This document shows positions 1 through 63,917 of a stretch of DNA of 63,917 nt, piece after piece. The position numbers and the translations under genes are program-made. The notes beneath the pieces are model-generated. The model searched no databases. It saw only the letters and a list, made by a program, of their open reading frames with translations, and had not been told where the DNA came from. The first letter of the stretch is position 1. Each line of letters opens with the position of its first letter. The DNA comes from Deltaproteobacteria bacterium (lineage in GTDB: Bacteria > Desulfobacterota > Binatia > Binatales > Binataceae): NCBI GenBank assembly GCA_021780225.1, contig JAJXZF010000058.1, positions 1 through 63,917 on the forward strand, read 5' to 3'.

Positions 1-389
1 CCGACGTTTACTATCCGTCGATCGGCGTGACCAGGGACGGACGCGCGGTGATGGCGTTCTCGATGTCTGGAGCCGATTTCTACCCAAGCGCGGCCTGGGT
101 TCCGCTTTATCGGACGGGCAGGCCATTAATCAATTTCGCCGCCGCGGGCGCCGGGCCGGATGACGGCTTCACCGGTTATCCCAACGTCAATAGCACTGGC
201 GGCGACGTCGGGCGCTGGGGCGATTACACGGCGGCGACCGCGGTCGGCAATCAAATCTGGATGGGCGCCGAGTTTATCGGCAGCGCCTGCAGCCCGGCGA
301 TTTACGCCAGCGATCCGACTTGCGGTCGCACGCGCGCGCCCGACGCCAATTGGGACACCTTTATCAGCGAGTTCGTGCCGACAAAATAA
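1..389 (+). CDS. Hypothetical protein, 3' end only
   Basis: The frame is open from base 3 and ends with TAA at 387-389, so only about the last 128 codons lie in the window and the start is off the left edge. The visible part is rich in Gly, Ala, Pro, Trp and Tyr, with segments such as YYPSIGVTRDGRAVMAFSMS and GDVGRWGDYTAA. This style is typical of secreted beta-rich (propeller-like) proteins. Two Cys residues near the end (SACSP, DPTCG) could form a disulfide. I do not recognise the family. The exported location is an inference from composition, because no signal peptide region is visible. Confidence 0.6.
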   Translation, partial: DVYYPSIGVTRDGRAVMAFSMSGADFYPSAAWVPLYRTGRPLINFAAAGAGPDDGFTGYPNVNSTGGDVGRWGDYTAATAVGNQIWMGAEFIGSACSPAIYASDPTCGRTRAPDANWDTFISEFVPTK

Positions 390-399
390 AGCCGCCGCC

Positions 400-1101
400 T
401 TATCGCGCCGGATTCTTGGCCTGTCTCCAGCGGCGAACGTAGTCCGGCAGTTCGATTCCGGGCGCAAGCCCGGGGTCCGGAATCGGCGCGCCCGGCATAA
501 GCGCCAGCGGCGCCACGCCGGCCCAGACCGGAAACGATTCGTCCTCCGCCAAATCGACCGGCCCTCCCGTCCGGACTTTGGCCGACGCCTCGACCAGCGG
601 AATTTCCAGCACTCGCGTGCCCGCGATCTCGCCCGGCGTCGGTTGACGAACTTCATCCCACCGGCCCGGAATGAGCCGCTCGACCAGCGCGCGCATCGCC
701 GCCAATTTCGCGGCGGGTTCGAGAACCTCGTGGGCGCGGCCGACGATCGCGACCGAGCGGTAGTTCATCGAATGATGGAACGCCGCGCGCGCCAGCACCA
801 CGCCGTCGAGCAGCGTAACCGTGACGCAGAGCGCAACGCCGCCGGCCGCTTCGGTCAGCATCCGGCTGAGCGGCGAGCCGTGAATCAGGATGCGCTCGCC
901 GTCGCGCACGTACATCGTGGGAATGACGAACGGATGGCCGTCATGGACGAATCCGACATGGCAGACCATCGCGTCGTCGAGAATCGCTTCGACCGTGGCG
1001 CGGTCATATTTGGCGCGCGCCGGATAGCGTCGCACGCGGGTATGGTCGGTCGGGACGAATTGGCCGGATGCGGTCTGGGTCTGCTTGCTCGAATTATTCA
1101 T
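400..1101 (-). CDS. Pyridoxamine 5'-phosphate oxidase family (flavin-nucleotide-binding) protein
   Basis: The 233-residue product begins MNNSSKQTQT and has the layout of small FMN-binding split-barrel proteins: RVRRYPARAKYDRATVEAIL, then CHVGFVHDGHPFVIPTMYV, then GERILIHGSPLSRML, and a later HHSMNYRSVAIVGRAHEV. Members bind FMN or a related flavin and are often annotated as PNPOx-like, but few have a proven reaction. The ATG at 1101 was chosen because the longer open frame upstream runs into the regulator promoter and is not family-like. The gene is divergent from a MocR-type regulator that starts only 29 bp away, which suggests it is that regulator's target. The exact substrate is unknown. 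Confidence 0.85.
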   Translation of the reverse strand: MNNSSKQTQTASGQFVPTDHTRVRRYPARAKYDRATVEAILDDAMVCHVGFVHDGHPFVIPTMYVRDGERILIHGSPLSRMLTEAAGGVALCVTVTLLDGVVLARAAFHHSMNYRSVAIVGRAHEVLEPAAKLAAMRALVERLIPGRWDEVRQPTPGEIAGTRVLEIPLVEASAKVRTGGPVDLAEDESFPVWAGVAPLALMPGAPIPDPGLAPGIELPDYVRRWRQAKNPAR

Positions 1102-1121
1102 TTTTGTTACAGTACAAAAAA
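1101..1121. promoter_or_regulatory. Inverted repeat between divergent PNPOx-like and MocR genes
   Basis: TTTTTGT (1101-1107) and ACAAAAA (1114-1120) are perfect 7-bp arms around TACAGT. They fill most of the 29-bp gap between the two start codons. Position and symmetry suggest an operator for the adjacent MocR regulator, overlapping both promoters. This is inferred from sequence only. Confidence 0.5.
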
Positions 1122-1130
1122 GATTTCGTA

Positions 1131-2450
1131 ATGCAACGATATTCGATCCACGGACAGACCGCAAGCGAAATCTCGGCCAGCGTCGAGCGTGCGATCGCAT
1201 CCGGCGAAATCGCGCCCGGAACCAGACTGCCGACCGTGCGTGCTTTGGCCGGCGATCTTGGGCTTAGTCCCACGACGATTGCGGCGGCGTTCCGGGACTT
1301 GCGGGTGCGCGGATTGATCGCGGGCGACGGACGGCACGGCACGGCGGTACTGCCCCGGCCGCCGCTGATTACGCGGGCGCCGGTCGCGATTCCGGCGGGC
1401 GTACGCAATCTGGCGCTGGGCAATCCCGACCCGGTGTTCATTCCGGATCTGTCGCGCGTCCTCGCGCGGCTTGGCCCGATTCGGCGAATTTATGGCGACC
1501 GCCAGATTGACGGGCACTTGGCGGCGCTTGCGGCCGCGATGTTCGCGGCGTGCGAGATTCCAGCCGAGCATCTGGCGGTGGTCAGCGGCGCGTGCGACGG
1601 CGTCGAGCGCGCGCTTGCGGCGTGGCTGCGGGCGGGGGATGTAATCGCGCTGGAAGACCCGGGATATCCCAACATAGCTGACCTGGCGCATGCGTTGGGA
1701 CTGCGCATCCGGCCGATGCGCGTCGATGAGCGTGGCCCCGTTCCGGACGAACTCGAGCGCGCACTGCGCGGCGGCGCCGCCGCGATCGTAATCACGCCGC
1801 GGGCGCAAAATCCGACCGGCGCTGCTCTGGATGCCGAGCGCGCCGGCGAGTTGCGGCGGATTCTGGTGCGTTATCCTGAAACGCTGCTGATCGAAGACGA
1901 CCACGCCGGCCCGATCGCGGGCGCGCCCGCGCTGTCGCTGGCCGGTCTCGACCGTCCGCGATGGGCGGTGGTGCGGTCGGTCTCGAAATCGCTCGGTCCC
2001 GACCTGCGAGTGGCGGTGATGGCGGGCGACGAGACCACGATCGGCCGGATCGCGGGACGCCAACGCCTCGGTCCCGGATGGGTCAGCACGATCCTGCAGC
2101 GGCTGGTAGCGGAATTGCTGCGCGACGCCGATACCTTGACGCTCGTGAGCGCCGCCGAGCGCGCGTACTCCGAACGCAGGAGGGCTTTGATTGACGCGCT
2201 TGCGCGACGCGGGATTGGCGCGATGGGCCGGTCGGGCATGAACGTCTGGATTCCGGTGGCGGAAGAGGGCGCGACGGCGCAGGCGCTGGTCGGCGCGGGA
2301 TGGGGCGTCGCGCCGGGCGAACGCTATCGAATCGCGACCTCACCCGCGATCCGCGTGACGATCGCCGCGTTGGCGCCGTATGAGGCGGAAGATTTTGCGG
2401 ACGCGATGGCGGCGACGCTCAAGACCGGCAGCCGCACCCATCCTGCTTAG
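1131..2450 (+). CDS. MocR/GntR-type PLP-dependent transcriptional regulator
   Basis: The 439-residue protein has an N-terminal GntR winged helix (about residues 1-70: ASGEIAPGTRLPTVRALAGD, then LGLSPTTIAAAFRDLRVRGL). It is fused to a fold-type-I aminotransferase domain. The domain shows NPTG in ITPRAQNPTGAA, the DDHAGP segment, and the PLP lysine in VRSVSKSLGPDLRVAV. MocR proteins use PLP as a sensor or ligand and usually regulate a neighbouring gene. The ATG at 1131 fits the N terminus of the winged helix. Its divergent neighbour is a PNPOx-family protein, so a link to vitamin B6 or flavin metabolism is plausible but not shown. Confidence 0.9.
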   Translation: MQRYSIHGQTASEISASVERAIASGEIAPGTRLPTVRALAGDLGLSPTTIAAAFRDLRVRGLIAGDGRHGTAVLPRPPLITRAPVAIPAGVRNLALGNPDPVFIPDLSRVLARLGPIRRIYGDRQIDGHLAALAAAMFAACEIPAEHLAVVSGACDGVERALAAWLRAGDVIALEDPGYPNIADLAHALGLRIRPMRVDERGPVPDELERALRGGAAAIVITPRAQNPTGAALDAERAGELRRILVRYPETLLIEDDHAGPIAGAPALSLAGLDRPRWAVVRSVSKSLGPDLRVAVMAGDETTIGRIAGRQRLGPGWVSTILQRLVAELLRDADTLTLVSAAERAYSERRRALIDALARRGIGAMGRSGMNVWIPVAEEGATAQALVGAGWGVAPGERYRIATSPAIRVTIAALAPYEAEDFADAMAATLKTGSRTHPA

Positions 2451-2610
2451 GGGCATGATTGCCTTCGCGCCTCAGTATCGGTACTCTTTATCATAAGAAT
2501 AAATTATGGGCTCGATGCGTTTGGGAATGTTCCCACGCGGATTACACTTCAAGCGCGGTTTGGAATTAAACAAGCCAAATTTCCGCGCCCAGTCCCACCA
2601 AAGGTAAAAA

Positions 2611-3819
2611 TTGTCTTTTTCCGCACTAGAACTCACCCCAGAAATCCATCGTTCGATTCGCGACCGCGGGCATCATCAACCGACGCCGATTCAATCCTCG
2701 GCGATTCCGGTGGTGCTTGCCGGACGCGATATCGTGGCCACTGCCGAGACCGGCAGCGGCAAAACTGCGGCGTTTCTGATTCCGCTGCTCGACCGGATCC
2801 ATCGCGAACGCCCGCAACGGCCGTCGGCGCTGATTATCGAGCCGACCCGGGAGCTGGCGGCGCAGGTCGAACGCGAATTCATCTTGCTGGCGCGTCATAC
2901 CGGGATTCGCGCCGCGCTGGTCGTCGGCGGCGAATCGATGCGCCGTCAGATTCACGATCTGGAAAAGGGCGTTGACGTCCTGATCGCCTGCCCCGGCCGC
3001 CTGATCGACCATCTGGAGCGCGGTGTGACCACGCTCGATAATTTGAAGGTCGTCGTCATCGATGAGGCCGACCGCCTGCTCGACATGGGCTTCATGCCGC
3101 AGCTCAGGCGGATCATGCGGATGGCGCCGGCGGATCGTCAGACCTTGATGTTTTCGGCGACCATGGAGTCGGCGGCGAACCGCATGGCGCGCGAGTTCCT
3201 GCGGAATCCCGAGCGCGTCAGCGTGGGCGAAAAGGCGCTTCCGCCCGCTTCGATTATTCAGTCCGTCTGTCCCGTGACCAACGCCCAGAAAGGCGAGGTG
3301 CTGCTGGCGTTGCTGAACCGGCCCGAGGTCGAAAGCGCGATCGTTTTCACCCGCACGCGCGATCGCACCGATCGCGTGGCGCGGATGCTGACGCGGGCGG
3401 GAGTCCGCGCGATTCCGATTCACGGCGAACGCTCGCAGGGCCAGCGCAACGCGGCGCTCGCCGGATTCAGGCGCGGCAGCTATCGCGTGATGGTCGCGAC
3501 CGACGTGGCCGCGCGCGGACTGGATATTCAGGGCGTATCCCACGTAATCAATTTCGACCTGCCCGAGGAACCCGAAAACTATATCCATCGAATCGGCCGG
3601 ACCGCCCGGATGGGCCGCGAGGGATGCGCGATCAGCCTGGTGACGCCGGAGGACCGCGTGAACCTCGGACGGATCGAACGGGCGCTCGGAATCACGTTCG
3701 AGCGCGAGTATGTCGAGGGCTTCGATCAGCCGCAGGTCACGGCGCCAAAGCCGGTCAAGTTGTTCCGCTCGGGCGCGCAGCGGGCGCCGCGCCGCCGCGC
3801 CCGCTCCCGCTGGGGCTGA
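2611..3819 (+). CDS. DEAD-box ATP-dependent RNA helicase (RhlE-like)
   Basis: The 402-residue protein carries the full DEAD-box set: Q motif (GHHQPTPIQSSAIP), Walker A AETGSGKT, PTRELA, DEAD in VIDEADRLLDMGF, SAT in FSATM, and HRIGRTAR in motif VI. It ends in a short Arg-rich tail that likely contacts RNA. Such proteins remodel RNA in ribosome assembly or mRNA decay, often in the cold. The start is TTG at 2611, preceded by AAAGG six bases upstream; no ATG lies nearby in frame. The gene stands alone, with a hairpin pair downstream that could end transcription. Confidence 0.93.
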   Translation: MSFSALELTPEIHRSIRDRGHHQPTPIQSSAIPVVLAGRDIVATAETGSGKTAAFLIPLLDRIHRERPQRPSALIIEPTRELAAQVEREFILLARHTGIRAALVVGGESMRRQIHDLEKGVDVLIACPGRLIDHLERGVTTLDNLKVVVIDEADRLLDMGFMPQLRRIMRMAPADRQTLMFSATMESAANRMAREFLRNPERVSVGEKALPPASIIQSVCPVTNAQKGEVLLALLNRPEVESAIVFTRTRDRTDRVARMLTRAGVRAIPIHGERSQGQRNAALAGFRRGSYRVMVATDVAARGLDIQGVSHVINFDLPEEPENYIHRIGRTARMGREGCAISLVTPEDRVNLGRIERALGITFEREYVEGFDQPQVTAPKPVKLFRSGAQRAPRRRARSRWG

Positions 3820-3901
3820 CGCTCAATACTTTTCTATTAAGCGATTACCAATCTCGGTCGCCGGGCGCGGTTGCCCCTGACGACAGGCTTTGAATCAGAG
3901 A

Positions 3902-3931
3902 CGGGGCGGACGGCGGGAGCCGTCCGCCCCG
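3902..3931. terminator. Perfect GC hairpin with GGGA loop
   Basis: A 13-bp perfect stem (3902-3914 with 3919-3931) closes a GGGA loop. It lies downstream of the helicase gene and downstream of the convergent VOC gene. There is no clear T tract, so a REP-like or bidirectional mRNA-end hairpin is as likely as a classical terminator. Confidence 0.5.
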
Positions 3932-3950
3932 ATTGCGTTTCTCGTTGAGT

Positions 3951-3974
3951 GGCGGACGCCGGGAGGCGTCCGCC
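3951..3974. terminator. Second perfect GC hairpin with GGGA loop
   Basis: GGCGGACGCC (3951-3960), GGGA, GGCGTCCGCC (3965-3974) form a perfect 10-bp stem with the same loop as the hairpin 20 bp to the left. The pair sits between two convergent genes and ends 9 bp from the stop of the minus-strand gene. Likely role: 3'-end formation for both genes. Confidence 0.5.
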
Positions 3975-3983
3975 GCATCGGAA

Positions 3984-4688
3984 TCAGGCCGCCGGCGCGG
4001 GACGCTGCGCCAACTCGATAAAGTTGCCGTCAGGGTCGCGCACGAACGCGATGCGCGCGACCGTGCCGAAATTCGCCGGTTTGACCGCCTCGCCGCCGCC
4101 CGCCGCGATCGCCTCGGCGAAGGCCGCGTTGCAATCCTTGACGCCGAGCGTGATGTACTGGATGCCCAGCTCGGCCATTGCCTGAATCACTTCCATCGGA
4201 TTGGCGAACGGTTGGCTGGACGCCTTTTTGACCACCGGCTCGTGATAGAAGGCGACGATCGATTCGCCGAGCTTGACCCGGTTGCCCTTGAAGTCGGCCG
4301 CGCCCAGCGCCTTGAGGTAGAATTCCACGTGAACGTCGGGGTCGACCACGCCGACGCGCAGTTCGATTTGCGTCACGTCGTCGCGGCCGGGCGGCACCAG
4401 CAGAATCGTGTTGTCGTCGGGATCGGGCAGCGGTTCGGCGCGAATCGCCGAGGGCGCCGCCAGCATGATGGTTTCGTAGCCGCCGGGCCGCCGCCGGCGC
4501 AGCGGCGCTTCGGTATGCATCAATTTGATAACCGAGCCGTTCGCCAGGTAACGATGCTGTTTGAAGCCGCCGCCCACCGGCAGCACCGATTCAAACTGCA
4601 GTCCGAGTTTCTTGCCGTAAAATTCCTGCATCGCTTCGAGCCGATTGGTGAAGATGCCGATGTCGATGGTTTGCTTGGCCAATTCCAT
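3984..4688 (-). CDS. VOC/glyoxalase-superfamily protein, two-domain
   Basis: The 234-residue protein starts MELAKQTIDIGIFTNRLEAM and contains two vicinal-oxygen-chelate repeats. The first covers about residues 1-100 (FYGKKLGLQFE). The second (about 110-225) ends in the typical RIAFVRDPDGNFIELAQ. Family members bind a divalent metal and act as glyoxalases, dioxygenases or resistance proteins; the substrate here is unknown. The ATG at 4688 has GGAGG eight bases upstream, which decides the start over a longer open frame. The gene is convergent with the helicase and divergent from the acyl-CoA dehydrogenase gene. Confidence 0.85.
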   Translation of the reverse strand: MELAKQTIDIGIFTNRLEAMQEFYGKKLGLQFESVLPVGGGFKQHRYLANGSVIKLMHTEAPLRRRRPGGYETIMLAAPSAIRAEPLPDPDDNTILLVPPGRDDVTQIELRVGVVDPDVHVEFYLKALGAADFKGNRVKLGESIVAFYHEPVVKKASSQPFANPMEVIQAMAELGIQYITLGVKDCNAAFAEAIAAGGGEAVKPANFGTVARIAFVRDPDGNFIELAQRPAPAA

Positions 4689-4876
4689 AACATTCGCCTC
4701 CGGCGGCAATCGCCGCGCGCGTTCGCCAGCGTGACTTAGCAAAATGCGGCGTGAGAATACAGGATTAGGATGGCGCCGGCCGCAAACGTGAGCGGCGCCG
4801 CTCCTGCGGCCGAATCTGGAATGTCCAATCGGTAACGGATAAGACTGGAATTGCATTCAAGCCCGCGAGGAGCCAG

Positions 4877-6076
4877 ATGGATTTTTCGCTTCCCCCCAAG
4901 GTCCAGGAGCTGCAGAAAAAAGTCTCCGCTTTCATGAACGAGCACGTCTACCCGATCGAGCATCAGGTGGAGCTGGAAATGCACGCGCCCGGCAAGGAAC
5001 ACGTCGAGCCGCAGGTGCTCAAGGATGTTCGCAAGCAGGCCAAAGCGGCCGGCCTCTGGAATCTGTTTTTGCCGGACGACGAGCATGGCAAGGGGCTCAA
5101 AGTGGCCGAATACGCCCCGCTCTGCGAAATCATGGGCCGCAGTCCGATCGGCGCGCGGACGTTCAACTGTATGGCGCCGGACACCGGCAACATGGAGATC
5201 CTGACGGATTTCGCGACGCCCGAGCAGAAAAAGAACTGGCTTGAGCCCTGTCTCGAAGGCGAGATGCGCACCTGCTTTTCGATGACCGAGCCGGAAACGC
5301 CCGGCTCCGATCCGACCCAACTGGCGACGCGGGCGGCGCGCGACGGCGACTACTACGTGATCAACGGCCACAAGTGGTTCACGTCCAACGGGATTGGATC
5401 TAGCTTCGCGATCGCGATGGTGGTGACCGATCCGAACGCCGAGCCGCATCGGCGCGCCAGCATGATAATCGTTCCGACCGACACACCCGGCTTCAACATG
5501 GTGCGCGCGGTGCCGGTGATGGGCCATACGGGCGGCGGCGGCCATTGCGAAATCCTCTACAAGGATTGCCGCGTGCCGGTGACCAACGTGCTCGGCAACG
5601 AGGGCGACGGCTTCAAAATCGCGCAGGCCCGTCTCGGTCCCGGCCGCATCCATCACTGCATGCGCAATATCGGCGTGGCCGAGCGCGCGCTCGAACTGAT
5701 GTGCAAGCGGGCCAACACCCGCTGGACGCACGGCAGCCTGCTGGCCGACAAGGCCAACGTGCAGCAGTGGATCGCCGACTCGCGCATCGCGATCGACGCG
5801 ACGCGCCTGATGGTCATGCAGGCGGCGTGGAAGATCGACACGGCCGGCAAGGCGCAGGCGCGCCAGGAAGTCGCGATGATCAAGGTGCTGGCGGCCAACA
5901 TGGTGATGGAGGTGCTGGACCGCGCGATTCAGTTGCATGGCGCGCTCGGCATGAGCGATGACACCCCGATTGCACGCTTCTGGCGCGAAAACCGCTCGAT
6001 GCGGATCGTGGACGGGCCGGACGAGGTCCATCGCATGACGATCGCGCGGCGCGAATGCCGCCGCTGGAAACAGTAG
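4877..6076 (+). CDS. Acyl-CoA dehydrogenase
   Basis: The 399-residue flavoprotein (MDFSLPPKVQELQKKV) would oxidise acyl-CoA to enoyl-CoA and pass electrons to ETF. Family signatures are visible: CFSMTEPETPGSDPTQLAT for the FAD/substrate site, HKWFTSNG, LGPGRIHHCMRN, and the C-terminal QLHGALGMSDDTPIARFWRE and DGPDEVHRMTIARRE. The length and DGPDEVH ending match the ACAD10/11-like group, whose members often work with an aminoglycoside-phosphotransferase-fold kinase. Exactly such a gene follows. An AGGAG sequence precedes the ATG. Substrate chain length cannot be told from sequence. Confidence 0.94.
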   Translation: MDFSLPPKVQELQKKVSAFMNEHVYPIEHQVELEMHAPGKEHVEPQVLKDVRKQAKAAGLWNLFLPDDEHGKGLKVAEYAPLCEIMGRSPIGARTFNCMAPDTGNMEILTDFATPEQKKNWLEPCLEGEMRTCFSMTEPETPGSDPTQLATRAARDGDYYVINGHKWFTSNGIGSSFAIAMVVTDPNAEPHRRASMIIVPTDTPGFNMVRAVPVMGHTGGGGHCEILYKDCRVPVTNVLGNEGDGFKIAQARLGPGRIHHCMRNIGVAERALELMCKRANTRWTHGSLLADKANVQQWIADSRIAIDATRLMVMQAAWKIDTAGKAQARQEVAMIKVLAANMVMEVLDRAIQLHGALGMSDDTPIARFWRENRSMRIVDGPDEVHRMTIARRECRRWKQ

Positions 6077-6128
6077 CGGGATGCGCGGACCGGGCCGAAT
6101 TCTGCTATAGACGGGAATATCCCAACCG

Positions 6129-6153
6129 CGGCCGGCGCGTTGCGCGCCGGCCG
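6129..6153 (+). promoter_or_regulatory. Strong hairpin in the leader of the phosphotransferase gene
   Basis: Two 11-bp perfect arms (6129-6139 and 6143-6153) enclose TTG and end 18 bases before the ATG at 6172. There is no T tract. It could partly terminate transcription from the dehydrogenase gene, protect a processed 3' end, or modulate translation of the next gene. Confidence 0.45.
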
Positions 6154-6171
6154 CTATTTCCGGGTCGTGCG

Positions 6172-7284
6172 ATGGCTGAAGAACTCGAAGACAAAGACCA
6201 ACCGCTGCCCGAATACGGCGAGGTGCGCGACGAGGAACAGCTCGACTGGCCGAAGCTGGTCGCCTACCTCCGCGATCGCCAGGCGCCGGGCGCGGGCGAC
6301 GCGCCGCTCGAAGTGCTGCAATTCCGCGGTGGCCATTCCAACCTCACCTATCTGCTGCGCTTCGGCGATCGGGAATGGGTCGTGCGCCGGCCGCCGTTCG
6401 GACCGCTGCCGCCGGCGGCCCACGATATGGCGCGCGAGTACCGGGTGCTGTCGCGCATCTGGGAAGGCTACGAGCCGGCGCCCCGCGCGATTCTGCTCTG
6501 CGAGGATCCGTCGATTATCGGCGCGCCGTTTTTCGTGATGCAGCGCCGCACCGGTTTCGTGATTCCGAATCGCCGGCCGCTGCCGCCCGGAATCACGCAG
6601 ACGCCCGAAACGTTCCGCGCGATGTCGGAGGGTTTTATCGACGCGCTCGCGGATCTCCATGCGGTCGAATACGAAAAACTCGGATTGGGCGGCCTCGGTC
6701 GGCCCGACGGTTTCGTGCGCCGCCAGATTACCGGCTGGATGGACCGCTGGGAGAAGGCGAAAACCGCTGAAGTACCGCTGATGAACCAGTTGGGCGCGTG
6801 GTTTCTGGAAAATATGCCGGCGCCGCAGCCGCCCACGGTGCTGCACAACGACTTCTTTCTGCACAACGTGATGTTCGCGCCGGACAATTCCGGAAAAGTG
6901 GTCGGCGTTTTCGACTGGGAGATGTCCACGCTTGGCGATCCGATGATCGACGTCGGCACCAGCTTGAACTATTGGCGCGAGGCGTCCGATCCGGAAGAGA
7001 TGCTGGAGATGAGCGATGGCTATGCGCACACCGCGCGGTCCGGCTTCCTGACACGCGACGAACTGACCGAACGCTACGCGCGGCGCAGCGGGCGCGACCT
7101 TTCGTCGATCGATTTCTATCGCGCCTGGGCGCATTGGAAGACCGCGACTGTGCTGCAGCAAATTTACGTCCGCTTCGTCCGCGGCCAGACCACGGATCCG
7201 CGCTTCGAGCGGATGGGTACGCATCCGCCGATCCTGGCGCGGGCGGCGGCGCGGGTGGCGGCGCGGCTCGGTTTCCGGAGCTAG
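6172..7284 (+). CDS. Phosphotransferase family protein (ACAD10/11 kinase-like)
   Basis: The 370-residue protein has the aminoglycoside/choline kinase fold: a glycine-rich FRGGHSNLTYLLRF segment, VVRRPPFGPLPPAAHDM, the catalytic-loop LHNDFFLHNVMF, and metal-binding FDWEMSTLGDPMIDVG. In ACAD10/11-type systems this domain phosphorylates 4-hydroxyacyl-CoAs before the dehydrogenase partner acts. The adjacent acyl-CoA dehydrogenase gene supports that role by context. The ATG at 6172 gives a normal N terminus (MAEELEDKDQ). The stop codon TAG (7282-7284) lies inside the CTAG end of a repeat element. Confidence 0.9.
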   Translation: MAEELEDKDQPLPEYGEVRDEEQLDWPKLVAYLRDRQAPGAGDAPLEVLQFRGGHSNLTYLLRFGDREWVVRRPPFGPLPPAAHDMAREYRVLSRIWEGYEPAPRAILLCEDPSIIGAPFFVMQRRTGFVIPNRRPLPPGITQTPETFRAMSEGFIDALADLHAVEYEKLGLGGLGRPDGFVRRQITGWMDRWEKAKTAEVPLMNQLGAWFLENMPAPQPPTVLHNDFFLHNVMFAPDNSGKVVGVFDWEMSTLGDPMIDVGTSLNYWREASDPEEMLEMSDGYAHTARSGFLTRDELTERYARRSGRDLSSIDFYRAWAHWKTATVLQQIYVRFVRGQTTDPRFERMGTHPPILARAAARVAARLGFRS

Positions 7285-7488
7285 CGTGGCGTCCCGCAAA
7301 TAACTTGCGCCTGATGCCTTATCAACTCAGCACGCAGGCCGCCCAGCGCGGGGCGACCTGCGATGGATTGCCGGGTCTGGTCCCGGCAATGACGAACAGA
7401 GCTGGTCATGCCCGGACTTGATCCGGGCATCCACGCGGAGCGCAAGATCGACGCGGAGTGTAAGCTTATTCAGGAGACGCCGCACTAG
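7281..7488 (+). mobile_element. MITE-like element, copy 1
   Basis: This 208-bp element begins CTAGCGTGGCGTCCCGCAAA and ends with an imperfect inverted copy of that end, again finishing in CTAG. Inside are two GC-rich palindromes, around TTGCCGGGTCTGG and TGCCCGGACTTGATCCGGGC. It has no ORF of its own. The same element occurs at 17564-17770 (inverted), 51823-52104 and 52990-53198. The left CTAG supplies the stop codon of the phosphotransferase gene. The 4-bp CTAG ends look like a target duplication of an IS5-type transposase, which is an inference. Confidence 0.8.
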
Positions 7489-7680
7489 CCGGGGCTGCGC
7501 GAAGGCGATATTTTCGCGCGCGGGCGCGGAGTTTCGCGCCTGCCGCCGCCGCGCGAATCGCTTCGATCGAACCGGCGCCGGAGACGTTGCGGATTGGCCT
7601 TCGGCGTTCGCTTTGCGCTACACTGCTCGTTTGAAACGATCGGACGGAACTGGCCGTCCGATCCATGGAGGTCTGCGGCC
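7489..7680 (+). other. Leader region of the molybdenum hydroxylase operon
   Basis: This stretch between the repeat element and the operon start has no convincing gene. TACACT at 7619-7624 could be a -10 box, but no good -35 is at proper spacing. It contains the palindrome listed separately and a clear GGAGGT Shine-Dalgarno at 7667-7672. Confidence 0.5.
7639..7662. promoter_or_regulatory. Perfect 24-bp palindrome before the hydroxylase operon
   Basis: ATCGGACGG (7639-7647) and CCGTCCGAT (7654-7662) are perfect 9-bp arms around AACTGG. They sit 18 bp before the TTG start and directly upstream of the ribosome-binding site. The site could be a repressor operator (TetR or GntR size) or an RNA hairpin controlling translation. 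Confidence 0.5.
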
Positions 7681-8565
7681 TTGCACGCCATCAACTACGA
7701 AGCACCCAAATCCCTCGACGAGGCGGTCAAACTGCTGGCCGCTCACGGCGAAAAAGCGCGGCCGCTGAGCGGCGGCACCGACCTGTTGATCCAATTGCGC
7801 GCCGGCACGCGGCGTCCTGAATTTGTTGTCGATATCAAGGAAATTCCCGAACTGGCGCGAATCTCGTTCAGCCTGCAACACGGACTCAAGCTGGGCGCGG
7901 CCGTGCCCTGTATTGCGATTCACGAAAACGGTGACATGCGCAAATACTATCCCGGCCTGACCGAGGCGGCGCATCTGATCGGCTCGCTGCAGATTCAGAG
8001 CCGCGCCACGGTCGGCGGCAATTTGTGCAACGGTTCGCCCGCCGCCGACACCACGCCGGCGCTGGTCGCGCTCGGCGCGCAAGCGCGCCTGGCCGGACCG
8101 AAGGGCGAACGGATTGTGCCGGTCGACGGCTTCTGTCTCGCGCCCGGCCGCACCGTATTGCAACCCGGCGAATTGCTGGTGGAGCTTCAAATCCCCGCTC
8201 CGGAACGCCATGCGTCGGACGCCTACCTGCGCTTCATCCCGCGCAACGAGATGGATATCGCGGTGGTCGGCGTGGGCGCGGCGCTGTCGCTCGACGTTTC
8301 CGACGACCGGGTGGTCGAAGCGCGAATCGGGCTTGGCGCGGTCGGTCCGACGCCGATTTTCGCGGCCGAGGCGTCGAAATCGCTGATCGGGAAGACGCTC
8401 GACGCGGCGGCGATCGAGCGCGCGGCGAAGCTCGCGGTCGCGGCGGCGACGCCGATCGACGACATGCGCGGCACGGCGGAATTCCGCCGCCACGTGGTGG
8501 GCGTATTGACCCGGCGGACGCTCGCGATCGCGGCCGAGCGGGCGCGCGCGGCGAATCAGCGCTGA
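7681..8565 (+). CDS. Xanthine dehydrogenase family, FAD-binding (medium) subunit
   Basis: The 294-residue protein has the CO dehydrogenase/xanthine dehydrogenase FAD domain. LSGGTDLLIQLRAGTRRP lies near the N terminus, and ATVGGNLCNGSPAADTTPAL binds FAD. It passes electrons from the Fe-S subunit to an external acceptor. The TTG at 7681 is chosen because GGAGGT stands 8 bases upstream and the product begins with the usual LHAINYEAPKSLDEAVKLL. The Fe-S and Mo subunit genes follow. Substrate is not predictable; relatives act on purines, nicotinate, aldehydes or hydroxybenzoyl-CoA. Confidence 0.92.
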   Translation: MHAINYEAPKSLDEAVKLLAAHGEKARPLSGGTDLLIQLRAGTRRPEFVVDIKEIPELARISFSLQHGLKLGAAVPCIAIHENGDMRKYYPGLTEAAHLIGSLQIQSRATVGGNLCNGSPAADTTPALVALGAQARLAGPKGERIVPVDGFCLAPGRTVLQPGELLVELQIPAPERHASDAYLRFIPRNEMDIAVVGVGAALSLDVSDDRVVEARIGLGAVGPTPIFAAEASKSLIGKTLDAAAIERAAKLAVAAATPIDDMRGTAEFRRHVVGVLTRRTLAIAAERARAANQR

Positions 8566-8628
8566 CCCGGAGCCAGCTTGACCAGGGCTCCCGCGGCTGG
8601 CTAACCAAATAAGAGATCGGCATCAATC

Positions 8629-9189
8629 ATGGCGAACAAAGTCATTGTCGAAACCAATATCAACGGCGATCCTGTCGAATTGCTGTGCGAGCCGCGCCAG
8701 AGCCTGCTCGAAGTTCTGCGCGACGTGCTGGAACTGACCGGCAGCAAGGAGGGATGCCTGACCGGCGATTGCGGCGCCTGCACGGTCGTAATCGACGGCC
8801 GTCCGGTCTGCTCCTGTCTGATGCTGGGAGTGGAGGCGACGGGCAAGAAAATCACCACGATCGAAGGCCTCGCCGCGGGAGCGTCGCTGCATGTGCTGCA
8901 ACAGAAGTTCCTGGAAAACGCGAGCCTGCAATGCGGCATTTGCACGCCGGGCTTTCTGATGTCGGCCAAGGCGCTGCTCGACCGCAATCCTAATCCGACC
9001 GAAGCGGAAATCCGCTACTCGCTGGCCGGGAATCTGTGCCGCTGCACGGGCTACGACAAGATCGTGCGCGCGGTCACGGATGCGGCGGCGGCGATGGCGG
9101 GGCGCGGACGTCCGGCGCATGGAACCGTTCCGTCCGAAACCGCTTCGGGCATGGCCGGCGAGATGCTGGCGAAGGGAGAGGTTAAGTAA
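8629..9189 (+). CDS. Xanthine dehydrogenase family, 2Fe-2S (small) subunit
   Basis: The 186-residue protein carries the two expected clusters. The plant-type ferredoxin ligands are in KEGCLTGDCGACTVVIDG and PVCSC. The C-terminal helical domain has QCGICTPGFLMSAKALL and GNLCRCTGYDKIV. It relays electrons from the molybdenum centre to FAD. The length is slightly above the usual 155-170 because of a Gly/Ala-rich tail. Its TAA directly abuts the ATG of the next gene, so the two are translationally coupled. Confidence 0.94.
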   Translation: MANKVIVETNINGDPVELLCEPRQSLLEVLRDVLELTGSKEGCLTGDCGACTVVIDGRPVCSCLMLGVEATGKKITTIEGLAAGASLHVLQQKFLENASLQCGICTPGFLMSAKALLDRNPNPTEAEIRYSLAGNLCRCTGYDKIVRAVTDAAAAMAGRGRPAHGTVPSETASGMAGEMLAKGEVK

Positions 9190-11487
9190 ATGGCGGCTTC
9201 ATCCACCAACGGTTTCAGGGTTATCGGCACGCGGCCGATTCGGCACGACGGCGTTGACAAGGTGACCGGCCGGGCGAAGTACGGCGCCGATTACGCTTTT
9301 CCCGGGATGCTGCACGGCAAAGTGCTCCGCAGCCCGCATCCGCACGCCAGAATCAAATCGATCAAAGTTGACAAGGCGCTGGCGCTGCCCGGCGTAAAGG
9401 CGATCGTGACCGCAGCCGATCTGCCGGAATTGCCGGACAAGATGGAAGCGGCGGGCGAGCAGGCGGTCAACCTGAATCATCTTTCGATGAATATCCTGGC
9501 GCGCGGCAAAGCGCTTTATGACGGCCATCCGATCGCGGCCGTCGCCGCGACCAGCCCGCATATCGCCGATGAGGCGCTCAGGCTGATCGAGGTCGAATAC
9601 GAAGTGCTGCCGCCGGTGATGACGGTCGAGGACGCGATGAAGCCGGGTGCGACGATCCTCCTTCCGTCGCTGCGCAACAAGGAAGACGGCGCCGACAAGG
9701 AGACCAACGTCGCGGCCCATATCCAGTTCAAACGCGGCGACGTCGCCGAAGGTTTCAAGCAGGCGGACTATGTGATCGAGCGGGAATTCAAGACCGCGAT
9801 GGTCCATCAGGGCTATATCGAGCCGCACAACGCGGTCGGCATCTACAACGCCGACGGCCATGCGACGATCTACTGCTCGACCCAAGGCAGCTTCGTGGTG
9901 CGCGGGCTGAGCGCGGTGGTGCTCGGAATTTCGGAAGGCAAAATCAAGGTGGTGCCGGCGGAAATCGGCGGCGGCTTCGGCGGCAAGATCCCGATTTATC
10001 TCGAGCCGCTTTCCGTGCTGTTGTCCATGAAGACCGGCCATCCGGTGAAGATGACGATGACGCGCGCGGAAGTGCTGCGCGCGACCGGGCCGACTTCGGG
10101 TTCGACGATTCGTTGCAAGATGGGCGCGACCAAGGACGGCAAGATCGTCGCGGCGCAGTGCTGGCTGGCATACGAAGCGGGCGCGTTTCCGGGTTCGCCG
10201 GTGGGTTCGGGCGCGATGACGATCCTCGCGCCGTACAATATCCCGAATGTTCTCGTTGACGCCTATGACGTCGTCGTCAACCGGCCGAAGACGGCGGCCT
10301 ATCGGGCGCCGGGCGCGAGCAACGCCGCGATGGCGTCGGAGACGGTGGTCGACGAGTTGGCGGAGAAGTGCGGAATCGATCCGCTCGATATGCGCCTGTT
10401 GAACGGCGTGGAAGAGGGCACACCGCAGATCGTCGGACCTCCATTCAAGCGGATTGGCTTCAAGGAAACGCTCGAGGCGATCAAAAACAGCCCGCATTAC
10501 CAATCCAGGTTGACGGGCGCGAACCGCGGCCGCGGCGTGGCGTCGGGCTTCTGGTTCAACGTGGGTCTGCAATCGTCGGCGATGGTGAATCTTCATACCG
10601 ACGGCACCGTGAGCGTCGTGATTGGTTCGGTCGATATCGGCGGCACGCGCGCGGCGCAGGCGATGATCGCCGCGGAAGTGCTCGGCGTGGATATCAACGA
10701 CGTGCGGCCGACGATCGCGGACACGGACTCGATCGGCCATACCGACGTGACCGCCGGCAGCCGCACCTGTTTCGCGACGGGATGGGCGGTTTACGAAGCC
10801 GCGCAGGACTGCGTGCGCCAGCTCAAGGAGCGCGCCGCCAGGCAGTGGGAGAAGAAGCCCGACGAGATCGTCTTCGAGAACGGAACGCTCAGTCCGGCGC
10901 AGCCGGGCGGCGATATCAAACCGATGTCGATCAAGCAGATCGCGCCGCGCCTGGCGCGCACCGGCGGTCCGATCGTGGGCCGCGCCACGGTGAACGCGCG
11001 CAGCGTCGGACCGGCGTTCGCCTCGGTTTGCGTCGATGTGGAGGTCGATCCCGACACCGGCAAGACCCAAATCCTGCGCGCGACGATCGCGCAGGACGCC
11101 GGCAAAGCGATCCATCCGTCATACGTCGAGGGGCAGATGCAGGGCGGGATGGCGCAGGGTCTCGGATGGGGCCTCAACGAAGAGTACTTCTACGACGATC
11201 GCGGCATCTTGCGTAACACAGGCTTGCTCGATTACCGCATGCCGACTTGTCTCGACCTGCCGGAGATCGAAACGGCGATCGTCGAGGTGCCGACGCCCGG
11301 CCATCCGCTGGGCATCCGCGGCGTGGGCGAGGTCTCGATCGTGGCGCCGCCGGCCGCGCTGGCCAACGCCATTTATCATGCCGTTGGCGTCAGAATGACG
11401 GAACTGCCGATGTCGCCGCCGCGCTTGCTGAAGGCGATTTTGAAAAAGCGCGCGGCGGGCGAGGCTCAAGCCGCCGCGGCCGACTGA
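9190..11487 (+). CDS. Xanthine dehydrogenase family, molybdopterin-binding (large) subunit, first copy
   Basis: The 765-residue subunit would bind molybdopterin cytosine dinucleotide and hydroxylate an unknown substrate. Markers are IGTRPIRHDGVDKVTGRAKY at the N terminus, GGGFGGKIPIYLEP, AYRAPGASNA, and GIRGVGEVSIVAPP, whose Glu is the conserved active-site base. It lacks the AYRCSFR loop of true CO dehydrogenase. GGGAGAGG precedes the ATG. A second large subunit of very similar sequence lies two genes downstream, while only one FAD and one Fe-S gene are present, so both may share the same electron-transfer subunits. Confidence 0.94.
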   Translation: MAASSTNGFRVIGTRPIRHDGVDKVTGRAKYGADYAFPGMLHGKVLRSPHPHARIKSIKVDKALALPGVKAIVTAADLPELPDKMEAAGEQAVNLNHLSMNILARGKALYDGHPIAAVAATSPHIADEALRLIEVEYEVLPPVMTVEDAMKPGATILLPSLRNKEDGADKETNVAAHIQFKRGDVAEGFKQADYVIEREFKTAMVHQGYIEPHNAVGIYNADGHATIYCSTQGSFVVRGLSAVVLGISEGKIKVVPAEIGGGFGGKIPIYLEPLSVLLSMKTGHPVKMTMTRAEVLRATGPTSGSTIRCKMGATKDGKIVAAQCWLAYEAGAFPGSPVGSGAMTILAPYNIPNVLVDAYDVVVNRPKTAAYRAPGASNAAMASETVVDELAEKCGIDPLDMRLLNGVEEGTPQIVGPPFKRIGFKETLEAIKNSPHYQSRLTGANRGRGVASGFWFNVGLQSSAMVNLHTDGTVSVVIGSVDIGGTRAAQAMIAAEVLGVDINDVRPTIADTDSIGHTDVTAGSRTCFATGWAVYEAAQDCVRQLKERAARQWEKKPDEIVFENGTLSPAQPGGDIKPMSIKQIAPRLARTGGPIVGRATVNARSVGPAFASVCVDVEVDPDTGKTQILRATIAQDAGKAIHPSYVEGQMQGGMAQGLGWGLNEEYFYDDRGILRNTGLLDYRMPTCLDLPEIETAIVEVPTPGHPLGIRGVGEVSIVAPPAALANAIYHAVGVRMTELPMSPPRLLKAILKKRAAGEAQAAAAD

Positions 11488-11514
11488 GGAGTGACGTCTT
11501 AATAACGCACGAGG

Positions 11515-11543
11515 CGGGCCGGACTCATTCCGAGTCCGGCCCG
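11515..11543 (+). terminator. Hairpin between large subunit and MoaD-like gene
   Basis: A perfect 12-bp stem (11515-11526 with 11532-11543) and ATTCC loop is followed by TTGTTCTT, a weak T-rich run. The next start codon is only 8 bases beyond. It may partly terminate transcription or control the small downstream gene. Confidence 0.5.
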
Positions 11544-11551
11544 TTGTTCTT

Positions 11552-11815
11552 ATGGCGACGGTGGTTATTCCCGCTCTGCTGCGCAAGCTGACCAACGGAC
11601 AGGATCGAGTGACCGCCACGGGCCGCAATATCGGTCAGGTGGTCGCGGATCTTGAACGGCGATTTCCCGGTCTGCGTGAGCATCTGATCGAGGACGACGA
11701 GCTAAAACCGTCGGTCGCGGTGTCGATCGACGGCGAGATGGCCACGGCTGGCGTGCTCGAACCGGTTCGCGAGAACAGCGAGATTTTCTTTATCCCCGCG
11801 ATCGGCGGCGGCTGA
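11552..11815 (+). CDS. MoaD/ThiS-like ubiquitin-fold sulfur carrier
   Basis: The 87-residue protein (MATVVIPALLRKLTNGQDRV) has the beta-grasp length and ends in Gly-Gly-Gly (AIGGG). This suits C-terminal adenylation and thiocarboxylation by a MoeB/ThiF enzyme. In molybdopterin synthesis MoaD donates sulfur through this tail. Its position between two Mo-enzyme large subunits suggests a pathway-specific role in cofactor supply or sulfuration. No Shine-Dalgarno is visible before the ATG; the strong hairpin 8 bases upstream may control expression. A candidate activating E1 enzyme is encoded at 44771-45982. Confidence 0.8.
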   Translation: MATVVIPALLRKLTNGQDRVTATGRNIGQVVADLERRFPGLREHLIEDDELKPSVAVSIDGEMATAGVLEPVRENSEIFFIPAIGGG

Positions 11816-11941
11816 TCCGGCGCTGCTTTGCCGCGTTGCGCTGGCGGATGCTTCGCGTCCGGCGCTATTAATTGATAATTCGCGAAAGAAAGAACTGGCC
11901 GCATGAGGCCGGTTGCGCTTGAACTGAGGGAGGTCCCGCTG

Positions 11942-14275
11942 ATGGCGTCTGATCAATCCCGGGAATTCAAGATTATTGGCACGCGCCCGATCCGTCCCGA
12001 CGGCGTCGAGAAAGTCACCGGGCGCGCGAAGTACGGCGCCGATTACGCCCTGCCCGGCATGCTGCATGGCAAAGTGCTGCGCAGTCCGCACGCACATGCG
12101 CGGATCAAATCGATCGACGTCGAGCGGGCGCGCCGGCTGCCGGGCGTCAAAGCGGTAGTGACCGGCGCTGATTTTCCCGAGGTCAAGGGGGTGATGGCGC
12201 AGGTCGGCGAACTGATCGTCAACACGCACTATCTTTCGCTCAACGTGATGGCGCGCGGAAAGGCGCTTTACGACGGACATGCCGTCGCCGCGGTCGCCGC
12301 CGTCAGCAAGCATGTCGCCGAGGAAGCGTTGGAGCTGATCGAAGTCGATTACGAACCGCTGCCGCCGGTGATGACAGCCGAAGAGGCGATGCGCCCGGAC
12401 GCGCCGGTTCTGCTCGACGAATTGCGCACGCGCCTGATGGCGCATCGCACCGACCCCGGATCGCTCGAAGGTCCCGACCGCCCCAGCAATGTTCCCGGCC
12501 ATATACGATTCGAGCGCGGGGATCTGGCGGCGGGATTCGCCGCCGCCGACTTCGTGGTCGAGCGCGAATTCACGACCGCCGCGGTCCATCAAGGTTATAT
12601 CGAGCCGCAGAATGCATTGGCCGTCTATTCCGCCGACGGCCATTTGACGATCTATTGCTCGACGCAGGGCGCCTTCAACGTCCGCACCCTGACCGCGAGC
12701 GTGCTGGCGATGCCTGAGGGCAAGATCCGCGTCGTTCCCGCTGAAATAGGCGGCGGCTTCGGCGGCAAGACGACGATTTATCTTGAGCCGGTCGCGGCGC
12801 TGCTGGCGAAGATTTCGGGCCGGCCGGTGAAGATGGTGATGAACCGCGCGGAGGTGCTGCGGGCGACCGGTCCAACCTCGGGAATCAAAGCCAAGGTAAA
12901 GATAGGCGCGAAACGCGACGGAAAGATCGCCGCGGCCGAGGTATGGTTGGCGTATGAAGCGGGCGCATTTCCGGGCTCGCCGTTCGCGCCGGGCGCGATG
13001 TGCACGCTGGCGCCATACGAGATCGAAAACCTGCGGATCGACTCGTTCGACGTCGTAGTGAATCGGCCGAAGGTCGCGGCCTATCGCGCGCCGGGTTCGC
13101 CGGCGTCGGCCTTCGCCTGCGAGTGCGTGCTCGACGAGCTTGCCGAGCAATGCCGGATCGAGCCGATCGAGTTTCGGATGCGCAACGCGGCGCGCGAGGG
13201 CACGGCGATGCCCGCCGGTCCGCCGTTCAAAAAGATTGGCTTTGTCGAGACGCTCGAAGCGATACGCCAGAGCGACCATTATCGCGCGCCGCTCGGCGGC
13301 CCATATCGGGGACGGGGCGTCGCCTCGGGCTTCTGGTTCAACGGCGGTCTGCAATCCTCAGCGACCGTGAACATCCATAGCGATGGGAGCGTCAGCGTCG
13401 TGACCGGTTCGGTCGATATCGGCGGAACGCGCGCGGCGCAAGCGATGATCGTCGCGGAAGCGCTCGGAGTGGCGGTCGAGGACGTCAGGCCGGTGGTGGG
13501 CGACACGGATTCGATTGGGCAAACCGATGTAACTGGCGGCAGCCGTACCGCGCTTGCGACCGGCATGGCGGTCTACGAGGCGGCGCACGACGCAATCGCT
13601 CAATTGACCGCGCGGGCGGCGAAATTGTGGGACAAAAAGCCGAACGAAGTAACCTTTGACCACGGCGCGTTCCGATCGCCGACCGATGACGGGCAAATCA
13701 TTACGTTGCGGCAGCTCGCCGGACGCCTCGCTCGCACCGGCGGACCGGTGGTGGGCCGGGCGACGGTCAACGCCGGCGAAGTGGGCGCGGTCGGCAACGC
13801 ATTCGCAACAGTTTGCGTCGATGTCGAAGTCGATCGCGAGCTCGGCAAAGTCCGCATTCTCCGCGCTACGATCGCGCAAGACGTGGGCCGCGCTTTGCAT
13901 CCCGGCTATGTCGAAGGCCAGCTTCAAGGCGCTTTGGCGCAAGGCGTCGGATGGGCGCTGAACGAAGAATATTTTTACGATCAGAGGGGCGTTTTAAGAA
14001 ATTTTGGTCTGCTGGATTACCGCATGCCGACCTGTCTCGATTTGCCGATGATCGACGCGGTCCTGGTCGAGGTGGCGAATCCAAATCATCCGCTCGGCGT
14101 GCGCGGAGTCGGCGAGGTTGGAATCGTGCCGCCGATGGCGGCGGTCGCGAACGCGATTTACCAGGCGGTTGGAATCCGGATGTTGGAATTGCCGATGTCG
14201 CCGCCACGTTTGCTGCGGAGGCTGCTTGAGCTTCGAAGCTTCACGGTCGAGGAGCAGGCGACCGCTGCTGGATAG
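11942..14275 (+). CDS. Xanthine dehydrogenase family, molybdopterin-binding subunit, second copy
   Basis: The 777-residue paralogue aligns along its length with the subunit at 9190-11487. It shares IIGTRPIRPDGVEKVTGRAK, GGGFGGKTTIYLEP, AYRAPGSPAS and GVRGVGEVGIVPP with the conserved Glu. It has an extra stretch near residue 165 (LMAHRTDPGSLEGPD). The ATG at 11942 is preferred because GGGAGGT stands 8 bases before it; an upstream ATG at 11903 lacks such a site. The pair looks like a tandem duplication that has diverged, perhaps to different substrates. Confidence 0.93.
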   Translation: MASDQSREFKIIGTRPIRPDGVEKVTGRAKYGADYALPGMLHGKVLRSPHAHARIKSIDVERARRLPGVKAVVTGADFPEVKGVMAQVGELIVNTHYLSLNVMARGKALYDGHAVAAVAAVSKHVAEEALELIEVDYEPLPPVMTAEEAMRPDAPVLLDELRTRLMAHRTDPGSLEGPDRPSNVPGHIRFERGDLAAGFAAADFVVEREFTTAAVHQGYIEPQNALAVYSADGHLTIYCSTQGAFNVRTLTASVLAMPEGKIRVVPAEIGGGFGGKTTIYLEPVAALLAKISGRPVKMVMNRAEVLRATGPTSGIKAKVKIGAKRDGKIAAAEVWLAYEAGAFPGSPFAPGAMCTLAPYEIENLRIDSFDVVVNRPKVAAYRAPGSPASAFACECVLDELAEQCRIEPIEFRMRNAAREGTAMPAGPPFKKIGFVETLEAIRQSDHYRAPLGGPYRGRGVASGFWFNGGLQSSATVNIHSDGSVSVVTGSVDIGGTRAAQAMIVAEALGVAVEDVRPVVGDTDSIGQTDVTGGSRTALATGMAVYEAAHDAIAQLTARAAKLWDKKPNEVTFDHGAFRSPTDDGQIITLRQLAGRLARTGGPVVGRATVNAGEVGAVGNAFATVCVDVEVDRELGKVRILRATIAQDVGRALHPGYVEGQLQGALAQGVGWALNEEYFYDQRGVLRNFGLLDYRMPTCLDLPMIDAVLVEVANPNHPLGVRGVGEVGIVPPMAAVANAIYQAVGIRMLELPMSPPRLLRRLLELRSFTVEEQATAAG

Positions 14276-14334
14276 ATAAGCAAACTATAGATAAATTAAG
14301 TTGCTCTGATTAACATTTGGATGTCGTAATTGGT

Positions 14335-14340
14335 TATAAT
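14335..14340 (+). promoter_or_regulatory. Consensus -10 box TATAAT
   Basis: A perfect TATAAT lies in an AT-rich gap after the hydroxylase operon. TTAACA at 14310-14315 is a possible -35 with a rather long 19-bp spacer. No plus-strand protein gene follows, so the promoter is assigned to the small RNA candidate downstream. Confidence 0.45.
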
Positions 14341-14346
14341 AGATGG

Positions 14347-14495
14347 GATGCATGGCGATTTTCGTTGTTTTTCATCACAAAGTGACTTGCAACTAATCTA
14401 AACTACAATACAATTAGCTTCGCTAGCCGGGGTTTGCCCCCCCTTTTCCCGGTTGGCGGAGGGTCGGACGGAGCGATTCGTTCGGCCCTTTTTTT
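14347..14495 (+). ncRNA. Candidate small RNA with C-rich loop
   Basis: About 150 bases between a TATAAT box and an intrinsic terminator contain no convincing ORF but are clearly structured. Bases 14421-14431 pair with 14448-14458 (11 bp, two G-U), leaving a 16-base loop containing seven consecutive C residues. The terminator hairpin follows immediately. C-rich loops in bacterial sRNAs often pair with Shine-Dalgarno sequences. The start, strand and function are inferred; no family was recognised. Confidence 0.45.
14461..14495 (+). terminator. Intrinsic terminator
   Basis: GGGTCGGACG (14461-14470) pairs with CGTTCGGCCC (14479-14488) with two G-U pairs, followed by seven T. This is the clearest factor-independent terminator on the plus strand in this part of the window. 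It ends either the sRNA candidate or the hydroxylase operon, which stops 186 bp upstream. Confidence 0.7.
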
Positions 14496-14678
14496 GGAGT
14501 GGTTTGAACTGCGGGTGTTTCGTCGGAAGCAGAAATTGAAATCGATCGCCACCGCTTATAGAAGACCAATAGTGACAGTCCAAGCGGGCCGCAAATTAAT
14601 CCACACCGTAGCGACTGAACGCTCGGCGGCGTTGCTTAATCTGCTTTGCCAGGCGCGGGTGGTTTTGAGGATTGGCGT

Positions 14679-14963
14679 TTAGCGATCGCGTCCGTGCGGC
14701 GCGCCGCCGCCGCCGGTGCGGGCCTGAGCTTCGTTGACCTTTATCGCGCGGCCTTTGACGTCCCGTCCGTTGAGCTTTTTAATCGCGTTGTCGGCATCCT
14801 CGTCATTCGCCATCTCGACGAAGCCGAAGCCACGCGATCGATTCGTCGCCCGGTCCATTATTACCTGGGAGTTCTCGACCTTGCCGGCCTCGGAAAACAC
14901 GTCGTGCAGGTCTTGGTCGGTTACCGTCCAAGCGAGATTTCCAACATACAGTCTACGGCCCAT
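14679..14963 (-). CDS. RNA-binding protein with single RRM domain
   Basis: The 94-residue protein is almost wholly one RNA recognition motif. RNP2 is RRLYVGNLAWTVTDQDL and RNP1 is SRGFGFVEMANDEDADNAI. A short tail ends GGGGAPHGRDR. Bacterial proteins of this type bind RNA and are often cold-induced. The ATG at 14963 has GGGAGAGG upstream. The gene is convergent with the small RNA candidate and has a long upstream region without genes, so a long leader is possible. Confidence 0.93.
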   Translation of the reverse strand: MGRRLYVGNLAWTVTDQDLHDVFSEAGKVENSQVIMDRATNRSRGFGFVEMANDEDADNAIKKLNGRDVKGRAIKVNEAQARTGGGGAPHGRDR

Positions 14964-15963
14964 GAACCTCTCCCTGAAGGTTGCTAACGCCCCGAATCGC
15001 GCCTCGTTTCGTCGCAAATACCGGCCGCTCGTCCGTCAAGCTCCGGCTCCTGCACGCGCACCGATCCGCTATAGGCATCGAACCTCAACTTGTCTTTCTT
15101 ATAGCATCGCTGATAACGGAAACATAGCGCTGGAATATTAGGCTTCATGTAACAACAACCACTATCCGCCTGGTCCTATTCGGAATTCTCGGCTCCGATC
15201 GCGTACGCGTCGGATGGCGTGGGGTATCCAAAACCGGTTTGCATTCGAGTGGCGAGACCTAACCGCCTGGTCGGAGCTAAACCTTTCCGCTCCGATTAGA
15301 CTGGCCGGCAATAGCCGCGCCAGCTCACTCAGCAGGTTGCTTTTGCTTCGAGCGGTTCGGTTATGCGATTCGCCGAGCGGCGGGATTGGCGAGTCTGCAT
15401 TGTGTTCAACTGCGTCAAGTTTCATCAAGTTGCTCCAGATAGCCATAAATCCGCCGTTTCATAAATACTACTCGCCAGTTGGGTGTGTTCCAAAACGCCA
15501 CAACTTGGATTTTCATCGGCACTCGACATCTCCGGGTTCATCGACCAGCCATCTGCTCTGGCTATGGCTCTCGAGGTCGCGGCTTTATAGATAGGATGAC
15601 GTTATCGAGCGAAGCAGAATCAAATCGGTTCGTGCGCGGTTGAATTTCCGCAACACAACTTCTCATCGCGGATCGCGGGATTCGCTATTATCGCGCGTTC
15701 GCGATCATGACGATCGCAAGCTCAATTCGCGAGTACGGATCGTCCGCTATTCTGTTTTGAGCAACTCCACCAGGCCCGTCCGGAGACAGGATGAAAGCAT
15801 TGTGGTAGAGCGAGGGCGTATATCCATTGAGGCGGAAGCGCCGCGCTGAACCGCACGCCGCCAATGATAAGCTTGTCCGAAGATACTTGTCTTTGCGGAG
15901 CTATGTGGGTAGCGTGGATGATTAGTTCTATCATTTCTCGCAAGAGATTAAGGAGATTACTTG
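14964..15963. other. One-kilobase stretch without a convincing gene
   Basis: Base composition is more AT-rich than the neighbours. Open frames such as 15214-15594 (plus) and 15162-15446 (minus) are full of Ser, Leu and Arg and resemble no protein family I know. On the minus strand, TATAGC near 15071-15076 with AAGACA 17 bp upstream could be the promoter of the RRM gene. AGGAG at 15951-15955 is the ribosome-binding site of the next gene. It may be a decayed gene region. Confidence 0.5.
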
Positions 15964-16365
15964 ATGCCCGGACGAAAAAATGCAGACGGAGTCGCTTCAG
16001 CGTTTCGCCAGGTTCAGGATCAGGCGCGGAGCCTGCTCTCGAACCTTAGAAAGGAAATCCGCGCGAAAGAGGCGGAACTGGAACGTCTGAAGAACGAAGA
16101 GGTGAGTCTCAGCCGTCTGACCGGAAGCGCTCCGGCGCAGGGCGCGGTGGCCGGCCGAGTATCGCGCCGGGGCGGCGCGGGCCGTGGCCGAATTGACTGG
16201 CGCGTGATTCTCGAGCAGCTTCCCAAACAATTCAAAGCCGCGCAAATCAGAGAAATCCGCGGGCTGAAAGAGAAACGGCCGTCGGAAATTTTCGCGGCGA
16301 TCACGCGATGGATCGACGCCGGCATGGTCAAGCGCAAAGATCGCGGACTATACGAGCGCGTCTGA
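15964..16365 (+). CDS. Small coiled-coil/winged-helix-like protein, function unknown
   Basis: The 133-residue protein (MPGRKNADGVASAFRQVQDQ) has three parts. Residues about 10-50 form a charged coiled coil (LRKEIRAKEAELERLKNEE). A Gly/Arg-rich linker follows (GRVSRRGGAGRGRIDW). The C-terminal part resembles a winged helix (DWRVILEQLPKQFKAAQIRE to KRKDRGLYERV). The basic linker and C-terminal fold suggest DNA or RNA binding. AGGAG eight bases upstream supports the ATG at 15964 over a TTG one codon earlier. It stands alone; function unknown. Confidence 0.8.
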   Translation: MPGRKNADGVASAFRQVQDQARSLLSNLRKEIRAKEAELERLKNEEVSLSRLTGSAPAQGAVAGRVSRRGGAGRGRIDWRVILEQLPKQFKAAQIREIRGLKEKRPSEIFAAITRWIDAGMVKRKDRGLYERV

Positions 16366-16525
16366 TTTCGATAATTCAGTCAGTCGCCGCTTGAGCGATG
16401 CGAGCCGATATGGAGCGGCGCGGGCAGTCACTTTCCGCGCCGCTCGTCGCATATTCATTGACGCCGCCCGGCGCGCGCGGCGATCGTTATTCATTCCCAA
16501 TCGATTTTAGAGAGCTTCGATTCCA

Positions 16526-17560
16526 TTGGCGGTAAAGACTATTGAATGGCGCGGCGACCGCGTCTTCATGATCGATCAGCGGCTTTTGCCCGGCAAAGAA
16601 ATCGTCCGCGCGTACGATGATTATCGCGGCGTCGCGGAGGCGATTCGCGCGATGGTGATTCGCGGCGCGCCGGCGATCGGAGTGGCGGCGGCGATGGGCG
16701 CGGCGCTGGGTATGAAGGGCTATGCCGGCAAGCGTGCTGAAGCCCGCTTTGCGCAGGTGGCGAAAACGCTGCGCGCCACGCGGCCCACCGCTGTGAATCT
16801 GGCGTGGGCGCTCGAGCGAATGGAACGCGCGCTGCGCGAGAATCTGGCGCTGGATGCGCCGCGCCTTTTCCGCCGGCTGCGCGATGAGGCCCGGGCAATC
16901 CATGCGGCGGATCTCGCGGCGAACCGCGCGTTGGGGAAATTTGGCGCGGAACTGCTGGGCGTCGAGACCACGGTCCTGACCCATTGCAATGCCGGAGCGC
17001 TGGCGACGGCGGGATATGGAACCGCGCTCGGCGTGGTGCGAGCGGCGCGCGCAGCGGGCAAGCGCATCGCCGTCTATGCCGACGAAACCCGGCCGTTTCT
17101 TCAAGGCGCGCGGCTGACCGCGTGGGAATTGCGCAAGGATCGGATTCCGGTCACGGTTATCGCCGACAACATGGCGGGCACGGTGCTGCGCAGCGGCCGA
17201 ATCGATTGCGTGATTGTCGGTACGGACCGGACCGCGGCCAATGGCGACGTTGCGAACAAAATCGGCACCTATCCGCTTGCCGTTCTGGCGCGGCGCCATA
17301 ACGTGCCGTTTTACGTGGCCGCGCCGCTTTCTTCGATCGACCTGGCCTGCGCCAGCGGCGAAAACATACCGATCGAGGAACGTTCGCCGCTGGAGATCGC
17401 CGAGTTCGCGGGCAAAGCGGTGACGCCCAAGGGCGTCGGCGTGTTCAATCCGGCCTTCGATGTGACCCCGGCCGATCTGGTGACGGCGATAATCACGGAA
17501 CGCGGCGTCGCGCGTCCGCCCTACGCGAAAAGTCTCGCCCGGCTCAAGCAGGACACATAG
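16526..17560 (+). CDS. mtnA: S-methyl-5-thioribose-1-phosphate isomerase
   Basis: The 344-residue protein isomerises methylthioribose-1-phosphate to methylthioribulose-1-phosphate in methionine salvage. Family markers are AIRAMVIRGAPAIGVAAAMG, the catalytic Cys in TVLTHCNAGALATAGYGTALG, the YADETRPFLQGARLTAWEL segment, and the catalytic Asp region GTDRTAANGDVANKIGTY. The length matches bacterial MtnA. The start is TTG at 16526; no ATG lies nearby in frame. No other salvage gene is in the window. A repeat element begins 4 bp after the stop codon. Confidence 0.93.
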   Translation: MAVKTIEWRGDRVFMIDQRLLPGKEIVRAYDDYRGVAEAIRAMVIRGAPAIGVAAAMGAALGMKGYAGKRAEARFAQVAKTLRATRPTAVNLAWALERMERALRENLALDAPRLFRRLRDEARAIHAADLAANRALGKFGAELLGVETTVLTHCNAGALATAGYGTALGVVRAARAAGKRIAVYADETRPFLQGARLTAWELRKDRIPVTVIADNMAGTVLRSGRIDCVIVGTDRTAANGDVANKIGTYPLAVLARRHNVPFYVAAPLSSIDLACASGENIPIEERSPLEIAEFAGKAVTPKGVGVFNPAFDVTPADLVTAIITERGVARPPYAKSLARLKQDT

Positions 17561-17563
17561 CCC

Positions 17564-17770
17564 CTAGCGTGGCGTCCCGCAAATAAGTTTATACTCCGCG
17601 TCTATCTTGCGCTCCGCCTGGATGCCCGGATCGAGTCCGGGCATGACAAGCTCTATGCGTCATTGCCGGGCCCAGACCGGCAATCCACCCTTGGTCGCCC
17701 CGCGGTGGGCGGCCTGCGCGCCGAGCTGACAAGGCATCAGATGGAAGTTATTTGCGGGACGCCACGCTAG
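17564..17770 (-). mobile_element. MITE-like element, copy 2 (inverted)
   Basis: This 207-bp copy has the best terminal repeats: CTAGCGTGGCGTCCCGCAAA at the left and its exact reverse complement at the right, both including CTAG. It lies in the opposite orientation to the other three copies. It sits between convergent genes, 3 bp after the mtnA stop codon, and its right CTAG forms the stop codon of the minus-strand permease gene. No ORF inside. Confidence 0.85.
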
Positions 17771-18576
17771 CGCCGCCGGCCGAAGCGCTGGGCAAGCCCG
17801 TCGCCCAGGAGGTTGAAGCCCAGCACCGACAGGCCTATCGCGACGCCCGGCGCGGTTGTGAGATGCGGCGCGACGAGGATGAACGCGCGGCCGGTATCGA
17901 GCATGTTGCCCCAGCTCGGCGCGGGCGGCGGCACGCCCAGCCCAAGGAATGAAAGCGCCGCCTCCGCGATAATCAGTCCGCCCACGCCAAACGTCGCCTG
18001 AACCGCAAGCGGCCCGGCGACGCCGGGCAACAGATGGCGAAACAGCAAGCGGCCCGGACGCGCGCCGAGCGCGCGCGCGGCCTCGACATATTCGCGTTCG
18101 CGCAGAGACAAAACCTCGCCGCGCACGAGCCGCGCATAGCCGGTCCATCCAATCGCGCCGAGCGCGATTACAAGATCGACCAGGCCGGGACCAAGGATCG
18201 CCGCAAGCGCAATCGCAAGCAGGATGCCGGGAAAGGCGAGCACGATATCGACCGTCCGCATCACGGCGCCATCGACGCGCCCGCCGGCCAAGGCCGCGGC
18301 GCCGCCGACGATCGCGCCGATCGCCAGCGAAAGCGCCACGACCACGATCGAAACGCCCAGCGACACGCGCGCTCCGGCCAGGATGCGTGCGAGTATATCG
18401 CGGCCGAGCGAATCGCATCCGAGCGGATGGCCCGCGCCGGGTCCGGCGAGCGCCAACGCAAGATTAATCGCCAGCGGATCGGTCCGATTCAGGATCGGCC
18501 CGAACAGCGCGACCGCCGTAAGCGCCGCGACGATCGCGCCGCCGGCGATCAGCGAAGGATTGCGCCGCCGCGTCAT
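17767..18576 (-). CDS. ABC transporter permease, DppC/OppC family
   Basis: The 269-residue membrane protein (MTRRRNPSLIAGGAIVAALT) has a first hydrophobic segment followed by the periplasmic HPLGCDSLGRDILARILAGARVS motif typical of DppC. The inner-membrane coupling loop EYVEAARALGARPGRLLFRHLLPG contacts the ATPase. The ATG overlaps the TGA of the preceding permease gene by 4 bases, so they are translationally coupled. The stop codon is provided by the CTAG end of the repeat element. Substrate is likely a peptide, nickel or similar solute. Confidence 0.92.
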   Translation of the reverse strand: MTRRRNPSLIAGGAIVAALTAVALFGPILNRTDPLAINLALALAGPGAGHPLGCDSLGRDILARILAGARVSLGVSIVVVALSLAIGAIVGGAAALAGGRVDGAVMRTVDIVLAFPGILLAIALAAILGPGLVDLVIALGAIGWTGYARLVRGEVLSLREREYVEAARALGARPGRLLFRHLLPGVAGPLAVQATFGVGGLIIAEAALSFLGLGVPPPAPSWGNMLDTGRAFILVAPHLTTAPGVAIGLSVLGFNLLGDGLAQRFGRRR

Positions 18577-19496
18577 CGCGAGAGCCGCACCCGCGGGTCG
18601 ATTGCGCTGTAGAGCAGATCGGTCGCGAGATTCACCGCGACGTAACTGAGCGCAAAGACGAGCACGCATCCCTGCACCAGCGGATAATCGCGGTTGTTGA
18701 TCGCCGCGATCATCAGACGGCCCAGCCCCGGCCACGAAAATATGATTTCCGTGACGATCGAACCGGTGAGCAGCGCGCCGGCTTCAAGACCGAGCAGCGT
18801 GACCACGGGAGTGAGCGCGTTGCGCAGCCCATGGCTGATCAGCGCGCGCGGCCGGCTGAGACCTTTGGCGCGGGCCGTGCGCATGTAATCCGCATCCGAG
18901 ACTTCGACCAGGCTCTGCCGCAGCATCCGCGCCAGAATCGCGGCCAGCGCCGCGCCGAGAGTAAGCGCCGGCAGAATGAGATGGGAAAAGCCGCCGCGTC
19001 CGGTCAGCGGGAGCCATCCGAGGTCGAGCGAAAATACGATCATCAGCAGCGGGCCGAGATAAAGATGGGGCACGGAGATGCCCAAAATCGCAAAGCCCAT
19101 CGCGCCGACGTCGCCGGGACCGCCCGGATCGGCGCCGGCGACGAGTCCGAGCGGAAATGCGATCAGAATTGCGGCGGCCAGTCCTGCAACCGCCAATTCG
19201 ACGGTCGCCGGATAGCGTTCGCGAATAAGCCGCGACACCGGTTCGCGTTGCGATATCGATTCGCCCAGATCGCCATGCGTCAAGCCGTAGAGAAATGCGA
19301 CATATTGTCGCCATAGGGGACGGTCAAGGCCGAGCGCGTGGCGCATCTCCTGAACGTCGGCGGGAGCGGCGTAATCGCCCAGCATCGCGACCACGGGATC
19401 GCCGGGGACCAGATGGATCAGCGCGAAAGTGAGCGTGACCACGCCAAGCGCCACCGGAATCAGCGCCGTCAAACGGCGAACGAAGTAGCGAATCAC
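18573..19496 (-). CDS. ABC transporter permease, DppB/OppB family
   Basis: The 307-residue protein starts [20 protein letters not shown] (GTG start) and shows the DppB hallmarks. These are LVPGDPVVAMLGDYAAPADV after the first membrane segment, DYMRTARAKGLSRPRALISH as the EAA loop, and the C-terminal IDPRVRL. The GTG at 19496 overlaps the TGA of the binding-protein gene (GTGA), which supports this start over a longer open frame. It would form the channel together with the DppC-like partner. No ATPase gene follows. Confidence 0.92.
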   Translation of the reverse strand: MIRYFVRRLTALIPVALGVVTLTFALIHLVPGDPVVAMLGDYAAPADVQEMRHALGLDRPLWRQYVAFLYGLTHGDLGESISQREPVSRLIRERYPATVELAVAGLAAAILIAFPLGLVAGADPGGPGDVGAMGFAILGISVPHLYLGPLLMIVFSLDLGWLPLTGRGGFSHLILPALTLGAALAAILARMLRQSLVEVSDADYMRTARAKGLSRPRALISHGLRNALTPVVTLLGLEAGALLTGSIVTEIIFSWPGLGRLMIAAINNRDYPLVQGCVLVFALSYVAVNLATDLLYSAIDPRVRLSR

Positions 19497-21061
19497 GGGC
19501 GTGCGGCGCCGGCGGCGGCCGCTGACGGAAACCAGCGGGCGGCGGCGAGCGAAAGCAAACTGCCGTTGGGAAACGGTTCGAATCCGTCGAGGCGGCGATC
19601 GTAGGCCGCGACGTTGTCGATCCACCAAAGCGACACGTAGGGCAGGTCGGCGGCGGCGATTTGCTGGACCCGCGCATAAATCGCACGGCGCGCGGCCGGA
19701 TCGAGTTCGGCGTCTCCGGCCCGCAGCAGACGATCCATCTCAGGATTGGCGTAATCGCCGCGATTGTTGCCGCCGCCCTGCGGAGTCATCCGCGAGTCGA
19801 AAATGAGAGAGTACTGATGCGGGTCGGAGACGCCGACCCACTGGCTGGCGGCGAGATCGAAATTGCCCGCGCGCAGATCGCTGTAAAAGGTCGCAAACTC
19901 GCTGGTGCGAATCGTGATTGCGACGCCCACGCGGCGCAGCATCGCTTGAATCGCCTCGGCGAGCCGCCGGCCTTCGGTCGTGGTCTTGTAAGTCAGGCGC
20001 AGCGGGCGCGTGCGCGAATAGCCCGCGGCCTCGAGCAGCGCGCGCGCCCTGGCCGGGTCATACGCATAATTCAGCACGCCGCCGTTGTAAGCCCAGTTTT
20101 CCGGAGCCAGCATTCCGGTCGCCAATCGTGCGTTGCCGCGCAGCAGCGCCGTGACGATTGCCTGCCGATCGATTCCATAGGCAATTGCGCGGCGGACGCG
20201 CGGATCGCGCAGGCGCGCATCGCGGAAATTGAAAATCAGATATTGATAGGTCGTTCCGTTCGAGCGGATTAGGCGGAGCTTGGGCTGGCGCGAGAGATAG
20301 GCGATCAGTTCAGGCTGGATCGCGTCGTTTTCCGCGAATTGGCAAATTCCTTCCGTCAATTCGAGCGCGCGGACGGTGGCGTCGGGCGCCACTTTCATCA
20401 CGATGCCGCCGAGCGCGCCGGACGGCGCCGGATAGTAAGGATTGCGCGTCAGCGTCAACGCTTCGTCGCGCTCGAAGGCGACAACCTTGAACGGGCCGCT
20501 GCCGGGCGGAGCGGCGATTGCGTCGCGCGCGGCGAGCGGCGTTCCGCGCGGCACGATTCCCAGCAACGCCATCTCGAGCGCGGCGGCGTAGGGTCGCCGC
20601 GTGGTCATCCGCAGCGTGTAATTGTCGATTGCTTCTAAAGACGCCATTTCGGCCAGTCCGGCGCGTTTGACCGAATGATTTTCCGGATCCAGCAGCGAAG
20701 CGTAAGTGTAAAGAACGTCGCGCGCATCGAGCGGCCGGCCGTCGCTGAAGCGGACGCCATGGCGCAGATGAAAGACGATCGCGTCGGGCGCGGGCCGCTC
20801 GATTTTTTCGGCAAGTTCGCCGACAAAGGCGCCGTCGCGGCCGACTCGGACCAGCGATTGATAGGCCAGTTCTCCGATTCGCGCCGAAATCGCGTCGGTG
20901 GCGACCCGGGGATCGAGATTCGCGGGCGAGGTGTTGATGTCGATCTGCAGATAACCAGCCGGCGTTTGCGGCTTGGTTTTAGCGCATCCGGCGACAAGGA
21001 TTGCGGCCAGCGAAATCGCCGCGACCGCGCCGGTCCGAAAAAATCGCCGCTCCGTCCTCAC
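19493..21061 (-). CDS. ABC transporter substrate-binding lipoprotein, DppA/OppA family
   Basis: The 522-residue protein starts at GTG and has an N-terminal signal with a lipobox ([16 protein letters not shown]), so it should be a lipoprotein at the outer face of the inner membrane. Family features include [40 protein letters not shown] and [12 protein letters not shown]. The first gene of the three-gene operon, it delivers solute to the two permeases. Much of the longer open frame upstream is probably untranslated. Substrate class (oligopeptide, nickel, sugar) cannot be told. Confidence 0.9.
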
Positions 21062-21188
21062 CGCTTTCCACGCCCTATCCTTGGGTAAGCCCGCGCCGGA
21101 ACGAATAATAGCAAAAGCGAACGGCGGTGGCTTTGCCGGGCCGCTTGATCGCGCCAAAAAGGTTCGTTCGCGAAAGGGAGCCGTCACC

Positions 21189-21725
21189 ATGAGCACAGAC
21201 TGGCGCACGCGGATCGTGATTCGACAGGGCGATCTTACCGAAGCGCGCGTGGATGCGATCGTCAACGCCGCGAACAATGACTTGATGCTGGGCGGAGGGG
21301 TCGCCGGGGCGATCCGCGGCAAGGGCGGACCGTCGATTCAGGCCGAGTGCGATAAAATCGGTCCGATTCGCATCGGCGAGGCGGCCATCACCGGAGCGGG
21401 GCGGCTGCCCGCGCGTCACGTGATTCATGCCGCCAGCATGCGGCTGGGCGAGCGCACGTCCGAGCGCGGGCTGCGCGATGCGACCCGCAACTCGCTCCGT
21501 CTCGCCGCGAAAAACGGACTGAAGACGATCGCGTTTCCGGCCGTCGGAACCGGAATCGCCGGCTTTCCGCTCGAGCGATGCGCCGAAGTGATGCTCGCGG
21601 AGACGCGGGACCATCTGGGCGGACCTACTTCGGTGGAGCGAATCGAATTCGTGCTGTTCGATGAAAAGGCGCGCGATATTTTCGCGCGGACCTTGAATAA
21701 CATGGAGCCACGAACGCGATCCTGA
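21189..21725 (+). CDS. Macrodomain ADP-ribose-binding protein
   Basis: The 178-residue protein is a single macrodomain: [33 protein letters not shown] near the start and the phosphate-binding [21 protein letters not shown] near residue 120. Such proteins bind ADP-ribose and remove ADP-ribose or O-acetyl-ADP-ribose groups. The Asn in NAANN and the GGGVAGAI loop are intact, so activity is plausible. AGGGAG precedes the ATG. It is divergent from the ABC transporter operon and shares the intergenic region with it. Confidence 0.92.
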
Positions 21726-21755
21726 GCGGGCGCGACGCGAGATTTCGTCCGCCGG

Positions 21756-23357
21756 TCAATGCATCGCGGCGCTCTCGCGACTGTCCGTGCGCGCGCCGCG
21801 AAAGAGCAGAAACGACGGAATCATCAGCACGGTCATTATGGTGAGAATCATGTAGATGTCGCTGAACGCGAGGATCGACGCCTGCCCAAGAATCATTTCA
21901 TAGACGAGGCCGAGGCCCTGTTTCTGGCCGCTGACGATTTGAGGCAGATAGGCGAAGGACGGCGCGCCGGGCGCGTTCATCGGCATCTTGGAAAGCCGCC
22001 AGGCGTCGAATACGGAAAAGTGCTGCACCAGGTACGATTGATGGATTTGCTGATTGCGGATCAGCGAATTGGTCATGTAGGCGATGCCGATAGCCGCGCC
22101 GGTGTTGCGCATCATGTTGTACAGGCTTGCGGCGAAGCCCATCCGTTCGCGCGCGACGCATGAGAGCGCGGCGGCGGAAAGAATCGGAAAGCACAGGCCA
22201 AGGCCGGCGCCAAGGATGATGCCCGGCCATACGACCTGCCACATCCCGACTTCCAGATTCCAATGCGCCATGTACCACAGGCCCACCGCCATCAGGGCGA
22301 AACTCATGCCGATTAGGCGCTTGTTGTCGTAACCGGCGCGCGCAACCTGTCCGGCGATTAGCATCGCGGCCATTGCGGCGACCGCCCTCGGCGCCATCAC
22401 GATGCCCGCCTTCCACGCGGTGTAGCCCATGAATTCCTGCAAAAAGATTGGATTGAGCATGCCGGTGCCGAACAGCACGAAACTAAGCACGGTGACCAGC
22501 AATACCGCGACGCTGAACAGGCGGATTTTGAGCATCCGCAAATCGATGATCGGATCGCCGAAATGAAGCTCGCGCAGGCCCAGCCCCAGAAACGCCGCCG
22601 CCGACGCGATCGACGCCCACACCACCCACGGCGAGTTGAACCAGTCGGCGCGCTGCCCCCGGTCGAGCACGATTTGCAACAGGCCGAGCGAAGCCGCGAG
22701 GAAAACGATGCCGAGATAATCGATGCGCCGTCCGGTCGTGCGATTGCGCAAATAGGGCGGGTCATGCACGAACGCCGTGACCATCAGGAAAGCGATCGCG
22801 CCGATCGGCAGGTTGATGTAGAAATTCCAGCGCCAGTTCCAGTTATCCGTAATCCATCCGCCGAGAGTCGGGCCGAGGATCGGCGCGCACATCAGCCCGA
22901 CGCCCCAGGTCGCCATCGCGAGCTGCTGCTCCTCCGGCGGGAAGGTTTCCATCAGGATCGCCTGTGACGACGGCAGCATCGCCGCGCCGGCCGCGCCCTG
23001 GATCAACCGGAACAGAACGATTTGGGTGAGCGAACCGGCGGCGCCGCAAAGACCCGATGCGGCCACGAACGTGAATACGGAGGTAAGAAAATAGCGCTTG
23101 CGCCCGAAGCGCGACGAAATCCAGCCGGTCATCGGAATCATGATTCCGTTGGCGACCAGATAACTGGTCAGCACCCAGGCTATTTCGTCGACGCTCGCGG
23201 AGAAGGTGCCCTGCATATGCGGCAGCGAAACGTTGACGATCGAGCTGTCGAGAACCTCAAGCGTCGTTCCCAGCATCACGGCCAGTGCGATTAGCCATTT
23301 GTGCTGGTTGTGCGTCTCAGCGTGAGGCAGTTTTCCAACCAACGGCGCCGCTTCCAT
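21756..23357 (-). CDS. MFS multidrug exporter, DHA2 (EmrB) family
   Basis: The 533-residue protein has the length and pattern of 14-helix drug:H+ antiporters: TTLEVLDSSIVNVSLPHMQG in helix 1, GWISSRFGRKRYFLTSV as motif A, and GPTLGGWITDNWNWRWNFYINLP as motif C. It exports drugs or other hydrophobic compounds. The ATG at 23357 has GGGAG upstream; the open frame extends 7 codons further from a TTG. No EmrA-type fusion partner is adjacent. An AT-rich region with a strong palindrome lies about 120-145 bp upstream and may bind a regulator. Confidence 0.93.
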   Translation of the reverse strand: MEAAPLVGKLPHAETHNQHKWLIALAVMLGTTLEVLDSSIVNVSLPHMQGTFSASVDEIAWVLTSYLVANGIMIPMTGWISSRFGRKRYFLTSVFTFVAASGLCGAAGSLTQIVLFRLIQGAAGAAMLPSSQAILMETFPPEEQQLAMATWGVGLMCAPILGPTLGGWITDNWNWRWNFYINLPIGAIAFLMVTAFVHDPPYLRNRTTGRRIDYLGIVFLAASLGLLQIVLDRGQRADWFNSPWVVWASIASAAAFLGLGLRELHFGDPIIDLRMLKIRLFSVAVLLVTVLSFVLFGTGMLNPIFLQEFMGYTAWKAGIVMAPRAVAAMAAMLIAGQVARAGYDNKRLIGMSFALMAVGLWYMAHWNLEVGMWQVVWPGIILGAGLGLCFPILSAAALSCVARERMGFAASLYNMMRNTGAAIGIAYMTNSLIRNQQIHQSYLVQHFSVFDAWRLSKMPMNAPGAPSFAYLPQIVSGQKQGLGLVYEMILGQASILAFSDIYMILTIMTVLMIPSFLLFRGARTDSRESAAMH

Positions 23358-23472
23358 AGGCTCCCACTCCCGCGCCAAACTCCGTCGGGTTTCGATATTG
23401 TAGCCAGACTTGCGCGATTGTGAAGTTGAAAACCGATCATGCGCGCAATTCGAGCGGAATTGCTATTCAATC

Positions 23473-23500
23473 TTAGTCTATAACATCCTATAAAGACTAA
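23473..23500. promoter_or_regulatory. AT-rich palindrome upstream of the MFS gene
   Basis: TTAGTCTATA (23473-23482) and TATAAAGACTAA (23489-23500) form a near-perfect inverted repeat around ACATCC. It lies between the end of the molybdoenzyme gene and the MFS gene in otherwise GC-rich DNA. It may be an operator with an embedded promoter for the MFS gene. Alternatively it may act as a 3'-end hairpin of the preceding operon. Confidence 0.5.
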
Positions 23501-23520
23501 ATTCGACGGCCGAGGCGGCG

Positions 23521-26346
23521 TTACGACTTGATGTAAAACGCTTCGTCGGCGGGCCGATAGGCGCGCGCGAGCCACAGTGGACGCCGCAGTCCGTCGGGTC
23601 CCGGCGCCGGCCGCGCCATCGCGATCCAGCGGCGGTACACCTCGTGCGCGGCGTTGGTGTCGACGAAGATGTCGCCGTAGCGCTCTTGTGGTCCGGGATT
23701 TTCCATCCGAACCTTCTGATGCCAGCAATGGGCGCCGCTGATTGGATCGGGCTGCACCGGGAAGGTCAGGTTCTGATGCACGCCGGCGTCTTCCCACCAG
23801 ACCCGGCCTGAGTCGGCGTCCGGACTCGCAAACGGACGCACGCCATGCACCTGCCGCATGAACCATTTCCCGGGCGCGGTCTCGCGCAAATCCACGAGCG
23901 CGGTGGACCATCGTTCGCCGCCCTGCTCATCGTTCAGCCGCCATCTGCCAAGATGATGCGAGCAGGCGACGACGCCCGGCCGGATTCCGTCCGTCACCCA
24001 GACGCGGTCGATGAAATAGCCGATTTCGGTCACGACTTTGAGCAAGTCGCCGGTCCCGACTTTGAATCTTGCGGCGTCTTCGGGATGCAGCCAGAGCGGA
24101 TTGCGATGCGATATTTCGTAGAGCCATTTCGCGTTTCCGGAGCGGGTATGCACCAGCGTCGGCAGGCGAAAAGTCGGCAGCAGCAGCATCTCGCCCTTTG
24201 CGCGATCGATCGAATCCGGATGAACGTGGCTGCGCACGTATGAAGGAATCGCCATTTCCGGCCACTTCCATTGCGCTAGCGTGGGCGAAAAAAATTCCAG
24301 CTTGCGCGATGGCGTAGGAAAGCCCGTCCGCGCGACGCCGTCTATTTCGACGCCGATCGCGGCGCCGCCGCGTCTAACCACCCGCGCCGCGCCATCCACG
24401 CTGGCGCCTTCAAGCTGCGCCGCAGCAAGCGGTTTTTCATGCAGGCCGTAGGGACTTTCTTCAATCAGAAAGGCGCCGTACTTGCGCATGTAGGCAAGCG
24501 GCGAAAGGTTTTCGCGCGCCGCCGCGGCCGGCAGTCCTGGAACGCTATTCTCGAAAATCCACCGGTAATATTCGTCGAGAGTCAGTTTTTCGCCCGGACG
24601 GTACGGCGACTCGAAGTATTTCCGGATACCCATCGAGCCGTCGGGATCGATTCGCCACGACAATTCAATCCAGAACTCGTCTTCCTCCCAAATTTCGCCG
24701 AGGCCGGCTTCGCGATGCGCTTCCAGGGTCGTGGCGAAGCTTTTGCCCGCGCGTTCGAGCGCGACCCGGATAACCGGCTGGCGGAATCCGATCCAGCGCG
24801 CGGCGTGCGTCTCCTGGCTCATCAGATCGTGCCGTTCGGAGGCGTGACCCATCGGCAGCACGTAATCGGCGAACCACGCCGTCTCGCTCCATACCGGCGT
24901 CAGGCAGGCGTGCCGTTCGACCAGGGTTTCGTCGCGCAGCGCCTCGATCCAGGTCATGCCGTCCGGATTGGTCCAGACCGGATTGTAAACGCGGGTGAAG
25001 TAGGTTGCGAGTTTGCCGCGCCCTTCTTTGAGAAAGTGCGGCATCAGAAAACTCATTTCGAAAAATGCGAGGGGAAATTCGCGCGGCCAGGTCAGCTCGT
25101 TCCAGACGTTCGGCGCGGGCGGCATCAGCGGCGGCGCTGGAATGAATTTGTTAAAAGCGGCCGGCGCGGTTCCGCCCGGCGTGGCGACCGCGCCAACCAG
25201 CACGGCCAGAAATTCCAGCGCGCGCGCCACCTGCCATCCGCCCAGATTGCCCGCCGCCGCGCCGCGCCAAACTTGCGTCGCGACCGCGTGGCCGGCGCGG
25301 CCGATTTCGCGCGCGACCTCGGCGATCGTCGCCGCCGGCGCGCCCGATTCATGGGCGGCGAACTCCGGCGTGAATTGCGCATAGGCCTGTTTCAGCGCCG
25401 CGATGAAGTTGTCGAAGTTCGGCTCCAGATCCGGACGGGCCGCGCGGAGATAGTCCTCCCAATTGACCCAGCGCCGCACGAATTCGCGGTCGTACAAATC
25501 CTCGTCCAGCAGCACTTTGCACATCGCCAGCAGCATCGCCGCCTCGCTGCCCGGCCAGGCCGGCAGCCAGTAGTCGGCGCGCGCCGCGGTGTTGGACAGC
25601 CGCGGATCGATTACGCAGATTTTCGCGCCGCGCGCTTTGCCGTCGATGATGCGCTGCGCATGCGGATTGAAATAATGCCCGGCTTCGAGATGCGAGCTGA
25701 GCAGCAGGATGAAGCGCGCGTTGGCGTAATCGGGCGACGGCCGATCGATCCCGTGCCAGAATGCGTAGCCGGTGCGCGCGCCCGCCGAGCAGATGTTGGT
25801 GTGGCTGTTGTGGCCGTCGATTCCCCACGCGTGCAGCACGCGCTGGTTGTATATCAATTCGTGTCCGGGACGGCCGACGTGGTAGAGCACCTGGTCGCGC
25901 CGGCCTTCAAGAAGCGCTTTGCGAATCCGGCCCGCGAGGTCGTCCAGAGCTTCGTCCCACGACACCCGCTCCCATTTGCCTTCGCCGCGCTTGCCCACGC
26001 GCCGCAGCGGATGGCGGATGCGCTCCGGGTCGTAAACCTGGCCGAGCGTGGCGGGACCCTTCGCGCAGTTGCGTCCGCGGCTCCCCGGATGGAGCGGATT
26101 GCCCTCGAACTTGCGGATTTTTCCGCTCGCCTTGTCGACATAGGCCAGCAGGCCGCATCCCGCTTCGCAGTTGAAGCAGACGGTCGGGATCAGCCGGTAT
26201 TGGCGTTCGACTTTGCGCGGCCATTGAGCCGGATCGTATTCGCGCCAGTCGTCCCACTGCGCCGCCGGCGGAAAACTGTCGAGGCCGCCCGCGGGCGCTT
26301 CCAATCCAATCGCCGCGGGATTAAGCGGTTTCGGTTCTTCGCTCAA
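23521..26346 (-). CDS. Molybdopterin oxidoreductase catalytic subunit (DMSO reductase superfamily)
   Basis: The 941-residue protein begins near its [4Fe-4S] motif, CFNCEAGCGLLAYVD with the fourth Cys in RGRNCAKGPATL. SWDEALDDLAGRI and the NICSAGARTGYAFWHGIDRP segment follow, the latter carrying the probable Mo-ligand Cys. The C-terminal molybdopterin domain has SHRNPLWLHPEDAARFKV. The TTG at 26346 is preceded by GAGGAG. No twin-arginine signal is visible, so the subunit may face the cytoplasm. It is encoded 11 bp after a fused Fe-S/NrfD subunit with which it should form a membrane complex. The redox substrate is unknown. Confidence 0.9.
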   Translation of the reverse strand: MSEEPKPLNPAAIGLEAPAGGLDSFPPAAQWDDWREYDPAQWPRKVERQYRLIPTVCFNCEAGCGLLAYVDKASGKIRKFEGNPLHPGSRGRNCAKGPATLGQVYDPERIRHPLRRVGKRGEGKWERVSWDEALDDLAGRIRKALLEGRRDQVLYHVGRPGHELIYNQRVLHAWGIDGHNSHTNICSAGARTGYAFWHGIDRPSPDYANARFILLLSSHLEAGHYFNPHAQRIIDGKARGAKICVIDPRLSNTAARADYWLPAWPGSEAAMLLAMCKVLLDEDLYDREFVRRWVNWEDYLRAARPDLEPNFDNFIAALKQAYAQFTPEFAAHESGAPAATIAEVAREIGRAGHAVATQVWRGAAAGNLGGWQVARALEFLAVLVGAVATPGGTAPAAFNKFIPAPPLMPPAPNVWNELTWPREFPLAFFEMSFLMPHFLKEGRGKLATYFTRVYNPVWTNPDGMTWIEALRDETLVERHACLTPVWSETAWFADYVLPMGHASERHDLMSQETHAARWIGFRQPVIRVALERAGKSFATTLEAHREAGLGEIWEEDEFWIELSWRIDPDGSMGIRKYFESPYRPGEKLTLDEYYRWIFENSVPGLPAAAARENLSPLAYMRKYGAFLIEESPYGLHEKPLAAAQLEGASVDGAARVVRRGGAAIGVEIDGVARTGFPTPSRKLEFFSPTLAQWKWPEMAIPSYVRSHVHPDSIDRAKGEMLLLPTFRLPTLVHTRSGNAKWLYEISHRNPLWLHPEDAARFKVGTGDLLKVVTEIGYFIDRVWVTDGIRPGVVACSHHLGRWRLNDEQGGERWSTALVDLRETAPGKWFMRQVHGVRPFASPDADSGRVWWEDAGVHQNLTFPVQPDPISGAHCWHQKVRMENPGPQERYGDIFVDTNAAHEVYRRWIAMARPAPGPDGLRRPLWLARAYRPADEAFYIKS

Positions 26347-26357
26347 TTTGCTGCTCC

Positions 26358-27938
26358 TCAGCTCAGCGGCGTGGCCTGGCCGGCCAGAATCCAGATTTCG
26401 TCGAACACCAGCACGCCGAGCAGCGCCAGCATCGCCGTCAATCGATCCAGCCCGCGCCCGGAAGCGCCATGCCAGACCAGAAACGCCGCGAGCAGCGCGG
26501 GCATCAGGTTGCCCGCGACGATCACGCCGTACCAGAAACTCGAGCGCAGCCGCCCGCTGCGGATCAGTTCGATCGCTTTGCGCGCGTCGGCGGTATATTG
26601 CGGCAGCATCACGATGCCGATCGCAATCGCGGCGTTGAACGTCACGCCAATCAGCATCACGACGTCCATGGTCCGGATGAAGCTCGGGATCGCCATCGCG
26701 CCGGCCTGCCGCATCGAGAGCGAACCGGCGAAGATTGCGAGCAGAATCATCGCCGCGGCGCCCGCGACGACCGCTTGCGCCAGCAGAATCCACAGAAAGG
26801 AGGAATTCTGCCAGAGATCGCGGCCGCGCCCCTGCGCGAACAGAAACGCCGAGTAGCAGGCGGACGCGGCCCCGGCCGCCGCCGCCGCGCAGCGCAGCGC
26901 CGCGGGCGGAGGCGCGCGAAACAGCAACGCCCATCCAAACCAGACCGTGGCGAGCGCGCCGAACAGCATCAGTATCCACGCGCCGCGCACCAGCCACGAG
27001 CGCGGGTTGGGTTTGAGCAGAATGAAATAGAAGCGTTCGGGACGGTCGAGATCGGCGATCAGCAGGGCCATCGTTATCGCCAGAAAAACTATCGCGGCGA
27101 GCGGCGCGAATTCGTTGAGCAGCGGCGCGTGCGCGGCGGCGAGTTCCGGGTCCAGACCGATCACGAACGCGGCGACGATTATCAGTCCCGCCGCGATCGC
27201 CTTGGTCCACAAATAGAAGACCGGAATCAAACCCCAGGGCCGCTGATGCGCCACGTCGTAAACGACGCGCGCCGCGCCCGGCGCGGGCTTGGAGTCCGCA
27301 TGGGCCGGCGGCACGGCGTAGGGATTTCCATCGGGCGGGCGCTCGGACCAGAGATAGCTCGCCTGCGGCGTCATCATCGAGGGATCCAGGAAATCGCCCT
27401 CGATCCCCGCGTAGAACAGCTTGGGCTGAGCGCCCTTGTGCGGCTTGCGGACGGCAAGCTTGCCGCTCGCGACCATCCGGCCCGCCTGCGAGTCGGGATT
27501 GTCGATATCGCCGGCGATGATCGCCTGCGTCGGACATACGATTACGCACGCGGGCTCAAGGTTGCGCTCGATGCGATGCGCGCAAAAATTGCATTTGGCC
27601 GCCGTATGGGTGCGCGGATCGAGATAAAGCGCGTCGTAGGGACACGCCTGCATGCACGACTTGCAGCCGATGCAGCGGCTGTTGTCGAAATCGACGATGC
27701 CGTCCGGACGATGAAACAGCGCCTGCGTCGGACAAATTTCCACGCACGGGGCGGCCTCGCAGTGATTGCAGCGCATCACCCCGAAATGGCGGCTCGAGTT
27801 GGGAAAATCGCCCTTCTCGATGTATTTGACCCAGGTCCGGAAGACCCCGACCGGAACGTCGTTTTCTTCCTTGCATGCGACCGTGCAGGCGTGGCATCCG
27901 ATGCACCGGTTGTGGTCGATTACGAAGCCGTAACGCAA
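26358..27938 (-). CDS. Fused 4Fe-4S ferredoxin and NrfD-type membrane subunit
   Basis: The 526-residue protein joins two normally separate subunits. Residues 1 to about 170 are a four-cluster ferredoxin (CIGCHACTVACKEEN, CNHCEAAPCVEICP, CIGCKSCMQACPYDAL, CNFCAHRIE with ACVIVCP). Residues from about 235 on form an NrfD/PsrC-like membrane domain with about eight helices (YLWTKAIAAGLIIVAAFVIG and later). It would link quinone chemistry in the membrane to the molybdenum subunit encoded next. The TTG at 27938 follows GGGGAGA. No signal sequence is present, which agrees with a cytoplasmic Fe-S domain. Confidence 0.92.
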   Translation of the reverse strand: MRYGFVIDHNRCIGCHACTVACKEENDVPVGVFRTWVKYIEKGDFPNSSRHFGVMRCNHCEAAPCVEICPTQALFHRPDGIVDFDNSRCIGCKSCMQACPYDALYLDPRTHTAAKCNFCAHRIERNLEPACVIVCPTQAIIAGDIDNPDSQAGRMVASGKLAVRKPHKGAQPKLFYAGIEGDFLDPSMMTPQASYLWSERPPDGNPYAVPPAHADSKPAPGAARVVYDVAHQRPWGLIPVFYLWTKAIAAGLIIVAAFVIGLDPELAAAHAPLLNEFAPLAAIVFLAITMALLIADLDRPERFYFILLKPNPRSWLVRGAWILMLFGALATVWFGWALLFRAPPPAALRCAAAAAGAASACYSAFLFAQGRGRDLWQNSSFLWILLAQAVVAGAAAMILLAIFAGSLSMRQAGAMAIPSFIRTMDVVMLIGVTFNAAIAIGIVMLPQYTADARKAIELIRSGRLRSSFWYGVIVAGNLMPALLAAFLVWHGASGRGLDRLTAMLALLGVLVFDEIWILAGQATPLS

Positions 27939-27966
27939 GATTTTTCTCCCCGTGCGGCGCCGCGCG

Positions 27967-29424
27967 TCAGCGTGCGGACGCGCGGCGCGCGGCGTCCGCA
28001 ACGATCGTGCCGGCAAAGAAATCCGGATTCGCCGCGGTCCAGAATTTCACCGCGTCGCCGAACACCAGCGCGCGGAAATCCGCCTCGCCCAGCAGTCCGT
28101 CTTCGACCAGCTCGTAGGCCTCCTCCGCCGCCTCAACCATCTCCGGCACGTCCCAATGGCCGAGGTCGGAGCCGTAGAGCGCGCGCAGGCGCGCGCCGAA
28201 CGGAGACCCCTTCGCGTCGTAGGCGAGCAGGTTCATCGGGTCATCGCCCTCGCAGCCGAAATAAAAACGCTCGCTGAAGATGTCGCGAATATCTTCGGGC
28301 CGCTGGATGCCGCTTTGCTTCCATTCGTCGAGCAGTTCTGGATCTTCGCCGCGTTGCATGAAGCCGCGAAAAGCCTTCAGCAATTCCTCCGCGCGGGCGG
28401 CGCTGCCGCCGCTTCCGTACCGGCGGGTCAGATCGACGAAGACGGCATCGTCGATATTGGCGGGGTTGTAGTTTTCCATGGCCGCGCGATTGCGCTTATG
28501 CCAGTGCGAGATCAAATCGCAGTAAAGATTTCGCGCCCACGCCGCGCCGCCCTCCATGAAGGCGAAACGCAACGCCGGAAAGCGCATCGGCACGCCGCCC
28601 ATGACCAGGCCGCGGCAAATCGCGTCGGCGCTGGCGGCGAAGTTTCCCAGATGGTTGTGCACGTAATTCGACGGCGTGGCCCGGCTGCCCCATCCGTAGC
28701 CCACCGAATGAAACGTCGGCGAAACTCCGAGTTCGAGGCACTTCGCCCAGACCGGATCGTAGTCGTATTCGCTGTCCAGCCCGTAGGTGTCCATCCAGAG
28801 CGCGAAGCGGGCGGCTTCGGGCGAGATTTTTCTCGCGAATTCGATCGGCCGCCGCACGTAGCTCGCCATCATGACCGCGCGCAAGCCCAACTCGCCCACC
28901 GCGTATTCAAGCTCCGCGATCGCTTCCGCCGGCGTATGCATCGGAATCGTCGCGACCGGAATCAGCCGATCCGTCAGACCCGCGAACATGTCGGCCTTCA
29001 TCCGATTGAGAGCGCGCGCGGCGGCGCGCCGCACTTCGTCGTCTTCCATTTCCATCGCGAGCAGCCCGAGCGTCGGATAGACGATCGAAACGTCCAGCCC
29101 CATCTCGTCCATCCGCTCATGGAACAGCCGCGGCATCAGCGCCGTCGCCAGATCGCGCGTGTTTCGCGCCGGGCAGGCCCACCAGGTCGGTCTGATTGCG
29201 CGGCGTTGATGGCGCTCGGCGGGCGAGAAATTGCGCCATCGCGGATCGGAGAAGGTGTCGAAAAAGACGGATTTGAACCGTTCCAGAACGCCCGCCCCGC
29301 CGATTTCACGCAGATATTCCTGAAAGACGGGCGCAAGCTCCATCTGATGGCCGTCAGAATCGATAATCGGATGGTTCAGCCGTTCGCGAATCGCCGCCGA
29401 TTTTGACTTCTTTGCCGATTCCAT
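27967..29424 (-). CDS. Amidohydrolase family (TIM-barrel metal-dependent hydrolase)
   Basis: The 485-residue protein belongs to the amidohydrolase-2 (ACMSD-like) group. It begins with the metal-binding-type IIDSDGHQMELAPVFQEYLR. It then shows MDEMGLDVSIVYPTLGL, PTFHSVGYGWGS and ALRFAFMEGGAAWARNLYC, and ends with YGSDLGHWDVPEMVEAAEEA, a typical Ser-Asp-x-x-His ligand region. Such enzymes decarboxylate or hydrolyse aromatic-ring products. It lies upstream of the Fe-S/NrfD-fused gene on the same strand, 28 bp away, so one transcript may cover all three. The ATG at 29424 fits the family N terminus. Confidence 0.87.
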   Translation of the reverse strand: MESAKKSKSAAIRERLNHPIIDSDGHQMELAPVFQEYLREIGGAGVLERFKSVFFDTFSDPRWRNFSPAERHQRRAIRPTWWACPARNTRDLATALMPRLFHERMDEMGLDVSIVYPTLGLLAMEMEDDEVRRAAARALNRMKADMFAGLTDRLIPVATIPMHTPAEAIAELEYAVGELGLRAVMMASYVRRPIEFARKISPEAARFALWMDTYGLDSEYDYDPVWAKCLELGVSPTFHSVGYGWGSRATPSNYVHNHLGNFAASADAICRGLVMGGVPMRFPALRFAFMEGGAAWARNLYCDLISHWHKRNRAAMENYNPANIDDAVFVDLTRRYGSGGSAARAEELLKAFRGFMQRGEDPELLDEWKQSGIQRPEDIRDIFSERFYFGCEGDDPMNLLAYDAKGSPFGARLRALYGSDLGHWDVPEMVEAAEEAYELVEDGLLGEADFRALVFGDAVKFWTAANPDFFAGTIVADAARRASAR

Positions 29425-29557
29425 AGTCTCTAATCCTCGCGTTTGCCCGGGCGCCGTTTTTAGCGCTTGCACTATAGCGCAACGCCGCCGGCGCCGCGCG
29501 CGCGTTTACCGCGTTCGAAACCGCTATCGATATTCTTCAGGGAATCGGGGATGTCAA

Positions 29558-30889
29558 TCAGCGGATTGGCGGCTCGATCGGCAATTGCACAATCAGGTTG
29601 AGGCCCCATCCCTCCTCGACCCGGGCCTGAATTTTGCCGCCGTCGGCCTCGACCAGCGCGTGCGCGATATATCGTCCGAGCGCGGACGACCGCGCGCCAT
29701 CGACCGCCAAGTTCGGCCGGTCGAAAACGTGCTCGATTTCGTGCGGCGTCGCCTCCGGACCGGTGTCGCTAACTTCGACCACAATCCAATCGCCGAACTG
29801 CGAAGTTTGGAGCCGCACCTCGCCGGCCGGCGTGCGCCGCACGGCGCTGGTCACGAGGTTGGCGACGATCCGTTCAAGATGCAGCGGATCGAGGCTCGCC
29901 TTCGGCAATCCGCCGAGATCGACCCGCAGGCGCAAGCCCTTGAGCCGCGCTTCGATAGCGCAATGCTCGGCCGTTTCCGCGACAACGCCATTCGCGTCGA
30001 TCGGCCGCCAATTCGGCCGCAGGCGCTGTTCTTCCAGGAGATAGAGGTCGAGCACGTTTTTGACCAGCAGGTCCATCGAGGTGGTGGTCGACCAGACGCG
30101 GGCGAGCAGATTGCTGCGATCTTTTTCCTCCAGATCATCCTCGACCAGCAAGGTGACCAACCCGACCAGCGTGGCCAGCGGATTGCGAATATCGTGGGTC
30201 ATGGTCGCGATCTGGGTTTCGCGGAACGCCGCCGCCTCGGCCAATTGGATCAACTGCCGGCGCAGCCTGCGCCGATAACGATCAAGAAAGACGGCCGTGA
30301 ATTGCGAAAGCGTAAGCGCGGCGAGCAATCCGAGCAGGCGATGGATATCGAAGCGCGGCCCGATCGGAATAAAAAGTTCGCCGATCAAATAGAGCAGAAA
30401 ACAGGAAACGATGAGCAGCAGTTGCCATCGCCAGCCCCAGATCACGAATGCGGCCGTCGCGAACGGGCAAAGAATAATCGTGATATATCGGGTCGTGCTT
30501 TCGTGCGTGAGTCCGCTGATTCGGATGATCAGCGAGATCATCACGAGACAGGTCATCAATGACCAGAAACGCCAATGGGCACGGAACCCCGGCAGCCAGG
30601 TCAGGCCGAAGAACAGGAGCACGACGGCCAGGGCGGTCCAGTGGTAATCGAGCGCCAGCGCCGATTTTCCGGCGAGATGCGCGCGCGCGTCGATCGCGAT
30701 GTACGCGATGACGAAGAAGATTCCGACCGGGCCGGACTTCTTTAGAATATCTACCGCTTCAAGATTGTCGTCGAATTCCGCTTCGATCTGTTGCGGCGAG
30801 ACCTGTTTGGGGCGCACCGGCGCGACCGGTTTGTTTGCAACCTTGCGCGGACGATAAAACGCCCTCCGAGCTGAAGCGGCCGCCCCCAC
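29558..30889 (-). CDS. Membrane sensor histidine kinase
   Basis: The 443-residue protein has about six N-terminal membrane helices (residues about 50-200). The dimerisation/phosphorylation box is IATMTHDIRNPLATLVGLVT. The ATPase domain has LERIVANLVTSAVRRTPAG, VEVSDTGPEA, and a weak final Gly box. The usual second Asn of the N box is replaced by Ser (NLVTSAV), which may weaken ATP binding. GTG at 30889 lies 11 bp after the aminotransferase stop codon, so it is the last gene of the LuxE/LuxC operon. No partner receiver gene is adjacent. Confidence 0.9.
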   Translation of the reverse strand: MGAAASARRAFYRPRKVANKPVAPVRPKQVSPQQIEAEFDDNLEAVDILKKSGPVGIFFVIAYIAIDARAHLAGKSALALDYHWTALAVVLLFFGLTWLPGFRAHWRFWSLMTCLVMISLIIRISGLTHESTTRYITIILCPFATAAFVIWGWRWQLLLIVSCFLLYLIGELFIPIGPRFDIHRLLGLLAALTLSQFTAVFLDRYRRRLRRQLIQLAEAAAFRETQIATMTHDIRNPLATLVGLVTLLVEDDLEEKDRSNLLARVWSTTTSMDLLVKNVLDLYLLEEQRLRPNWRPIDANGVVAETAEHCAIEARLKGLRLRVDLGGLPKASLDPLHLERIVANLVTSAVRRTPAGEVRLQTSQFGDWIVVEVSDTGPEATPHEIEHVFDRPNLAVDGARSSALGRYIAHALVEADGGKIQARVEEGWGLNLIVQLPIEPPIR

Positions 30890-30900
30890 GATGTTTATCC

Positions 30901-32106
30901 CTACCCGCCCGCCGCTATTGCTTCAAGTGCATGCTTCATCGCGGCGAGCGCGAAATCCAATTCCGCTGTGGATATCGTTAACGGCGGCGCGAGTCTGACC
31001 ACGCGGTCAGCATTCAACGTCCAGTTGATCACGACGCCCCGGGCGATCGTCTCGGCGACAAAACGATGCGCCACGCCGGCCTGCGCGAACTCGATTCCAA
31101 TCAATAACCCAAGGCCGCGGACCGCCAGGATTTGACGTCCGACCAGCTTCCCAAGCTGGGCGCGGAACGCCGCTCCGGACCGCGCGGCGGTTTCCCATAA
31201 TCGATTCGACAAAATCTGATCGAAGGCGGCGCGGCCGGCGGCGCAAGAGACTGGATGGCCGCCGAAGGTAGTGATGTGGCCCAGCGGCGGATCGTGGGCC
31301 AACCGGCCTAAAATCTCGTCGCTTCCGCAAAACGCTCCGAGCGGCATCCCGCCGCCAAGCGCCTTGGCCAGCACGATCAGGTCGGGCCGGACGTCAAAAT
31401 GCTCCAGCGCGAACAGCCGCCCGGTGCGTCCGAAACCGGTCAGCACCTCGTCGAAAATCAGCAGCGCGCCGATTTGCGAGCAGCGTTCGCGCAGCGCGAG
31501 CATGAAGTCGCGCGACGGAATTCTGACGCCGCCCTCCGCCTGGATTGGTTCGATCACCACGGCCGCGACGCTTTCGTCGATCGCTTCGAGGACGGCGCCG
31601 TCGTCGAATGGCAGACGCCGCACCGGCCCGGGCAGCGGTTCAAAAGGCGCGCGAAACGCGGCGTTGCCCATCAGCGCCAACGCCGCCATCGTGTCGCCGT
31701 GATAAGCGCCGTCGAACGCAACGAAGGTCGTGCGGCCGGTGAATTTGCGCGCGGTCTTCAGCGCGCCCTCGATCGCTTCCGCGCCGCTGTTGGTGAAATA
31801 AACGCGGGATAAGTTGCCGGGCAGCGCCTCGGCAAGCCGCGCCGCATATTCCGCTTGCGCCGCGATTACATACTCGCCGTAAACCATCGCATGCAGATGG
31901 CGGCGCGATTGCCGCTCGATCGCGGCGAGCACGGCGGGATTTCCATGCCCGAGCGCGCTCACGCCGATTCCCGCGATCAGATCGAGATAGCGGCGGCCGT
32001 CGGCGCAGTACAGCCAGCATCCCTCGGCCCGTTCGATTTCCAGACCGATCGGCGCGTCGGAGGTTTGCGCCAGATGGCGCACAAAGGCGTCGCGCGCTCG
32101 GCTCAT
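30901..32106 (-). CDS. Class III PLP-dependent aminotransferase
   Basis: The 401-residue enzyme has the ornithine/GABA transaminase fold. Visible motifs are LDLIAGIGVSALGHGNPAVL, NSGAEAIEGALKTARKFTGR, FDGAYHGDTMAALA, the Asp in LLIFDEVLTGFGRTG, and the PLP Lys in LIVLAKALGGGMPLGAF. It interconverts an amine and an aldehyde. Its ATG overlaps the TGA of the LuxC-like gene by 4 bases. The LuxC-like gene would make an aldehyde, so the aminotransferase could convert fatty aldehydes into amines, or the reverse. This reading comes from gene order and is not proven. Confidence 0.9.
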   Translation of the reverse strand: MSRARDAFVRHLAQTSDAPIGLEIERAEGCWLYCADGRRYLDLIAGIGVSALGHGNPAVLAAIERQSRRHLHAMVYGEYVIAAQAEYAARLAEALPGNLSRVYFTNSGAEAIEGALKTARKFTGRTTFVAFDGAYHGDTMAALALMGNAAFRAPFEPLPGPVRRLPFDDGAVLEAIDESVAAVVIEPIQAEGGVRIPSRDFMLALRERCSQIGALLIFDEVLTGFGRTGRLFALEHFDVRPDLIVLAKALGGGMPLGAFCGSDEILGRLAHDPPLGHITTFGGHPVSCAAGRAAFDQILSNRLWETAARSGAAFRAQLGKLVGRQILAVRGLGLLIGIEFAQAGVAHRFVAETIARGVVINWTLNADRVVRLAPPLTISTAELDFALAAMKHALEAIAAGG

Positions 32107-33398
32107 GGCGAAGTTTTCAGCCGTTCGAGAAAAATGCCGCCGCCATGACGCCAATTCAGCGGCGGCGATTGCATCGCGCCCGGTTTGCAAATGTACGCGA
32201 CTTCAATCCGCTCGAGGATCTTGTGCAGATCGGCCCAACGGGTCGGCGGCGCCGCGAGCGCGAAGGCCTCAAAGCGGCCGGCGAATCGGCTTAAACGGTC
32301 ATACAATTCGTTATCGCCGGCAAAGCGTGCGACCGTAAGCGCGCGACCGCCGGGCGAGATTGTGAACTCCGCGCGATCGTCGAAGACGACGGTCCATCGA
32401 TACGGCTCGCCCCATCCGCCGCCCTCCAGCAATTCGACGCCGGCGTCGCCGCCCAGCATCCGCCAACGCGCGCTCTCGCGCATCCGCCTGATTGCGGCAG
32501 CGGCCTCCAAATCAAACCGCGAGGGCGGAGGCGTCCGCGCCGACCGGCGTTCGATCGCCGCCGCGAGCCGCCGCGCAAAATCCCGCGCCGCGCCCGCGTC
32601 CTGCGTTTCGATCATCGCCTGATGAGGCGACAGGCATCCTTGCTGTTCAAACAGTGCTAGGTCGCGCGCAATCGCGGCAGCCAACGCCGCGGCGTCGCCG
32701 TCGCTTATCCGATCGAATCCGGCGACGACTACGCCGCTGTAGCGGGCGCCGAAGCCGACCAGAGCACGGCTCGATCCGTCGCCGGCCGGCAGCCGGTTCA
32801 GATCGGCCAGCGTCAAATCGTCGCCGAAAGCGGCGATCCAATCGCAAGCGCGTCTGAACGCCGCGGTGGCCGCACGATTTTCGCGGCTCCAGTTCATCAC
32901 CGCGAGCCGTTCGCCGACTGCGGCGTCGGCCGCGCGCAAAGATTGCGCGAACGCCGCGAACGTCAACGGTTCCGGGCTCGCGGTTTTCAGAATCAAGCCG
33001 CGTCCGGAAAGCAGCGCCGCGACGATTTCATGCATTCCGGCGCCGGGAACATTGCCCGGCATCACCACGCCGATTAATTCATTGGCGACGGTCGCGGCCC
33101 GCGCGAAGTCGCGGATAGACTCCGCATCAAAGGGCGCGAACAGCGCGTCGAATGACTCTTCGAGCAGCGCTTCGCTCCATCCCCACGCCTGGACGAGCGC
33201 GGCGATAATCCGGCGGCGCGGCGCGAATTTCCGCTCGCGCCATCCGCCGAGCGTCGCCGTGAGCGCGCGGACGATGCGCGTCGAATCGAGCGGCGATTCC
33301 AGCACGCCGCGCAGTTCCGCAGCCCGCGCCTCGATCATCCGTTCGTCAAGCTGCGCGTCGCTCCGAACCGATGGCGCGGTTTCTTCAGCGCCGTTCAT
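32103..33398 (-). CDS. LuxC-like acyl-CoA/acyl-protein reductase
   Basis: The 431-residue protein resembles the LuxC fatty acid reductase component, an NADPH-dependent aldehyde-dehydrogenase-fold enzyme that reduces an acyl-thioester to aldehyde. It shows VMPGNVPGAGMHEIVAALLS, the GLILKTASPEPLTF segment, and the catalytic Cys in LFEQQGCLSPHQAMIE, the sequence seen in LuxC. It is a little shorter than Vibrio LuxC (about 480 residues). Its ATG overlaps the stop of the LuxE-like gene by 4 bases, and its stop overlaps the aminotransferase start. No luciferase genes are in the window. Confidence 0.88.
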   Translation of the reverse strand: MNGAEETAPSVRSDAQLDERMIEARAAELRGVLESPLDSTRIVRALTATLGGWRERKFAPRRRIIAALVQAWGWSEALLEESFDALFAPFDAESIRDFARAATVANELIGVVMPGNVPGAGMHEIVAALLSGRGLILKTASPEPLTFAAFAQSLRAADAAVGERLAVMNWSRENRAATAAFRRACDWIAAFGDDLTLADLNRLPAGDGSSRALVGFGARYSGVVVAGFDRISDGDAAALAAAIARDLALFEQQGCLSPHQAMIETQDAGAARDFARRLAAAIERRSARTPPPSRFDLEAAAAIRRMRESARWRMLGGDAGVELLEGGGWGEPYRWTVVFDDRAEFTISPGGRALTVARFAGDNELYDRLSRFAGRFEAFALAAPPTRWADLHKILERIEVAYICKPGAMQSPPLNWRHGGGIFLERLKTSP

Positions 33399-34510
33399 CG
33401 CCGATCCGCCGCCACCCGCGCGAGTTCCCGTTCGGCGAACTCATCGATCGCGAGCGCGCAACCGCGCGCCCCGCTCGCCGCGGCGCGTCCCAGAATCGCG
33501 ACCGCATCGCCCTGGACGATCCCGAAATCTTCGGTCATGAGCGCCGAAATCGAACCGGCATTGGCCAGATCGAAAAACGCCAGCATCCCGGCCGCGCCCG
33601 GCGCCGCCGGCGACATTATGGCCGGATCGAGCGCGACCGGCCGCATCCACGGCGGCGCGAGTTTCATCCGCGCGCCGGGCGTTCCAGCCGCGCCGGCGCA
33701 ATTGAAGGGCGTCGCGTCGTAAAGCTGCGAGCACAGTTCCGTCATTCCGTATTCGTTGATCGCGAGCGCCGGCGCCACGCCTAGCAATTGGCCCGCCGAT
33801 GCGACGACCGCCTCGGCGCCAAGCGGAATTATCTGACCCTTCGCGCCGCCCGTGTCCATGATGCGCGATCCGGCCGCCAGGCGAATCCGCGGCCCGTTGG
33901 CGCGCAGATGCTCGAACAGCGCAGCGAAGGACGCCGTCGTGCCGAGGATGCAGACTGGTTCGTCCCGCGCGGCCGTTTCGGCCAAAAATACCGCGGCGCG
34001 AGCGGCGTCAACCCCCTGCCGCGATGCGACGCATTCGACCGCGCCCGCTCCGAATTCCTCGATACACCAGCCGATCATTCGCGAAAGCGAAGATTCCGGC
34101 ATCCGATCCGCCGTGGGATGCATCGCGAGCATCGCGATGCGTGCGTCGTCCGGAAAGAGCATCCGTCGCAGATGGGCGATGGCGGCGGCGCGGTAGATTT
34201 CGGGTTTGGGCACGCGATGACGGCCGCGTTCGGCGAAACCTTTGGTCGTTCCGCTCGTCAGGAAGGTCAGGCCCGCGGCGGCGTCATCGGATATGTTCGC
34301 AACGTCCGCATATTTGAAGGCGAGCGTGCTCGCGTATGGAATGTTGGCGAGCCTGCGAACGTTCTCCGGATTGGCGTTGCGGCTTTGGCAATAGGCGCGG
34401 TAAACCGGGACATTGGCGAATTGAAAGCGAAACACGTCCAGAGCGAGCGCTTCGAACGATTCGGCGCCGGGCGATTCGATAAATCCGAGTACTTGTTCGT
34501 AAATCGACAT
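33395..34510 (-). CDS. LuxE-like acyl-protein synthetase
   Basis: The 371-residue protein matches LuxE in length and layout. The N-terminal FRFQFANVPVYRAYCQSR is followed by the AMP-binding-type FLTSGTTKGFAERGRHRVPK and a C-terminal INEYGMTELCSQLYD. LuxE activates a fatty acid with ATP and hands the acyl group to LuxC. As first gene of the operon it would start the pathway acid to acyl-enzyme to aldehyde. The ATG at 34510 has no strong Shine-Dalgarno. It is divergent from an exported-protein gene 162 bp away. Confidence 0.88.
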   Translation of the reverse strand: MSIYEQVLGFIESPGAESFEALALDVFRFQFANVPVYRAYCQSRNANPENVRRLANIPYASTLAFKYADVANISDDAAAGLTFLTSGTTKGFAERGRHRVPKPEIYRAAAIAHLRRMLFPDDARIAMLAMHPTADRMPESSLSRMIGWCIEEFGAGAVECVASRQGVDAARAAVFLAETAARDEPVCILGTTASFAALFEHLRANGPRIRLAAGSRIMDTGGAKGQIIPLGAEAVVASAGQLLGVAPALAINEYGMTELCSQLYDATPFNCAGAAGTPGARMKLAPPWMRPVALDPAIMSPAAPGAAGMLAFFDLANAGSISALMTEDFGIVQGDAVAILGRAAASGARGCALAIDEFAERELARVAADRR

Positions 34511-34672
34511 GACCGGTCGCGATGTTTGCCCAGTTTATCGCGTTTGCGGCCGGGTTGCGCCAGCGGCGCCGCGCTGGGTATTAGCGTCGCTATTTCAGGC
34601 ATATTTCGCCGTATTCCCGATTTTGATAGAAAAGCAGCTTGGCAACGATGCCGCCTCGGAGGGGCGCATCAG

Positions 34673-35125
34673 ATGAAGCAATTTATAGCGGGGGTGGTCG
34701 CGGGCGCGCTCGCGATCGGCGGGGTTGGGCTGGCGGCGACTGCGGCGGAACACAACGGAACTTTTTGGCGGCAACTGAGCGCTCCGGCCAAAGACAGTTA
34801 TGTCGCGGGCTATCGCGACGCGATGAACGTCAGCGTGGGCAAGCTCGACGATCTGAAAATTGCCGCGGATCTTTTTCACTGGCGCGGCGCCAACAAAATC
34901 CTGGGCCAGATCGATCGCGAGCTTTCCGGCGGCGGCCTGACTTCCGATGCGGCCGTCAAGCAGCTCGACGCGCTCTACTCAAATCCGAAATACGCCGAGC
35001 TCGATCTTGGCCAGGCGCTGGAGTTCCTCGCCGCGCGCACCGCGCCCGCCGATAACGCCGCGCCCGCCTCGGCGCCGGCCGATGCCGATCAAGCGCCCGG
35101 CGGCGTCACGGCGAAATCCAGGTAG
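34673..35125 (+). CDS. Small exported protein of unknown function
   Basis: The 150-residue product has a signal peptide (MKQFIAGVVAGALAIGGVGL, probable cleavage after AATAA). The mature domain has WRQLSAPAKDSYVAGYRDAM near its start and an Ala/Pro-rich C-terminal tail. The W..L....K..Y..GY pattern resembles small periplasmic helper or immunity-like domains, but I cannot assign a family. GGAGGGG precedes the ATG. It is divergent from the LuxE-like gene and could share regulation with it. Confidence 0.8.
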   Translation: MKQFIAGVVAGALAIGGVGLAATAAEHNGTFWRQLSAPAKDSYVAGYRDAMNVSVGKLDDLKIAADLFHWRGANKILGQIDRELSGGGLTSDAAVKQLDALYSNPKYAELDLGQALEFLAARTAPADNAAPASAPADADQAPGGVTAKSR

Positions 35126-35255
35126 CGCAATCCGGCGCGGCGACGCTTCGCGCCGGAAGATTATTTGACAGCTCCGGCGCGGGCGACCTACCGTGCTTGC
35201 GCGATCGGCTCGCGCCTGCGCGCCGCTTGCCAATTCAAATGGGAAGGCCGCTGCG

Positions 35256-36101
35256 ATGAGCACCGAAACGACCGCCCGTCTGCGCCAGCTTTTATCCGGC
35301 CCCGCGATGCTCGTGGCGCCGTTCGTCTATGACGGTCTGCAGGCGAAAATCGCCGAACAGGCCGGCTTCGACGCGGTTTACATGACCGGATTCGGCACGG
35401 CCGCCGCGCGCGGATTGCCCGACCTCGGCTTGCTCACGATGTCCGACATGGTCCAGAACGTCCGCGCGATCGCCCATGCCGTCACTGTTCCGCTGATCTG
35501 CGACGCCGACACCGGCTACGGCAATCCCGTGAATGTCTGGCGGACGGTGCGCGAGTATGAAGAGGCGGGCGCCGCCGCGCTGCATATCGAGGATCAGGTC
35601 TGGCCCAAGCGATGCGGTTTCCTGGCGGGCAAGCAGGTAATCCCGATGGACCAGATGGTTCCGAAGGTGCGCGCCGCCTGCGACGCGCGCCGCGATCCCA
35701 ATTTCGTCATTATTGCCCGCACCGACGCGTTGGCGGTCAACGGATGGGAAGACGTGGCGCGCCGCGCCCGCGCTTACCGCGCGGCCGGCGCCGACCTGAT
35801 TTTCGTCGATGGCATCCGCACCGTCGAAGATATCAAGCGCTATGCCGCGGAACTCGGCGACCTGCCGCTGCTCTACAACGGCGGCCTGTTGCCGGTTCCC
35901 GAACTGGCGAAATTCGGCTTCAAGGCGACGATTCATACAGGCGCCCTGATGGCCGCGTTCGTCGGCTTTCGCGAAGCGATGCGCGAGCTGAAGCGGACCG
36001 GGTCGCTCGATCTGCCGATCACCGGCCATCTGTTCGGCGAGCTGATCGAATTGCTGGGCGTGCCCGCTTACGAGGCGCTGGCGAAGAAATATTCCGGCTA
36101 G
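35256..36101 (+). CDS. Isocitrate lyase/PEP mutase superfamily enzyme
   Basis: The 281-residue protein has the superfamily core: APFVYDGLQAKIAEQAGFDA at the N terminus, PLICDADTGYGNPVNVWRTV, and HIEDQVWPKRCGFLAGKQVI with the KRCGF form of the catalytic Cys loop. IARTDALAVNGWEDVARRA follows. Members are methylisocitrate lyases, carboxyvinyl-carboxyphosphonate mutases and oxaloacetate decarboxylases. The KRCGF loop and short length favour methylisocitrate-lyase-like or oxaloacetate-decarboxylase-like activity. The ATG at 35256 gives a family-like N terminus. Its TAG stop lies in the CTAG end of a degenerate repeat. Confidence 0.9.
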   Translation: MSTETTARLRQLLSGPAMLVAPFVYDGLQAKIAEQAGFDAVYMTGFGTAAARGLPDLGLLTMSDMVQNVRAIAHAVTVPLICDADTGYGNPVNVWRTVREYEEAGAAALHIEDQVWPKRCGFLAGKQVIPMDQMVPKVRAACDARRDPNFVIIARTDALAVNGWEDVARRARAYRAAGADLIFVDGIRTVEDIKRYAAELGDLPLLYNGGLLPVPELAKFGFKATIHTGALMAAFVGFREAMRELKRTGSLDLPITGHLFGELIELLGVPAYEALAKKYSG

Positions 36102-36240
36102 TGCCGCGTCTCAAAAATATCCGCATCAGCGGCAGCGCCCGCATGGTCATTTTGAGCGCGGCGAAAGCCTGCCCTGAGTCCGACGAAGGGAATCCCGACC
36201 GCCGCCACCAAGGAAGCTTGCTTGCGGAACGCCGCACAGG
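36098..36240 (+). repeat. Degenerate MITE-like element
   Basis: The left end CTAGTGCCGCGTCTCAAAAA resembles the ends of the other repeats, and an inner part (GGTCATTTTGAGCG, GGGAATCCC) resembles the element at 36915-37100. The right boundary near 36240 is uncertain. The CTAG contains the stop codon of the preceding gene, as with the intact copies. Confidence 0.5.
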
Positions 36241-36254
36241 GCCGCGAATTTGTA

Positions 36255-36869
36255 ATGGATAATCCGGTCGAACTGAAATTCTATTTCGCCTACACCAGTC
36301 CGTTCACCTATCTGGCGTACGCGCCGGCGCGCGCGCTCGAACGGAGTCATCGCGTGCGCCTGCGCTTTATTCCGCATGGAGTGAATATCCGGCGCGTGTA
36401 CGGAGATACGGCCGAGCGCACCGAACGCGACCAATTGAAAGTCCGTTATCTTTATCTTGACGTGCGGCGTTTCGCCGTCGAACGCGGATTGACTATTCTG
36501 CCGCCGAAAAAAATCTATAGCGCGCGTTTCGCCTTTTACGGCGGGATGGTCGCGGAGGATCAGGGACTGTTCCATCCCTATTCCGAGCGCGTGTTCGAGC
36601 GCTTCTGGAAGCGCGAACTCGAGGTCGAAAATCCGGCGGCGCTGGGAGGGATTTTGCGCGAGGCCGGCGCGGATCCGGCGCCATTCGAACGGTACGTCGG
36701 CAACGAGGAATTGGAAGCCAAGCCGCGTCTTAAAGCCTGTTTCGCCGAGGCCGATCGCGATCACGTCTTCGGCGTGCCGATCTTCGTAATCGGCGGCGAA
36801 CTGTTCTGGGGTTATGACCGAATGAACTGGCTGGTGCGCAAGCTCGACGCGATGGGCCTGCGCCGCTGA
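36255..36869 (+). CDS. DsbA-fold (2-hydroxychromene-2-carboxylate isomerase/GST kappa-like) protein
   Basis: The 204-residue protein (MDNPVELKFYFAYTSPFTYL) has the thioredoxin-like DsbA fold with Ser-Pro-Phe in place of the CXXC active site, as in HCCA isomerases and kappa GSTs. The C-terminal part VFGVPIFVIGGELFWGYDRM contains the cis-Pro loop. Relatives isomerise polyaromatic breakdown products using glutathione. The in-frame upstream ATG at 36222 lies in repeat-like DNA, so 36255 is preferred. The substrate is unknown. Confidence 0.88.
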   Translation: MDNPVELKFYFAYTSPFTYLAYAPARALERSHRVRLRFIPHGVNIRRVYGDTAERTERDQLKVRYLYLDVRRFAVERGLTILPPKKIYSARFAFYGGMVAEDQGLFHPYSERVFERFWKRELEVENPAALGGILREAGADPAPFERYVGNEELEAKPRLKACFAEADRDHVFGVPIFVIGGELFWGYDRMNWLVRKLDAMGLRR

Positions 36870-36914
36870 GCGATCTCTCAAGCGAACGGTTGCGAACGGC
36901 CGGAATAAGACCCG

Positions 36915-37100
36915 CTGGCGTCCCGTCTCGAAAGTAATTTCATAGGTTGGCTGCGAAAGATGCGAAAGATCGGGATTCTTCGCTTCGCTCAGAATGACCG
37001 GAGTGCGCCTTTTGATGGTCATTCTGTGCGGAGGCTGCCGGAGCGAAGAATCCCGGACAGCAGCCATTTCGATGCACTTATTTGTGAGACGGCACACCAG
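36915..37100. mobile_element. Second MITE-like element family (186 bp)
   Basis: The left end CTGGCGTCCCGTCTCGAAAG and the reverse complement of the right end, CTGGTGTGCCGTCTCACAAA, are imperfect terminal repeats of about 29 bp. Inside is a large palindrome around GATTCTTCGCTTCGCTCAGA. The ends resemble those of the CTAG family (shared CGTCYCG core), so the two may be moved by related transposases. It lies between convergent genes and ends directly against the stop codon of gmd. Confidence 0.7.
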
Positions 37101-38114
37101 TCAGCCGAGGCTGCGTTTTTCGCGTTCGGCCAGCTCAAGATCCGCGTCAACCATCATCTCGACCAATTGCCGGAAGCGGATCTTCGGCTCCCATCCGAGG
37201 ATGCGGTTCGCCTTGCCGCTGTCGCCGATCAGAATGTCCACTTCGGCGGGCCGCATGAAACGCGGATCGAACTCCACATACTTCGCTGGGTCGAGGCCGA
37301 GCCGGGCGAAGGTGAGATCGAGGAATTCGCGCACCGCATGGGTTTCGCCGGTCGAAATCACGAAATCGTCGGGCCGCTCCTGCTGCAGCATCCGCCACAT
37401 CGCCTCGACGTAATCTCCCGCGAAGCCCCAGTCGCGCCGCGCGTCGAGATTGCCGAGCGTGAGCTTGTCCTGAAGGCCGAGCTTGATTCGCGTCGCGCTG
37501 CGCGTGATTTTGCGGGTGACGAAATTCTCCCCGCGCCGCGGCGATTCGTGATTGAAGAGGATGCCGTTGCAGGCGAACAGGCCGTAAGCCTCGCGATAAT
37601 TGACCGTCTGCCAGTGCGCGTAGCATTTGGCGCAGGCGTAGGGGCTGCGCGGATGGAACGGCGTGGTTTCGCGCTGCGGAATCTCCGCGACTTCGCCGAA
37701 CATCTCGGACGATCCGGCCTGATAAAAGCGGACGTTGCGGCCGTGACGCTGATTATGGTCGCGGACCGCCTCGAGCAAGCGCAGCGTCCCGAGCCCGACG
37801 ACATCGGCGGTATATTCAGGCTGGTCGAACGAAATGCGCACGTGCGATTGCGCCGCCAGATTGTAAACTTCGTCGGGCAGCACCTGCTCGATGATACGGC
37901 GCAGGCCGGTGCCGTCGCCGAGGTCGCCGTAATGGAGTTGCAGCGGCGATTTGTCGCCGGCGACGCCATGATGAAGATGATCGATGCGGCCGGTGGCGAA
38001 GCTGGAACTGCGCCGCACGACGCCGTGGACCTCGTAACCTTTTTCGAGCAAGAGTTCGGCCAGATACGAACCGTCCTGGCCGGTGACTCCGGTTATCAAC
38101 GCGACTTTCGGCAT
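37101..38114 (-). CDS. gmd: GDP-mannose 4,6-dehydratase
   Basis: The 337-residue enzyme ([20 protein letters not shown]) has the Rossmann GxTGQDG motif, [30 protein letters not shown], and the [12 protein letters not shown] segment holding the YxxxK catalytic pair. [17 protein letters not shown] is typical of Gmd. It makes GDP-4-dehydro-6-deoxymannose, precursor of fucose, rhamnose or perosamine sugars for surface polysaccharide. No fucose synthase gene is adjacent. A cupin gene and a WecA/FlaA1-like fusion gene lie upstream on the same strand, which suggests a polysaccharide cluster. Confidence 0.95.
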
Positions 38115-38209
38115 CAAATGATCTTTTCGGCGCGGATATTTCGGCGCCACCGGCGCGCCGCGCGATTCGTCATATCATGCCGCAAGACGCGGGCGCGGGC
38201 GAGCGTTCG

Positions 38210-38572
38210 TCAATCTCCTTTGACGAGCCGGAAGGAATCGCTTTCGAAATGCTGGGTCGAAAATTCGTACAGCTCGGCGTCTTCGATCGCTTCCATCTGA
38301 TGAACGAGACCGATCGGAATATCCATGCATTGGCCGGCTTCGAGCACGAACTCCTCGATCGCCGGCGAATCGGCCGAATCCTTCACCCGCACTTTCAATT
38401 TTCCGGAGCGCAGGAAAAAGGATTCCGTCTTGATCTTGTGAAAATGGAGCGAGCACATCTTCCCCTTGCGGATTTCAAGAATTTTTCCGCAATAGAGATC
38501 GTTGTTCGCAATCCATACTTCGCGGCCCCAGCCCTTCGGAACGATTTTCACTGGTTCGCGCGATCGAGACAT
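38210..38572 (-). CDS. Cupin-domain protein, sugar isomerase-like
   Basis: The 120-residue protein is a single cupin barrel with GWGREVWIANNDLYCGKILE, the metal-binding CSLHFHKIKTESFFL and MDIPIGLVHQMEA. This is like the C-terminal domain of type II mannose-6-phosphate isomerase/GDP-mannose pyrophosphorylase. Between gmd and the polysaccharide initiation gene, it probably handles sugar phosphates or nucleotide sugars. AGAGGG precedes the ATG. It is too short for a full bifunctional enzyme, so its reaction remains open. Confidence 0.85.
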   Translation of the reverse strand: MSRSREPVKIVPKGWGREVWIANNDLYCGKILEIRKGKMCSLHFHKIKTESFFLRSGKLKVRVKDSADSPAIEEFVLEAGQCMDIPIGLVHQMEAIEDAELYEFSTQHFESDSFRLVKGD

Positions 38573-38651
38573 AATTTTCCCTCTTTGCGGCTGGACTATC
38601 GGATCGCAGGAGCGCGGTCGGATTACTGAAAATGTAGCCAGTTGGCGGAGA

Positions 38652-40511
38652 TTATGCGACTACTTGTCCGCCGGCGGCGCCGCGATTCGCGCCGGGAGCT
38701 GGCACGAGGTCGCTTTCGCCGGCCGGGCCCATATCATTGAGCCGAATAGAAAACCTGCGAACGGAAAGATGATGACGATTAGCAAATTCCCACAGCAATA
38801 GAGTCATTTCGCGCGGCAGGGAATCCACCGCGACCAGTAGCTCGTTGAAATTCGTCGCGAGCAAAATTTGCTCAAGATCTTCGAGCGAACCCATCACCTG
38901 CCGTCCGTGCACCAGCTTGCCGAGTTTCATGGCGTCATTGTCGACAAAGCCGACGATTTTGGTGCGGGCGCCGCGGGCGACCGCCAGATAACGCGCGGCG
39001 GCTTCCGCCAGTTCGTCGGCGCCGACGATCAGCACCCGCCGATCGGCGACCGCGAGCAACGCGATTCCGCGGCGCAGGGCGCGAAACGAAAAACGGCTGG
39101 CGACGAGAAAATTCGCAAGCAAAATCACGTAAAGCACAGCGATCGATCCGGACAGTTCGATCCGGACGATCATCGAGATCAAAACCAGGAACGCGCCGGC
39201 CAGCACCGCGCCGATCGTAAGCCGCAACAGGTCCGAAACGCTCGCATAGCGCCAGATTCCCCGGTAAACGCCGGACATCATGAATGCGGCGTAGGTCGTG
39301 GCAAGAACCCAGGGCACGCACAGCAGCAAGCTGTTCATCAGGGCGTCGTTGATCCGAAAATCGAGCCGAATCAAAAATGCGCCGAAATAGGCCGCGGGAA
39401 TCAGGGCAAGATCGAGCAACGCTTCCGCCAGCCGCCGCTTGTAGCTGAAAGTCAGAATCGCGTGCGCCAGCCCGCGCAGCTCAGCGATCGCGGCGCCGGG
39501 CGATGTCCGATCGAAGGTAAGATCGACCATGAAGAGAGCGATTGCGCCGAACAGTCCCGCGACCATCGGCAGCGTCGACAAGAGCAGCGGATGCGGAATC
39601 ATCACGACCGCGACCGCGAGCGCCGAAGTGGCCGCTGTAACGATCCAGAACAGGCCGACCGCGGTCGGCTCGGCGACGCCCAGCGCGAGCAGCTTGTGAT
39701 GCGAATGGTCGAGCCCGCGGCGCGAAATCGGCTTTCCGGTGGCCATCCGGCTGACGCTCACGATCGCCGTGTCGAGCAGCGGCACGAGCATCAGCAGCAT
39801 CGGCGCCACGTACCGCGACAAGCGCGAATTTCCCGAAAGGTCGCCGGCATGCAAGGCGAGCAGACCCAGAATCAAGCCGAGCGGCAGGGCGCCGCTGTCG
39901 CCCATGAAAATCGATGCGGGGGTGGCGTTGTACAGCAAGAATCCGCACAAGGCGCCCGCGATGGCGAGCGCGCGGCAGCCCAGCGCCGTCTGATTGTTGA
40001 CCAGCGCGATCACGCCGCAAGCGACGGCGATAACGATGCCGATGCCGGTCGCCAGACCGTCGAGACCGTCGATCAAATTGAACGCGTTGATGGTCGCGAG
40101 CAGAAAAAATCCGGTCAAAAGCGCGTTGAGCCAATGCCACGGCGCCAGATGCAACGGCCCTTCGACCCCGAGCACAATTGCGACGATCGCAATCTGCGAC
40201 AGCAGTTTGGGCAGCGCCCGAAAGGCTACGGCGTCGTCGATCACGCCGACTGCGAGCAGACCAATCGAACCCGCGAGCATCCCCAAGCTCAGCGAATGCA
40301 CCGCGGCGAGCGCAATCAGAATCGATATTACGATCGCAACGCCGCCCAACAGCGGCGTAGCCTCGTGATGGCGTCCGTCGTCGCTGGGCGGGGCCGTCAC
40401 TCCGAGCCGCAGGGCCATCCGCTTGAGCGGCGGCGTTGTCACTATCGTCAACAACATGGCGACCAGCGTCGCCACCAATGGACGCAGCGGCGGACTTATG
40501 ACGATGAACAT
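38652..40511 (-). CDS. WecA/MraY-like glycosyl-1-phosphate transferase fused to FlaA1/CapD-like N-terminal region
   Basis: The 619-residue protein has two halves. Residues 1 to about 330 match the polyprenyl-phosphate GlcNAc-1-phosphate transferase family: TPLLGGVAI, INAFNLIDGLDGLATGIG, FMGDSGALPLG and DHSHHKLLALG. Residues from about 345 show the four-helix plus Rossmann region of WbpM/FlaA1 proteins (SYKRRLAEALLDLALIPAAY, RVLIVGADELAEAAARYL), but the SDR dehydratase domain is missing. It would start surface-glycan assembly on the lipid carrier at the inner membrane. The fusion is unusual. Confidence 0.9.
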   Translation of the reverse strand: MFIVISPPLRPLVATLVAMLLTIVTTPPLKRMALRLGVTAPPSDDGRHHEATPLLGGVAIVISILIALAAVHSLSLGMLAGSIGLLAVGVIDDAVAFRALPKLLSQIAIVAIVLGVEGPLHLAPWHWLNALLTGFFLLATINAFNLIDGLDGLATGIGIVIAVACGVIALVNNQTALGCRALAIAGALCGFLLYNATPASIFMGDSGALPLGLILGLLALHAGDLSGNSRLSRYVAPMLLMLVPLLDTAIVSVSRMATGKPISRRGLDHSHHKLLALGVAEPTAVGLFWIVTAATSALAVAVVMIPHPLLLSTLPMVAGLFGAIALFMVDLTFDRTSPGAAIAELRGLAHAILTFSYKRRLAEALLDLALIPAAYFGAFLIRLDFRINDALMNSLLLCVPWVLATTYAAFMMSGVYRGIWRYASVSDLLRLTIGAVLAGAFLVLISMIVRIELSGSIAVLYVILLANFLVASRFSFRALRRGIALLAVADRRVLIVGADELAEAAARYLAVARGARTKIVGFVDNDAMKLGKLVHGRQVMGSLEDLEQILLATNFNELLVAVDSLPREMTLLLWEFANRHHLSVRRFSIRLNDMGPAGESDLVPAPGANRGAAGGQVVA

Positions 40512-40830
40512 AGCGCCACCGGCTGGACAACCGGCGTCCCCTCACCTCCGCAGGCTGGCCGGCGTTCACTTTGCGCTCGCATTTCGAGTGAAGCAAGCGT
40601 CATTTTGGATTCCATCGATAAAAATCTATCTATATTAAACTTAATTTTGCTTTAACTGTCAATAACTAATAACTCAGCATCTAGCTGGCGGGTCAGACCA
40701 AAAGCCGACCTCCAATTGCCGTCAGCCGCAGATTGACCTGCGCAAGCTGCGTCCGTCACGATTCAAAGGCCGACGCGTCCATAAAGCCGCTGGAATCACG
40801 TCGAACCGTCGAATCATGGAGGCGAGCACG
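40512..40830. other. AT-rich intergenic region
   Basis: The region holds no gene. Bases about 40600-40680 are clearly AT-rich and, on the minus strand, contain TATAGA-type boxes that could drive the polysaccharide genes. GGAGG just before 40831 is the ribosome-binding site of the plus-strand gene. Confidence 0.5.
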
Positions 40831-41196
40831 ATGCATCCCGCTGAAATCGTGAAGCAATGGGTCGATCGCTTCAATCGGGCGGACGTGGACGGTTTGGCCG
40901 CGCTTTACCGCGACGATGCGATTAACCATCAAACGCCTGAACAACCGATTCACGGAAAAGCGGCGATCCGCGCGAAGTTCGCCAAGGAGTTCGCCCGCGC
41001 TCCGATGCGCTGCATAGTCGAAAATCTATTCGAAGACGGCGCTTGGGCGATTCTGGAGTGGCGCGATCCGCTCGGGCTGCGCGGATGCGGATTCTTTAAC
41101 GTAATTGAAGATTTGATTGTCTTTCAGCGTGGTTATTGGGACAAGCTGACGTTCCTGCGGATGCACGGCCTGCCGCTGCCCGATCCGCGCGCTTAG
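40831..41196 (+). CDS. SnoaL-like (NTF2-fold) protein
   Basis: The 121-residue protein (MHPAEIVKQWVDRFNRADVD) is a single NTF2/SnoaL-like barrel with LAALYRDDAINHQTPEQPIH and AWAILEWRDPLGLRGCGFFNV. This fold is used by small isomerases, hydrolases and binding proteins; the substrate cannot be predicted. The ATG at 40831 is preferred because GGAGG stands 7 bases upstream, whereas the ATG at 40816 would place that site inside the gene. It lies on the strand opposite to the flanking polysaccharide genes. Confidence 0.85.
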   Translation: MHPAEIVKQWVDRFNRADVDGLAALYRDDAINHQTPEQPIHGKAAIRAKFAKEFARAPMRCIVENLFEDGAWAILEWRDPLGLRGCGFFNVIEDLIVFQRGYWDKLTFLRMHGLPLPDPRA

Positions 41197-41233
41197 CCTG
41201 TTGAGCAAGACGCAGAACGGCTCCGGGGCGCCG

Positions 41234-42430
41234 TCAGCGAGCGGGCGCGAAGGCGTGTTCGGGTCGCACTTCGGGAGCGGCGGTGGCGAAATCCGGCAAC
41301 GGCCGCTGAAAAATTAGCGCGGCGTACAGGTCGCACATTTTACGAGCGGATAATTTCCAATCGAAATCCTGCTTGATCCACTGGCGTCCGCGCGCGCCCA
41401 TCTCGGCCAAGGGCATTGCCGCGAGCTGCTGAATCGCGCCCGCCAGCGAGTTGGGATCATTCTTGACCCAAAGGCCGCATCCATGTTCGCTAAGCGCCTT
41501 CCACGGCGTGCCCTCGCCGGCGATTACGGGCACGCCGCGGGCGAGCGCCTCGGCGACGCTCGCCGCCGAATGTTCTTGATGGGATGGCATAACGAAGAGA
41601 TCGATCTGCTCGAAAAAATGGCGGCGCGCGGAGCCGCGCAGCGACGCTTCAACCAGGTTCACTTCGCTGCTGAGACCGAGGCGTTGGATCTGCTTGCGCA
41701 AATAGCGCAAATAACGGCGCCCGCCCTCGCCCGCGATCGTTACCCCGACGGCGGTTCCCGAGTCGCGCAGCAGCGCTGCCGCGCCGATTAGGTTTTCCAA
41801 CGCCTGACGGGGTTCGATGCGGCCCGCGTAGCCGATTCTAAGCCGGTCCTCCATCGGCGTCCGGACGGATTCCGGCGGAACGCGCACGCCGTACGGGACG
41901 GTCGCGATCGCGACGGCGGGAATCCGGGCTGCGCACGCTTCCTTTTCGGCGGCCGAGGCGGCATGCATCACAAGCCGCCGCGGCGCCAGTATCCGCTCCA
42001 GCCGGGTCGGACCGCCCATGCCTCCGCTATCGCCGCGCCAAGGGTTGAGCGCTCCTCCAGGCGACCATACGAGCGGCCGATCGAATATTCTGCAGGCGAC
42101 GAGCGTTGGCAGCGCCGTCGCGATGTTCAGTCCAAAAAGATGCACGACTTCGGCATTGCGCATCTCCATCATCAGGCGCATCGGCAAGCTTGGCGCCAAC
42201 GCGCCAATCAAAAAGCGATGAGCGTAAATCGCTTCGAAACCCGCATCGATAAGAATTGGCTTGCCCAACTCGACCGGCGCGGTTCGGCGCGGGCCGTCCG
42301 CGTCAGTGGAAAGCACCCGCACCTCACATCCCAAACGGGCGCATCCAAGGCTGAGACGGTAGGCATTTTCGACCGCCTCGCCATAATAGGCGGCGGGCGA
42401 AAAGAATGGCGTGACGTACAGTATCTTCAC
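41234..42430 (-). CDS. GT4-family glycosyltransferase
   Basis: The 398-residue protein has the two Rossmann halves of GT-B enzymes. It begins MKILYVTPFFSPAAYYGEAV; the acceptor side has VVHLFGLNIATALPTLVA and the donor side has RIGYAGRIEPRQALENLI. The E-x7-E region is EHSAASVAEALARGVPVIAG. It transfers a sugar from a nucleotide donor during glycan assembly. The start is GTG at 42430 without a visible Shine-Dalgarno. It probably belongs to the same surface-polysaccharide set as gmd. Confidence 0.92.
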   Translation of the reverse strand: MKILYVTPFFSPAAYYGEAVENAYRLSLGCARLGCEVRVLSTDADGPRRTAPVELGKPILIDAGFEAIYAHRFLIGALAPSLPMRLMMEMRNAEVVHLFGLNIATALPTLVACRIFDRPLVWSPGGALNPWRGDSGGMGGPTRLERILAPRRLVMHAASAAEKEACAARIPAVAIATVPYGVRVPPESVRTPMEDRLRIGYAGRIEPRQALENLIGAAALLRDSGTAVGVTIAGEGGRRYLRYLRKQIQRLGLSSEVNLVEASLRGSARRHFFEQIDLFVMPSHQEHSAASVAEALARGVPVIAGEGTPWKALSEHGCGLWVKNDPNSLAGAIQQLAAMPLAEMGARGRQWIKQDFDWKLSARKMCDLYAALIFQRPLPDFATAAPEVRPEHAFAPAR

Positions 42431-42872
42431 GCAACCAAGCCAGATATCTGCTGCAATCGCACGAAATCAGATGAACCGCGCGAAAATAATGATATAAATC
42501 GCAGCTCCAGTACGATGGACGTTAAATAACGCAAAATTCATCCAGTTGGAACACTTCGCCATGACTGAAGCATCCCGGAAGGATTCTTCGATAAGCGCGG
42601 CTGTCTGCTTCGACCTTGACCGCATCCGTTGTTGGCGGAATAGTGGCCTTAAAGAGTCGGGAATATAGATCGGTTCCCGGCCGGCAGATCACGGCGATCG
42701 TAATTGCGCTGAAATTGTCCGCCGCCCGTTACGCACCGGAAGCAGCCGATCGAAATCAGGGTTGGGAAAAGAATTCGCGTAAACCGTGACGTGCGCTACC
42801 GGCGGGTGTATATAGAAGGTCCCGCGGCGTTACGGGCGGCGCGATTCGACGGCAATTGGTAGAGGTATCGCA
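42431..42872. other. Intergenic region upstream of thiC
   Basis: No gene is supported here. I looked for a thiamin-pyrophosphate riboswitch before thiC and found neither the CTGAGA nor the CCTGATC-like conserved parts. A promoter candidate (next entry) lies 58-86 bp before thiC. The part near 42440-42560 is AT-rich and may hold the promoter of the glycosyltransferase gene. Confidence 0.5.
42787..42815 (+). promoter_or_regulatory. Candidate sigma-70 promoter of thiC
   Basis: GTGACG (42787-42792) and TATATA (42810-42815) are separated by 17 bp and resemble -35 and -10 boxes. Transcription would begin near 42822, giving a leader of about 50 bases, too short for a TPP riboswitch. Confidence 0.45.
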
Positions 42873-44189
42873 ATGACGCAACTTGAAGCGGCCCGCAAAG
42901 GCTTGATTACCCGGCAGATGACGGAAGTCGCCGAGGACGAAGGGCTGCGGCCCGAAGAGATCCGCGCTCTGGTCGCCAGCGGCGAAGTGGTGATTCCACG
43001 CAATCATCATCATGAATTCCGCGCGATCGGCATCGGCAAACGGCTTCGGACCAAAGTCAACGCCAACATCGGCGCCTCGAATTTCCATCAGTTGGTCGAA
43101 GAAGAGATCGAAAAGCTTTACACGGCCGTGCGGTTTGGCGCGGATTCCGTGATGGACCTGTCGACCGGCACCGACCTCGATCAGATTCGGATGGAAGTGC
43201 TGTCGCGCAGCCCTGTGATTCTCGGCACGGTGCCGATTTACCAGGTCGCGTCGGAGCGTTCGATCATGGAGCTGGAGGCGCCGAATTTTCTCGACGTGAT
43301 CGAGCGTCAGGCGCGCCAAGGGGTCGATTACATGACGCTGCATTGCGGCGTCACGCGCGAAACGGTCCGCAAGCTGCGCGGCCACGGCCGGATCGAGGGA
43401 ATCGTCTCGCGCGGCGGCGCGCTGCTGGCGGCGTGGATCGAACGCACCGGGAACGAGAATCCGCTTTACGAGCATTTCGACGAAGTTTGCGCGATTTTGC
43501 GCGAGCACGACGTTACGATTTCGCTGGGCGACGGCCTGCGTCCGGGCGCCACCGGCGACGCGACCGATCGCGGCCAGCTCGCGGAGCTGCTGGTGCTCGG
43601 AGAACTTACCGAACGGGCGCGCGCGCTCGGCGTGCAGGTGATGATCGAAGGACCGGGCCATGTGCCGCTCGATCAGATCGAAGCCAACGTCAAGCTCGAA
43701 AAGCGGGTTTGCGGCGGCGCGCCGTTTTACGTGCTGGGTCCGCTGACCTGCGATGTCGCGCCCGGCTACGACCATATTACCGGCGCGATCGGCGGCGCGA
43801 TCGCCTCGGCCGCCGGCACCGATTTTCTCTGCTACGTCACTCCCGCGGAGCATTTGCGGCTCCCCGATATCGAGGATGTGCGCGAAGGCGTTATCGCCAC
43901 GCGGATCGCGGCCCATTCGGGCGATCTGGTCAAAGGCGTGCGCGCCGCCAAGGTCTGGAACGACCAGATGTCGCGCTACCGCAAGGCGCTCAATTGGGAA
44001 GGGATGTACGCGATGGCGATGGATCCGGACAAAGCGCGCCGCTACAAGGAAGAGAGCGAGGCGGCCGGATCGAACGTCTGCAGCATGTGCGGCTCGCTCT
44101 GTTCGATCAATATCGACAACGCCGCGATCAAATTCACGCGCAAGCGGGCGCTGGAACAGGTGGAAACCCATGCCGCCGCGGGTCGATGA
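42873..44189 (+). CDS. thiC: Phosphomethylpyrimidine synthase, short form
   Basis: The 438-residue radical-SAM enzyme converts aminoimidazole ribotide to HMP phosphate in thiamin synthesis. It shows VNANIGASNFHQLVEEEIEK, DSVMDLSTGTDLDQIR, GLRPGATGDATDRGQLAEL, MIEGPGHVPLDQIEANV, and a C-terminal cluster motif SNVCSMCGSLCSIN. The third Cys is one residue closer than in E. coli ThiC (CSMCGPKFC). The protein also lacks the long N-terminal domain of enterobacterial ThiC, as in anaerobe-type short forms. The paralogue BzaF (5-hydroxybenzimidazole synthase) is a less likely alternative. Confidence 0.9.
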   Translation: MTQLEAARKGLITRQMTEVAEDEGLRPEEIRALVASGEVVIPRNHHHEFRAIGIGKRLRTKVNANIGASNFHQLVEEEIEKLYTAVRFGADSVMDLSTGTDLDQIRMEVLSRSPVILGTVPIYQVASERSIMELEAPNFLDVIERQARQGVDYMTLHCGVTRETVRKLRGHGRIEGIVSRGGALLAAWIERTGNENPLYEHFDEVCAILREHDVTISLGDGLRPGATGDATDRGQLAELLVLGELTERARALGVQVMIEGPGHVPLDQIEANVKLEKRVCGGAPFYVLGPLTCDVAPGYDHITGAIGGAIASAAGTDFLCYVTPAEHLRLPDIEDVREGVIATRIAAHSGDLVKGVRAAKVWNDQMSRYRKALNWEGMYAMAMDPDKARRYKEESEAAGSNVCSMCGSLCSINIDNAAIKFTRKRALEQVETHAAAGR

Positions 44190-44658
44190 GATTCGCGGGG
44201 CGGACGCGCCGGCGTTTCGCGAAATCGCGCTGCTCGACCAGTTCGGCCGCACCCGCCGGCTGGCCGACTACGCCGGCGAAATCGTAGCGCTCTATTTCTA
44301 TCCCAAGGACGATACGCCCGGATGCACCGTGGAGGGGCGCGAGTTCCGCAATCTGCACGAGCAGTTCCGCGCGCTCGGATGCGCGGTCGTGGGCGTGAGC
44401 GCCGACACCGTCGCGTCGCATCGCGCGTTCGCCGACAAACACGGCTTTCCGTTCACGCTGTTGGCCGACGAGCACGGCGAGCTGGCCGGGACTTTCGGCG
44501 TTCTGCGCGAGGGCCGGCCGCTGCGCGCGACCTTCGTGATCGGCCGCGACGGCCGGATCGCGCGCGCATTCCACGACGTCGCTCCCCGCGGCCACGCCCA
44601 GCGCGTGCTTAATTTCGTGCAGGCGCTGGTCGAATCGCATCGGATGATCGGCGGCTGA
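44170..44658 (+). CDS. bcp: Peroxiredoxin, PrxQ/Bcp type
   Basis: The 162-residue protein reduces hydroperoxides. The peroxidatic Cys lies in YFYPKDDTPGCTVEGREFRN. The resolving Cys that follows 5 residues later in E. coli Bcp is absent (Arg-Glu there), so it must use another Cys (ALGCAVVGV) or an external thiol. ATFVIGRDGRIARAFHDV is typical for the C-terminal half. The ATG overlaps the 3' end of thiC by 20 bp, indicating co-translation. Confidence 0.9.
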   Translation: MPPRVDEIRGADAPAFREIALLDQFGRTRRLADYAGEIVALYFYPKDDTPGCTVEGREFRNLHEQFRALGCAVVGVSADTVASHRAFADKHGFPFTLLADEHGELAGTFGVLREGRPLRATFVIGRDGRIARAFHDVAPRGHAQRVLNFVQALVESHRMIGG

Positions 44659-44688
44659 AGCCGGGATGCGCGGCGGCGCGGCCGTAAT

Positions 44689-44694
44689 TATAAT
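44689..44694 (+). promoter_or_regulatory. Candidate -10 box before the rhodanese-E1 gene
   Basis: A perfect TATAAT stands 77 bp before the ATG at 44771. The -35 region is GC-rich without a clear match. Confidence 0.35.
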
Positions 44695-44770
44695 GGTTGC
44701 ATCATAAGACCGATTTCAGGCGGCCGGAGTTCGCGGCGCCCGCGGAACGCGAACTCGAAGGAACAGGCGA

Positions 44771-45982
44771 ATGGCTAAAAGCTCGAAGAACATTATCGAC
44801 GAGGCGCGGGCCTCGATTAAGGCGATCGATAGCGATGAAGCGCGGCGGATGCTCGACAAGGCGGGTGTAGTGCTGATCGACGTCCGCGAAAGCGACGAAT
44901 GGCGCCAGGGCCATATTCCGCAGGCGGTCGGGATTCCGCGCGGTTTCCTGGAACTGCGAATCGAGGAAAAGGTCCCCGATCACAAGGCGCCGATCATTTT
45001 GCAGTGCGCGTCGGGCACGCGCTCGCTGCTGGCGGCGCGCGCGCTCAAGGAACTTGGTTACGAGAACCTTTACAATCTGACCGGCGGCTTCAACGCCTGG
45101 AAGGATCGCGGCCTGCCGTGGGTCGCCGATCGCGCCTTCACGCAGGACGAGATCACGCGCTACTCGCGCCATTTCGTGATTCCCGAAGTCGGTGAGAAGG
45201 GGCAGGCGAAGCTGCTCGATTCGAAGGTGCTGATTTTGGGCGCGGGCGCGCTCGGCTCGCCGACTTCGCTCTATCTCGCGGCGGCGGGCGTCGGCACGAT
45301 CGGCCTGGTCGATTTCGACGTGGTCGATCTCTCGAACCTGCAGCGTCAGATTATCCATACGACCGACCGGGTCGGGATTCCCAAGACCGAATCGGCGCAG
45401 AAGCAGATCAACGCGCTCAATCCCGGCATCAAGGTGAACCGGCACGACCTGCGCCTGAGCTCGGAAAACGTGATGGATATAATCGCGGGCTACGACGTGG
45501 TGGTGAATTGCGGCGATAATTTTCCGACCCGCTATTTGATCAACGACGCCTGCGTGATCGCGAAAAAGCCGCTGGTGGACGGCGCGATTTTCCGCTTCGA
45601 GGGCAACGCCACGGTCTTCCATCCCGCCGCCGGCGGACCCTGCTACCGATGCCTCTATCCGGAGCCGGCCCCGCCCGACATGGCGCCCTCGTGCGCGGAA
45701 GCGGGCGTGCTGGGCGCGCTGCCCGGACTGATCGGCTCGATCGAAGCGCTCGAGGCGATCAAGCTGATTTTGGGCGCGGGCAAGCCGCTGATGGGCAAGA
45801 TGGTCTATTTCGACACGCTTTCGTCGGACTATGTGCGGGTGCTCAAGATCCGGCGCAATCCGGATTGCCCGGTATGCAGCGACCATCCGACGCAGACCGG
45901 CCTTATCGATTACGAAGCGTTTTGCGGACTGGCGCCGGCCGCGAACGGCGCCGATCATGCGGCCGCGGCGGCGGGACGCTGA
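44771..45982 (+). CDS. moeB: Rhodanese-E1 fusion, sulfur-carrier adenylyltransferase/sulfurtransferase
   Basis: The 403-residue protein starts with a rhodanese domain (residues about 15-120; VVLIDVRESDEWRQGHIPQA, active Cys in LQCASGTRSLLAAR). A MoeB/ThiF domain follows (LILGAGALGSPTSLYLAAAG, VNCGDNFPTRYLIND), with zinc ligands CYRCLYP and CPVC and the E1 Cys in APSCAEAGVLGALPG. It adenylates and thiolates the C terminus of MoaD- or ThiS-like carriers. In most MoeBR proteins the rhodanese is C-terminal; here the order is reversed. A carrier candidate is at 11552-11815. Confidence 0.88.
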   Translation: MAKSSKNIIDEARASIKAIDSDEARRMLDKAGVVLIDVRESDEWRQGHIPQAVGIPRGFLELRIEEKVPDHKAPIILQCASGTRSLLAARALKELGYENLYNLTGGFNAWKDRGLPWVADRAFTQDEITRYSRHFVIPEVGEKGQAKLLDSKVLILGAGALGSPTSLYLAAAGVGTIGLVDFDVVDLSNLQRQIIHTTDRVGIPKTESAQKQINALNPGIKVNRHDLRLSSENVMDIIAGYDVVVNCGDNFPTRYLINDACVIAKKPLVDGAIFRFEGNATVFHPAAGGPCYRCLYPEPAPPDMAPSCAEAGVLGALPGLIGSIEALEAIKLILGAGKPLMGKMVYFDTLSSDYVRVLKIRRNPDCPVCSDHPTQTGLIDYEAFCGLAPAANGADHAAAAAGR

Positions 45983-46026
45983 GCGCCGGCGGCGCCGCGG
46001 AGAGATTGGAAGTCTGAATGATAACG

Positions 46027-46061
46027 GGCGGCGGACGCTTTCAAAGCGGCCGCCGCCTTTT
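46027..46061 (+). terminator. Intrinsic terminator
   Basis: A 15-bp stem with one mismatch (46027-46041 with 46043-46057) is followed by TTTT. It ends the rhodanese-E1 transcript and separates it from the phosphatase gene that starts 31 bp later. Confidence 0.75.
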
Positions 46062-46091
46062 CGTTGAAAATTCCGGCGGGCGAAGATCACA

Positions 46092-46793
46092 ATGGCGCTG
46101 GGGCCTTTTTACGTGGCGCAGAAACTGCTCGAAACCAACGGCGCGCGCGGCGTCGCCATCCTGATGCGGCATGGCGAGACGGGATGGAACCGCGAGGGGC
46201 GCGTGATGGGCCGCCATCCGGTGGAGCTCAATGAAAACGGCAGGGCGCAGGTCGTGGCCACGGCTCGCTTCGCCCATACGGTCGGTCCGGAGTTGATCGT
46301 CACCAGCCCGCTGGTGCGCGCACGCCAGTCGGCGGAAATCATGGCCGAAGGCTTGGGCGGCCTTGAAATTGTCGAGGAGCCGGATATCGCCGAGGTGCTT
46401 TACGGCCGCTGGGAGGGGATGAGCTATCACGAACTGATCGAAGACCCGCACTATAAGACGTACCGCAAATCGCCGACCGAAAATCCCACTCCGGGCGGCG
46501 AAACGATCCGGCAGGTGCAGGCGCGCGGAGTGGCCGCGGTGATGCGCGCGCTGACGGCTCATTCCGGCAAGCGCGTGCTCTTCGTCTCTCACGGCGACAT
46601 CGTGCGGACGGTGCTATGTCATTTCATGGGGCTCGATCTGACCTACTTCCATCGGATTCGCGTCGATAACGCGACGCTGTCGGCGATTCAGGTCGCGGGC
46701 GATTTCGCCGAAGTGAAATTTCTGAATCTGCTGCCCGATCCGGGCCGCGCCTTTGTCGCGCCGTTTCCGATCAAAAAACCGCCGCAGGCTTAA
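46092..46793 (+). CDS. Histidine phosphatase (phosphoglycerate mutase family)
   Basis: The 233-residue protein carries the catalytic His in VAILMRHGETGWNREGRVMG. It also has the conserved Arg in TSPLVRARQSAEIMAEGLGG, Glu in AEVLYGRWEGMSYHEL, and the second His in VLFVSHGDIVRTVLCHFMG. It removes or transfers phosphate on small molecules such as sugar phosphates. It is slightly longer than GpmB at both ends. The gene is preceded by a terminator, so it is transcribed alone. Confidence 0.92.
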   Translation: MALGPFYVAQKLLETNGARGVAILMRHGETGWNREGRVMGRHPVELNENGRAQVVATARFAHTVGPELIVTSPLVRARQSAEIMAEGLGGLEIVEEPDIAEVLYGRWEGMSYHELIEDPHYKTYRKSPTENPTPGGETIRQVQARGVAAVMRALTAHSGKRVLFVSHGDIVRTVLCHFMGLDLTYFHRIRVDNATLSAIQVAGDFAEVKFLNLLPDPGRAFVAPFPIKKPPQA

Positions 46794-46851
46794 AGCGCGT
46801 CCTGAGCGGCGCGCCGCCGGTCCGACGCTTCGATCGCGCGGCGCCGCGGAC

Positions 46852-48069
46852 TCACGGATAGGTCGACGAGGCTGATTCCGTTCCGGGTCCGACTTCGACG
46901 CCCTTGCGCACGCGGACGCGGTCGCCCGGGCGCGACGGCACGTCGATGTGGACGGTGCGATAGCCGGCGCGCGACGCGTCGGGCGCGACGAATCCGATCG
47001 TGTACTGCTCGCGCAACTCGCGGCTGATCGACGCGCACGCATTGCGCAGCGCCAGACCGTCGCCGACTTCGCGGATGACGTAAGTTTTGGCGCCGGTTTC
47101 GGTCGAAAGCAGGTCCAGCGTGCGCGTATCCACTTCGTCGATATCGCCCGCGCCGAACAATCCCGCGATGCCGCCCGAGGGAGCGCCCACGTTGGGATCG
47201 CCGATGCCGATCGAATAGATCAGCACGCCCATCCGGCGCGCCTGCGCGACCACTTGTCCGAGCGTCGCCTCGCTGGTGTTGTCCATGCCGTCGGTGATCA
47301 CCAGCAGCGCTTTTTTGTCGTAGCGCCCATGCTGAACCATCAGCAGGCCGTCCAGAATCGTGTCAAAGAGAGCGGTCTGTCCGTAGGCGTGGAGCAGTTC
47401 CAGCCGGCTGAGAATCAGGTAGTGATTGGTGGTGAACGGTTGCAGCAGGAACGGGCGGCTCGAAAATGCGAACAGAAAAACGTCGTCCTGCGCATTCAGA
47501 TTGCGCACGAATTCGGTGATCGCGGCGCGCGCCTGCGCCAGCTTCGGCTGCATGCTGCCGGAGGTATCGACCACGATTCCGACCGAGACGGGAGTATTCA
47601 TGTCCTGGCGGAAAAACGCGATCCGCCGCGGCTGGCCGTCCACCAGCAATTTGAAATCGTTTTCGCGCAGGTCGGTGATATAGCGGCCATTCTGATCCGT
47701 GACGGTGACCGTGACCTGCTTGTAGCCCTGCTGCGAGCGCAATTCGCGCGACGGCACGGTCAGGGATTGCGCGCCGGGCTGCGGCGCGAGGCGCGGCAGC
47801 GTCGCCGTGTCGGCCCCGGGTTGCGGCGCAAGCCGCGGCAAGGTCGCGGTCGCGCCGCCGCCGCCCTGTCCGCCCGGCATCGCAGGCAGCTCCAGCACCG
47901 AGGCCCCGCCCTGGTTCTGGCTTTGCGGAATCGTGGAGCTTGGCGGCGGAAAAACCTGTCCCTGCTGGGCGTTAGCCGATGCAGCCGCGCAGACGATAAG
48001 AAAAAATCCCGCGATCGCGTTCAGCAGCGGCCGCACGAACGAGTGCGAGCAATGTTGCGATAACGTCAT
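46852..48069 (-). CDS. Secreted VWFA-domain protein
   Basis: The 405-residue protein has a signal peptide (to about residue 35, CAAASANAQQG). A Pro/Gly-rich linker contains a tandem repeat (ATLPRLAPQPGA twice). A domain with VTVTDQNGRYITDLRENDFK follows, then a von Willebrand A domain with the MIDAS motif VDTSGSMQPKLAQAR and later ALLVITDGMDNTSEAT. This is the VWFA-related layout common in Acidobacteria and similar soil bacteria. It probably acts in the periplasm or outside the cell in protein binding. The ATG at 48069 is chosen because it begins the signal peptide. Confidence 0.9.
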   Translation of the reverse strand: MTLSQHCSHSFVRPLLNAIAGFFLIVCAAASANAQQGQVFPPPSSTIPQSQNQGGASVLELPAMPGGQGGGGATATLPRLAPQPGADTATLPRLAPQPGAQSLTVPSRELRSQQGYKQVTVTVTDQNGRYITDLRENDFKLLVDGQPRRIAFFRQDMNTPVSVGIVVDTSGSMQPKLAQARAAITEFVRNLNAQDDVFLFAFSSRPFLLQPFTTNHYLILSRLELLHAYGQTALFDTILDGLLMVQHGRYDKKALLVITDGMDNTSEATLGQVVAQARRMGVLIYSIGIGDPNVGAPSGGIAGLFGAGDIDEVDTRTLDLLSTETGAKTYVIREVGDGLALRNACASISRELREQYTIGFVAPDASRAGYRTVHIDVPSRPGDRVRVRKGVEVGPGTESASSTYP

Positions 48070-48287
48070 GGACTTGATGGCCTCGGCCGCGCGATGGCGG
48101 CCAACCTGATCGATCTTCCTATTTGAATGACGCGGCGGCAAGCGATCGTTGCTTGTGTGAAATCCGCACGCCGGATCGCGCGCCGCCGTCTCATCTATAG
48201 TTGTAAGACGTTAACGGGCGTCCGTTGTTTCAGTTAAGCCGCGCCGGCTTGGCGACGCAATCGCGGCGAGCCGGATGCGGCTCTGGG

Positions 48288-48725
48288 TCAGATTTGAAAG
48301 TGAAGCGCGGTGCGCCGGCGTTCCGTCAGCGCCTGCAGAGTGGTGCGTTGAAGAATCGCCGTGACGCTGTCGCGCACTTCGCACCAAACCCCGCGCATCG
48401 CGCAGGTTTCGCCGCGGCTGCAGGGCGAATTGCCGGCCTCCTCAAGGCATTCGACGGGAGCGTAGTCGCCTTCGATTATCTGCACCACGTCGAGCATCGT
48501 GATTTTCGCCGGATGACGCGCCAGCAGATAGCCGCCGCTCGGCCCCTTTTGGCTGGCGACCAAACCTCCGCGTTTCAGCTCAATCAATAGGCGGCGCAAA
48601 TAGTTCTCCGGTATCGCCTGCGCCGCGGCGATCTCTTCGACCCGCTGCGGCGGCGCGCCCGGATAGCGCTCGGCCAGCATGATCAGGGCTTTCAGGCAGT
48701 AATCGACACCCACGCCGAATTTCAT
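48288..48725 (-). CDS. Rrf2-family transcriptional regulator with cluster-type cysteines
   Basis: The 145-residue winged-helix protein (MKFGVGVDYCLKALIMLAER) has the Rrf2 core QAIPENYLRRLLIELKRGGL and SQKGPSGGYLLARHP. Three Cys in CSRGETCAMRGVWCEV plus one in PVECLEE could hold an Fe-S cluster as in IscR or NsrR. It is divergent from the siroheme reductase operon, which suggests it controls assimilatory sulfur or nitrogen reduction in response to iron, redox or NO. GGGGA precedes its ATG. Operator-like sequences lie in the shared intergenic region. Confidence 0.9.
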   Translation of the reverse strand: MKFGVGVDYCLKALIMLAERYPGAPPQRVEEIAAAQAIPENYLRRLLIELKRGGLVASQKGPSGGYLLARHPAKITMLDVVQIIEGDYAPVECLEEAGNSPCSRGETCAMRGVWCEVRDSVTAILQRTTLQALTERRRTALHFQI

Positions 48726-48770
48726 CGTTTTCCCCGCGTTAAAAATAGCAGGGTTTGGAACAAAAAAGAA

Positions 48771-48807
48771 TAGCTGACTAATTTACTCATATATTTAGTT
48801 GACTAAA
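48771..48807. promoter_or_regulatory. Operator-like repeats between Rrf2 regulator and reductase operon
   Basis: TTTAGTTGACTAAA (48794-48807) is a palindrome with 6-bp arms. A related AGCTGACTAA lies 25 bp to its left. The sequence, AT-rich in a GC-rich region, fits a dimeric Rrf2 operator covering the promoter of the sulfite/nitrite reductase operon, and perhaps autoregulation of the Rrf2 gene. Confidence 0.6.
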
Positions 48808-48853
48808 ATGGTCGTGTTAGTTATCTTTCTGCTCGCGACGTTGTTTAGGAGAT

Positions 48854-50485
48854 TTGCCAAAGCCTGTGCCGAAGCGTGAAGCGCCATCTTGGGAGACTGT
48901 TCTCAAGCGCAATTCGGTTGAGCGCCTCAAGCGCGAGCTGTTTCCGACCGAACTGGCCAACCAATGGTCGCGGCTCACCGATACGCCGTACGAAAAGCTG
49001 CCCGAAGAAGACATCGTGCGCTTGCAATGGTTCGGGATGTACCACGACAAGCCGAAAATCGGGACCTTCATGATGCGGGTGAAGATTCCGAGCGGGATTC
49101 TCACGCCGGCGGGGCTCGACGCGATCGGCCAGGTCTGCGAGCAATACGGACGCGGTCAGGGCGAACTCACGACGCGCCAGAACATCCAACTTCATTACAT
49201 CACGCTGGACAAAGCGCCGGAGATTTTCGACCGCTTCCGGGCGGTCGGGCTTTCGACGATGGGCGGATGCGGCGATTGCGTGCGCAATATCACCGGATGT
49301 CCGGTGGCGGGAATCGACCATGACGAGCTGTTCGACGCCACCGGCCTGATCGGCGAGGCGGCGGATTTTTTCTACGGCAATCGCGAATATTCCGATCTGC
49401 CGCGCAAGCACAAAATTTCGATCGCCGCGTGCCGCTTTCAATGCAACGCGCCCGAGATCAATTGCATCGCGATGGTCGGCGCGCTGCGCGAGGGCCGCGC
49501 CGGTTTCGCAGTGCGGGTCGGCGGCGGCCAATCCTCGACGCCGCGCCTCTCGCGCCATCTGGGCGTTTTCATACCGCGCGAACATACGCTCGCGACTCTG
49601 CGCGCGATTCTGGACGTGTGGCGCTCCACCACCGAATACCGCATCTCCCGCGTCAAGGCGCGGCTCAAGTTCATGATCGACGACTACGGCGTGGACGCCT
49701 TCCGCGAGCTCGTCGAAGCCCGCCTCGGCTATCCGCTGGAGCGCCTCGACGAACTGCCGCTGCCCGATGCGGAGAGCGATCACATGGGCGTGCACGAGCA
49801 GCAGCGCGCGGGTCTCTTTTACGTCGGCTTCCCGGTGCGGCTGGGGCTGATGACCGGCGCGGCGATGCGCGCGGTCGCGGCGCTTGCGGCGGAAATCGGC
49901 GGCGATATCCGGCTCACGCGCCGCCAGAATTTCATCCTGACCGGCATCCCGGAGGCGCGCGTTGACGAGATTGTCGCGCGGGTCGGCGAACTCGGCTTTC
50001 CGCTCGGCGTCAACGGGCTGTACGCGTCGTCGATCGGATGTATCGGCGATCCGCACTGCAACTACGCCGTCACGCCGACCAAGGAAAAATTATCGACCCT
50101 GATCGACCGGCTGGCCAGCCAATTCGGCGACGCGGTCGGCGATCTGAAAGTGAATCTCGACGGATGCCCGCACGCCTGCGCGCAGCATTGGACCGGCGAC
50201 GTCGGCTTGCAAGGCACCACCGGGCGCGGCCCCAACGGCGAGCCGCTTGAAGCCTTCGACGTGATTCTGCGCGGCGGTCTCGGCCGCGACGCGGCGATCG
50301 GCAAGCCGTTGTTGCGCCGCGTGCCGTCGGCGCGAATCGAAGATACGGTCGCGCGGCTGGTCGCGGCATGGCTCGAACGCCGCACGCCGGGCGAAACCTT
50401 CGCCAAATTTTGCATCCGCACTCCCGACGCGGAACTGATCGCGGCCGCCGCCGATTCTCCGGCCGCCGCGGCCGCGGGAGCCTGA
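48854..50485 (+). CDS. Ferredoxin-type sulfite/nitrite reductase (siroheme)
   Basis: The 543-residue hemoprotein reduces sulfite to sulfide (or nitrite to ammonia) with six electrons. The two-fold repeat is visible. LTTRQNIQLHYITLDKAPE lies in the first half and RLTRRQNFILTGIPEARVDE in the second. The cluster ligands are C-x5-C in GCIGDPHCNYAV and C-x3-C in LDGCPHACAQHW. The TTG at 48854 is only 2 bases from AGGAG, and GTG at 48866 is 14 bases away, so the exact start is uncertain. Followed by cysH, it is more likely a sulfite reductase. Confidence 0.92.
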   Translation: MPKPVPKREAPSWETVLKRNSVERLKRELFPTELANQWSRLTDTPYEKLPEEDIVRLQWFGMYHDKPKIGTFMMRVKIPSGILTPAGLDAIGQVCEQYGRGQGELTTRQNIQLHYITLDKAPEIFDRFRAVGLSTMGGCGDCVRNITGCPVAGIDHDELFDATGLIGEAADFFYGNREYSDLPRKHKISIAACRFQCNAPEINCIAMVGALREGRAGFAVRVGGGQSSTPRLSRHLGVFIPREHTLATLRAILDVWRSTTEYRISRVKARLKFMIDDYGVDAFRELVEARLGYPLERLDELPLPDAESDHMGVHEQQRAGLFYVGFPVRLGLMTGAAMRAVAALAAEIGGDIRLTRRQNFILTGIPEARVDEIVARVGELGFPLGVNGLYASSIGCIGDPHCNYAVTPTKEKLSTLIDRLASQFGDAVGDLKVNLDGCPHACAQHWTGDVGLQGTTGRGPNGEPLEAFDVILRGGLGRDAAIGKPLLRRVPSARIEDTVARLVAAWLERRTPGETFAKFCIRTPDAELIAAAADSPAAAAAGA

Positions 50486-50525
50486 CCACCCAGCCAACGC
50501 CAGCGCATCGAGAGGTAACCGAATC

Positions 50526-51335
50526 ATGGAAGCGCAAAGCGAACGCCTGCTGATGGATGAATTGGAGGCCGGCGAGGCCGCGGTCGAACTCGACGACAAG
50601 GAGCCGCAGGAAGTATTAGCCTGGGCGATCGAAAAATTCGGCCGCCGGCTGGGCATCTGCTCCAGCTTTCAGGCCGAGGGATGCGCGCTGATCGAGATGG
50701 CCTGGCGAATCGATCCGGGCGTGCGCGTCTTTACGATCGACACCGGCCGCCAGCCCGAGGAGACGCAGCGGCTGATCGAACGCTTCCGCGAAAAATACGG
50801 CATCCGCACCGAAGTCTTCATGCCCGAGACGCGGATGGTCGAGCAGATGGTGTCGAAGCACGGCGCGAACCTGTTTTATCGCGACCTCAACCTGCGCCTG
50901 CTCTGCTGCCAGGTGCGCAAGGTGCTGCCGCTGCGCCGCGCGCTGATGCATTTCGACGGATGGGTGACGGGGCTGCGGCGCGATCAGTGGGCGACCCGCT
51001 CCAATATCCGCAAAATCGAAATCGATCACGACCACGGCGGAATTGTGAAAATCGCTCCGCTGGCCGATTGGACCGAGGACGAGGTTTGGGATTACATCCG
51101 CGCCAACGACATTCCGTACAACGAGCTATACGACAAGGGCTTTCCGTCGATCGGATGCGCGCCATGCACGCGGCCGGTGGCGCCCGGAGCCGATCCGCGC
51201 TCGGGCCGATGGTGGTGGGAGACGGGCGCGCCCAAAGAGTGCGGGATGCACTGCTCGATCGAAACCGGCGGCTTCGAACACGAGCTTGCGGCGCTGCTGG
51301 GAAATCATCACAACGGCGTCCATCGGGCCGGCTGA
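50526..51335 (+). CDS. cysH: Adenylylsulfate (APS) reductase, assimilatory
   Basis: The 269-residue enzyme reduces APS (or PAPS) to sulfite. It contains GICSSFQAEGCALIEMAWRI, FTIDTGRQPEETQRLIERF, the cluster Cys pairs LRLLCCQVRKVLP and GCAPCTRPV, and the active-site Cys in PKECGMHCSIE. The extra Cys pairs mark the [4Fe-4S] APS-using type rather than the cluster-free PAPS type. It is 40 bp downstream of the reductase, so the two steps from activated sulfate to sulfide are encoded together. No sulfate-activation genes are in the window. Confidence 0.93.
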   Translation: MEAQSERLLMDELEAGEAAVELDDKEPQEVLAWAIEKFGRRLGICSSFQAEGCALIEMAWRIDPGVRVFTIDTGRQPEETQRLIERFREKYGIRTEVFMPETRMVEQMVSKHGANLFYRDLNLRLLCCQVRKVLPLRRALMHFDGWVTGLRRDQWATRSNIRKIEIDHDHGGIVKIAPLADWTEDEVWDYIRANDIPYNELYDKGFPSIGCAPCTRPVAPGADPRSGRWWWETGAPKECGMHCSIETGGFEHELAALLGNHHNGVHRAG

Positions 51336-51340
51336 CCGCG

Positions 51341-51826
51341 ATGTCCACCGGCGCGAATATCGCGGCTGAGCCGGCGCTTGCGCTGGACGCGACGCAGCGC
51401 GCCGCACTGCTGCCGCAGCTTGACGCCTTTCTGAGCGCGGTCGGCGATCCGACGGCGCGTGCGCCCTATGAAGCGTTGCGCGCGGCCGTGGCCGATCGGG
51501 AGGTTCCGGCGGAGCTTTCAGCGCGGCTCGGCGCGATCCTCGAGCTCGCGCTCACCAGCGGCCGCGCCCGCGCCGCGCACGGGCCGGGCGCGGAACTCGC
51601 GCTCTGGTCGCTCTTTCAGAAGACCCCGCGCGGCCGCGAAATTTCGGCGTCGATCGGCGCGCTCAACGCCGCGCTCGCGCCGCTGGCCGGCCGCACGCTC
51701 GAAGCGGTCGCCGCCATTGCGCGCGGTCCGGGCGCCTACGCGCTCACGATTAGCGCGGAGGGCGTACAGGCGACGATACGCTTCGATCCGTCGGGCGTGC
51801 GAATCGAAAATCTCGAAATCGGCTAG
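51341..51826 (+). CDS. Small Ala-rich protein of the sulfur operon, function unknown
   Basis: The 161-residue protein starts 5 bp after the cysH stop codon and is probably co-transcribed. It is Ala/Leu-rich and mostly helical in pattern (LLPQLDAFLSAVGDPTARAP), with a beta-strand-like tail (ALTISAEGVQATIRFDPSGV). No metal-binding or catalytic motif was recognised. It may help the reductase pair, for example as an assembly or binding factor, but this is only from position. Its TAG stop is part of the CTAG end of a repeat element. Confidence 0.75.
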   Translation: MSTGANIAAEPALALDATQRAALLPQLDAFLSAVGDPTARAPYEALRAAVADREVPAELSARLGAILELALTSGRARAAHGPGAELALWSLFQKTPRGREISASIGALNAALAPLAGRTLEAVAAIARGPGAYALTISAEGVQATIRFDPSGVRIENLEIG

Positions 51827-52104
51827 CGTGGCGTCCCGCAAATAACTTCCATCTGATGCCTTGTCAGCTCGGCGTGCGGGTCGCCCGCCGCGGGGCGACC
51901 CGGGATGGATTGCCGGGTCCGGGTCCGGCAATGACGAACAGAGTTCCTACTATTTCGGCGGTCGTGTCCAAGCGTTCTGGAAATTGTCGGGTCGGGGCCC
52001 GGCAATGACGAACCGAGCTGGTCATGCCCGGACTTGATCCGGGCATCCACGCCGAGCGCAAGATCGACGCGGAGCGCGAACTTATTCAGGGGACGCCATA
52101 CTAG
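51823..52104 (+). mobile_element. MITE-like element, copy 3 (with internal duplication)
   Basis: This 282-bp copy is longer than the others because an inner hairpin module (CCCGGCAATGACGAAC-like) occurs twice, about 75 bp apart. Both ends finish in CTAG. The left CTAG gives the stop codon of the gene at 51341 and the right CTAG gives the stop codon of the convergent gene at 52101, so both flanking genes end inside the element borders. Confidence 0.85.
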
Positions 52105-52457
52105 AAACCCATGCTGTCGGCCCAGTCGGCCAGCTCGGGGATGCGATACTTCTCGCCCTTGTAGGCTTGATACATCAAGTAAACCCACAAGATCGCGAAC
52201 CCCAGATTGATCAGGCTCTGGATGAACCGGATGATTCCGCCGAGCGGTCCGGGCAGCACCGCGACGAACACGCTGATGACGATATTCACCACGAAAATAA
52301 AGACGGAATAGACGATCGACTGGCGCGCATGGAAGCGCACGAAATCGTCTTTGTCATAGGGTTCGAGATACAGGAAGATCACTCCGGTAACGAAGCCCAG
52401 CAAATAAGTCAGAGCCGCGATTGGCCTGCTCTGCGGCTTGGGCGTTTCTCCGTCCAT
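52101..52457 (-). CDS. DUF4870-like small membrane protein
   Basis: The 118-residue protein has three predicted membrane helices: LTYLLGFVTGVIFLYLEPYD, SVFIFVVNIVISVFVAVLPG and INLGFAILWVYLMYQAYKGE. A FVRFHARQSIVY segment between the first two is typical of DUF4870/Tic20-like proteins. Function is unknown. AGGAGG precedes the ATG at a good distance. It ends within the CTAG of the repeat element and is convergent with the sulfur operon. Confidence 0.85.
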   Translation of the reverse strand: MDGETPKPQSRPIAALTYLLGFVTGVIFLYLEPYDKDDFVRFHARQSIVYSVFIFVVNIVISVFVAVLPGPLGGIIRFIQSLINLGFAILWVYLMYQAYKGEKYRIPELADWADSMGF

Positions 52458-52738
52458 GATTTAATCCTCCTTCAGGTTGCGGCGGCGCGGGCGCGCCGGG
52501 AGGTCCGGACGCCGGCGGCTTGCGGATAAAACGTAAGTCAACCAGACGCGCAGCGCCACGGCAATCGTTTGCGCGCGAGGGTTTGCGAGGCTTCAGCTCG
52601 CGCCGTCGAAACCACGACCCCGCCGGAGCGCGGCGGCGCAGGGTTGCGCCCCTGGCGGAAAAGTCGCAAGTTGGTCGCGCGTCGATTCCGCGCCGCATCG
52701 CCGGAGCGCGATCGACGCCAACTCGGAGGTCGCAAACG

Positions 52739-52924
52739 ATGGCGCTCAAAGTCACATGGGACAAGGACGTCTGCATCCATTCCGGAAACTGCGTGAAATC
52801 GCTGCCGCAGGTCTTCAAGGTTGAAAATGGAAAATTCGTGATCGAACCGTCCGCCGCGGCGGACGAAAAAGTCCGCGCGGCCGTCGCCGCGTGTCCGTCG
52901 CACGCGCTGAAGATATCCGATTAA
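52739..52924 (+). CDS. Divergent 4Fe-4S mono-cluster ferredoxin
   Basis: The 61-residue protein (MALKVTWDKDVCIHSGNCVK) resembles the Fer4_19 family: CIHSGNC near the start and AACPSHALKISD at the end. Only three Cys of a usual CxxCxxC...C set are present, as in that family, so a non-Cys ligand is likely. It would carry single electrons, maybe to the adjacent siroheme reductase or another enzyme. GGAGGT lies at the right distance from the ATG. It is short enough to be missed by automated gene callers. Confidence 0.85.
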   Translation: MALKVTWDKDVCIHSGNCVKSLPQVFKVENGKFVIEPSAAADEKVRAAVAACPSHALKISD

Positions 52925-52989
52925 CTTCGGCCCGCGCCCGGTTCGCGGCAACTCGATCGTTCAGCGCTGGGGTGACGAAAGCCGGAATG

Positions 52990-53198
52990 CTAGTGTGGTG
53001 TCCCGCAAATAACTTCCATCTGATGCCTTGTCAGCTCGGCGCGCAGGCCGCTCACCGCGAGGCGACCAGGGATGGATTGCCGGGTCTGGGCCCGGCAATG
53101 ACGAACAGCGTTGGTCATGCCCGGACTTGATCCGGGCATCCACACCGGAGCGCAAGATCGACGCGGAGTGCAAACTTATTTGCGGGACGCCACACTAG
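52990..53198 (+). mobile_element. MITE-like element, copy 4
   Basis: This 209-bp copy runs from CTAGTGTGGTGTCCCGCAAA to the matching inverted end TTTGCGGGACGCCACACTAG. Its inner sequence is close to copy 1, with the same two palindromes. It lies between the ferredoxin gene and the convergent nuclease-like pseudogene, about 65 bp from the nearer stop codon. No flanking stop codon lies in its CTAG here. Confidence 0.85.
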
Positions 53199-53312
53199 TT
53201 GACGCGAGGCTTACGAGAATTCCGAATCCGGGAAGCGGCGCGAGGAGGATAATTGGCGTCCTCCGCTTTGCCGATTGGAGGAGCGCACCGCATTCTGCAC
53301 GGTGCCGATGTC

Positions 53313-53935
53313 TTATGCTGCGGCAATAGCGGATGAATCGCCTACCGAAATCGCCAGATATTTGAATGGTGGGTTGACGACCGCTGAGTAATCACGCCAT
53401 TCCAACAAGTAATTCTTTTGAATCTCCAGCGGCGATTCGCGGCCTTTAATTGTACCGTCTCCAGCGGCCGCGCCCCACCCTAACCTGCCTGTAATTTCGC
53501 GACCGTCATGAAGTTTAAAGGCTTCATCAACCGTCCCACTCCGGCCTTTGTTCCAATACCTTTGATCGTTCGTCAGCATAATTGCGTAGCCCACGTGCAT
53601 TTTTCCGCGGCCTGCGAGCGTTTCGAGCCGCGTGACATCCTTGAGGAAATCGTAGCGGCCAATGTCCTGTGCCGCATGATTTTGTAGGACGAACGTCTCA
53701 TTGTCGTGACGGATTTCCGCGTTACGCGTTTTGTATTTCAGTTCCAGTGCGAAAGTCTCAGCGCCGTCGCGAATTCGGAGATCGACACGCATCCCCTCCA
53801 TTGGCACTTCTAGTCGTATTTGAGCGCAAGGTCGAAGGAGATGAATTGCCAGGCGAGCGCATGCTGAAAATCCGCTTCTGAATGAAACACTGGCCGTTTC
53901 TCAGCCAAACACGAGAGAATTTCTTCAATATTCAT
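53313..53935 (-). pseudogene. Nuclease-like (PD-(D/E)XK style) gene with a frameshift
   Basis: Two frames join into one plausible 207-residue protein. Frame A starts at ATG 53935 (MNIEEILSCLAEKRPVFHSE, then ADFQHALAWQ). Frame B continues from IHLLRPCAQIRLEVPMEGMR to the stop at 53313. The switch lies in GGCAATTCATC near 53846; one extra A there would restore the frame. RVDLRIRD and TFALELKYKTR give the D...ExK pattern of PD-(D/E)XK nucleases. Base composition is less GC-rich than the neighbours, a sign of transfer. A sequencing error cannot be excluded. Confidence 0.7.
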
Positions 53936-54047
53936 TATAAATTCAGCCGTATCTGTGCCAGAAATACGCAGTAGCACAACATTCAGCTAGCAAATCTACA
54001 TCGAGCAGTCATCATGCTCAATCCGAGAGCGACAAGAGGTTTGTTCT

Positions 54048-54548
54048 TCATCTGAACTGGCGCAGCATCACGAACGATTCCGAGCCGACGCGGTTGGCGA
54101 TGCGCGCGATCGTCGCGAAGCCGAAGCGCTCGTAGAGCCGTTTGGCGGGGTTGTTCGCGCGCACGCTGAGCACGATCGCCGGGCAGATCGCACGCGCCGC
54201 CGGGATCAAATACCGCAGCAGCTTGGTTCCGGCGCCCATCCCGACAAACGCCGGCGCGACCGCGATCGCGAGTTCGGGAGTCCGCGCCGGCGCCCATCGA
54301 TACAACGGACTCTCCGTCGGCATCACGCGAATCCACGCCGCGCCCGCCAACTCGCGCTCCTCGCTCACGGCGATAAATCCCAAATCTCCGGCGCGGCGGC
54401 GCCAGTTCTCGACGTATGGCGCCAGATCGGGATTGCTCATCGCCGTTTCCGGCGCGACGCCGTCTTCGTCCATGTGCGCGGCGTAATAGAGCATCCGCCA
54501 GAGATGCGCTTCGTCGCTTTTGTCCGCAGGGCGGATGGCGAAATCCAT
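54048..54548 (-). CDS. GNAT-family N-acetyltransferase
   Basis: The protein of 166 residues (MDFAIRPADKSDEAHLWRML) has the GNAT pattern: AGAAWIRVMPTESP, the acetyl-CoA-binding loop AIAVAPAFVGMGAGTKLLRY with the QxxGxG-like turn, and LSVRANNPAKRLYERFGFAT. It transfers an acetyl group to an amine of unknown identity. An upstream ATG at 54560 would add four residues. The gene stands alone. Confidence 0.88.
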   Translation of the reverse strand: MDFAIRPADKSDEAHLWRMLYYAAHMDEDGVAPETAMSNPDLAPYVENWRRRAGDLGFIAVSEERELAGAAWIRVMPTESPLYRWAPARTPELAIAVAPAFVGMGAGTKLLRYLIPAARAICPAIVLSVRANNPAKRLYERFGFATIARIANRVGSESFVMLRQFR

Positions 54549-54632
54549 GATGCGGATCATTCCGCGCAAGACGCCGGCGTGGCAAGCCGCCTTGACGGCG
54601 CGCCTCGATTGCGCCGCGCCAGATGCGCCGGA

Positions 54633-55076
54633 TTATTTTTTCGCGACGTGGTTGAGCGAGCCGAGGGTGGCGTCGGCGGCGCGGCCGGTGGCCAGGATAT
54701 CCAGTTGCGCGCGAATCCGGTTGGCGAGTTGGCGGCGGAAAACCGGCTTGGCCAGGAAGTCGCTCACGCCAAGCCGCATGCCCTCCGCGCGCGCGTCAAG
54801 ATCGTCGCGTGCGGTGATCATGATCACCGGGATGCCGGCGGTGTCGGGATCCTGTTTGAGCGCGCGGCAAACCTCGAAGCCGTCCATCTCCGGCATCATC
54901 AGATCGAGCAGGATCACGTCAACCGGATGTTGGCGGGCGAGCCTCAAACATTCCGCGCCCGATACCGCCTCGATCGCGACAAAGCCCTCGCGCTGCAGAT
55001 GGCGGGCGAGAATCGAGACCGTGTCCGGATCGTCGTCCACCACCATGATATGCGGCGTTCTGTTCATTTCGTCCAT
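54633..55076 (-). CDS. Stand-alone response regulator receiver protein
   Basis: The 147-residue protein is one receiver domain. The acidic pocket is in HIMVVDDDPDTVS, the phospho-Asp in DVILLDLMMPEMDGF, the Thr in IPVIMITARDD and the Lys in SDFLAKPVFRRQL. A short C-terminal tail has no output domain. It is 7 bp downstream of a sigma-54 activator that lacks its own receiver, so the two may form a split NtrC-type regulator, the receiver acting by protein contact. No kinase gene is adjacent. Confidence 0.92.
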   Translation of the reverse strand: MDEMNRTPHIMVVDDDPDTVSILARHLQREGFVAIEAVSGAECLRLARQHPVDVILLDLMMPEMDGFEVCRALKQDPDTAGIPVIMITARDDLDARAEGMRLGVSDFLAKPVFRRQLANRIRAQLDILATGRAADATLGSLNHVAKK

Positions 55077-55083
55077 AGTCGCC

Positions 55084-56121
55084 TCACGCCTCGTCGCGCT
55101 CGTCGGCCGAACCGGGCGCGATCACGCCGCAGCGCCTGAGTTTGGCCGAGAAGGTCGTGCGCTTGAGACCGAGCAGGCGGGCGGCGGCCTGCTTGTTCCC
55201 GCCGGTTTGCTTGAGCGCTTCGTTGATCATGCGGCCTTCCAGTTCACGGACCATCGCTGTAAGATTCACCCCTTTTTCGCCCAGGGCCGGCGCGATTTGC
55301 GTGTCGGCCATCCGTCCCGCCATTACCAGATTGGGCGGCAGCAGGGGAGTGTCGATCACGGAATCCTCGCACATGATGACGAGCCGCTCGACCATGTTTT
55401 CGAGTTCGCGCACGTTGCCGGGCCAATCGTAGGACCACAGATGCACCATCGCCTCGCGCGAAACCGTCCAATCGCGGCCGGGCAGCCGCTGCCGCATCCG
55501 ATCGAGAAAATACTCGACCAGCAACGGGATATCGGAGCGGCGTTCGCGTAGCGGCGGAATATGAATCGGCACGACCTGGAGCCGATAGAAGAGATCTTCG
55601 CGGAAACCGCCCTTGCGCACCGCCATGATCAGGTCGGCGTTGCTGGCCGCGATTATCCGCGCATCGACGCGCGTGGCGCGGTCGGAGCCAACGGGACGGA
55701 CGACGCCGTCTTCGAGCACGCGCAGCAGCTTGGCTTGCAGCTTGAGCGGCATTTCGCCGATTTCGTCGAGGAAGATGGTGCCGCCGTCGGCGGCGCTGAA
55801 AAGCCCGTGACGCGAGCCGGCGGCGCCGGTAAACGCGCCGCGCTCGTGACCGAACATCTCGGATTCAAGCAGATCTTGCGGAATCGCGGCGCAATTGACC
55901 GGAACGAATGATCGGTTCGACCGCGCCGACAGGGTATGTATCGCGCGGGCGACGACCTCTTTGCCGCTGCCGCTTTCGCCGGTGATGAGCACGGTGGCGT
56001 CGGTCGCGGCGACCCGCTCGAGCAGCGCGCGCATTTTGACGATCGTCTGATGTTCGCCGACTAGAGCTCTTTCCGCCGCTGAACGAAAGGCGGCGTCTGA
56101 CAGTCTCGGTCCCGAAGCCAT
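55084..56121 (-). CDS. Sigma-54-dependent activator without receiver domain
   Basis: The 345-residue protein is an AAA+ domain (residues about 20-260) plus Fis-type HTH. Motifs are [30 protein letters not shown] with the sigma-54-contacting [18 protein letters not shown], and [20 protein letters not shown]. The C-terminal helix-turn-helix is [20 protein letters not shown]. Activators of this group usually have an N-terminal sensor or receiver; here the first 20 residues are too short. GGAGA lies before the ATG, with a perfect 15-bp palindrome about 95 bp upstream. Confidence 0.93.
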
Positions 56122-56207
56122 GGGTCAGGCGTCTCCTTTTGGGGATAAATTGAGCGGTGGTGGAAGAGCAAAATTTGCGCTTCTGGACACGTCCGGATAT
56201 TGACATA

Positions 56208-56222
56208 TTCCTACTGTAGGAA
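56208..56222. promoter_or_regulatory. Perfect 15-bp palindrome upstream of the sigma-54 activator
   Basis: TTCCTAC-T-GTAGGAA is an uninterrupted 15-bp palindrome in AT-rich DNA between the activator gene and the QueD-like gene. It could be an operator for the activator or for a local regulator. Confidence 0.45.
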
Positions 56223-56354
56223 ACAAGCAGAAAAATCAGACGATCAGCAAGCGTCCGCGAAATTAGCGGATAATGGTTAAAATAACTCGCTAATTTATCG
56301 AATAGCCAAAATTAGATGAGAATAAAAATAATGACGAAACAAAGATGAACGGTG

Positions 56355-56852
56355 CTATTTAACTTCGATATCGCTTCGATAAACCGCCGATTGACCGGGC
56401 CCTTCGGCCACCGATATCTCAAGCGAGATAACGTCGGCGAGCGCATTTCGATCATCTAACGCTTTGTACAATTCGTTCCAAATATAGCGGGCAAGCTCCT
56501 CGGCCGAACTATGCGTGATCGGCAGGATCGCGGCGTCGCCTTCCGGAATTGAAAACGAGTCGTTTTCGTAACGGATTTGGACCTGTCCGCCGTGGCGATC
56601 GATTTTCAGACAATCGCTCAGCGCCGGGACGATCATCCGTTCGTCGAGGCGATCGGCAATTTCCTTGGTCAGGCGTTTGATTAATCCGAAATCGAGCACA
56701 TAACCGGTCGCGGCAAGCCGCCCTTCGACGCGCACCCCGATCTGATAATTATGGCCATGCAAAGGCTCGCGAAAGCCGGGATAAGCGATAAAGTGCGCGG
56801 CGGAGAATTTCAGGTTCTCCTTGGCTACGTGAATCGAAAATTGCGGTTTCAT
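56355..56852 (-). CDS. 6-pyruvoyl-tetrahydropterin synthase/QueD-like enzyme
   Basis: The 165-residue protein (MKPQFSIHVAKENLKFSAAH) has the zinc-binding His set, HFIAYPGF and LHGHNYQIGVRVEG, and a second-domain VLDFGLIKRLTKEIADRLDE. THSSAEELARYIWNELYKAL is typical of this family. QueD makes 6-carboxy-tetrahydropterin, the first step to queuosine, but other members act in folate or biopterin routes. The usual catalytic Cys before the second His is not clearly present. It follows a gene of unknown function by 11 bp, so both are likely expressed together. Confidence 0.88.
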   Translation of the reverse strand: MKPQFSIHVAKENLKFSAAHFIAYPGFREPLHGHNYQIGVRVEGRLAATGYVLDFGLIKRLTKEIADRLDERMIVPALSDCLKIDRHGGQVQIRYENDSFSIPEGDAAILPITHSSAEELARYIWNELYKALDDRNALADVISLEISVAEGPGQSAVYRSDIEVK

Positions 56853-56863
56853 CAAAGGGACCG

Positions 56864-57763
56864 TCAGCGCGCCGAAGCGGGCAGGATGGCGGCGAGCGCC
56901 GGATGTGGTTGAGGGGTGAAAACGGCGCGGTAACGCGAGTCATCCAGCGACGTTGCTTGCAAAAAACGTTCGTTCTCGCCCGGCGCGATCGCGGCCATCC
57001 GCGCCTTCAACGCATCGCGGAGACCGGCTTCGAGACCGGCGGTCAAATCGTGGATATCCAGCCCGTGCCATCCGCCGAGCAGACATTCGACGAAATATCC
57101 CACTTGCCCGTCGCGGTCGAGGTCAAAGCTGTCCACGCGCATCGCTTCGGCCAGCGTCAGCAGCCGGTCCATGCCGTATTCGTTGCGCTTCGAGCGAACG
57201 GACGAGTCGCCGCTGCCCTCGAAGCCCGAGCCGATCGCCGCGATCCCCACGCGGCCATCGGCGAAAGGCACGGGATGAAAGATGTAGCCCTCGGAGGTAT
57301 AGCCGAGCAGTTCATAGAGCGCCTGGCGGTAGTCGAGCAAATTCCAATTGGTACGGCGGGCGATCGCGAGCAGAAATTCTCCGAGCGGCTGAGCGGCGCG
57401 GTCGGCGAATTCGAGCAGGCGCAGGAATTGGGTTTCGTCGTACTCTTCGCGACGTGAAATCAAGGGCGCCCACTGGCGATCGAATACCAGTCCGAGGGCG
57501 CCAATTCCCGCACCGCGATGTCCGTTGGCGGGCCGCGCGGCGATCGGCGCGGCGGGATCGACCGGCTCGAGATCCATCGCGAGGTAATGTCCGTGGCTGG
57601 AGGGTTTCGCCAGCCCGCGCCGGGCATTATCGAGGCGCACGGGGAAGGCGTCGCGCGCCAGCAGGCGGCTTTTGCCGCCGCGGCGCTCGGCCAGAATCCC
57701 GTAGCCGCTCAGAAGCGATCCGTAACCGATTACCAGAAGGGTTTCGTTGACTGCGGCAGCCAA
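56864..57763 (-). CDS. Gamma-glutamylcyclotransferase-fold-like protein, function unknown
   Basis: The 299-residue protein begins with LLVIGYGSLLSGYGILAERR, the YGS-LL pattern of the gamma-glutamylcyclotransferase fold. RREEYDETQF is typical of the same group. The C-terminal half (from about 200) has FDLDRDGQVGYFVECLLGGW and no known motif. TTG at 57763 is chosen because AAGGAAG stands upstream and the fold begins at that point. It may act on gamma-glutamyl compounds or on other amide bonds. It precedes the QueD-like gene on the same strand. Confidence 0.7.
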   Translation of the reverse strand: MAAAVNETLLVIGYGSLLSGYGILAERRGGKSRLLARDAFPVRLDNARRGLAKPSSHGHYLAMDLEPVDPAAPIAARPANGHRGAGIGALGLVFDRQWAPLISRREEYDETQFLRLLEFADRAAQPLGEFLLAIARRTNWNLLDYRQALYELLGYTSEGYIFHPVPFADGRVGIAAIGSGFEGSGDSSVRSKRNEYGMDRLLTLAEAMRVDSFDLDRDGQVGYFVECLLGGWHGLDIHDLTAGLEAGLRDALKARMAAIAPGENERFLQATSLDDSRYRAVFTPQPHPALAAILPASAR

Positions 57764-57914
57764 TCCCGGCTTCCTTTCGTCCGGCAAGCGGCGCCGGCGT
57801 TCGCATTCAGCGCCGGTCGCGTCGCAAGTGGATCTTCGGAACAAAATTTTACCCAGCGGCTCGGCTCGCGTCGATATTGCCGAACGCATCCGCCGGCGCG
57901 ATGATTCGATCCGT

Positions 57915-58613
57915 TCAATCGCGCGGCGCGACGGATACGTACCGATTGCCGCGCTCGTAAAATCGCCACGGCCGCTCGGCCCATCGGCCGGCGTATGCGA
58001 CATTGATACGCGGCGAGCGGCTGATTCGCCCGGCCGGAATCGCCGCCGTCTCGAGATAGAGCGAATCGCCGCAGAGGTCGCGCCCGTAGTCGGCGCCGGT
58101 GATCGCCATCGCCTGCGTCAGCTTTCCCGGACCGTTCGCAAGCTCGCGATCGCGCGCGGCTTTCCGCCGCCGCGCCGCCATCAGGCTGTCGCCGCGCACC
58201 GGTTCGAGCGCGCGAATCAAAACCGCATGCGGTTCGCCTTCGCCGGCGACGACGATATTGAACGCCCAACAGACCCCGTAGAGAAAATAGACGTAGGCAT
58301 GACCGGGCGGACCGAACATCGCCGCGGTGCGCGCCGTTCGGCCGCGCGAACTATGGGCCGCCCGATCGAGCGGCCCGCGATACGCTTCAGCCTCGACGAT
58401 GCGTCCGGCGGTTTCGCCTTCGGCGGTGCGATGGACCAGAATTTTGCCGATGCAATCGCGCGCGACTTGCAACACCGGCCGCGCGTAAAACGATCGCGGC
58501 AATTTCAGCCCCGCCGCCGCGCCGCGAGGTTCCGCAACGCGAGCGGACCCGGCGGGCTTGTCAGGAGGCGCGGGGACGGGCGAAATGCGAGGATAGGAGC
58601 GCGTCGAACGCAT
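57915..58613 (-). CDS. 3-methyladenine DNA glycosylase (AAG/MPG family)
   Basis: The 232-residue enzyme removes alkylated bases from DNA. It has PRSFYARPVLQVARDCIGKI, the catalytic Glu in GRIVEAEAYRGPLDRAAHSS, GHAYVYFLYGVCWAFNIVVA, and a C-terminal NGPGKLTQAMAITGADYGRD. All are typical of the Mpg family. The ATG at 58613 starts after an unlikely upstream extension. It is divergent from an SDR gene only 43 bp away. Confidence 0.93.
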   Translation of the reverse strand: MRSTRSYPRISPVPAPPDKPAGSARVAEPRGAAAGLKLPRSFYARPVLQVARDCIGKILVHRTAEGETAGRIVEAEAYRGPLDRAAHSSRGRTARTAAMFGPPGHAYVYFLYGVCWAFNIVVAGEGEPHAVLIRALEPVRGDSLMAARRRKAARDRELANGPGKLTQAMAITGADYGRDLCGDSLYLETAAIPAGRISRSPRINVAYAGRWAERPWRFYERGNRYVSVAPRD

Positions 58614-58656
58614 CGGCGAGCGCGAGCATAATCCACTAATCGGACGGGGAAAACAG

Positions 58657-59388
58657 GTGGACTTGAAAAACAAGGCGGCGTTGATCACGGGCGGAGCCCG
58701 TATCGGCCATACGGTGGCGCAGGCGCTGGCGGCGCGCGGATGCGCGATCGGCGTGACCTGGCGCGCGTCGCGGGCGGAAGCCGAAGCGACGGCCGCATCG
58801 GCGCGCGCGTCCGGCGTCGCCGCGGCCGCGGTTCAGGCCGACGCCGCGGACGAGGCGCAGGTGCGCGCGGCGGTCGCGGAAATTGCTGATCGGCTTGGCC
58901 GGCTGGACATTCTGATCAACATGGCGTCGTCGTATATGCGAACGCCGAATCCCGGCGCTTCGGATTGGGCCGCGGCGTTCGACGCGAACGCGCGCAGCGC
59001 TTTTTTGTTCGCGCGCCACGCCGCGCCGATTATGAAAGCCGCGAACGCGGGCAGGATTATCAACGTCGCGGACTGGCTGCCCGCCAGCGGCCGTCCGCTC
59101 TACAAGGGCTATATTCCCTATTACAGCTCCAAAGCCGCGGTGATTGGACTGACTGAAAGCATGGCGCTGGAATTCGCGCCGGAGATTCTGGTCAACGCGA
59201 TCGCGCCCGGGCCGATTCTGGCGCCGCCCGATCTGACCGCCGAGGAAAACGCCGAGGTGCTGGAAGCGACGCCGCTCCGGCGCTGGGGCGGGGCCGAAGA
59301 GATCGCGAAGGCGGCGCTATTTTTGATCGAAACCGATTTCGTCACGGGCGAGTGTATCCGCGTCGATGGCGGGCGCCATCTGGCCTGA
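58657..59388 (+). CDS. Short-chain dehydrogenase (pteridine reductase/FabG-like)
   Basis: The 243-residue enzyme starts MDLKNKAALITGGARIGHTV; the glycine-rich loop GGARIG is like that of pteridine reductases and FolM. The catalytic region is PYYSSKAAVIGLTESMALEF with Tyr and Lys, preceded by NVADWLPASG with Ser; GECIRVDGGRHLA closes the fold. It reduces a carbonyl or pterin with NADPH. GTG at 58657 is preceded by GGGGA. A link to the nearby QueD-like pterin enzyme is possible but not shown. Confidence 0.9.
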   Translation: MDLKNKAALITGGARIGHTVAQALAARGCAIGVTWRASRAEAEATAASARASGVAAAAVQADAADEAQVRAAVAEIADRLGRLDILINMASSYMRTPNPGASDWAAAFDANARSAFLFARHAAPIMKAANAGRIINVADWLPASGRPLYKGYIPYYSSKAAVIGLTESMALEFAPEILVNAIAPGPILAPPDLTAEENAEVLEATPLRRWGGAEEIAKAALFLIETDFVTGECIRVDGGRHLA

Positions 59389-59477
59389 GCGGACGCCTCG
59401 CGCGCCTTCATTGTCAGGCGCGGGTGCATTAGAATCGAACCAATTAATGAATTTGTGATATTATAAATTCAAATATT

Positions 59478-59996
59478 ATGACAACGGACCAAACGCTCGG
59501 CATAACGATTTTTTTGACCATCACGGTGGTGGGACTGCTAACGCTGATTTCGGTTTATCTGATGATCGGGATGGCGTGGCAGGACTACGGCAATCGCCAC
59601 GAACGGCCCAAGGCGCGTGCGGTCGAGCGGCCGTCGGCGGGCGTGTTGTTCTGGCGCGCGCTGCGCCGCAAGTGTCCGATTTGCGGCCGCGGCGACGTTT
59701 TGCGCGGCTATTTCCACATGAATCAAAGTTGCTCGGGATGCGGCGCGGTGTTCTGGAAGAACGAGGGCGAATGGACCGGGCCGATGCTGATCGATTTCAT
59801 CTTCGCGCTGGGGGCGTCGCTCTACACGTGGGCCATTCTGGTCTATTTCAGCTATTCGGTGGCGGCGCAACTCGCGGTAACGGGCGCGATCGCGGCGTTT
59901 GGCGGAATCGCGATCATGCCGTGGTCGCGCAGCCTGTGGACGATGTTCCTGTTCGTCACTGGCGAAATCGACGTGGCCTCCGAACCGACGAAATGA
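59478..59996 (+). CDS. DUF983 membrane protein with zinc ribbon
   Basis: The 172-residue protein has an N-terminal helix (TIFLTITVVGLLTLISVYLM). A Cys4 zinc ribbon follows (RRKCPICGRGDVLRGYFHMN, then SCSGCGAVFWKNEGEWTGPM), and then two membrane helices. DUF983 proteins are of unknown role, possibly in cytochrome oxidase-related or membrane biogenesis functions. The last 100 bases of this gene are duplicated at 61396-61495. Confidence 0.88.
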   Translation: MTTDQTLGITIFLTITVVGLLTLISVYLMIGMAWQDYGNRHERPKARAVERPSAGVLFWRALRRKCPICGRGDVLRGYFHMNQSCSGCGAVFWKNEGEWTGPMLIDFIFALGASLYTWAILVYFSYSVAAQLAVTGAIAAFGGIAIMPWSRSLWTMFLFVTGEIDVASEPTK

Positions 59997-60040
59997 TCGC
60001 TTGTGCGACGTGTGGACGCGGCTTTAGCCGCATCGCTATA

Positions 60041-60211
60041 TCAACTCTCACTTCGTACCCGGACAACTATTTTACGATATGCTTCAAACACGTCGCCCAG
60101 GCCGGTTGATTCAAACCAAGCGTTGAAATCCATCCGCGCCCAATCCGCCAGTCGATCTCTTCCACGTAAAATTTCGACTTTTACGCGATCTATACCAACC
60201 AGCGGAAACAA
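60041..60211 (-). CDS. Small 56-residue open reading frame
   Basis: A TTG start at 60211 opens an ORF with normal protein-like composition: FPLVGIDRVKVEILRGRDRL, then WARMDFNAWFESTGLGDVFE and AYRKIVVRVRSES. It is in frame with, and just behind, the aquaporin stop codon on the same strand. It could be a small independent gene, or the end of an older gene after the aquaporin. No Shine-Dalgarno is visible, and I know no family. Confidence 0.4.
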   Translation of the reverse strand: MFPLVGIDRVKVEILRGRDRLADWARMDFNAWFESTGLGDVFEAYRKIVVRVRSES

Positions 60212-60223
60212 GGCGCTGCGTAT

Positions 60224-60928
60224 TCAGACTTTTTCGCCTTCGGACGAGAGCCCCCGATATAGCAATCCGCCGAGCGCGCCACCCGTAATTGGGGCCAGCC
60301 AGAACAACCACAACTGTCCGAGCGCCCAGCCGCCAACCAGCAAGGCGGGTCCGGTGCTGCGCGCCGGGTTGACCGAGGTGTTTGTAACCGGAATGCTGAT
60401 CAGGTGAATTAGCGTGAGCACAAGGCCGATTGGAATCGGTGCGAATCCGGCCGGGACGCGCTTGTCCGTCGCGCCCATAATCACGAATAGAAAGATGAGC
60501 GTCATCACCACTTCGCAAACCAGGCAGGACAACAGCGAATACCCGCCAGGTGAGTGCGCGCCGTAGCCGTTGGCCGCGAACCCCGCGCTCAGGCTGAACC
60601 CTTCCGCTCCGCTGGCGATGACGTAAAGGACCGCCGCAGCGAGAATCCCGCCCAACACTTGCACAACGATATATGGGATGACTTCACTCGCGGGAAAACG
60701 AGCCCCCGTGCAGAGTCCGACCGTAACGGCCGGATTGATATGACATCCGCTGATGTGCCCGATAGCGTATGCCATGGTGAGTAAAGTCAGCCCGAACGCC
60801 AGCGCCACCCCGACAAAGCCTACTCCTGTATGCGGGAAGCCTGCGGCCAATACCGCCGTGCCGCATCCTCCGAGCACCAGCCAGAATGTGCCTATAAATT
60901 CAGCCGCCAGACGCCGAGAAAGGCTCAT
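60224..60928 (-). CDS. aqpZ: Aquaporin Z-like channel
   Basis: The 234-residue membrane protein has six helices and two half-helices with the NPA motifs [13 protein letters not shown] and [12 protein letters not shown]. The Arg of the selectivity filter follows the second [23 protein letters not shown] and [18 protein letters not shown] are typical of bacterial AqpZ. It conducts water across the inner membrane. The ATG at 60928 is preferred to a GTG three codons earlier because GGAGGT then has correct spacing. Confidence 0.94.
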
Positions 60929-61155
60929 GTCGTCCACCTCCCCGAGTTCATTGACTCGGCCGTGCGTGTTCGCCTCTGTTACCGCGCAATCCTTTCCGAA
61001 ACTTTAGCGGGGATTTCCATTTTACCGGCGAAACAGCTTCGCATCGACCGCAGTAGTTTGGCAAACAGAAGTAGCAAGTCAGTTTGAATCGGTCCGGTAA
61101 TCGCCTCCCGTTGCGCTGGCCGTTGGTCTTTCTGAAATGATTATCGCGCGCCGTT

Positions 61156-61395
61156 TACCAGGTGTCGATGTTGGGGCGTTTTTTGCCCTCGCGCGGAAGC
61201 GGGCCGGCGTCCGCGCGCGTTTCGATCACCGAGCGGACTTCATAGATGCGCAGCCGGTTTTCCGGGATCAAGCCGCGCAGCAGCCGCTGGTCGGCGGCCT
61301 CCCATCGCTCGAGCCGTCCCTGAAAATAGGAGAGATAGCGGCGGGCGACCGCTACCGCCTCGGCTTCGTCGGCGACGGCGATATCGACCACGCCG
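61156..61395 (-). pseudogene. Internally deleted copy of the acyl-CoA carboxylase gene
   Basis: Bases 61156-61203 are identical to 63106-63153, and 61204-61343 match 63778-63917 almost perfectly. 624 bp (208 codons) between these blocks are missing, so the frame stays open. The copy ends near 61395 where unrelated sequence begins; it lacks a start and most of the carboxyltransferase domain. It is a duplication remnant, not a working gene. Confidence 0.85.
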
Positions 61396-61495
61396 TTCGG
61401 CGGAATCGCGATCATGCCGTGGTCGCGCAGCCTGTGGACGATGTTCCTGTTCGTCACCGGCGAAATCGACGTCGCCTCCGAACCGACGAAATGAT
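61396..61495 (+). pseudogene. Duplicated 3' end of the DUF983 gene
   Basis: These 100 bases match 59898-59997, the last part of the DUF983 gene including its stop codon, with about three mismatches. They are joined directly to the carboxylase fragment in opposite orientation. Together with the preceding entry this marks a rearrangement scar. Confidence 0.85.
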
Positions 61496-61583
61496 GGAGG
61501 AATCTTTGCGATAAATTGGCGATAGCGACTCTGGCGCGACTCGGATATACAAAGTCTCGGGTCGGCGATTAGAGCGAAATCCA

Positions 61584-62012
61584 ATGCGAGGTCGATTTCG
61601 TCTCGGCGGAGGTGCGAGAATATCATTCCACAACGCGGTTTTGTGCGCAATTTCGTTTTTTCTTTTCGTCGGCGGATTTGTGACGCCGCCGGGCGAGGTC
61701 GTATGCTTCGGACCCCATCATCATTACCATTTTGAGATGCCGCTGATTGCAAGCTGCGAGCGCTCGAGCGGACAAAAGCCCCCCGTTGCGCCACGCCCGC
61801 GCGACGGCTGTCCGCAGGGAAGCAGAGACATCCGGTTGACCGCATCGGCTCAGCGAATAGACGCAAAGCGCGGATCGGCGATTGCGCAAACTTTGAACGA
61901 ACTTCGCTACACAGTGGCTGGGAATTTGCCTTCCGAAGCGAATATCCCGGCTTGGGAACCTCCCGAATACGGCATTCGACCCGCGCAGTTAACAGCCATT
62001 CTGATTTGTTGA
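61584..62012 (+). CDS. Small exported, Cys/His-containing protein, function unknown
   Basis: The 142-residue product has a hydrophobic N-terminal segment (AVLCAISFFLFVGGFVTPPG), suggesting export. A His-rich stretch follows (VVCFGPHHHYHFEMPLIASC), then a CPQGSRDIRLTASAQR segment. This resembles periplasmic metal-related proteins, but I cannot name the family. The start is uncertain, since several codons precede the hydrophobic part. It lies 144 bp before the beta-barrel-like gene on the same strand. Confidence 0.55.
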   Translation: MRGRFRLGGGARISFHNAVLCAISFFLFVGGFVTPPGEVVCFGPHHHYHFEMPLIASCERSSGQKPPVAPRPRDGCPQGSRDIRLTASAQRIDAKRGSAIAQTLNELRYTVAGNLPSEANIPAWEPPEYGIRPAQLTAILIC

Positions 62013-62155
62013 TCTGAACAACCTCTCCATTTGATGCGGCGGCGGCCTCGCGGTCGCCGCTTCGACGTATCGATCCGTACAAGCGGATGGATGCGGCCGA
62101 ATTGGTTTCGGAGCGTTTGACGCTTCCGGAAACGATTTATTTGGAGATCGGAGAG

Positions 62156-63076
62156 ATGTTCAGATTCAACCTCGACCCGTCGCCTGCGGCGCGCGGGATT
62201 GGCCCTTGGCCGGCGATGATGTTTGCTATAACGCTCGCTGCGGTTCTCACGCCGGCGGCGTCTTACGCGCATGGAGTGGTGGGCGACCGCGTCTTTTTGA
62301 GCCCGATCGTCGGTAATGACGCTTTTCCCGATAATGCGATGAGCGTGACCGCGAGCCGCAGCAATTATCAATTCGGCCTGCTGCCGGAATTCGAAAAGCA
62401 GCTCAGCGACAATTCAAGCATCCTTTTAACGAATGAATGGCAAATTGTTCAGCCGCGCGCGGGACGGCGAAAAGCCGAGGGATTCGGCGATCTGTATTTA
62501 TACTATCGCCGGATTGCGATCACCTCGGTATCGCATGAGTTTCAATTAACCATCAGTCCGTTCGTGATTACGCCGACCGGCGACCGGCGACTTGCCGACC
62601 AGGGTTACGCGCATCTGGGCGGAGAGTTGCTCGCGGGCAAAGGATTCGGCGATTTGCCCGAGAACGATTGGTTGAAGTATTTGCGGCCCTTCGCACTTCA
62701 GGCTGAAGCCGGTTACGCGGGAAGAATTGAGGGACCCGCCAACAGCGATCTGCTTGCCAACCTCGAAGTTGAGTATTCGCTCGCGTATCTCAACCGGTTC
62801 GTCGAACCGATAGAACTCGCCAAGCCATGGGTGCAACTGGTTCCGTTCGTACAGTTCAACTACGCGCAATCGCTAATCTCATCGCAGTTGAACACGATTC
62901 CCGATTTTCGTCTGACTCCGGGCGTCGCGTACATGGGCGACTATTGCGAATTGAGCGTCGGCGTTCAGATCGCCGTCAACGGCGCGGCGCCAAAGGGAGA
63001 TCAATTCTCCGCACTGGGCCTGGTCGAGATATTTTATGACGACATTTTCCCGGCTTTGGGCTGGAACCCATTTTGA
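62156..63076 (+). CDS. Outer-membrane beta-barrel-like protein
   Basis: The 306-residue protein has a signal peptide (AMMFAITLAAVLTPAASYAH). Alternating hydrophobic strands follow, with many Tyr, Phe and Trp, ending FYDDIFPALGWNPF with a terminal Phe as in outer membrane proteins. SRSNYQFGLLPEFEKQLSDN and LYLYYRRIAITSVSHEFQLT fit beta strands. Function is unknown, possibly a porin-like or metal-efflux-associated protein. GGAGATCGGAGAG precedes the ATG at 62156. Confidence 0.75.
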   Translation: MFRFNLDPSPAARGIGPWPAMMFAITLAAVLTPAASYAHGVVGDRVFLSPIVGNDAFPDNAMSVTASRSNYQFGLLPEFEKQLSDNSSILLTNEWQIVQPRAGRRKAEGFGDLYLYYRRIAITSVSHEFQLTISPFVITPTGDRRLADQGYAHLGGELLAGKGFGDLPENDWLKYLRPFALQAEAGYAGRIEGPANSDLLANLEVEYSLAYLNRFVEPIELAKPWVQLVPFVQFNYAQSLISSQLNTIPDFRLTPGVAYMGDYCELSVGVQIAVNGAAPKGDQFSALGLVEIFYDDIFPALGWNPF

Positions 63077-63104
63077 CGTTACGTAGATGGCAGCTCCTGC
63101 CGGC

Positions 63105-63917
63105 CTACCAGGTGTCGATGTTGGGGCGTTTTTTGCCCTCGCGCGGAAGCGGGTCCGGGGCCGACTTGAGCATCGCCATGATCCATTTGCGCGAGTCGGC
63201 CGGATCGATCACGTCGTCGATTTCAAAAGCGGATGAGATATTGACGGCCTTGCCGTGCTGATACATCCGCGCGACCATCTCATCAAACAGCTTCTTGCGC
63301 TTATCCGGATCGTTCTCCGCCGCGAGTTCGTTGCGATAGCCGAGCTTGACCGCGCCTTCGAGGCCCATCCCGCCGAATTCTCCGGTCGGCCATGCGACGG
63401 TGAAGGCCGGCGCTTTGAAGCTGCCCGCGGCCATCGCCTGCGCGCCCAAGCCGTAGCCTTTGCGCAGGATAATCGTGCAGTTCGGCACGGTCAGATTCGC
63501 GCCCGTGACGAACATCCGCGACGCATGACGCACCAGCGCGGTCTTTTCGACTTCGGGACCGACCATGATGCCGGGCGTATCGCACAGGAAGATCAGCGGG
63601 ATGTCATGCGCGTCGCATAGCTGCATGAAGCGGGAGGCTTTGTCCGCCGCCGCCGAATCGATCGCGCCGGCCAGATGGGTCGGATTGTTGGCGACGATGC
63701 CGACCGGACGGCCTTCGATACGCGCCAGCGCCGTGATCATCCCAAGGCCGAAGCCGCGCCGGATTTCGAGCACCGAGCCGGCGTCCGCGAGCGTTTCGAT
63801 CACCGAGCGGACTTCATAGATGCGCAGCCGGTTTTCCGGGATCAAGCCGCGCAGCAGCCGCTGGTCGGCGGCCTCCCATCGCTCGAGCCGTCCCTGAAAA
63901 TAGGAGAGATAGCGGCG
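63105..63917 (-). CDS. Acyl-CoA carboxylase, carboxyltransferase subunit, 3' part
   Basis: The frame is open to the right edge, so the start is outside the window. About 270 residues are visible, with the carboxyltransferase motifs RRGFGLGMITALARIEGRPV, LIFLCDTPGIMVGPEVEKTA and KGYGLGAQAMAAGSFKAPAF. It ends REGKKRPNIDTW. The enzyme transfers carboxyl from biotin to an acyl-CoA (propionyl-, methylcrotonyl- or similar). The 3' end of this gene is duplicated at 61156-61395. Substrate cannot be chosen from the visible part. Confidence 0.9.
   Translation of the reverse strand, partial: RRYLSYFQGRLERWEAADQRLLRGLIPENRLRIYEVRSVIETLADAGSVLEIRRGFGLGMITALARIEGRPVGIVANNPTHLAGAIDSAAADKASRFMQLCDAHDIPLIFLCDTPGIMVGPEVEKTALVRHASRMFVTGANLTVPNCTIILRKGYGLGAQAMAAGSFKAPAFTVAWPTGEFGGMGLEGAVKLGYRNELAAENDPDKRKKLFDEMVARMYQHGKAVNISSAFEIDDVIDPADSRKWIMAMLKSAPDPLPREGKKRPNIDTW

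Follow-up and report, generated by a model that had tools for sequence, protein, structure and literature searches.

A conserved LuxE–LuxC–aminotransferase unit in the Binatia and its candidate role in converting acids to amines

Gene content and protein families of the locus

The window, i.e. the whole stretch of 63,917 nucleotides that was analysed, carries four consecutive minus-strand genes at 29558–34510, encoding a LuxE-like protein, a LuxC-like protein, a class III aminotransferase (AT) and a histidine kinase (Table 1). Strand, order and coordinates bear out the layout described in the first-pass annotation: ATGA overlaps join LuxE to LuxC and LuxC to AT, and the kinase begins with a GTG at 30889, 11 bp past the AT stop. 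AT is read from the ATG at 32106; the mechanical ORF list places its start at an upstream TTG at 32190.

Table 1. Genes of the minus-strand locus
Feature	Position	Strand	Product length and basis of assignment
LuxE-like ATP-dependent acyl-protein synthetase	33395..34510	-	371 aa; PF04443 match, PDB 7xc6 chain E match, RGC Cys
LuxC-like acyl-thioester reductase	32103..33398	-	431 aa; PF05893 match, PDB 7xc6 chain A match, Cys255
Class III PLP aminotransferase (AT)	30901..32106	-	401 aa; PF00202 match, own tree group, structure model
Sensor histidine kinase, degenerate N and G2 boxes	29558..30889	-	443 aa; HisKA and HATPase_c matches

Pfam places the LuxE-like protein in PF04443 (E = 7.5e-12, 45.3 bits, gathering cut-off 24.9) and the LuxC-like protein in PF05893 (E = 7.2e-38, 130.9 bits, cut-off 21), and the two match chain E (LuxE, E = 1.7e-12) and chain A (E = 2.4e-7) of PDB 7xc6, respectively. 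Neither reached the NCBI equivalog cut-offs for lux proteins (NF052244, NF052251 set), LuxE scoring 54.7 of 550 bits and LuxC 38.2 of 750 bits. The motifs FLTSGTTKG (LuxE-like) and QQGCLSPHQ (LuxC-like), both pointed out earlier, were found again. LuxE retains its adenylation loop as well as a C-terminal cysteine, Cys351 (codon 33458–33460), which lies in an RGC motif and is presumably the acyl relay, as in lux.

For the residue counts, sequences were filtered by length and internal stops, which reduced the rows for LuxE from 58 to 48, for LuxC from 57 to 54, for AT from 44 to 42 and for the kinase from 20 to 19, and dropped several fused proteins. Cys351 was present in 36/36 aligned LuxE rows of the class, in 18/18 rows of alignment A2 and in all nine rows that come from other classes of the phylum and have an adjoining LuxC, and was missing in all three aligned LuxE rows that lack a LuxC nearby. 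In one LuxE row of the class (L036), the adenylation loop is scrambled, which may reflect a fault in the assembly. The catalytic Cys255 of LuxC (codon 32634–32636) and its Asn116 were found in 54/54 aligned rows.

The first-pass annotation noted no luxA, luxB or luxD, and no Pfam match to luciferase or LuxD families was found in the 38 of 56 window frames scanned, which included every frame above 240 aa. A genome-wide profile search for LuxD (PF02273) also returned no match, but the profile was silent in all 14 control genomes too, so this negative says little about LuxD in the genome. The locus thus shares with the lux LuxC–LuxE reductase (PDB 7xc6) both protein families, the adenylation loop, and the C-terminal and catalytic cysteines, but differs from it in that its proteins lie far below the equivalog cut-offs, an aminotransferase comes next, and luciferase is lacking among the window frames scanned.

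Conservation and gene fusions across the class

Among 148 genomes of the class, 97 contained LuxE, LuxC and AT, 41 contained none of them and 10 contained part of the set, counts that track kinship, so that the 97 genomes represent far fewer independent events. Presence was scored at E ≤ 1e-110 for AT and E ≤ 1e-3 for LuxE and LuxC, with short AT pieces counted as absent; one of the ten partial genomes (G084) carries an AT piece, corresponding to window residues 8–319, fused to LuxC. The order LuxE–LuxC–AT with gaps below 1.5 kb, which had been named earlier as a check to make in relatives, is kept in 79 of the 97 three-gene genomes, and this recurrence speaks against a chance arrangement. In three genomes (G010, G026 and G044), AT is displaced yet present. 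The LuxE–LuxC–AT unit is therefore real and conserved.

The genes are also found fused. Across 67 records (the window, 40 loci, and a further 6 and 20 loci), LuxE and LuxC occupy a single reading frame in 6 loci of the window's family, f1, and LuxC and AT in 12 loci, all of family f6, which retain the Cys and HGDT motifs and vary in linker length; as the last 20 loci were picked partly for long open frames, the numbers should be taken as minimum values, not as frequencies. The LuxC–AT fusion is the best evidence that AT takes the aldehyde produced by LuxC.

Beyond LuxE, LuxC and AT, no class-wide conserved neighbour was found, and no lipid gene was seen travelling with the unit, the neighbours differing between groups. 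Flanking genes include what we take, from their sequences, to be thiL-, larB-, CorC/CBS- and ABC1-like genes, with a prfB-like gene in other families. At one locus of family f5 (L066), a PRISE-like gene on the opposite strand lies between LuxC and AT. Neighbours kept at the family level are the kinase and, in f1, a small divergent gene; the 150-aa protein divergent from LuxE had no Pfam match at E ≤ 0.01.

The kinase matches HisKA (PF00512, 1.8e-9) and HATPase_c (PF02518, 2.2e-14). His232 is found in 19/19 rows, the second Asn of the N box is missing in 18/19, and the G2 box is altered in the window's genus. It follows AT in 20 of 32 f1 loci and in none of nine other loci of the class. The kinase is probably co-transcribed with the other three genes in the window, as in many f1 loci, but it is a family-level feature outside the class-wide core. 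Its N box is degenerate (NLVTSA), as pointed out earlier, and so is its G2 box. Either the kinase would sense, in this one family, a need for the amine, or it would be a remnant without catalytic activity.

The aminotransferase and its substrate pocket

AT belongs to the class III aminotransferases (Aminotran_3, PF00202; E = 1.9e-101, 340.1 bits), and its structure model (pLDDT 85.5) gave VIA Z values of 48.1 to 1vef, 46.8 to YgjG (4uox) and 45.5 to PigE (4ppm). Lys248 (codon 31363–31365) is predicted to be the lysine that binds PLP. Asp138 (codon 31693–31695) occupies the position of an Arg found in several amino-acid transaminases and, together with Glu191, Leu275, Leu364 and Arg371, is present in 42/42 orthologues. 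Position 222, a Gln in ArgD, PatA, GabT and AstC, is Leu, Ile, Val or Met in all 42. In the tree, the AT group stands apart from ArgD, AstC, PatA, GabT, BioA and five paralogues from its own genome with support of 98/98, several reference branches being long and their mutual order unsure. An Asp at the position of residue 138 also occurs in BioA, which has another substrate.

The residues lining the AT entrance are hydrophobic. In the accessible text of PMC4244111, the substrate carboxylate is bound by the Arg mentioned above, and the entrance of YgjG is made hydrophobic by Phe327 and Leu419. Read against that account, a pocket with a hydrophobic entrance and without the carboxylate-binding Arg argues against ornithine, acetylornithine and GABA, which appear disfavoured as substrates.

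These features bear on the possibility that AT merely adjoins LuxC and is a conventional transaminase of amino acids or diamines, acting on acetylornithine, ornithine, GABA or putrescine. Its best NCBIfam scores are indeed to argD models (344 bits) and also to a putrescine aminotransferase (303 bits), and its best structure matches are 1vef and YgjG. The curated cut-offs were nevertheless missed for acetylornithine transaminase (TIGR00707, 344 bits against 410), putrescine aminotransferase (TIGR03372, 271.8 against 658.65) and PigE (NF053554, 287.8 against 850). The replacement of Arg by Asp in all 42 orthologues compared, the 12 fusion loci of a single family and the joint absence of AT, LuxE and LuxC from 41 genomes likewise speak against this reading, which we regard as quite improbable. 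ArgD in particular is ruled out as the identity of AT by the missed cut-off, the invariant Asp138 and a separate true ArgD elsewhere in the genome, which scores 493.5 bits and lies above the cut-off.

The best match to AT among plasmid records is a protein from Aureibacter, which is 44% identical and carries the window residue at 12 of 16 compared positions, differing among others at 138 (Asn), 222 (Gln) and 191 (Asp). Its gene adjoins a GNAT gene, and the annotation shows neither LuxE nor LuxC within 15 kb; a large part of the pocket can thus occur in an enzyme that is not coupled to them.

A candidate route from acid to amine

We consider it probable that LuxE, LuxC and AT form one three-step enzyme system converting an acid to an amine, the chemistry of each step being inferred from family knowledge. 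LuxE would use ATP to adenylate a free carboxylic acid, and the acyl group would move to Cys351; LuxC would accept it on Cys255 and reduce the thioester to an aldehyde with NAD(P)H; and AT, fused to LuxC in some relatives, would capture the reactive aldehyde and convert it to a primary amine, with glutamate as the donor. Conversion of the aldehyde to an amine is the most likely role of AT. The direction towards the amine and the use of glutamate are likewise proposals, as is a substrate chain that would be hydrophobic and most likely that of a fatty acid.

Running the unit backwards, with AT deaminating a long-chain amine and LuxC–LuxE oxidising the aldehyde, had been offered as an option in the first-pass annotation. 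Transamination is reversible, but LuxE-type enzymes consume ATP, which makes this direction unlikely; moreover, the adenylation loop and C-terminal Cys that serve ATP-driven acid activation in lux are both retained in LuxE, and catabolism would need just an aldehyde dehydrogenase. We therefore give the reverse direction very little weight indeed.

LuxE–LuxC pairs also occur on plasmids. Five such operons were inspected (Pantoea, Azospirillum, Niallia, Levilactobacillus and Priestia), and in all of them LuxE and LuxC are arranged as in the window but followed by an SDR in place of AT; a TPP riboswitch lies upstream in four, none being found in Priestia. Four of the LuxE proteins (Pantoea, Azospirillum, Priestia and Levilactobacillus) were aligned and are 28–34% identical to that of the window. 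The Azospirillum locus encodes an NMT1/THI5-like binding protein of an ABC transporter. These operons point to a LuxE–LuxC reductase in vitamin B1 metabolism, for which no paper was found among the listed matches in the open PMC literature, and suggest that the module may also serve vitamin chemistry.

It follows from these plasmid relatives that a fatty acid is not implied by LuxE–LuxC, and identical chemistry could act on a small non-fatty acid, e.g. a vitamin-related heterocycle, with the aldehyde aminated instead of reduced. Besides the SDR genes and riboswitches, such a substrate would fit the ABC transporter genes or xanthine/uracil-family permease encoded at four of the five plasmid loci, thiL (read from sequence) near the operon in 14 loci and ThiC within the window itself (42876–44117). 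However, no TPP riboswitch at gathering score was present within 1.5 kb of any of the 20 LuxE loci scanned, which include 11 from the class, no Rfam TPP riboswitch match at E ≤ 1 was found at 20000–45000 of the window, and the sole match in the genome lies on another contig, upstream of thiG–thiE (read from sequence). ThiC occurs in 135/148 genomes of the class, hence also in most of those without the operon, and TenA in 108, including the operon-less families f2 and f12 and not the operon-bearing f4. The riboswitch scans and the distribution of ThiC and TenA thus do not support a function of the window operon in thiamin metabolism. With the hydrophobic AT entrance also counting against it, a small acid seems to us an unlikely substrate, if a less remote prospect than an ordinary transaminase.

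For the acid-to-amine route, a long-chain fatty acid is a plausible substrate. The earlier proposal of an aldehyde-to-amine step gains from the kept gene order, the LuxC–AT fusions and a pocket that argues against ornithine, acetylornithine and GABA, so that neither outcome named in advance as refuting it, a gene order lost in relatives or an aminotransferase for small amines, has emerged; the long-chain acid itself is not established, given scores far below the lux cut-offs and the plasmid LuxE–LuxC–SDR relatives.

The route would most closely resemble the tambjamine enzymes TamA–TamH of Pseudoalteromonas tunicata with other front-end enzymes. According to the accessible text of PMC9594044, TamH, a fusion of a transaminase and a thioester reductase, acts with TamA to turn a C12 acid into a C12 amine with L-Glu, and YgjG, PigE and ArgD, which are among the best matches of the window AT, are named as kin of its transaminase domain. 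Both systems would combine ATP-dependent activation, thioester reduction and class III transamination with L-Glu, the last being proposed here, and in both the genes for activation, reduction and transamination are joined, TamH being a fusion in one and LuxC–AT fusions occurring among relatives of the other. TamA is an ANL–ACP fusion and the reductase of TamH is NADH-dependent, whereas LuxE and LuxC families take these places here, and no carrier protein gene was seen adjoining the unit. PigE of prodigiosin biosynthesis (PDB 4ppm) has an aminotransferase domain that is 31% identical in the structural match but sits in a larger protein.

LuxE and LuxC without luciferase are already known from flagellin glycosylation islands (accessible parts of PMC4875605 and PMC7874193), where, unlike here, they are accompanied by ACP, FabG, ligase and glycosyltransferase genes; that part of PMC4875605 names aminotransferases of the PseC and DegT types, unlike AT. 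The novelty claimed for the pathway in the first-pass annotation must be narrowed accordingly, as luciferase-free LuxE/LuxC and a fatty-amine route had both been described. The LuxE–LuxC–aminotransferase unit itself is undescribed among the matches listed in the open PMC literature.

On a bolder and less likely reading, a near-core, vertically inherited pathway of much of the class would yield a long-chain fatty amine through a LuxE–LuxC–AT complex, fused in some families, for an undescribed membrane lipid or signal. LuxE–LuxC would then be a general module for reducing carboxylates, and the product would depend on the third partner, be it luciferase, an SDR or an aminotransferase. A lipid or signal common to much of the class would fit as the end use of the amine. 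If true, bioluminescence would be just one of several settings in which a portable carboxylate-to-aldehyde module is employed, and an enzyme route from an acid to a primary amine would exist without an adjoining carrier protein gene. Natural LuxC–aminotransferase fusions are available for testing, and a trait of most families in the class becomes testable with three small enzymes.

Organisation and conservation of the gene unit

The four-gene minus-strand layout described in the first-pass annotation was reconfirmed from the coordinates (see the table), with ATGA overlaps joining the LuxE, LuxC and class III aminotransferase (AT) genes and the kinase gene lying 11 bp further on. In line with the reported lack of luxA, luxB and luxD, no luciferase or LuxD family was detected in 38 scanned of the 56 window frames, a set including all those above 240 aa. 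The source genome assembly comprises 3.8 Mb in 118 contigs and is 96.9% complete.

Positions of the genes and loci discussed (L numbers denote fetched loci)
Feature	Location	Strand	Basis or context
LuxE-like	window 33395-34510	minus	Pfam
LuxC-like	window 32103-33398	minus	Pfam
Class III aminotransferase (AT)	window 30901-32106	minus	Pfam
Sensor histidine kinase	window 29558-30889	minus	Pfam
150-aa protein	window 34673-35125	plus	
ThiC	window 42876-44117	plus	
LuxE-LuxC cluster, another phylum family	L110 880-10913		Pfam
Pantoea dispersa plasmid LuxE-LuxC-SDR	L131 6271-9816		TPP riboswitch upstream
Azospirillum ramasamyi plasmid LuxE-LuxC-SDR	L132 6188-12324		TPP riboswitch upstream
Levilactobacillus brevis plasmid LuxE-LuxC-SDR	L135 2947-7878		TPP riboswitch upstream
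Niallia taxi plasmid LuxE-LuxC-SDR	L134 2180-7766		TPP riboswitch upstream
Aureibacter tunicatorum AT	L164 14424-16185		

Among 148 genomes of the class, LuxE was found in 105, LuxC in 103 and an AT orthologue (E<=1e-110) in 100; 97 had the full set, 41 lacked all three and ten had only a part. Of these ten assemblies, nine are broken into 380 to 1200 contigs and the other into 160, and in one of the ten (G084) an AT piece is present under the threshold. Families f2 and f12, and genus g2 of the window's own family, had no genome in the LuxE, LuxC and AT match lists. The proposed conservation of gene order was borne out: on one strand, gaps below 1.5 kb separate LuxE from LuxC in 89 of the 97 complete genomes, LuxC from AT in 87, and both pairs in 79, some of the others having the unit split by contig ends. 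Three genomes (G010, G026 and G044) still carry the AT, though at another site. The AT tree clusters broadly by family, as descent would give.

Across 395 sampled genomes of the phylum, an AT orthologue (E<=1e-100) occurred in 15, all of this class, and LuxE in 32, 17 of them outside it. LuxC adjoins LuxE in 10 of the 14 non-class loci inspected, and no AT match was found beside LuxE in these 14 (fetched stretch below 5 kb in three). In L110, LuxE-LuxC is accompanied by B12 radical SAM, homocitrate-synthase-like HMGL, aconitase-family and U32 peptidase-family proteins and a flavoprotein; L112, L114 and L117 resemble it by look, Pfam having been applied to L110 only.

The kinase is a family-level addition, following the AT in 20/32 family f1 loci (21 with looser clustering, some loci ending too early to show it) and in 0/9 other loci of the class. 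The phosphoacceptor His is kept in 19/19 kinase rows. The N box, previously called degenerate, indeed has its second Asn in only 1/19, and the G2 box is altered in the window's genus; kinase activity is perhaps weak or absent. Divergent from LuxE over a 162-bp gap lies a gene for a protein of 150 aa that begins with a signal-peptide-like stretch and has no Pfam match; a minus-strand ORF near its place clusters in the 12 family f1 loci compared.

Gene fusions and the aminotransferase pocket

Twelve loci, every one from family f6, carry LuxC and AT in one open frame, with the LuxC Cys motif and the AT HGDT motif intact throughout and linkers of differing length; in a thirteenth f6 genome (G496), the LuxC end and the AT report the same open frame of 602 codons. 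LuxE and LuxC are likewise joined in six family f1 loci (775 to 853 codons). According to PMC9594044, TamH, which produces the tambjamine YP1 fatty amine, combines a reductase and a transaminase in one protein, and YgjG, PigE, ArgD and CrmG are named there among the relatives of its transaminase domain. The f6 frames parallel this design, also joining reductase to transaminase, and we regard them as the best evidence for use of LuxC's aldehyde by the AT.

A rival reading, raised in the first-pass annotation itself, is that the AT works on ornithine, GABA or another small amine. The AT falls short of all the curated cut-offs compared, which cover the acetylornithine, putrescine, GABA and DAPA transaminases as well as PigE, and a true ArgD (493.5 bits) lies on another contig of the source genome. 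When placed in a tree alongside E. coli ArgD, AstC, PatA, GabT, BioA and five own paralogues, several reference branches being long, the 42 ATs of the operons group together (support 98/98). Cha et al. (PMC4244111) describe an Arg that contacts the substrate carboxylate, and Phe327 and Leu419 as giving YgjG a hydrophobic entrance. By alignment, each of the 42 operon ATs has Asp in place of this Arg, which several amino-acid transaminases carry, as does BioA, and Leu at both the Phe327 position (Gly in ArgD, AstC and GabT) and the Leu419 position; the residue that is Gln in ArgD, AstC, PatA and GabT is Leu, Ile, Val or Met in all 42. The Glu-Arg pair for glutamate/2-oxoglutarate is intact throughout. 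The AT model (pLDDT 85.5) best matched 1vef (Z 48.1) and YgjG (Z 46.8), with PigE at Z 45.5. These residues and matches favour a substrate with a hydrophobic body and no far-end carboxylate, without fixing its length, and the pocket argues against ornithine, acetylornithine and GABA.

The best AT match among plasmid records, from Aureibacter tunicatorum (44% identity), agrees with the window AT at 12/16 compared positions, with Asn at 138, and has the same MVYGE and TTFGGHP motifs and the same Leu364. It adjoins a GNAT gene, and no LuxE or LuxC is annotated within 15 kb.

Catalytic residues and possible substrate of the LuxE-LuxC pair

The LuxE C-terminal Cys351, matching the acyl-relay position of lux LuxE, is kept in 36/36 class rows and in 9/9 rows of other phylum members where LuxC lies alongside, and missing in 3/3 without LuxC nearby; LuxC Cys255 is present in 54/54 rows. 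This distribution suggests that the thiols are retained where LuxE and LuxC occur together. All class rows show a recognisable adenylation loop except L036, where its reading is scrambled. The LuxE homologues of L119, L120 and L121, which lack the C-terminal Cys and have no LuxC match within the stretch fetched, may be free ligases.

Scores on the NCBI lux equivalogs are 54.7 bits for the window LuxE (cut-off 550) and 38.2 bits for the window LuxC (cut-off 750). Plasmid records with LuxC matches come from Pantoea, Azospirillum, Priestia, Niallia and lactobacilli, and those with LuxE from the same taxa plus one Pseudomonas. An SDR follows in all five plasmid LuxE-LuxC loci opened, directly after LuxC in Pantoea, Levilactobacillus and Niallia (there unannotated and detected by tblastn), and after three ABC transporter genes in Azospirillum, whose binding protein is NMT1/THI5-like, and Priestia. 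A same-strand TPP riboswitch (58.9-85 bits) lies upstream in four of the five: 68 bp ahead of LuxE in Pantoea, 150 bp in Azospirillum, ahead of a permease gene preceding LuxE in Levilactobacillus, and as a tandem pair ahead of the same kind of gene in Niallia; Priestia had none at gathering score. By this context, the four riboswitch-linked plasmid operons probably encode a carboxylate reductase in thiamin-precursor salvage, and we infer that a LuxE-LuxC pair need not serve fatty acid metabolism and that a thiamin precursor is the probable substrate in such a case.

Riboswitch scans and the presence of ThiC and TenA in the class gave no link between the window's own unit and thiamin. ThiC, followed by a ThiF-family gene at window 44771, lies about 8 kb past the operon, a spacing repeated on one contig of genome G004, and is probably a neighbour at genus level only.

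Luciferase-free LuxE-LuxC pairs and fatty-amine cascades are both already known; among the literature matches listed, neither their combination, nor its conservation across most families of a class, nor the natural fusions turned up. With the lux cut-offs missed by far, a long-chain fatty acid is a tentative substrate that we lean slightly against, but the acid-to-aldehyde-to-amine module at the core of the original fatty-amine reading remains the probable function of a unit conserved in most families of the class.
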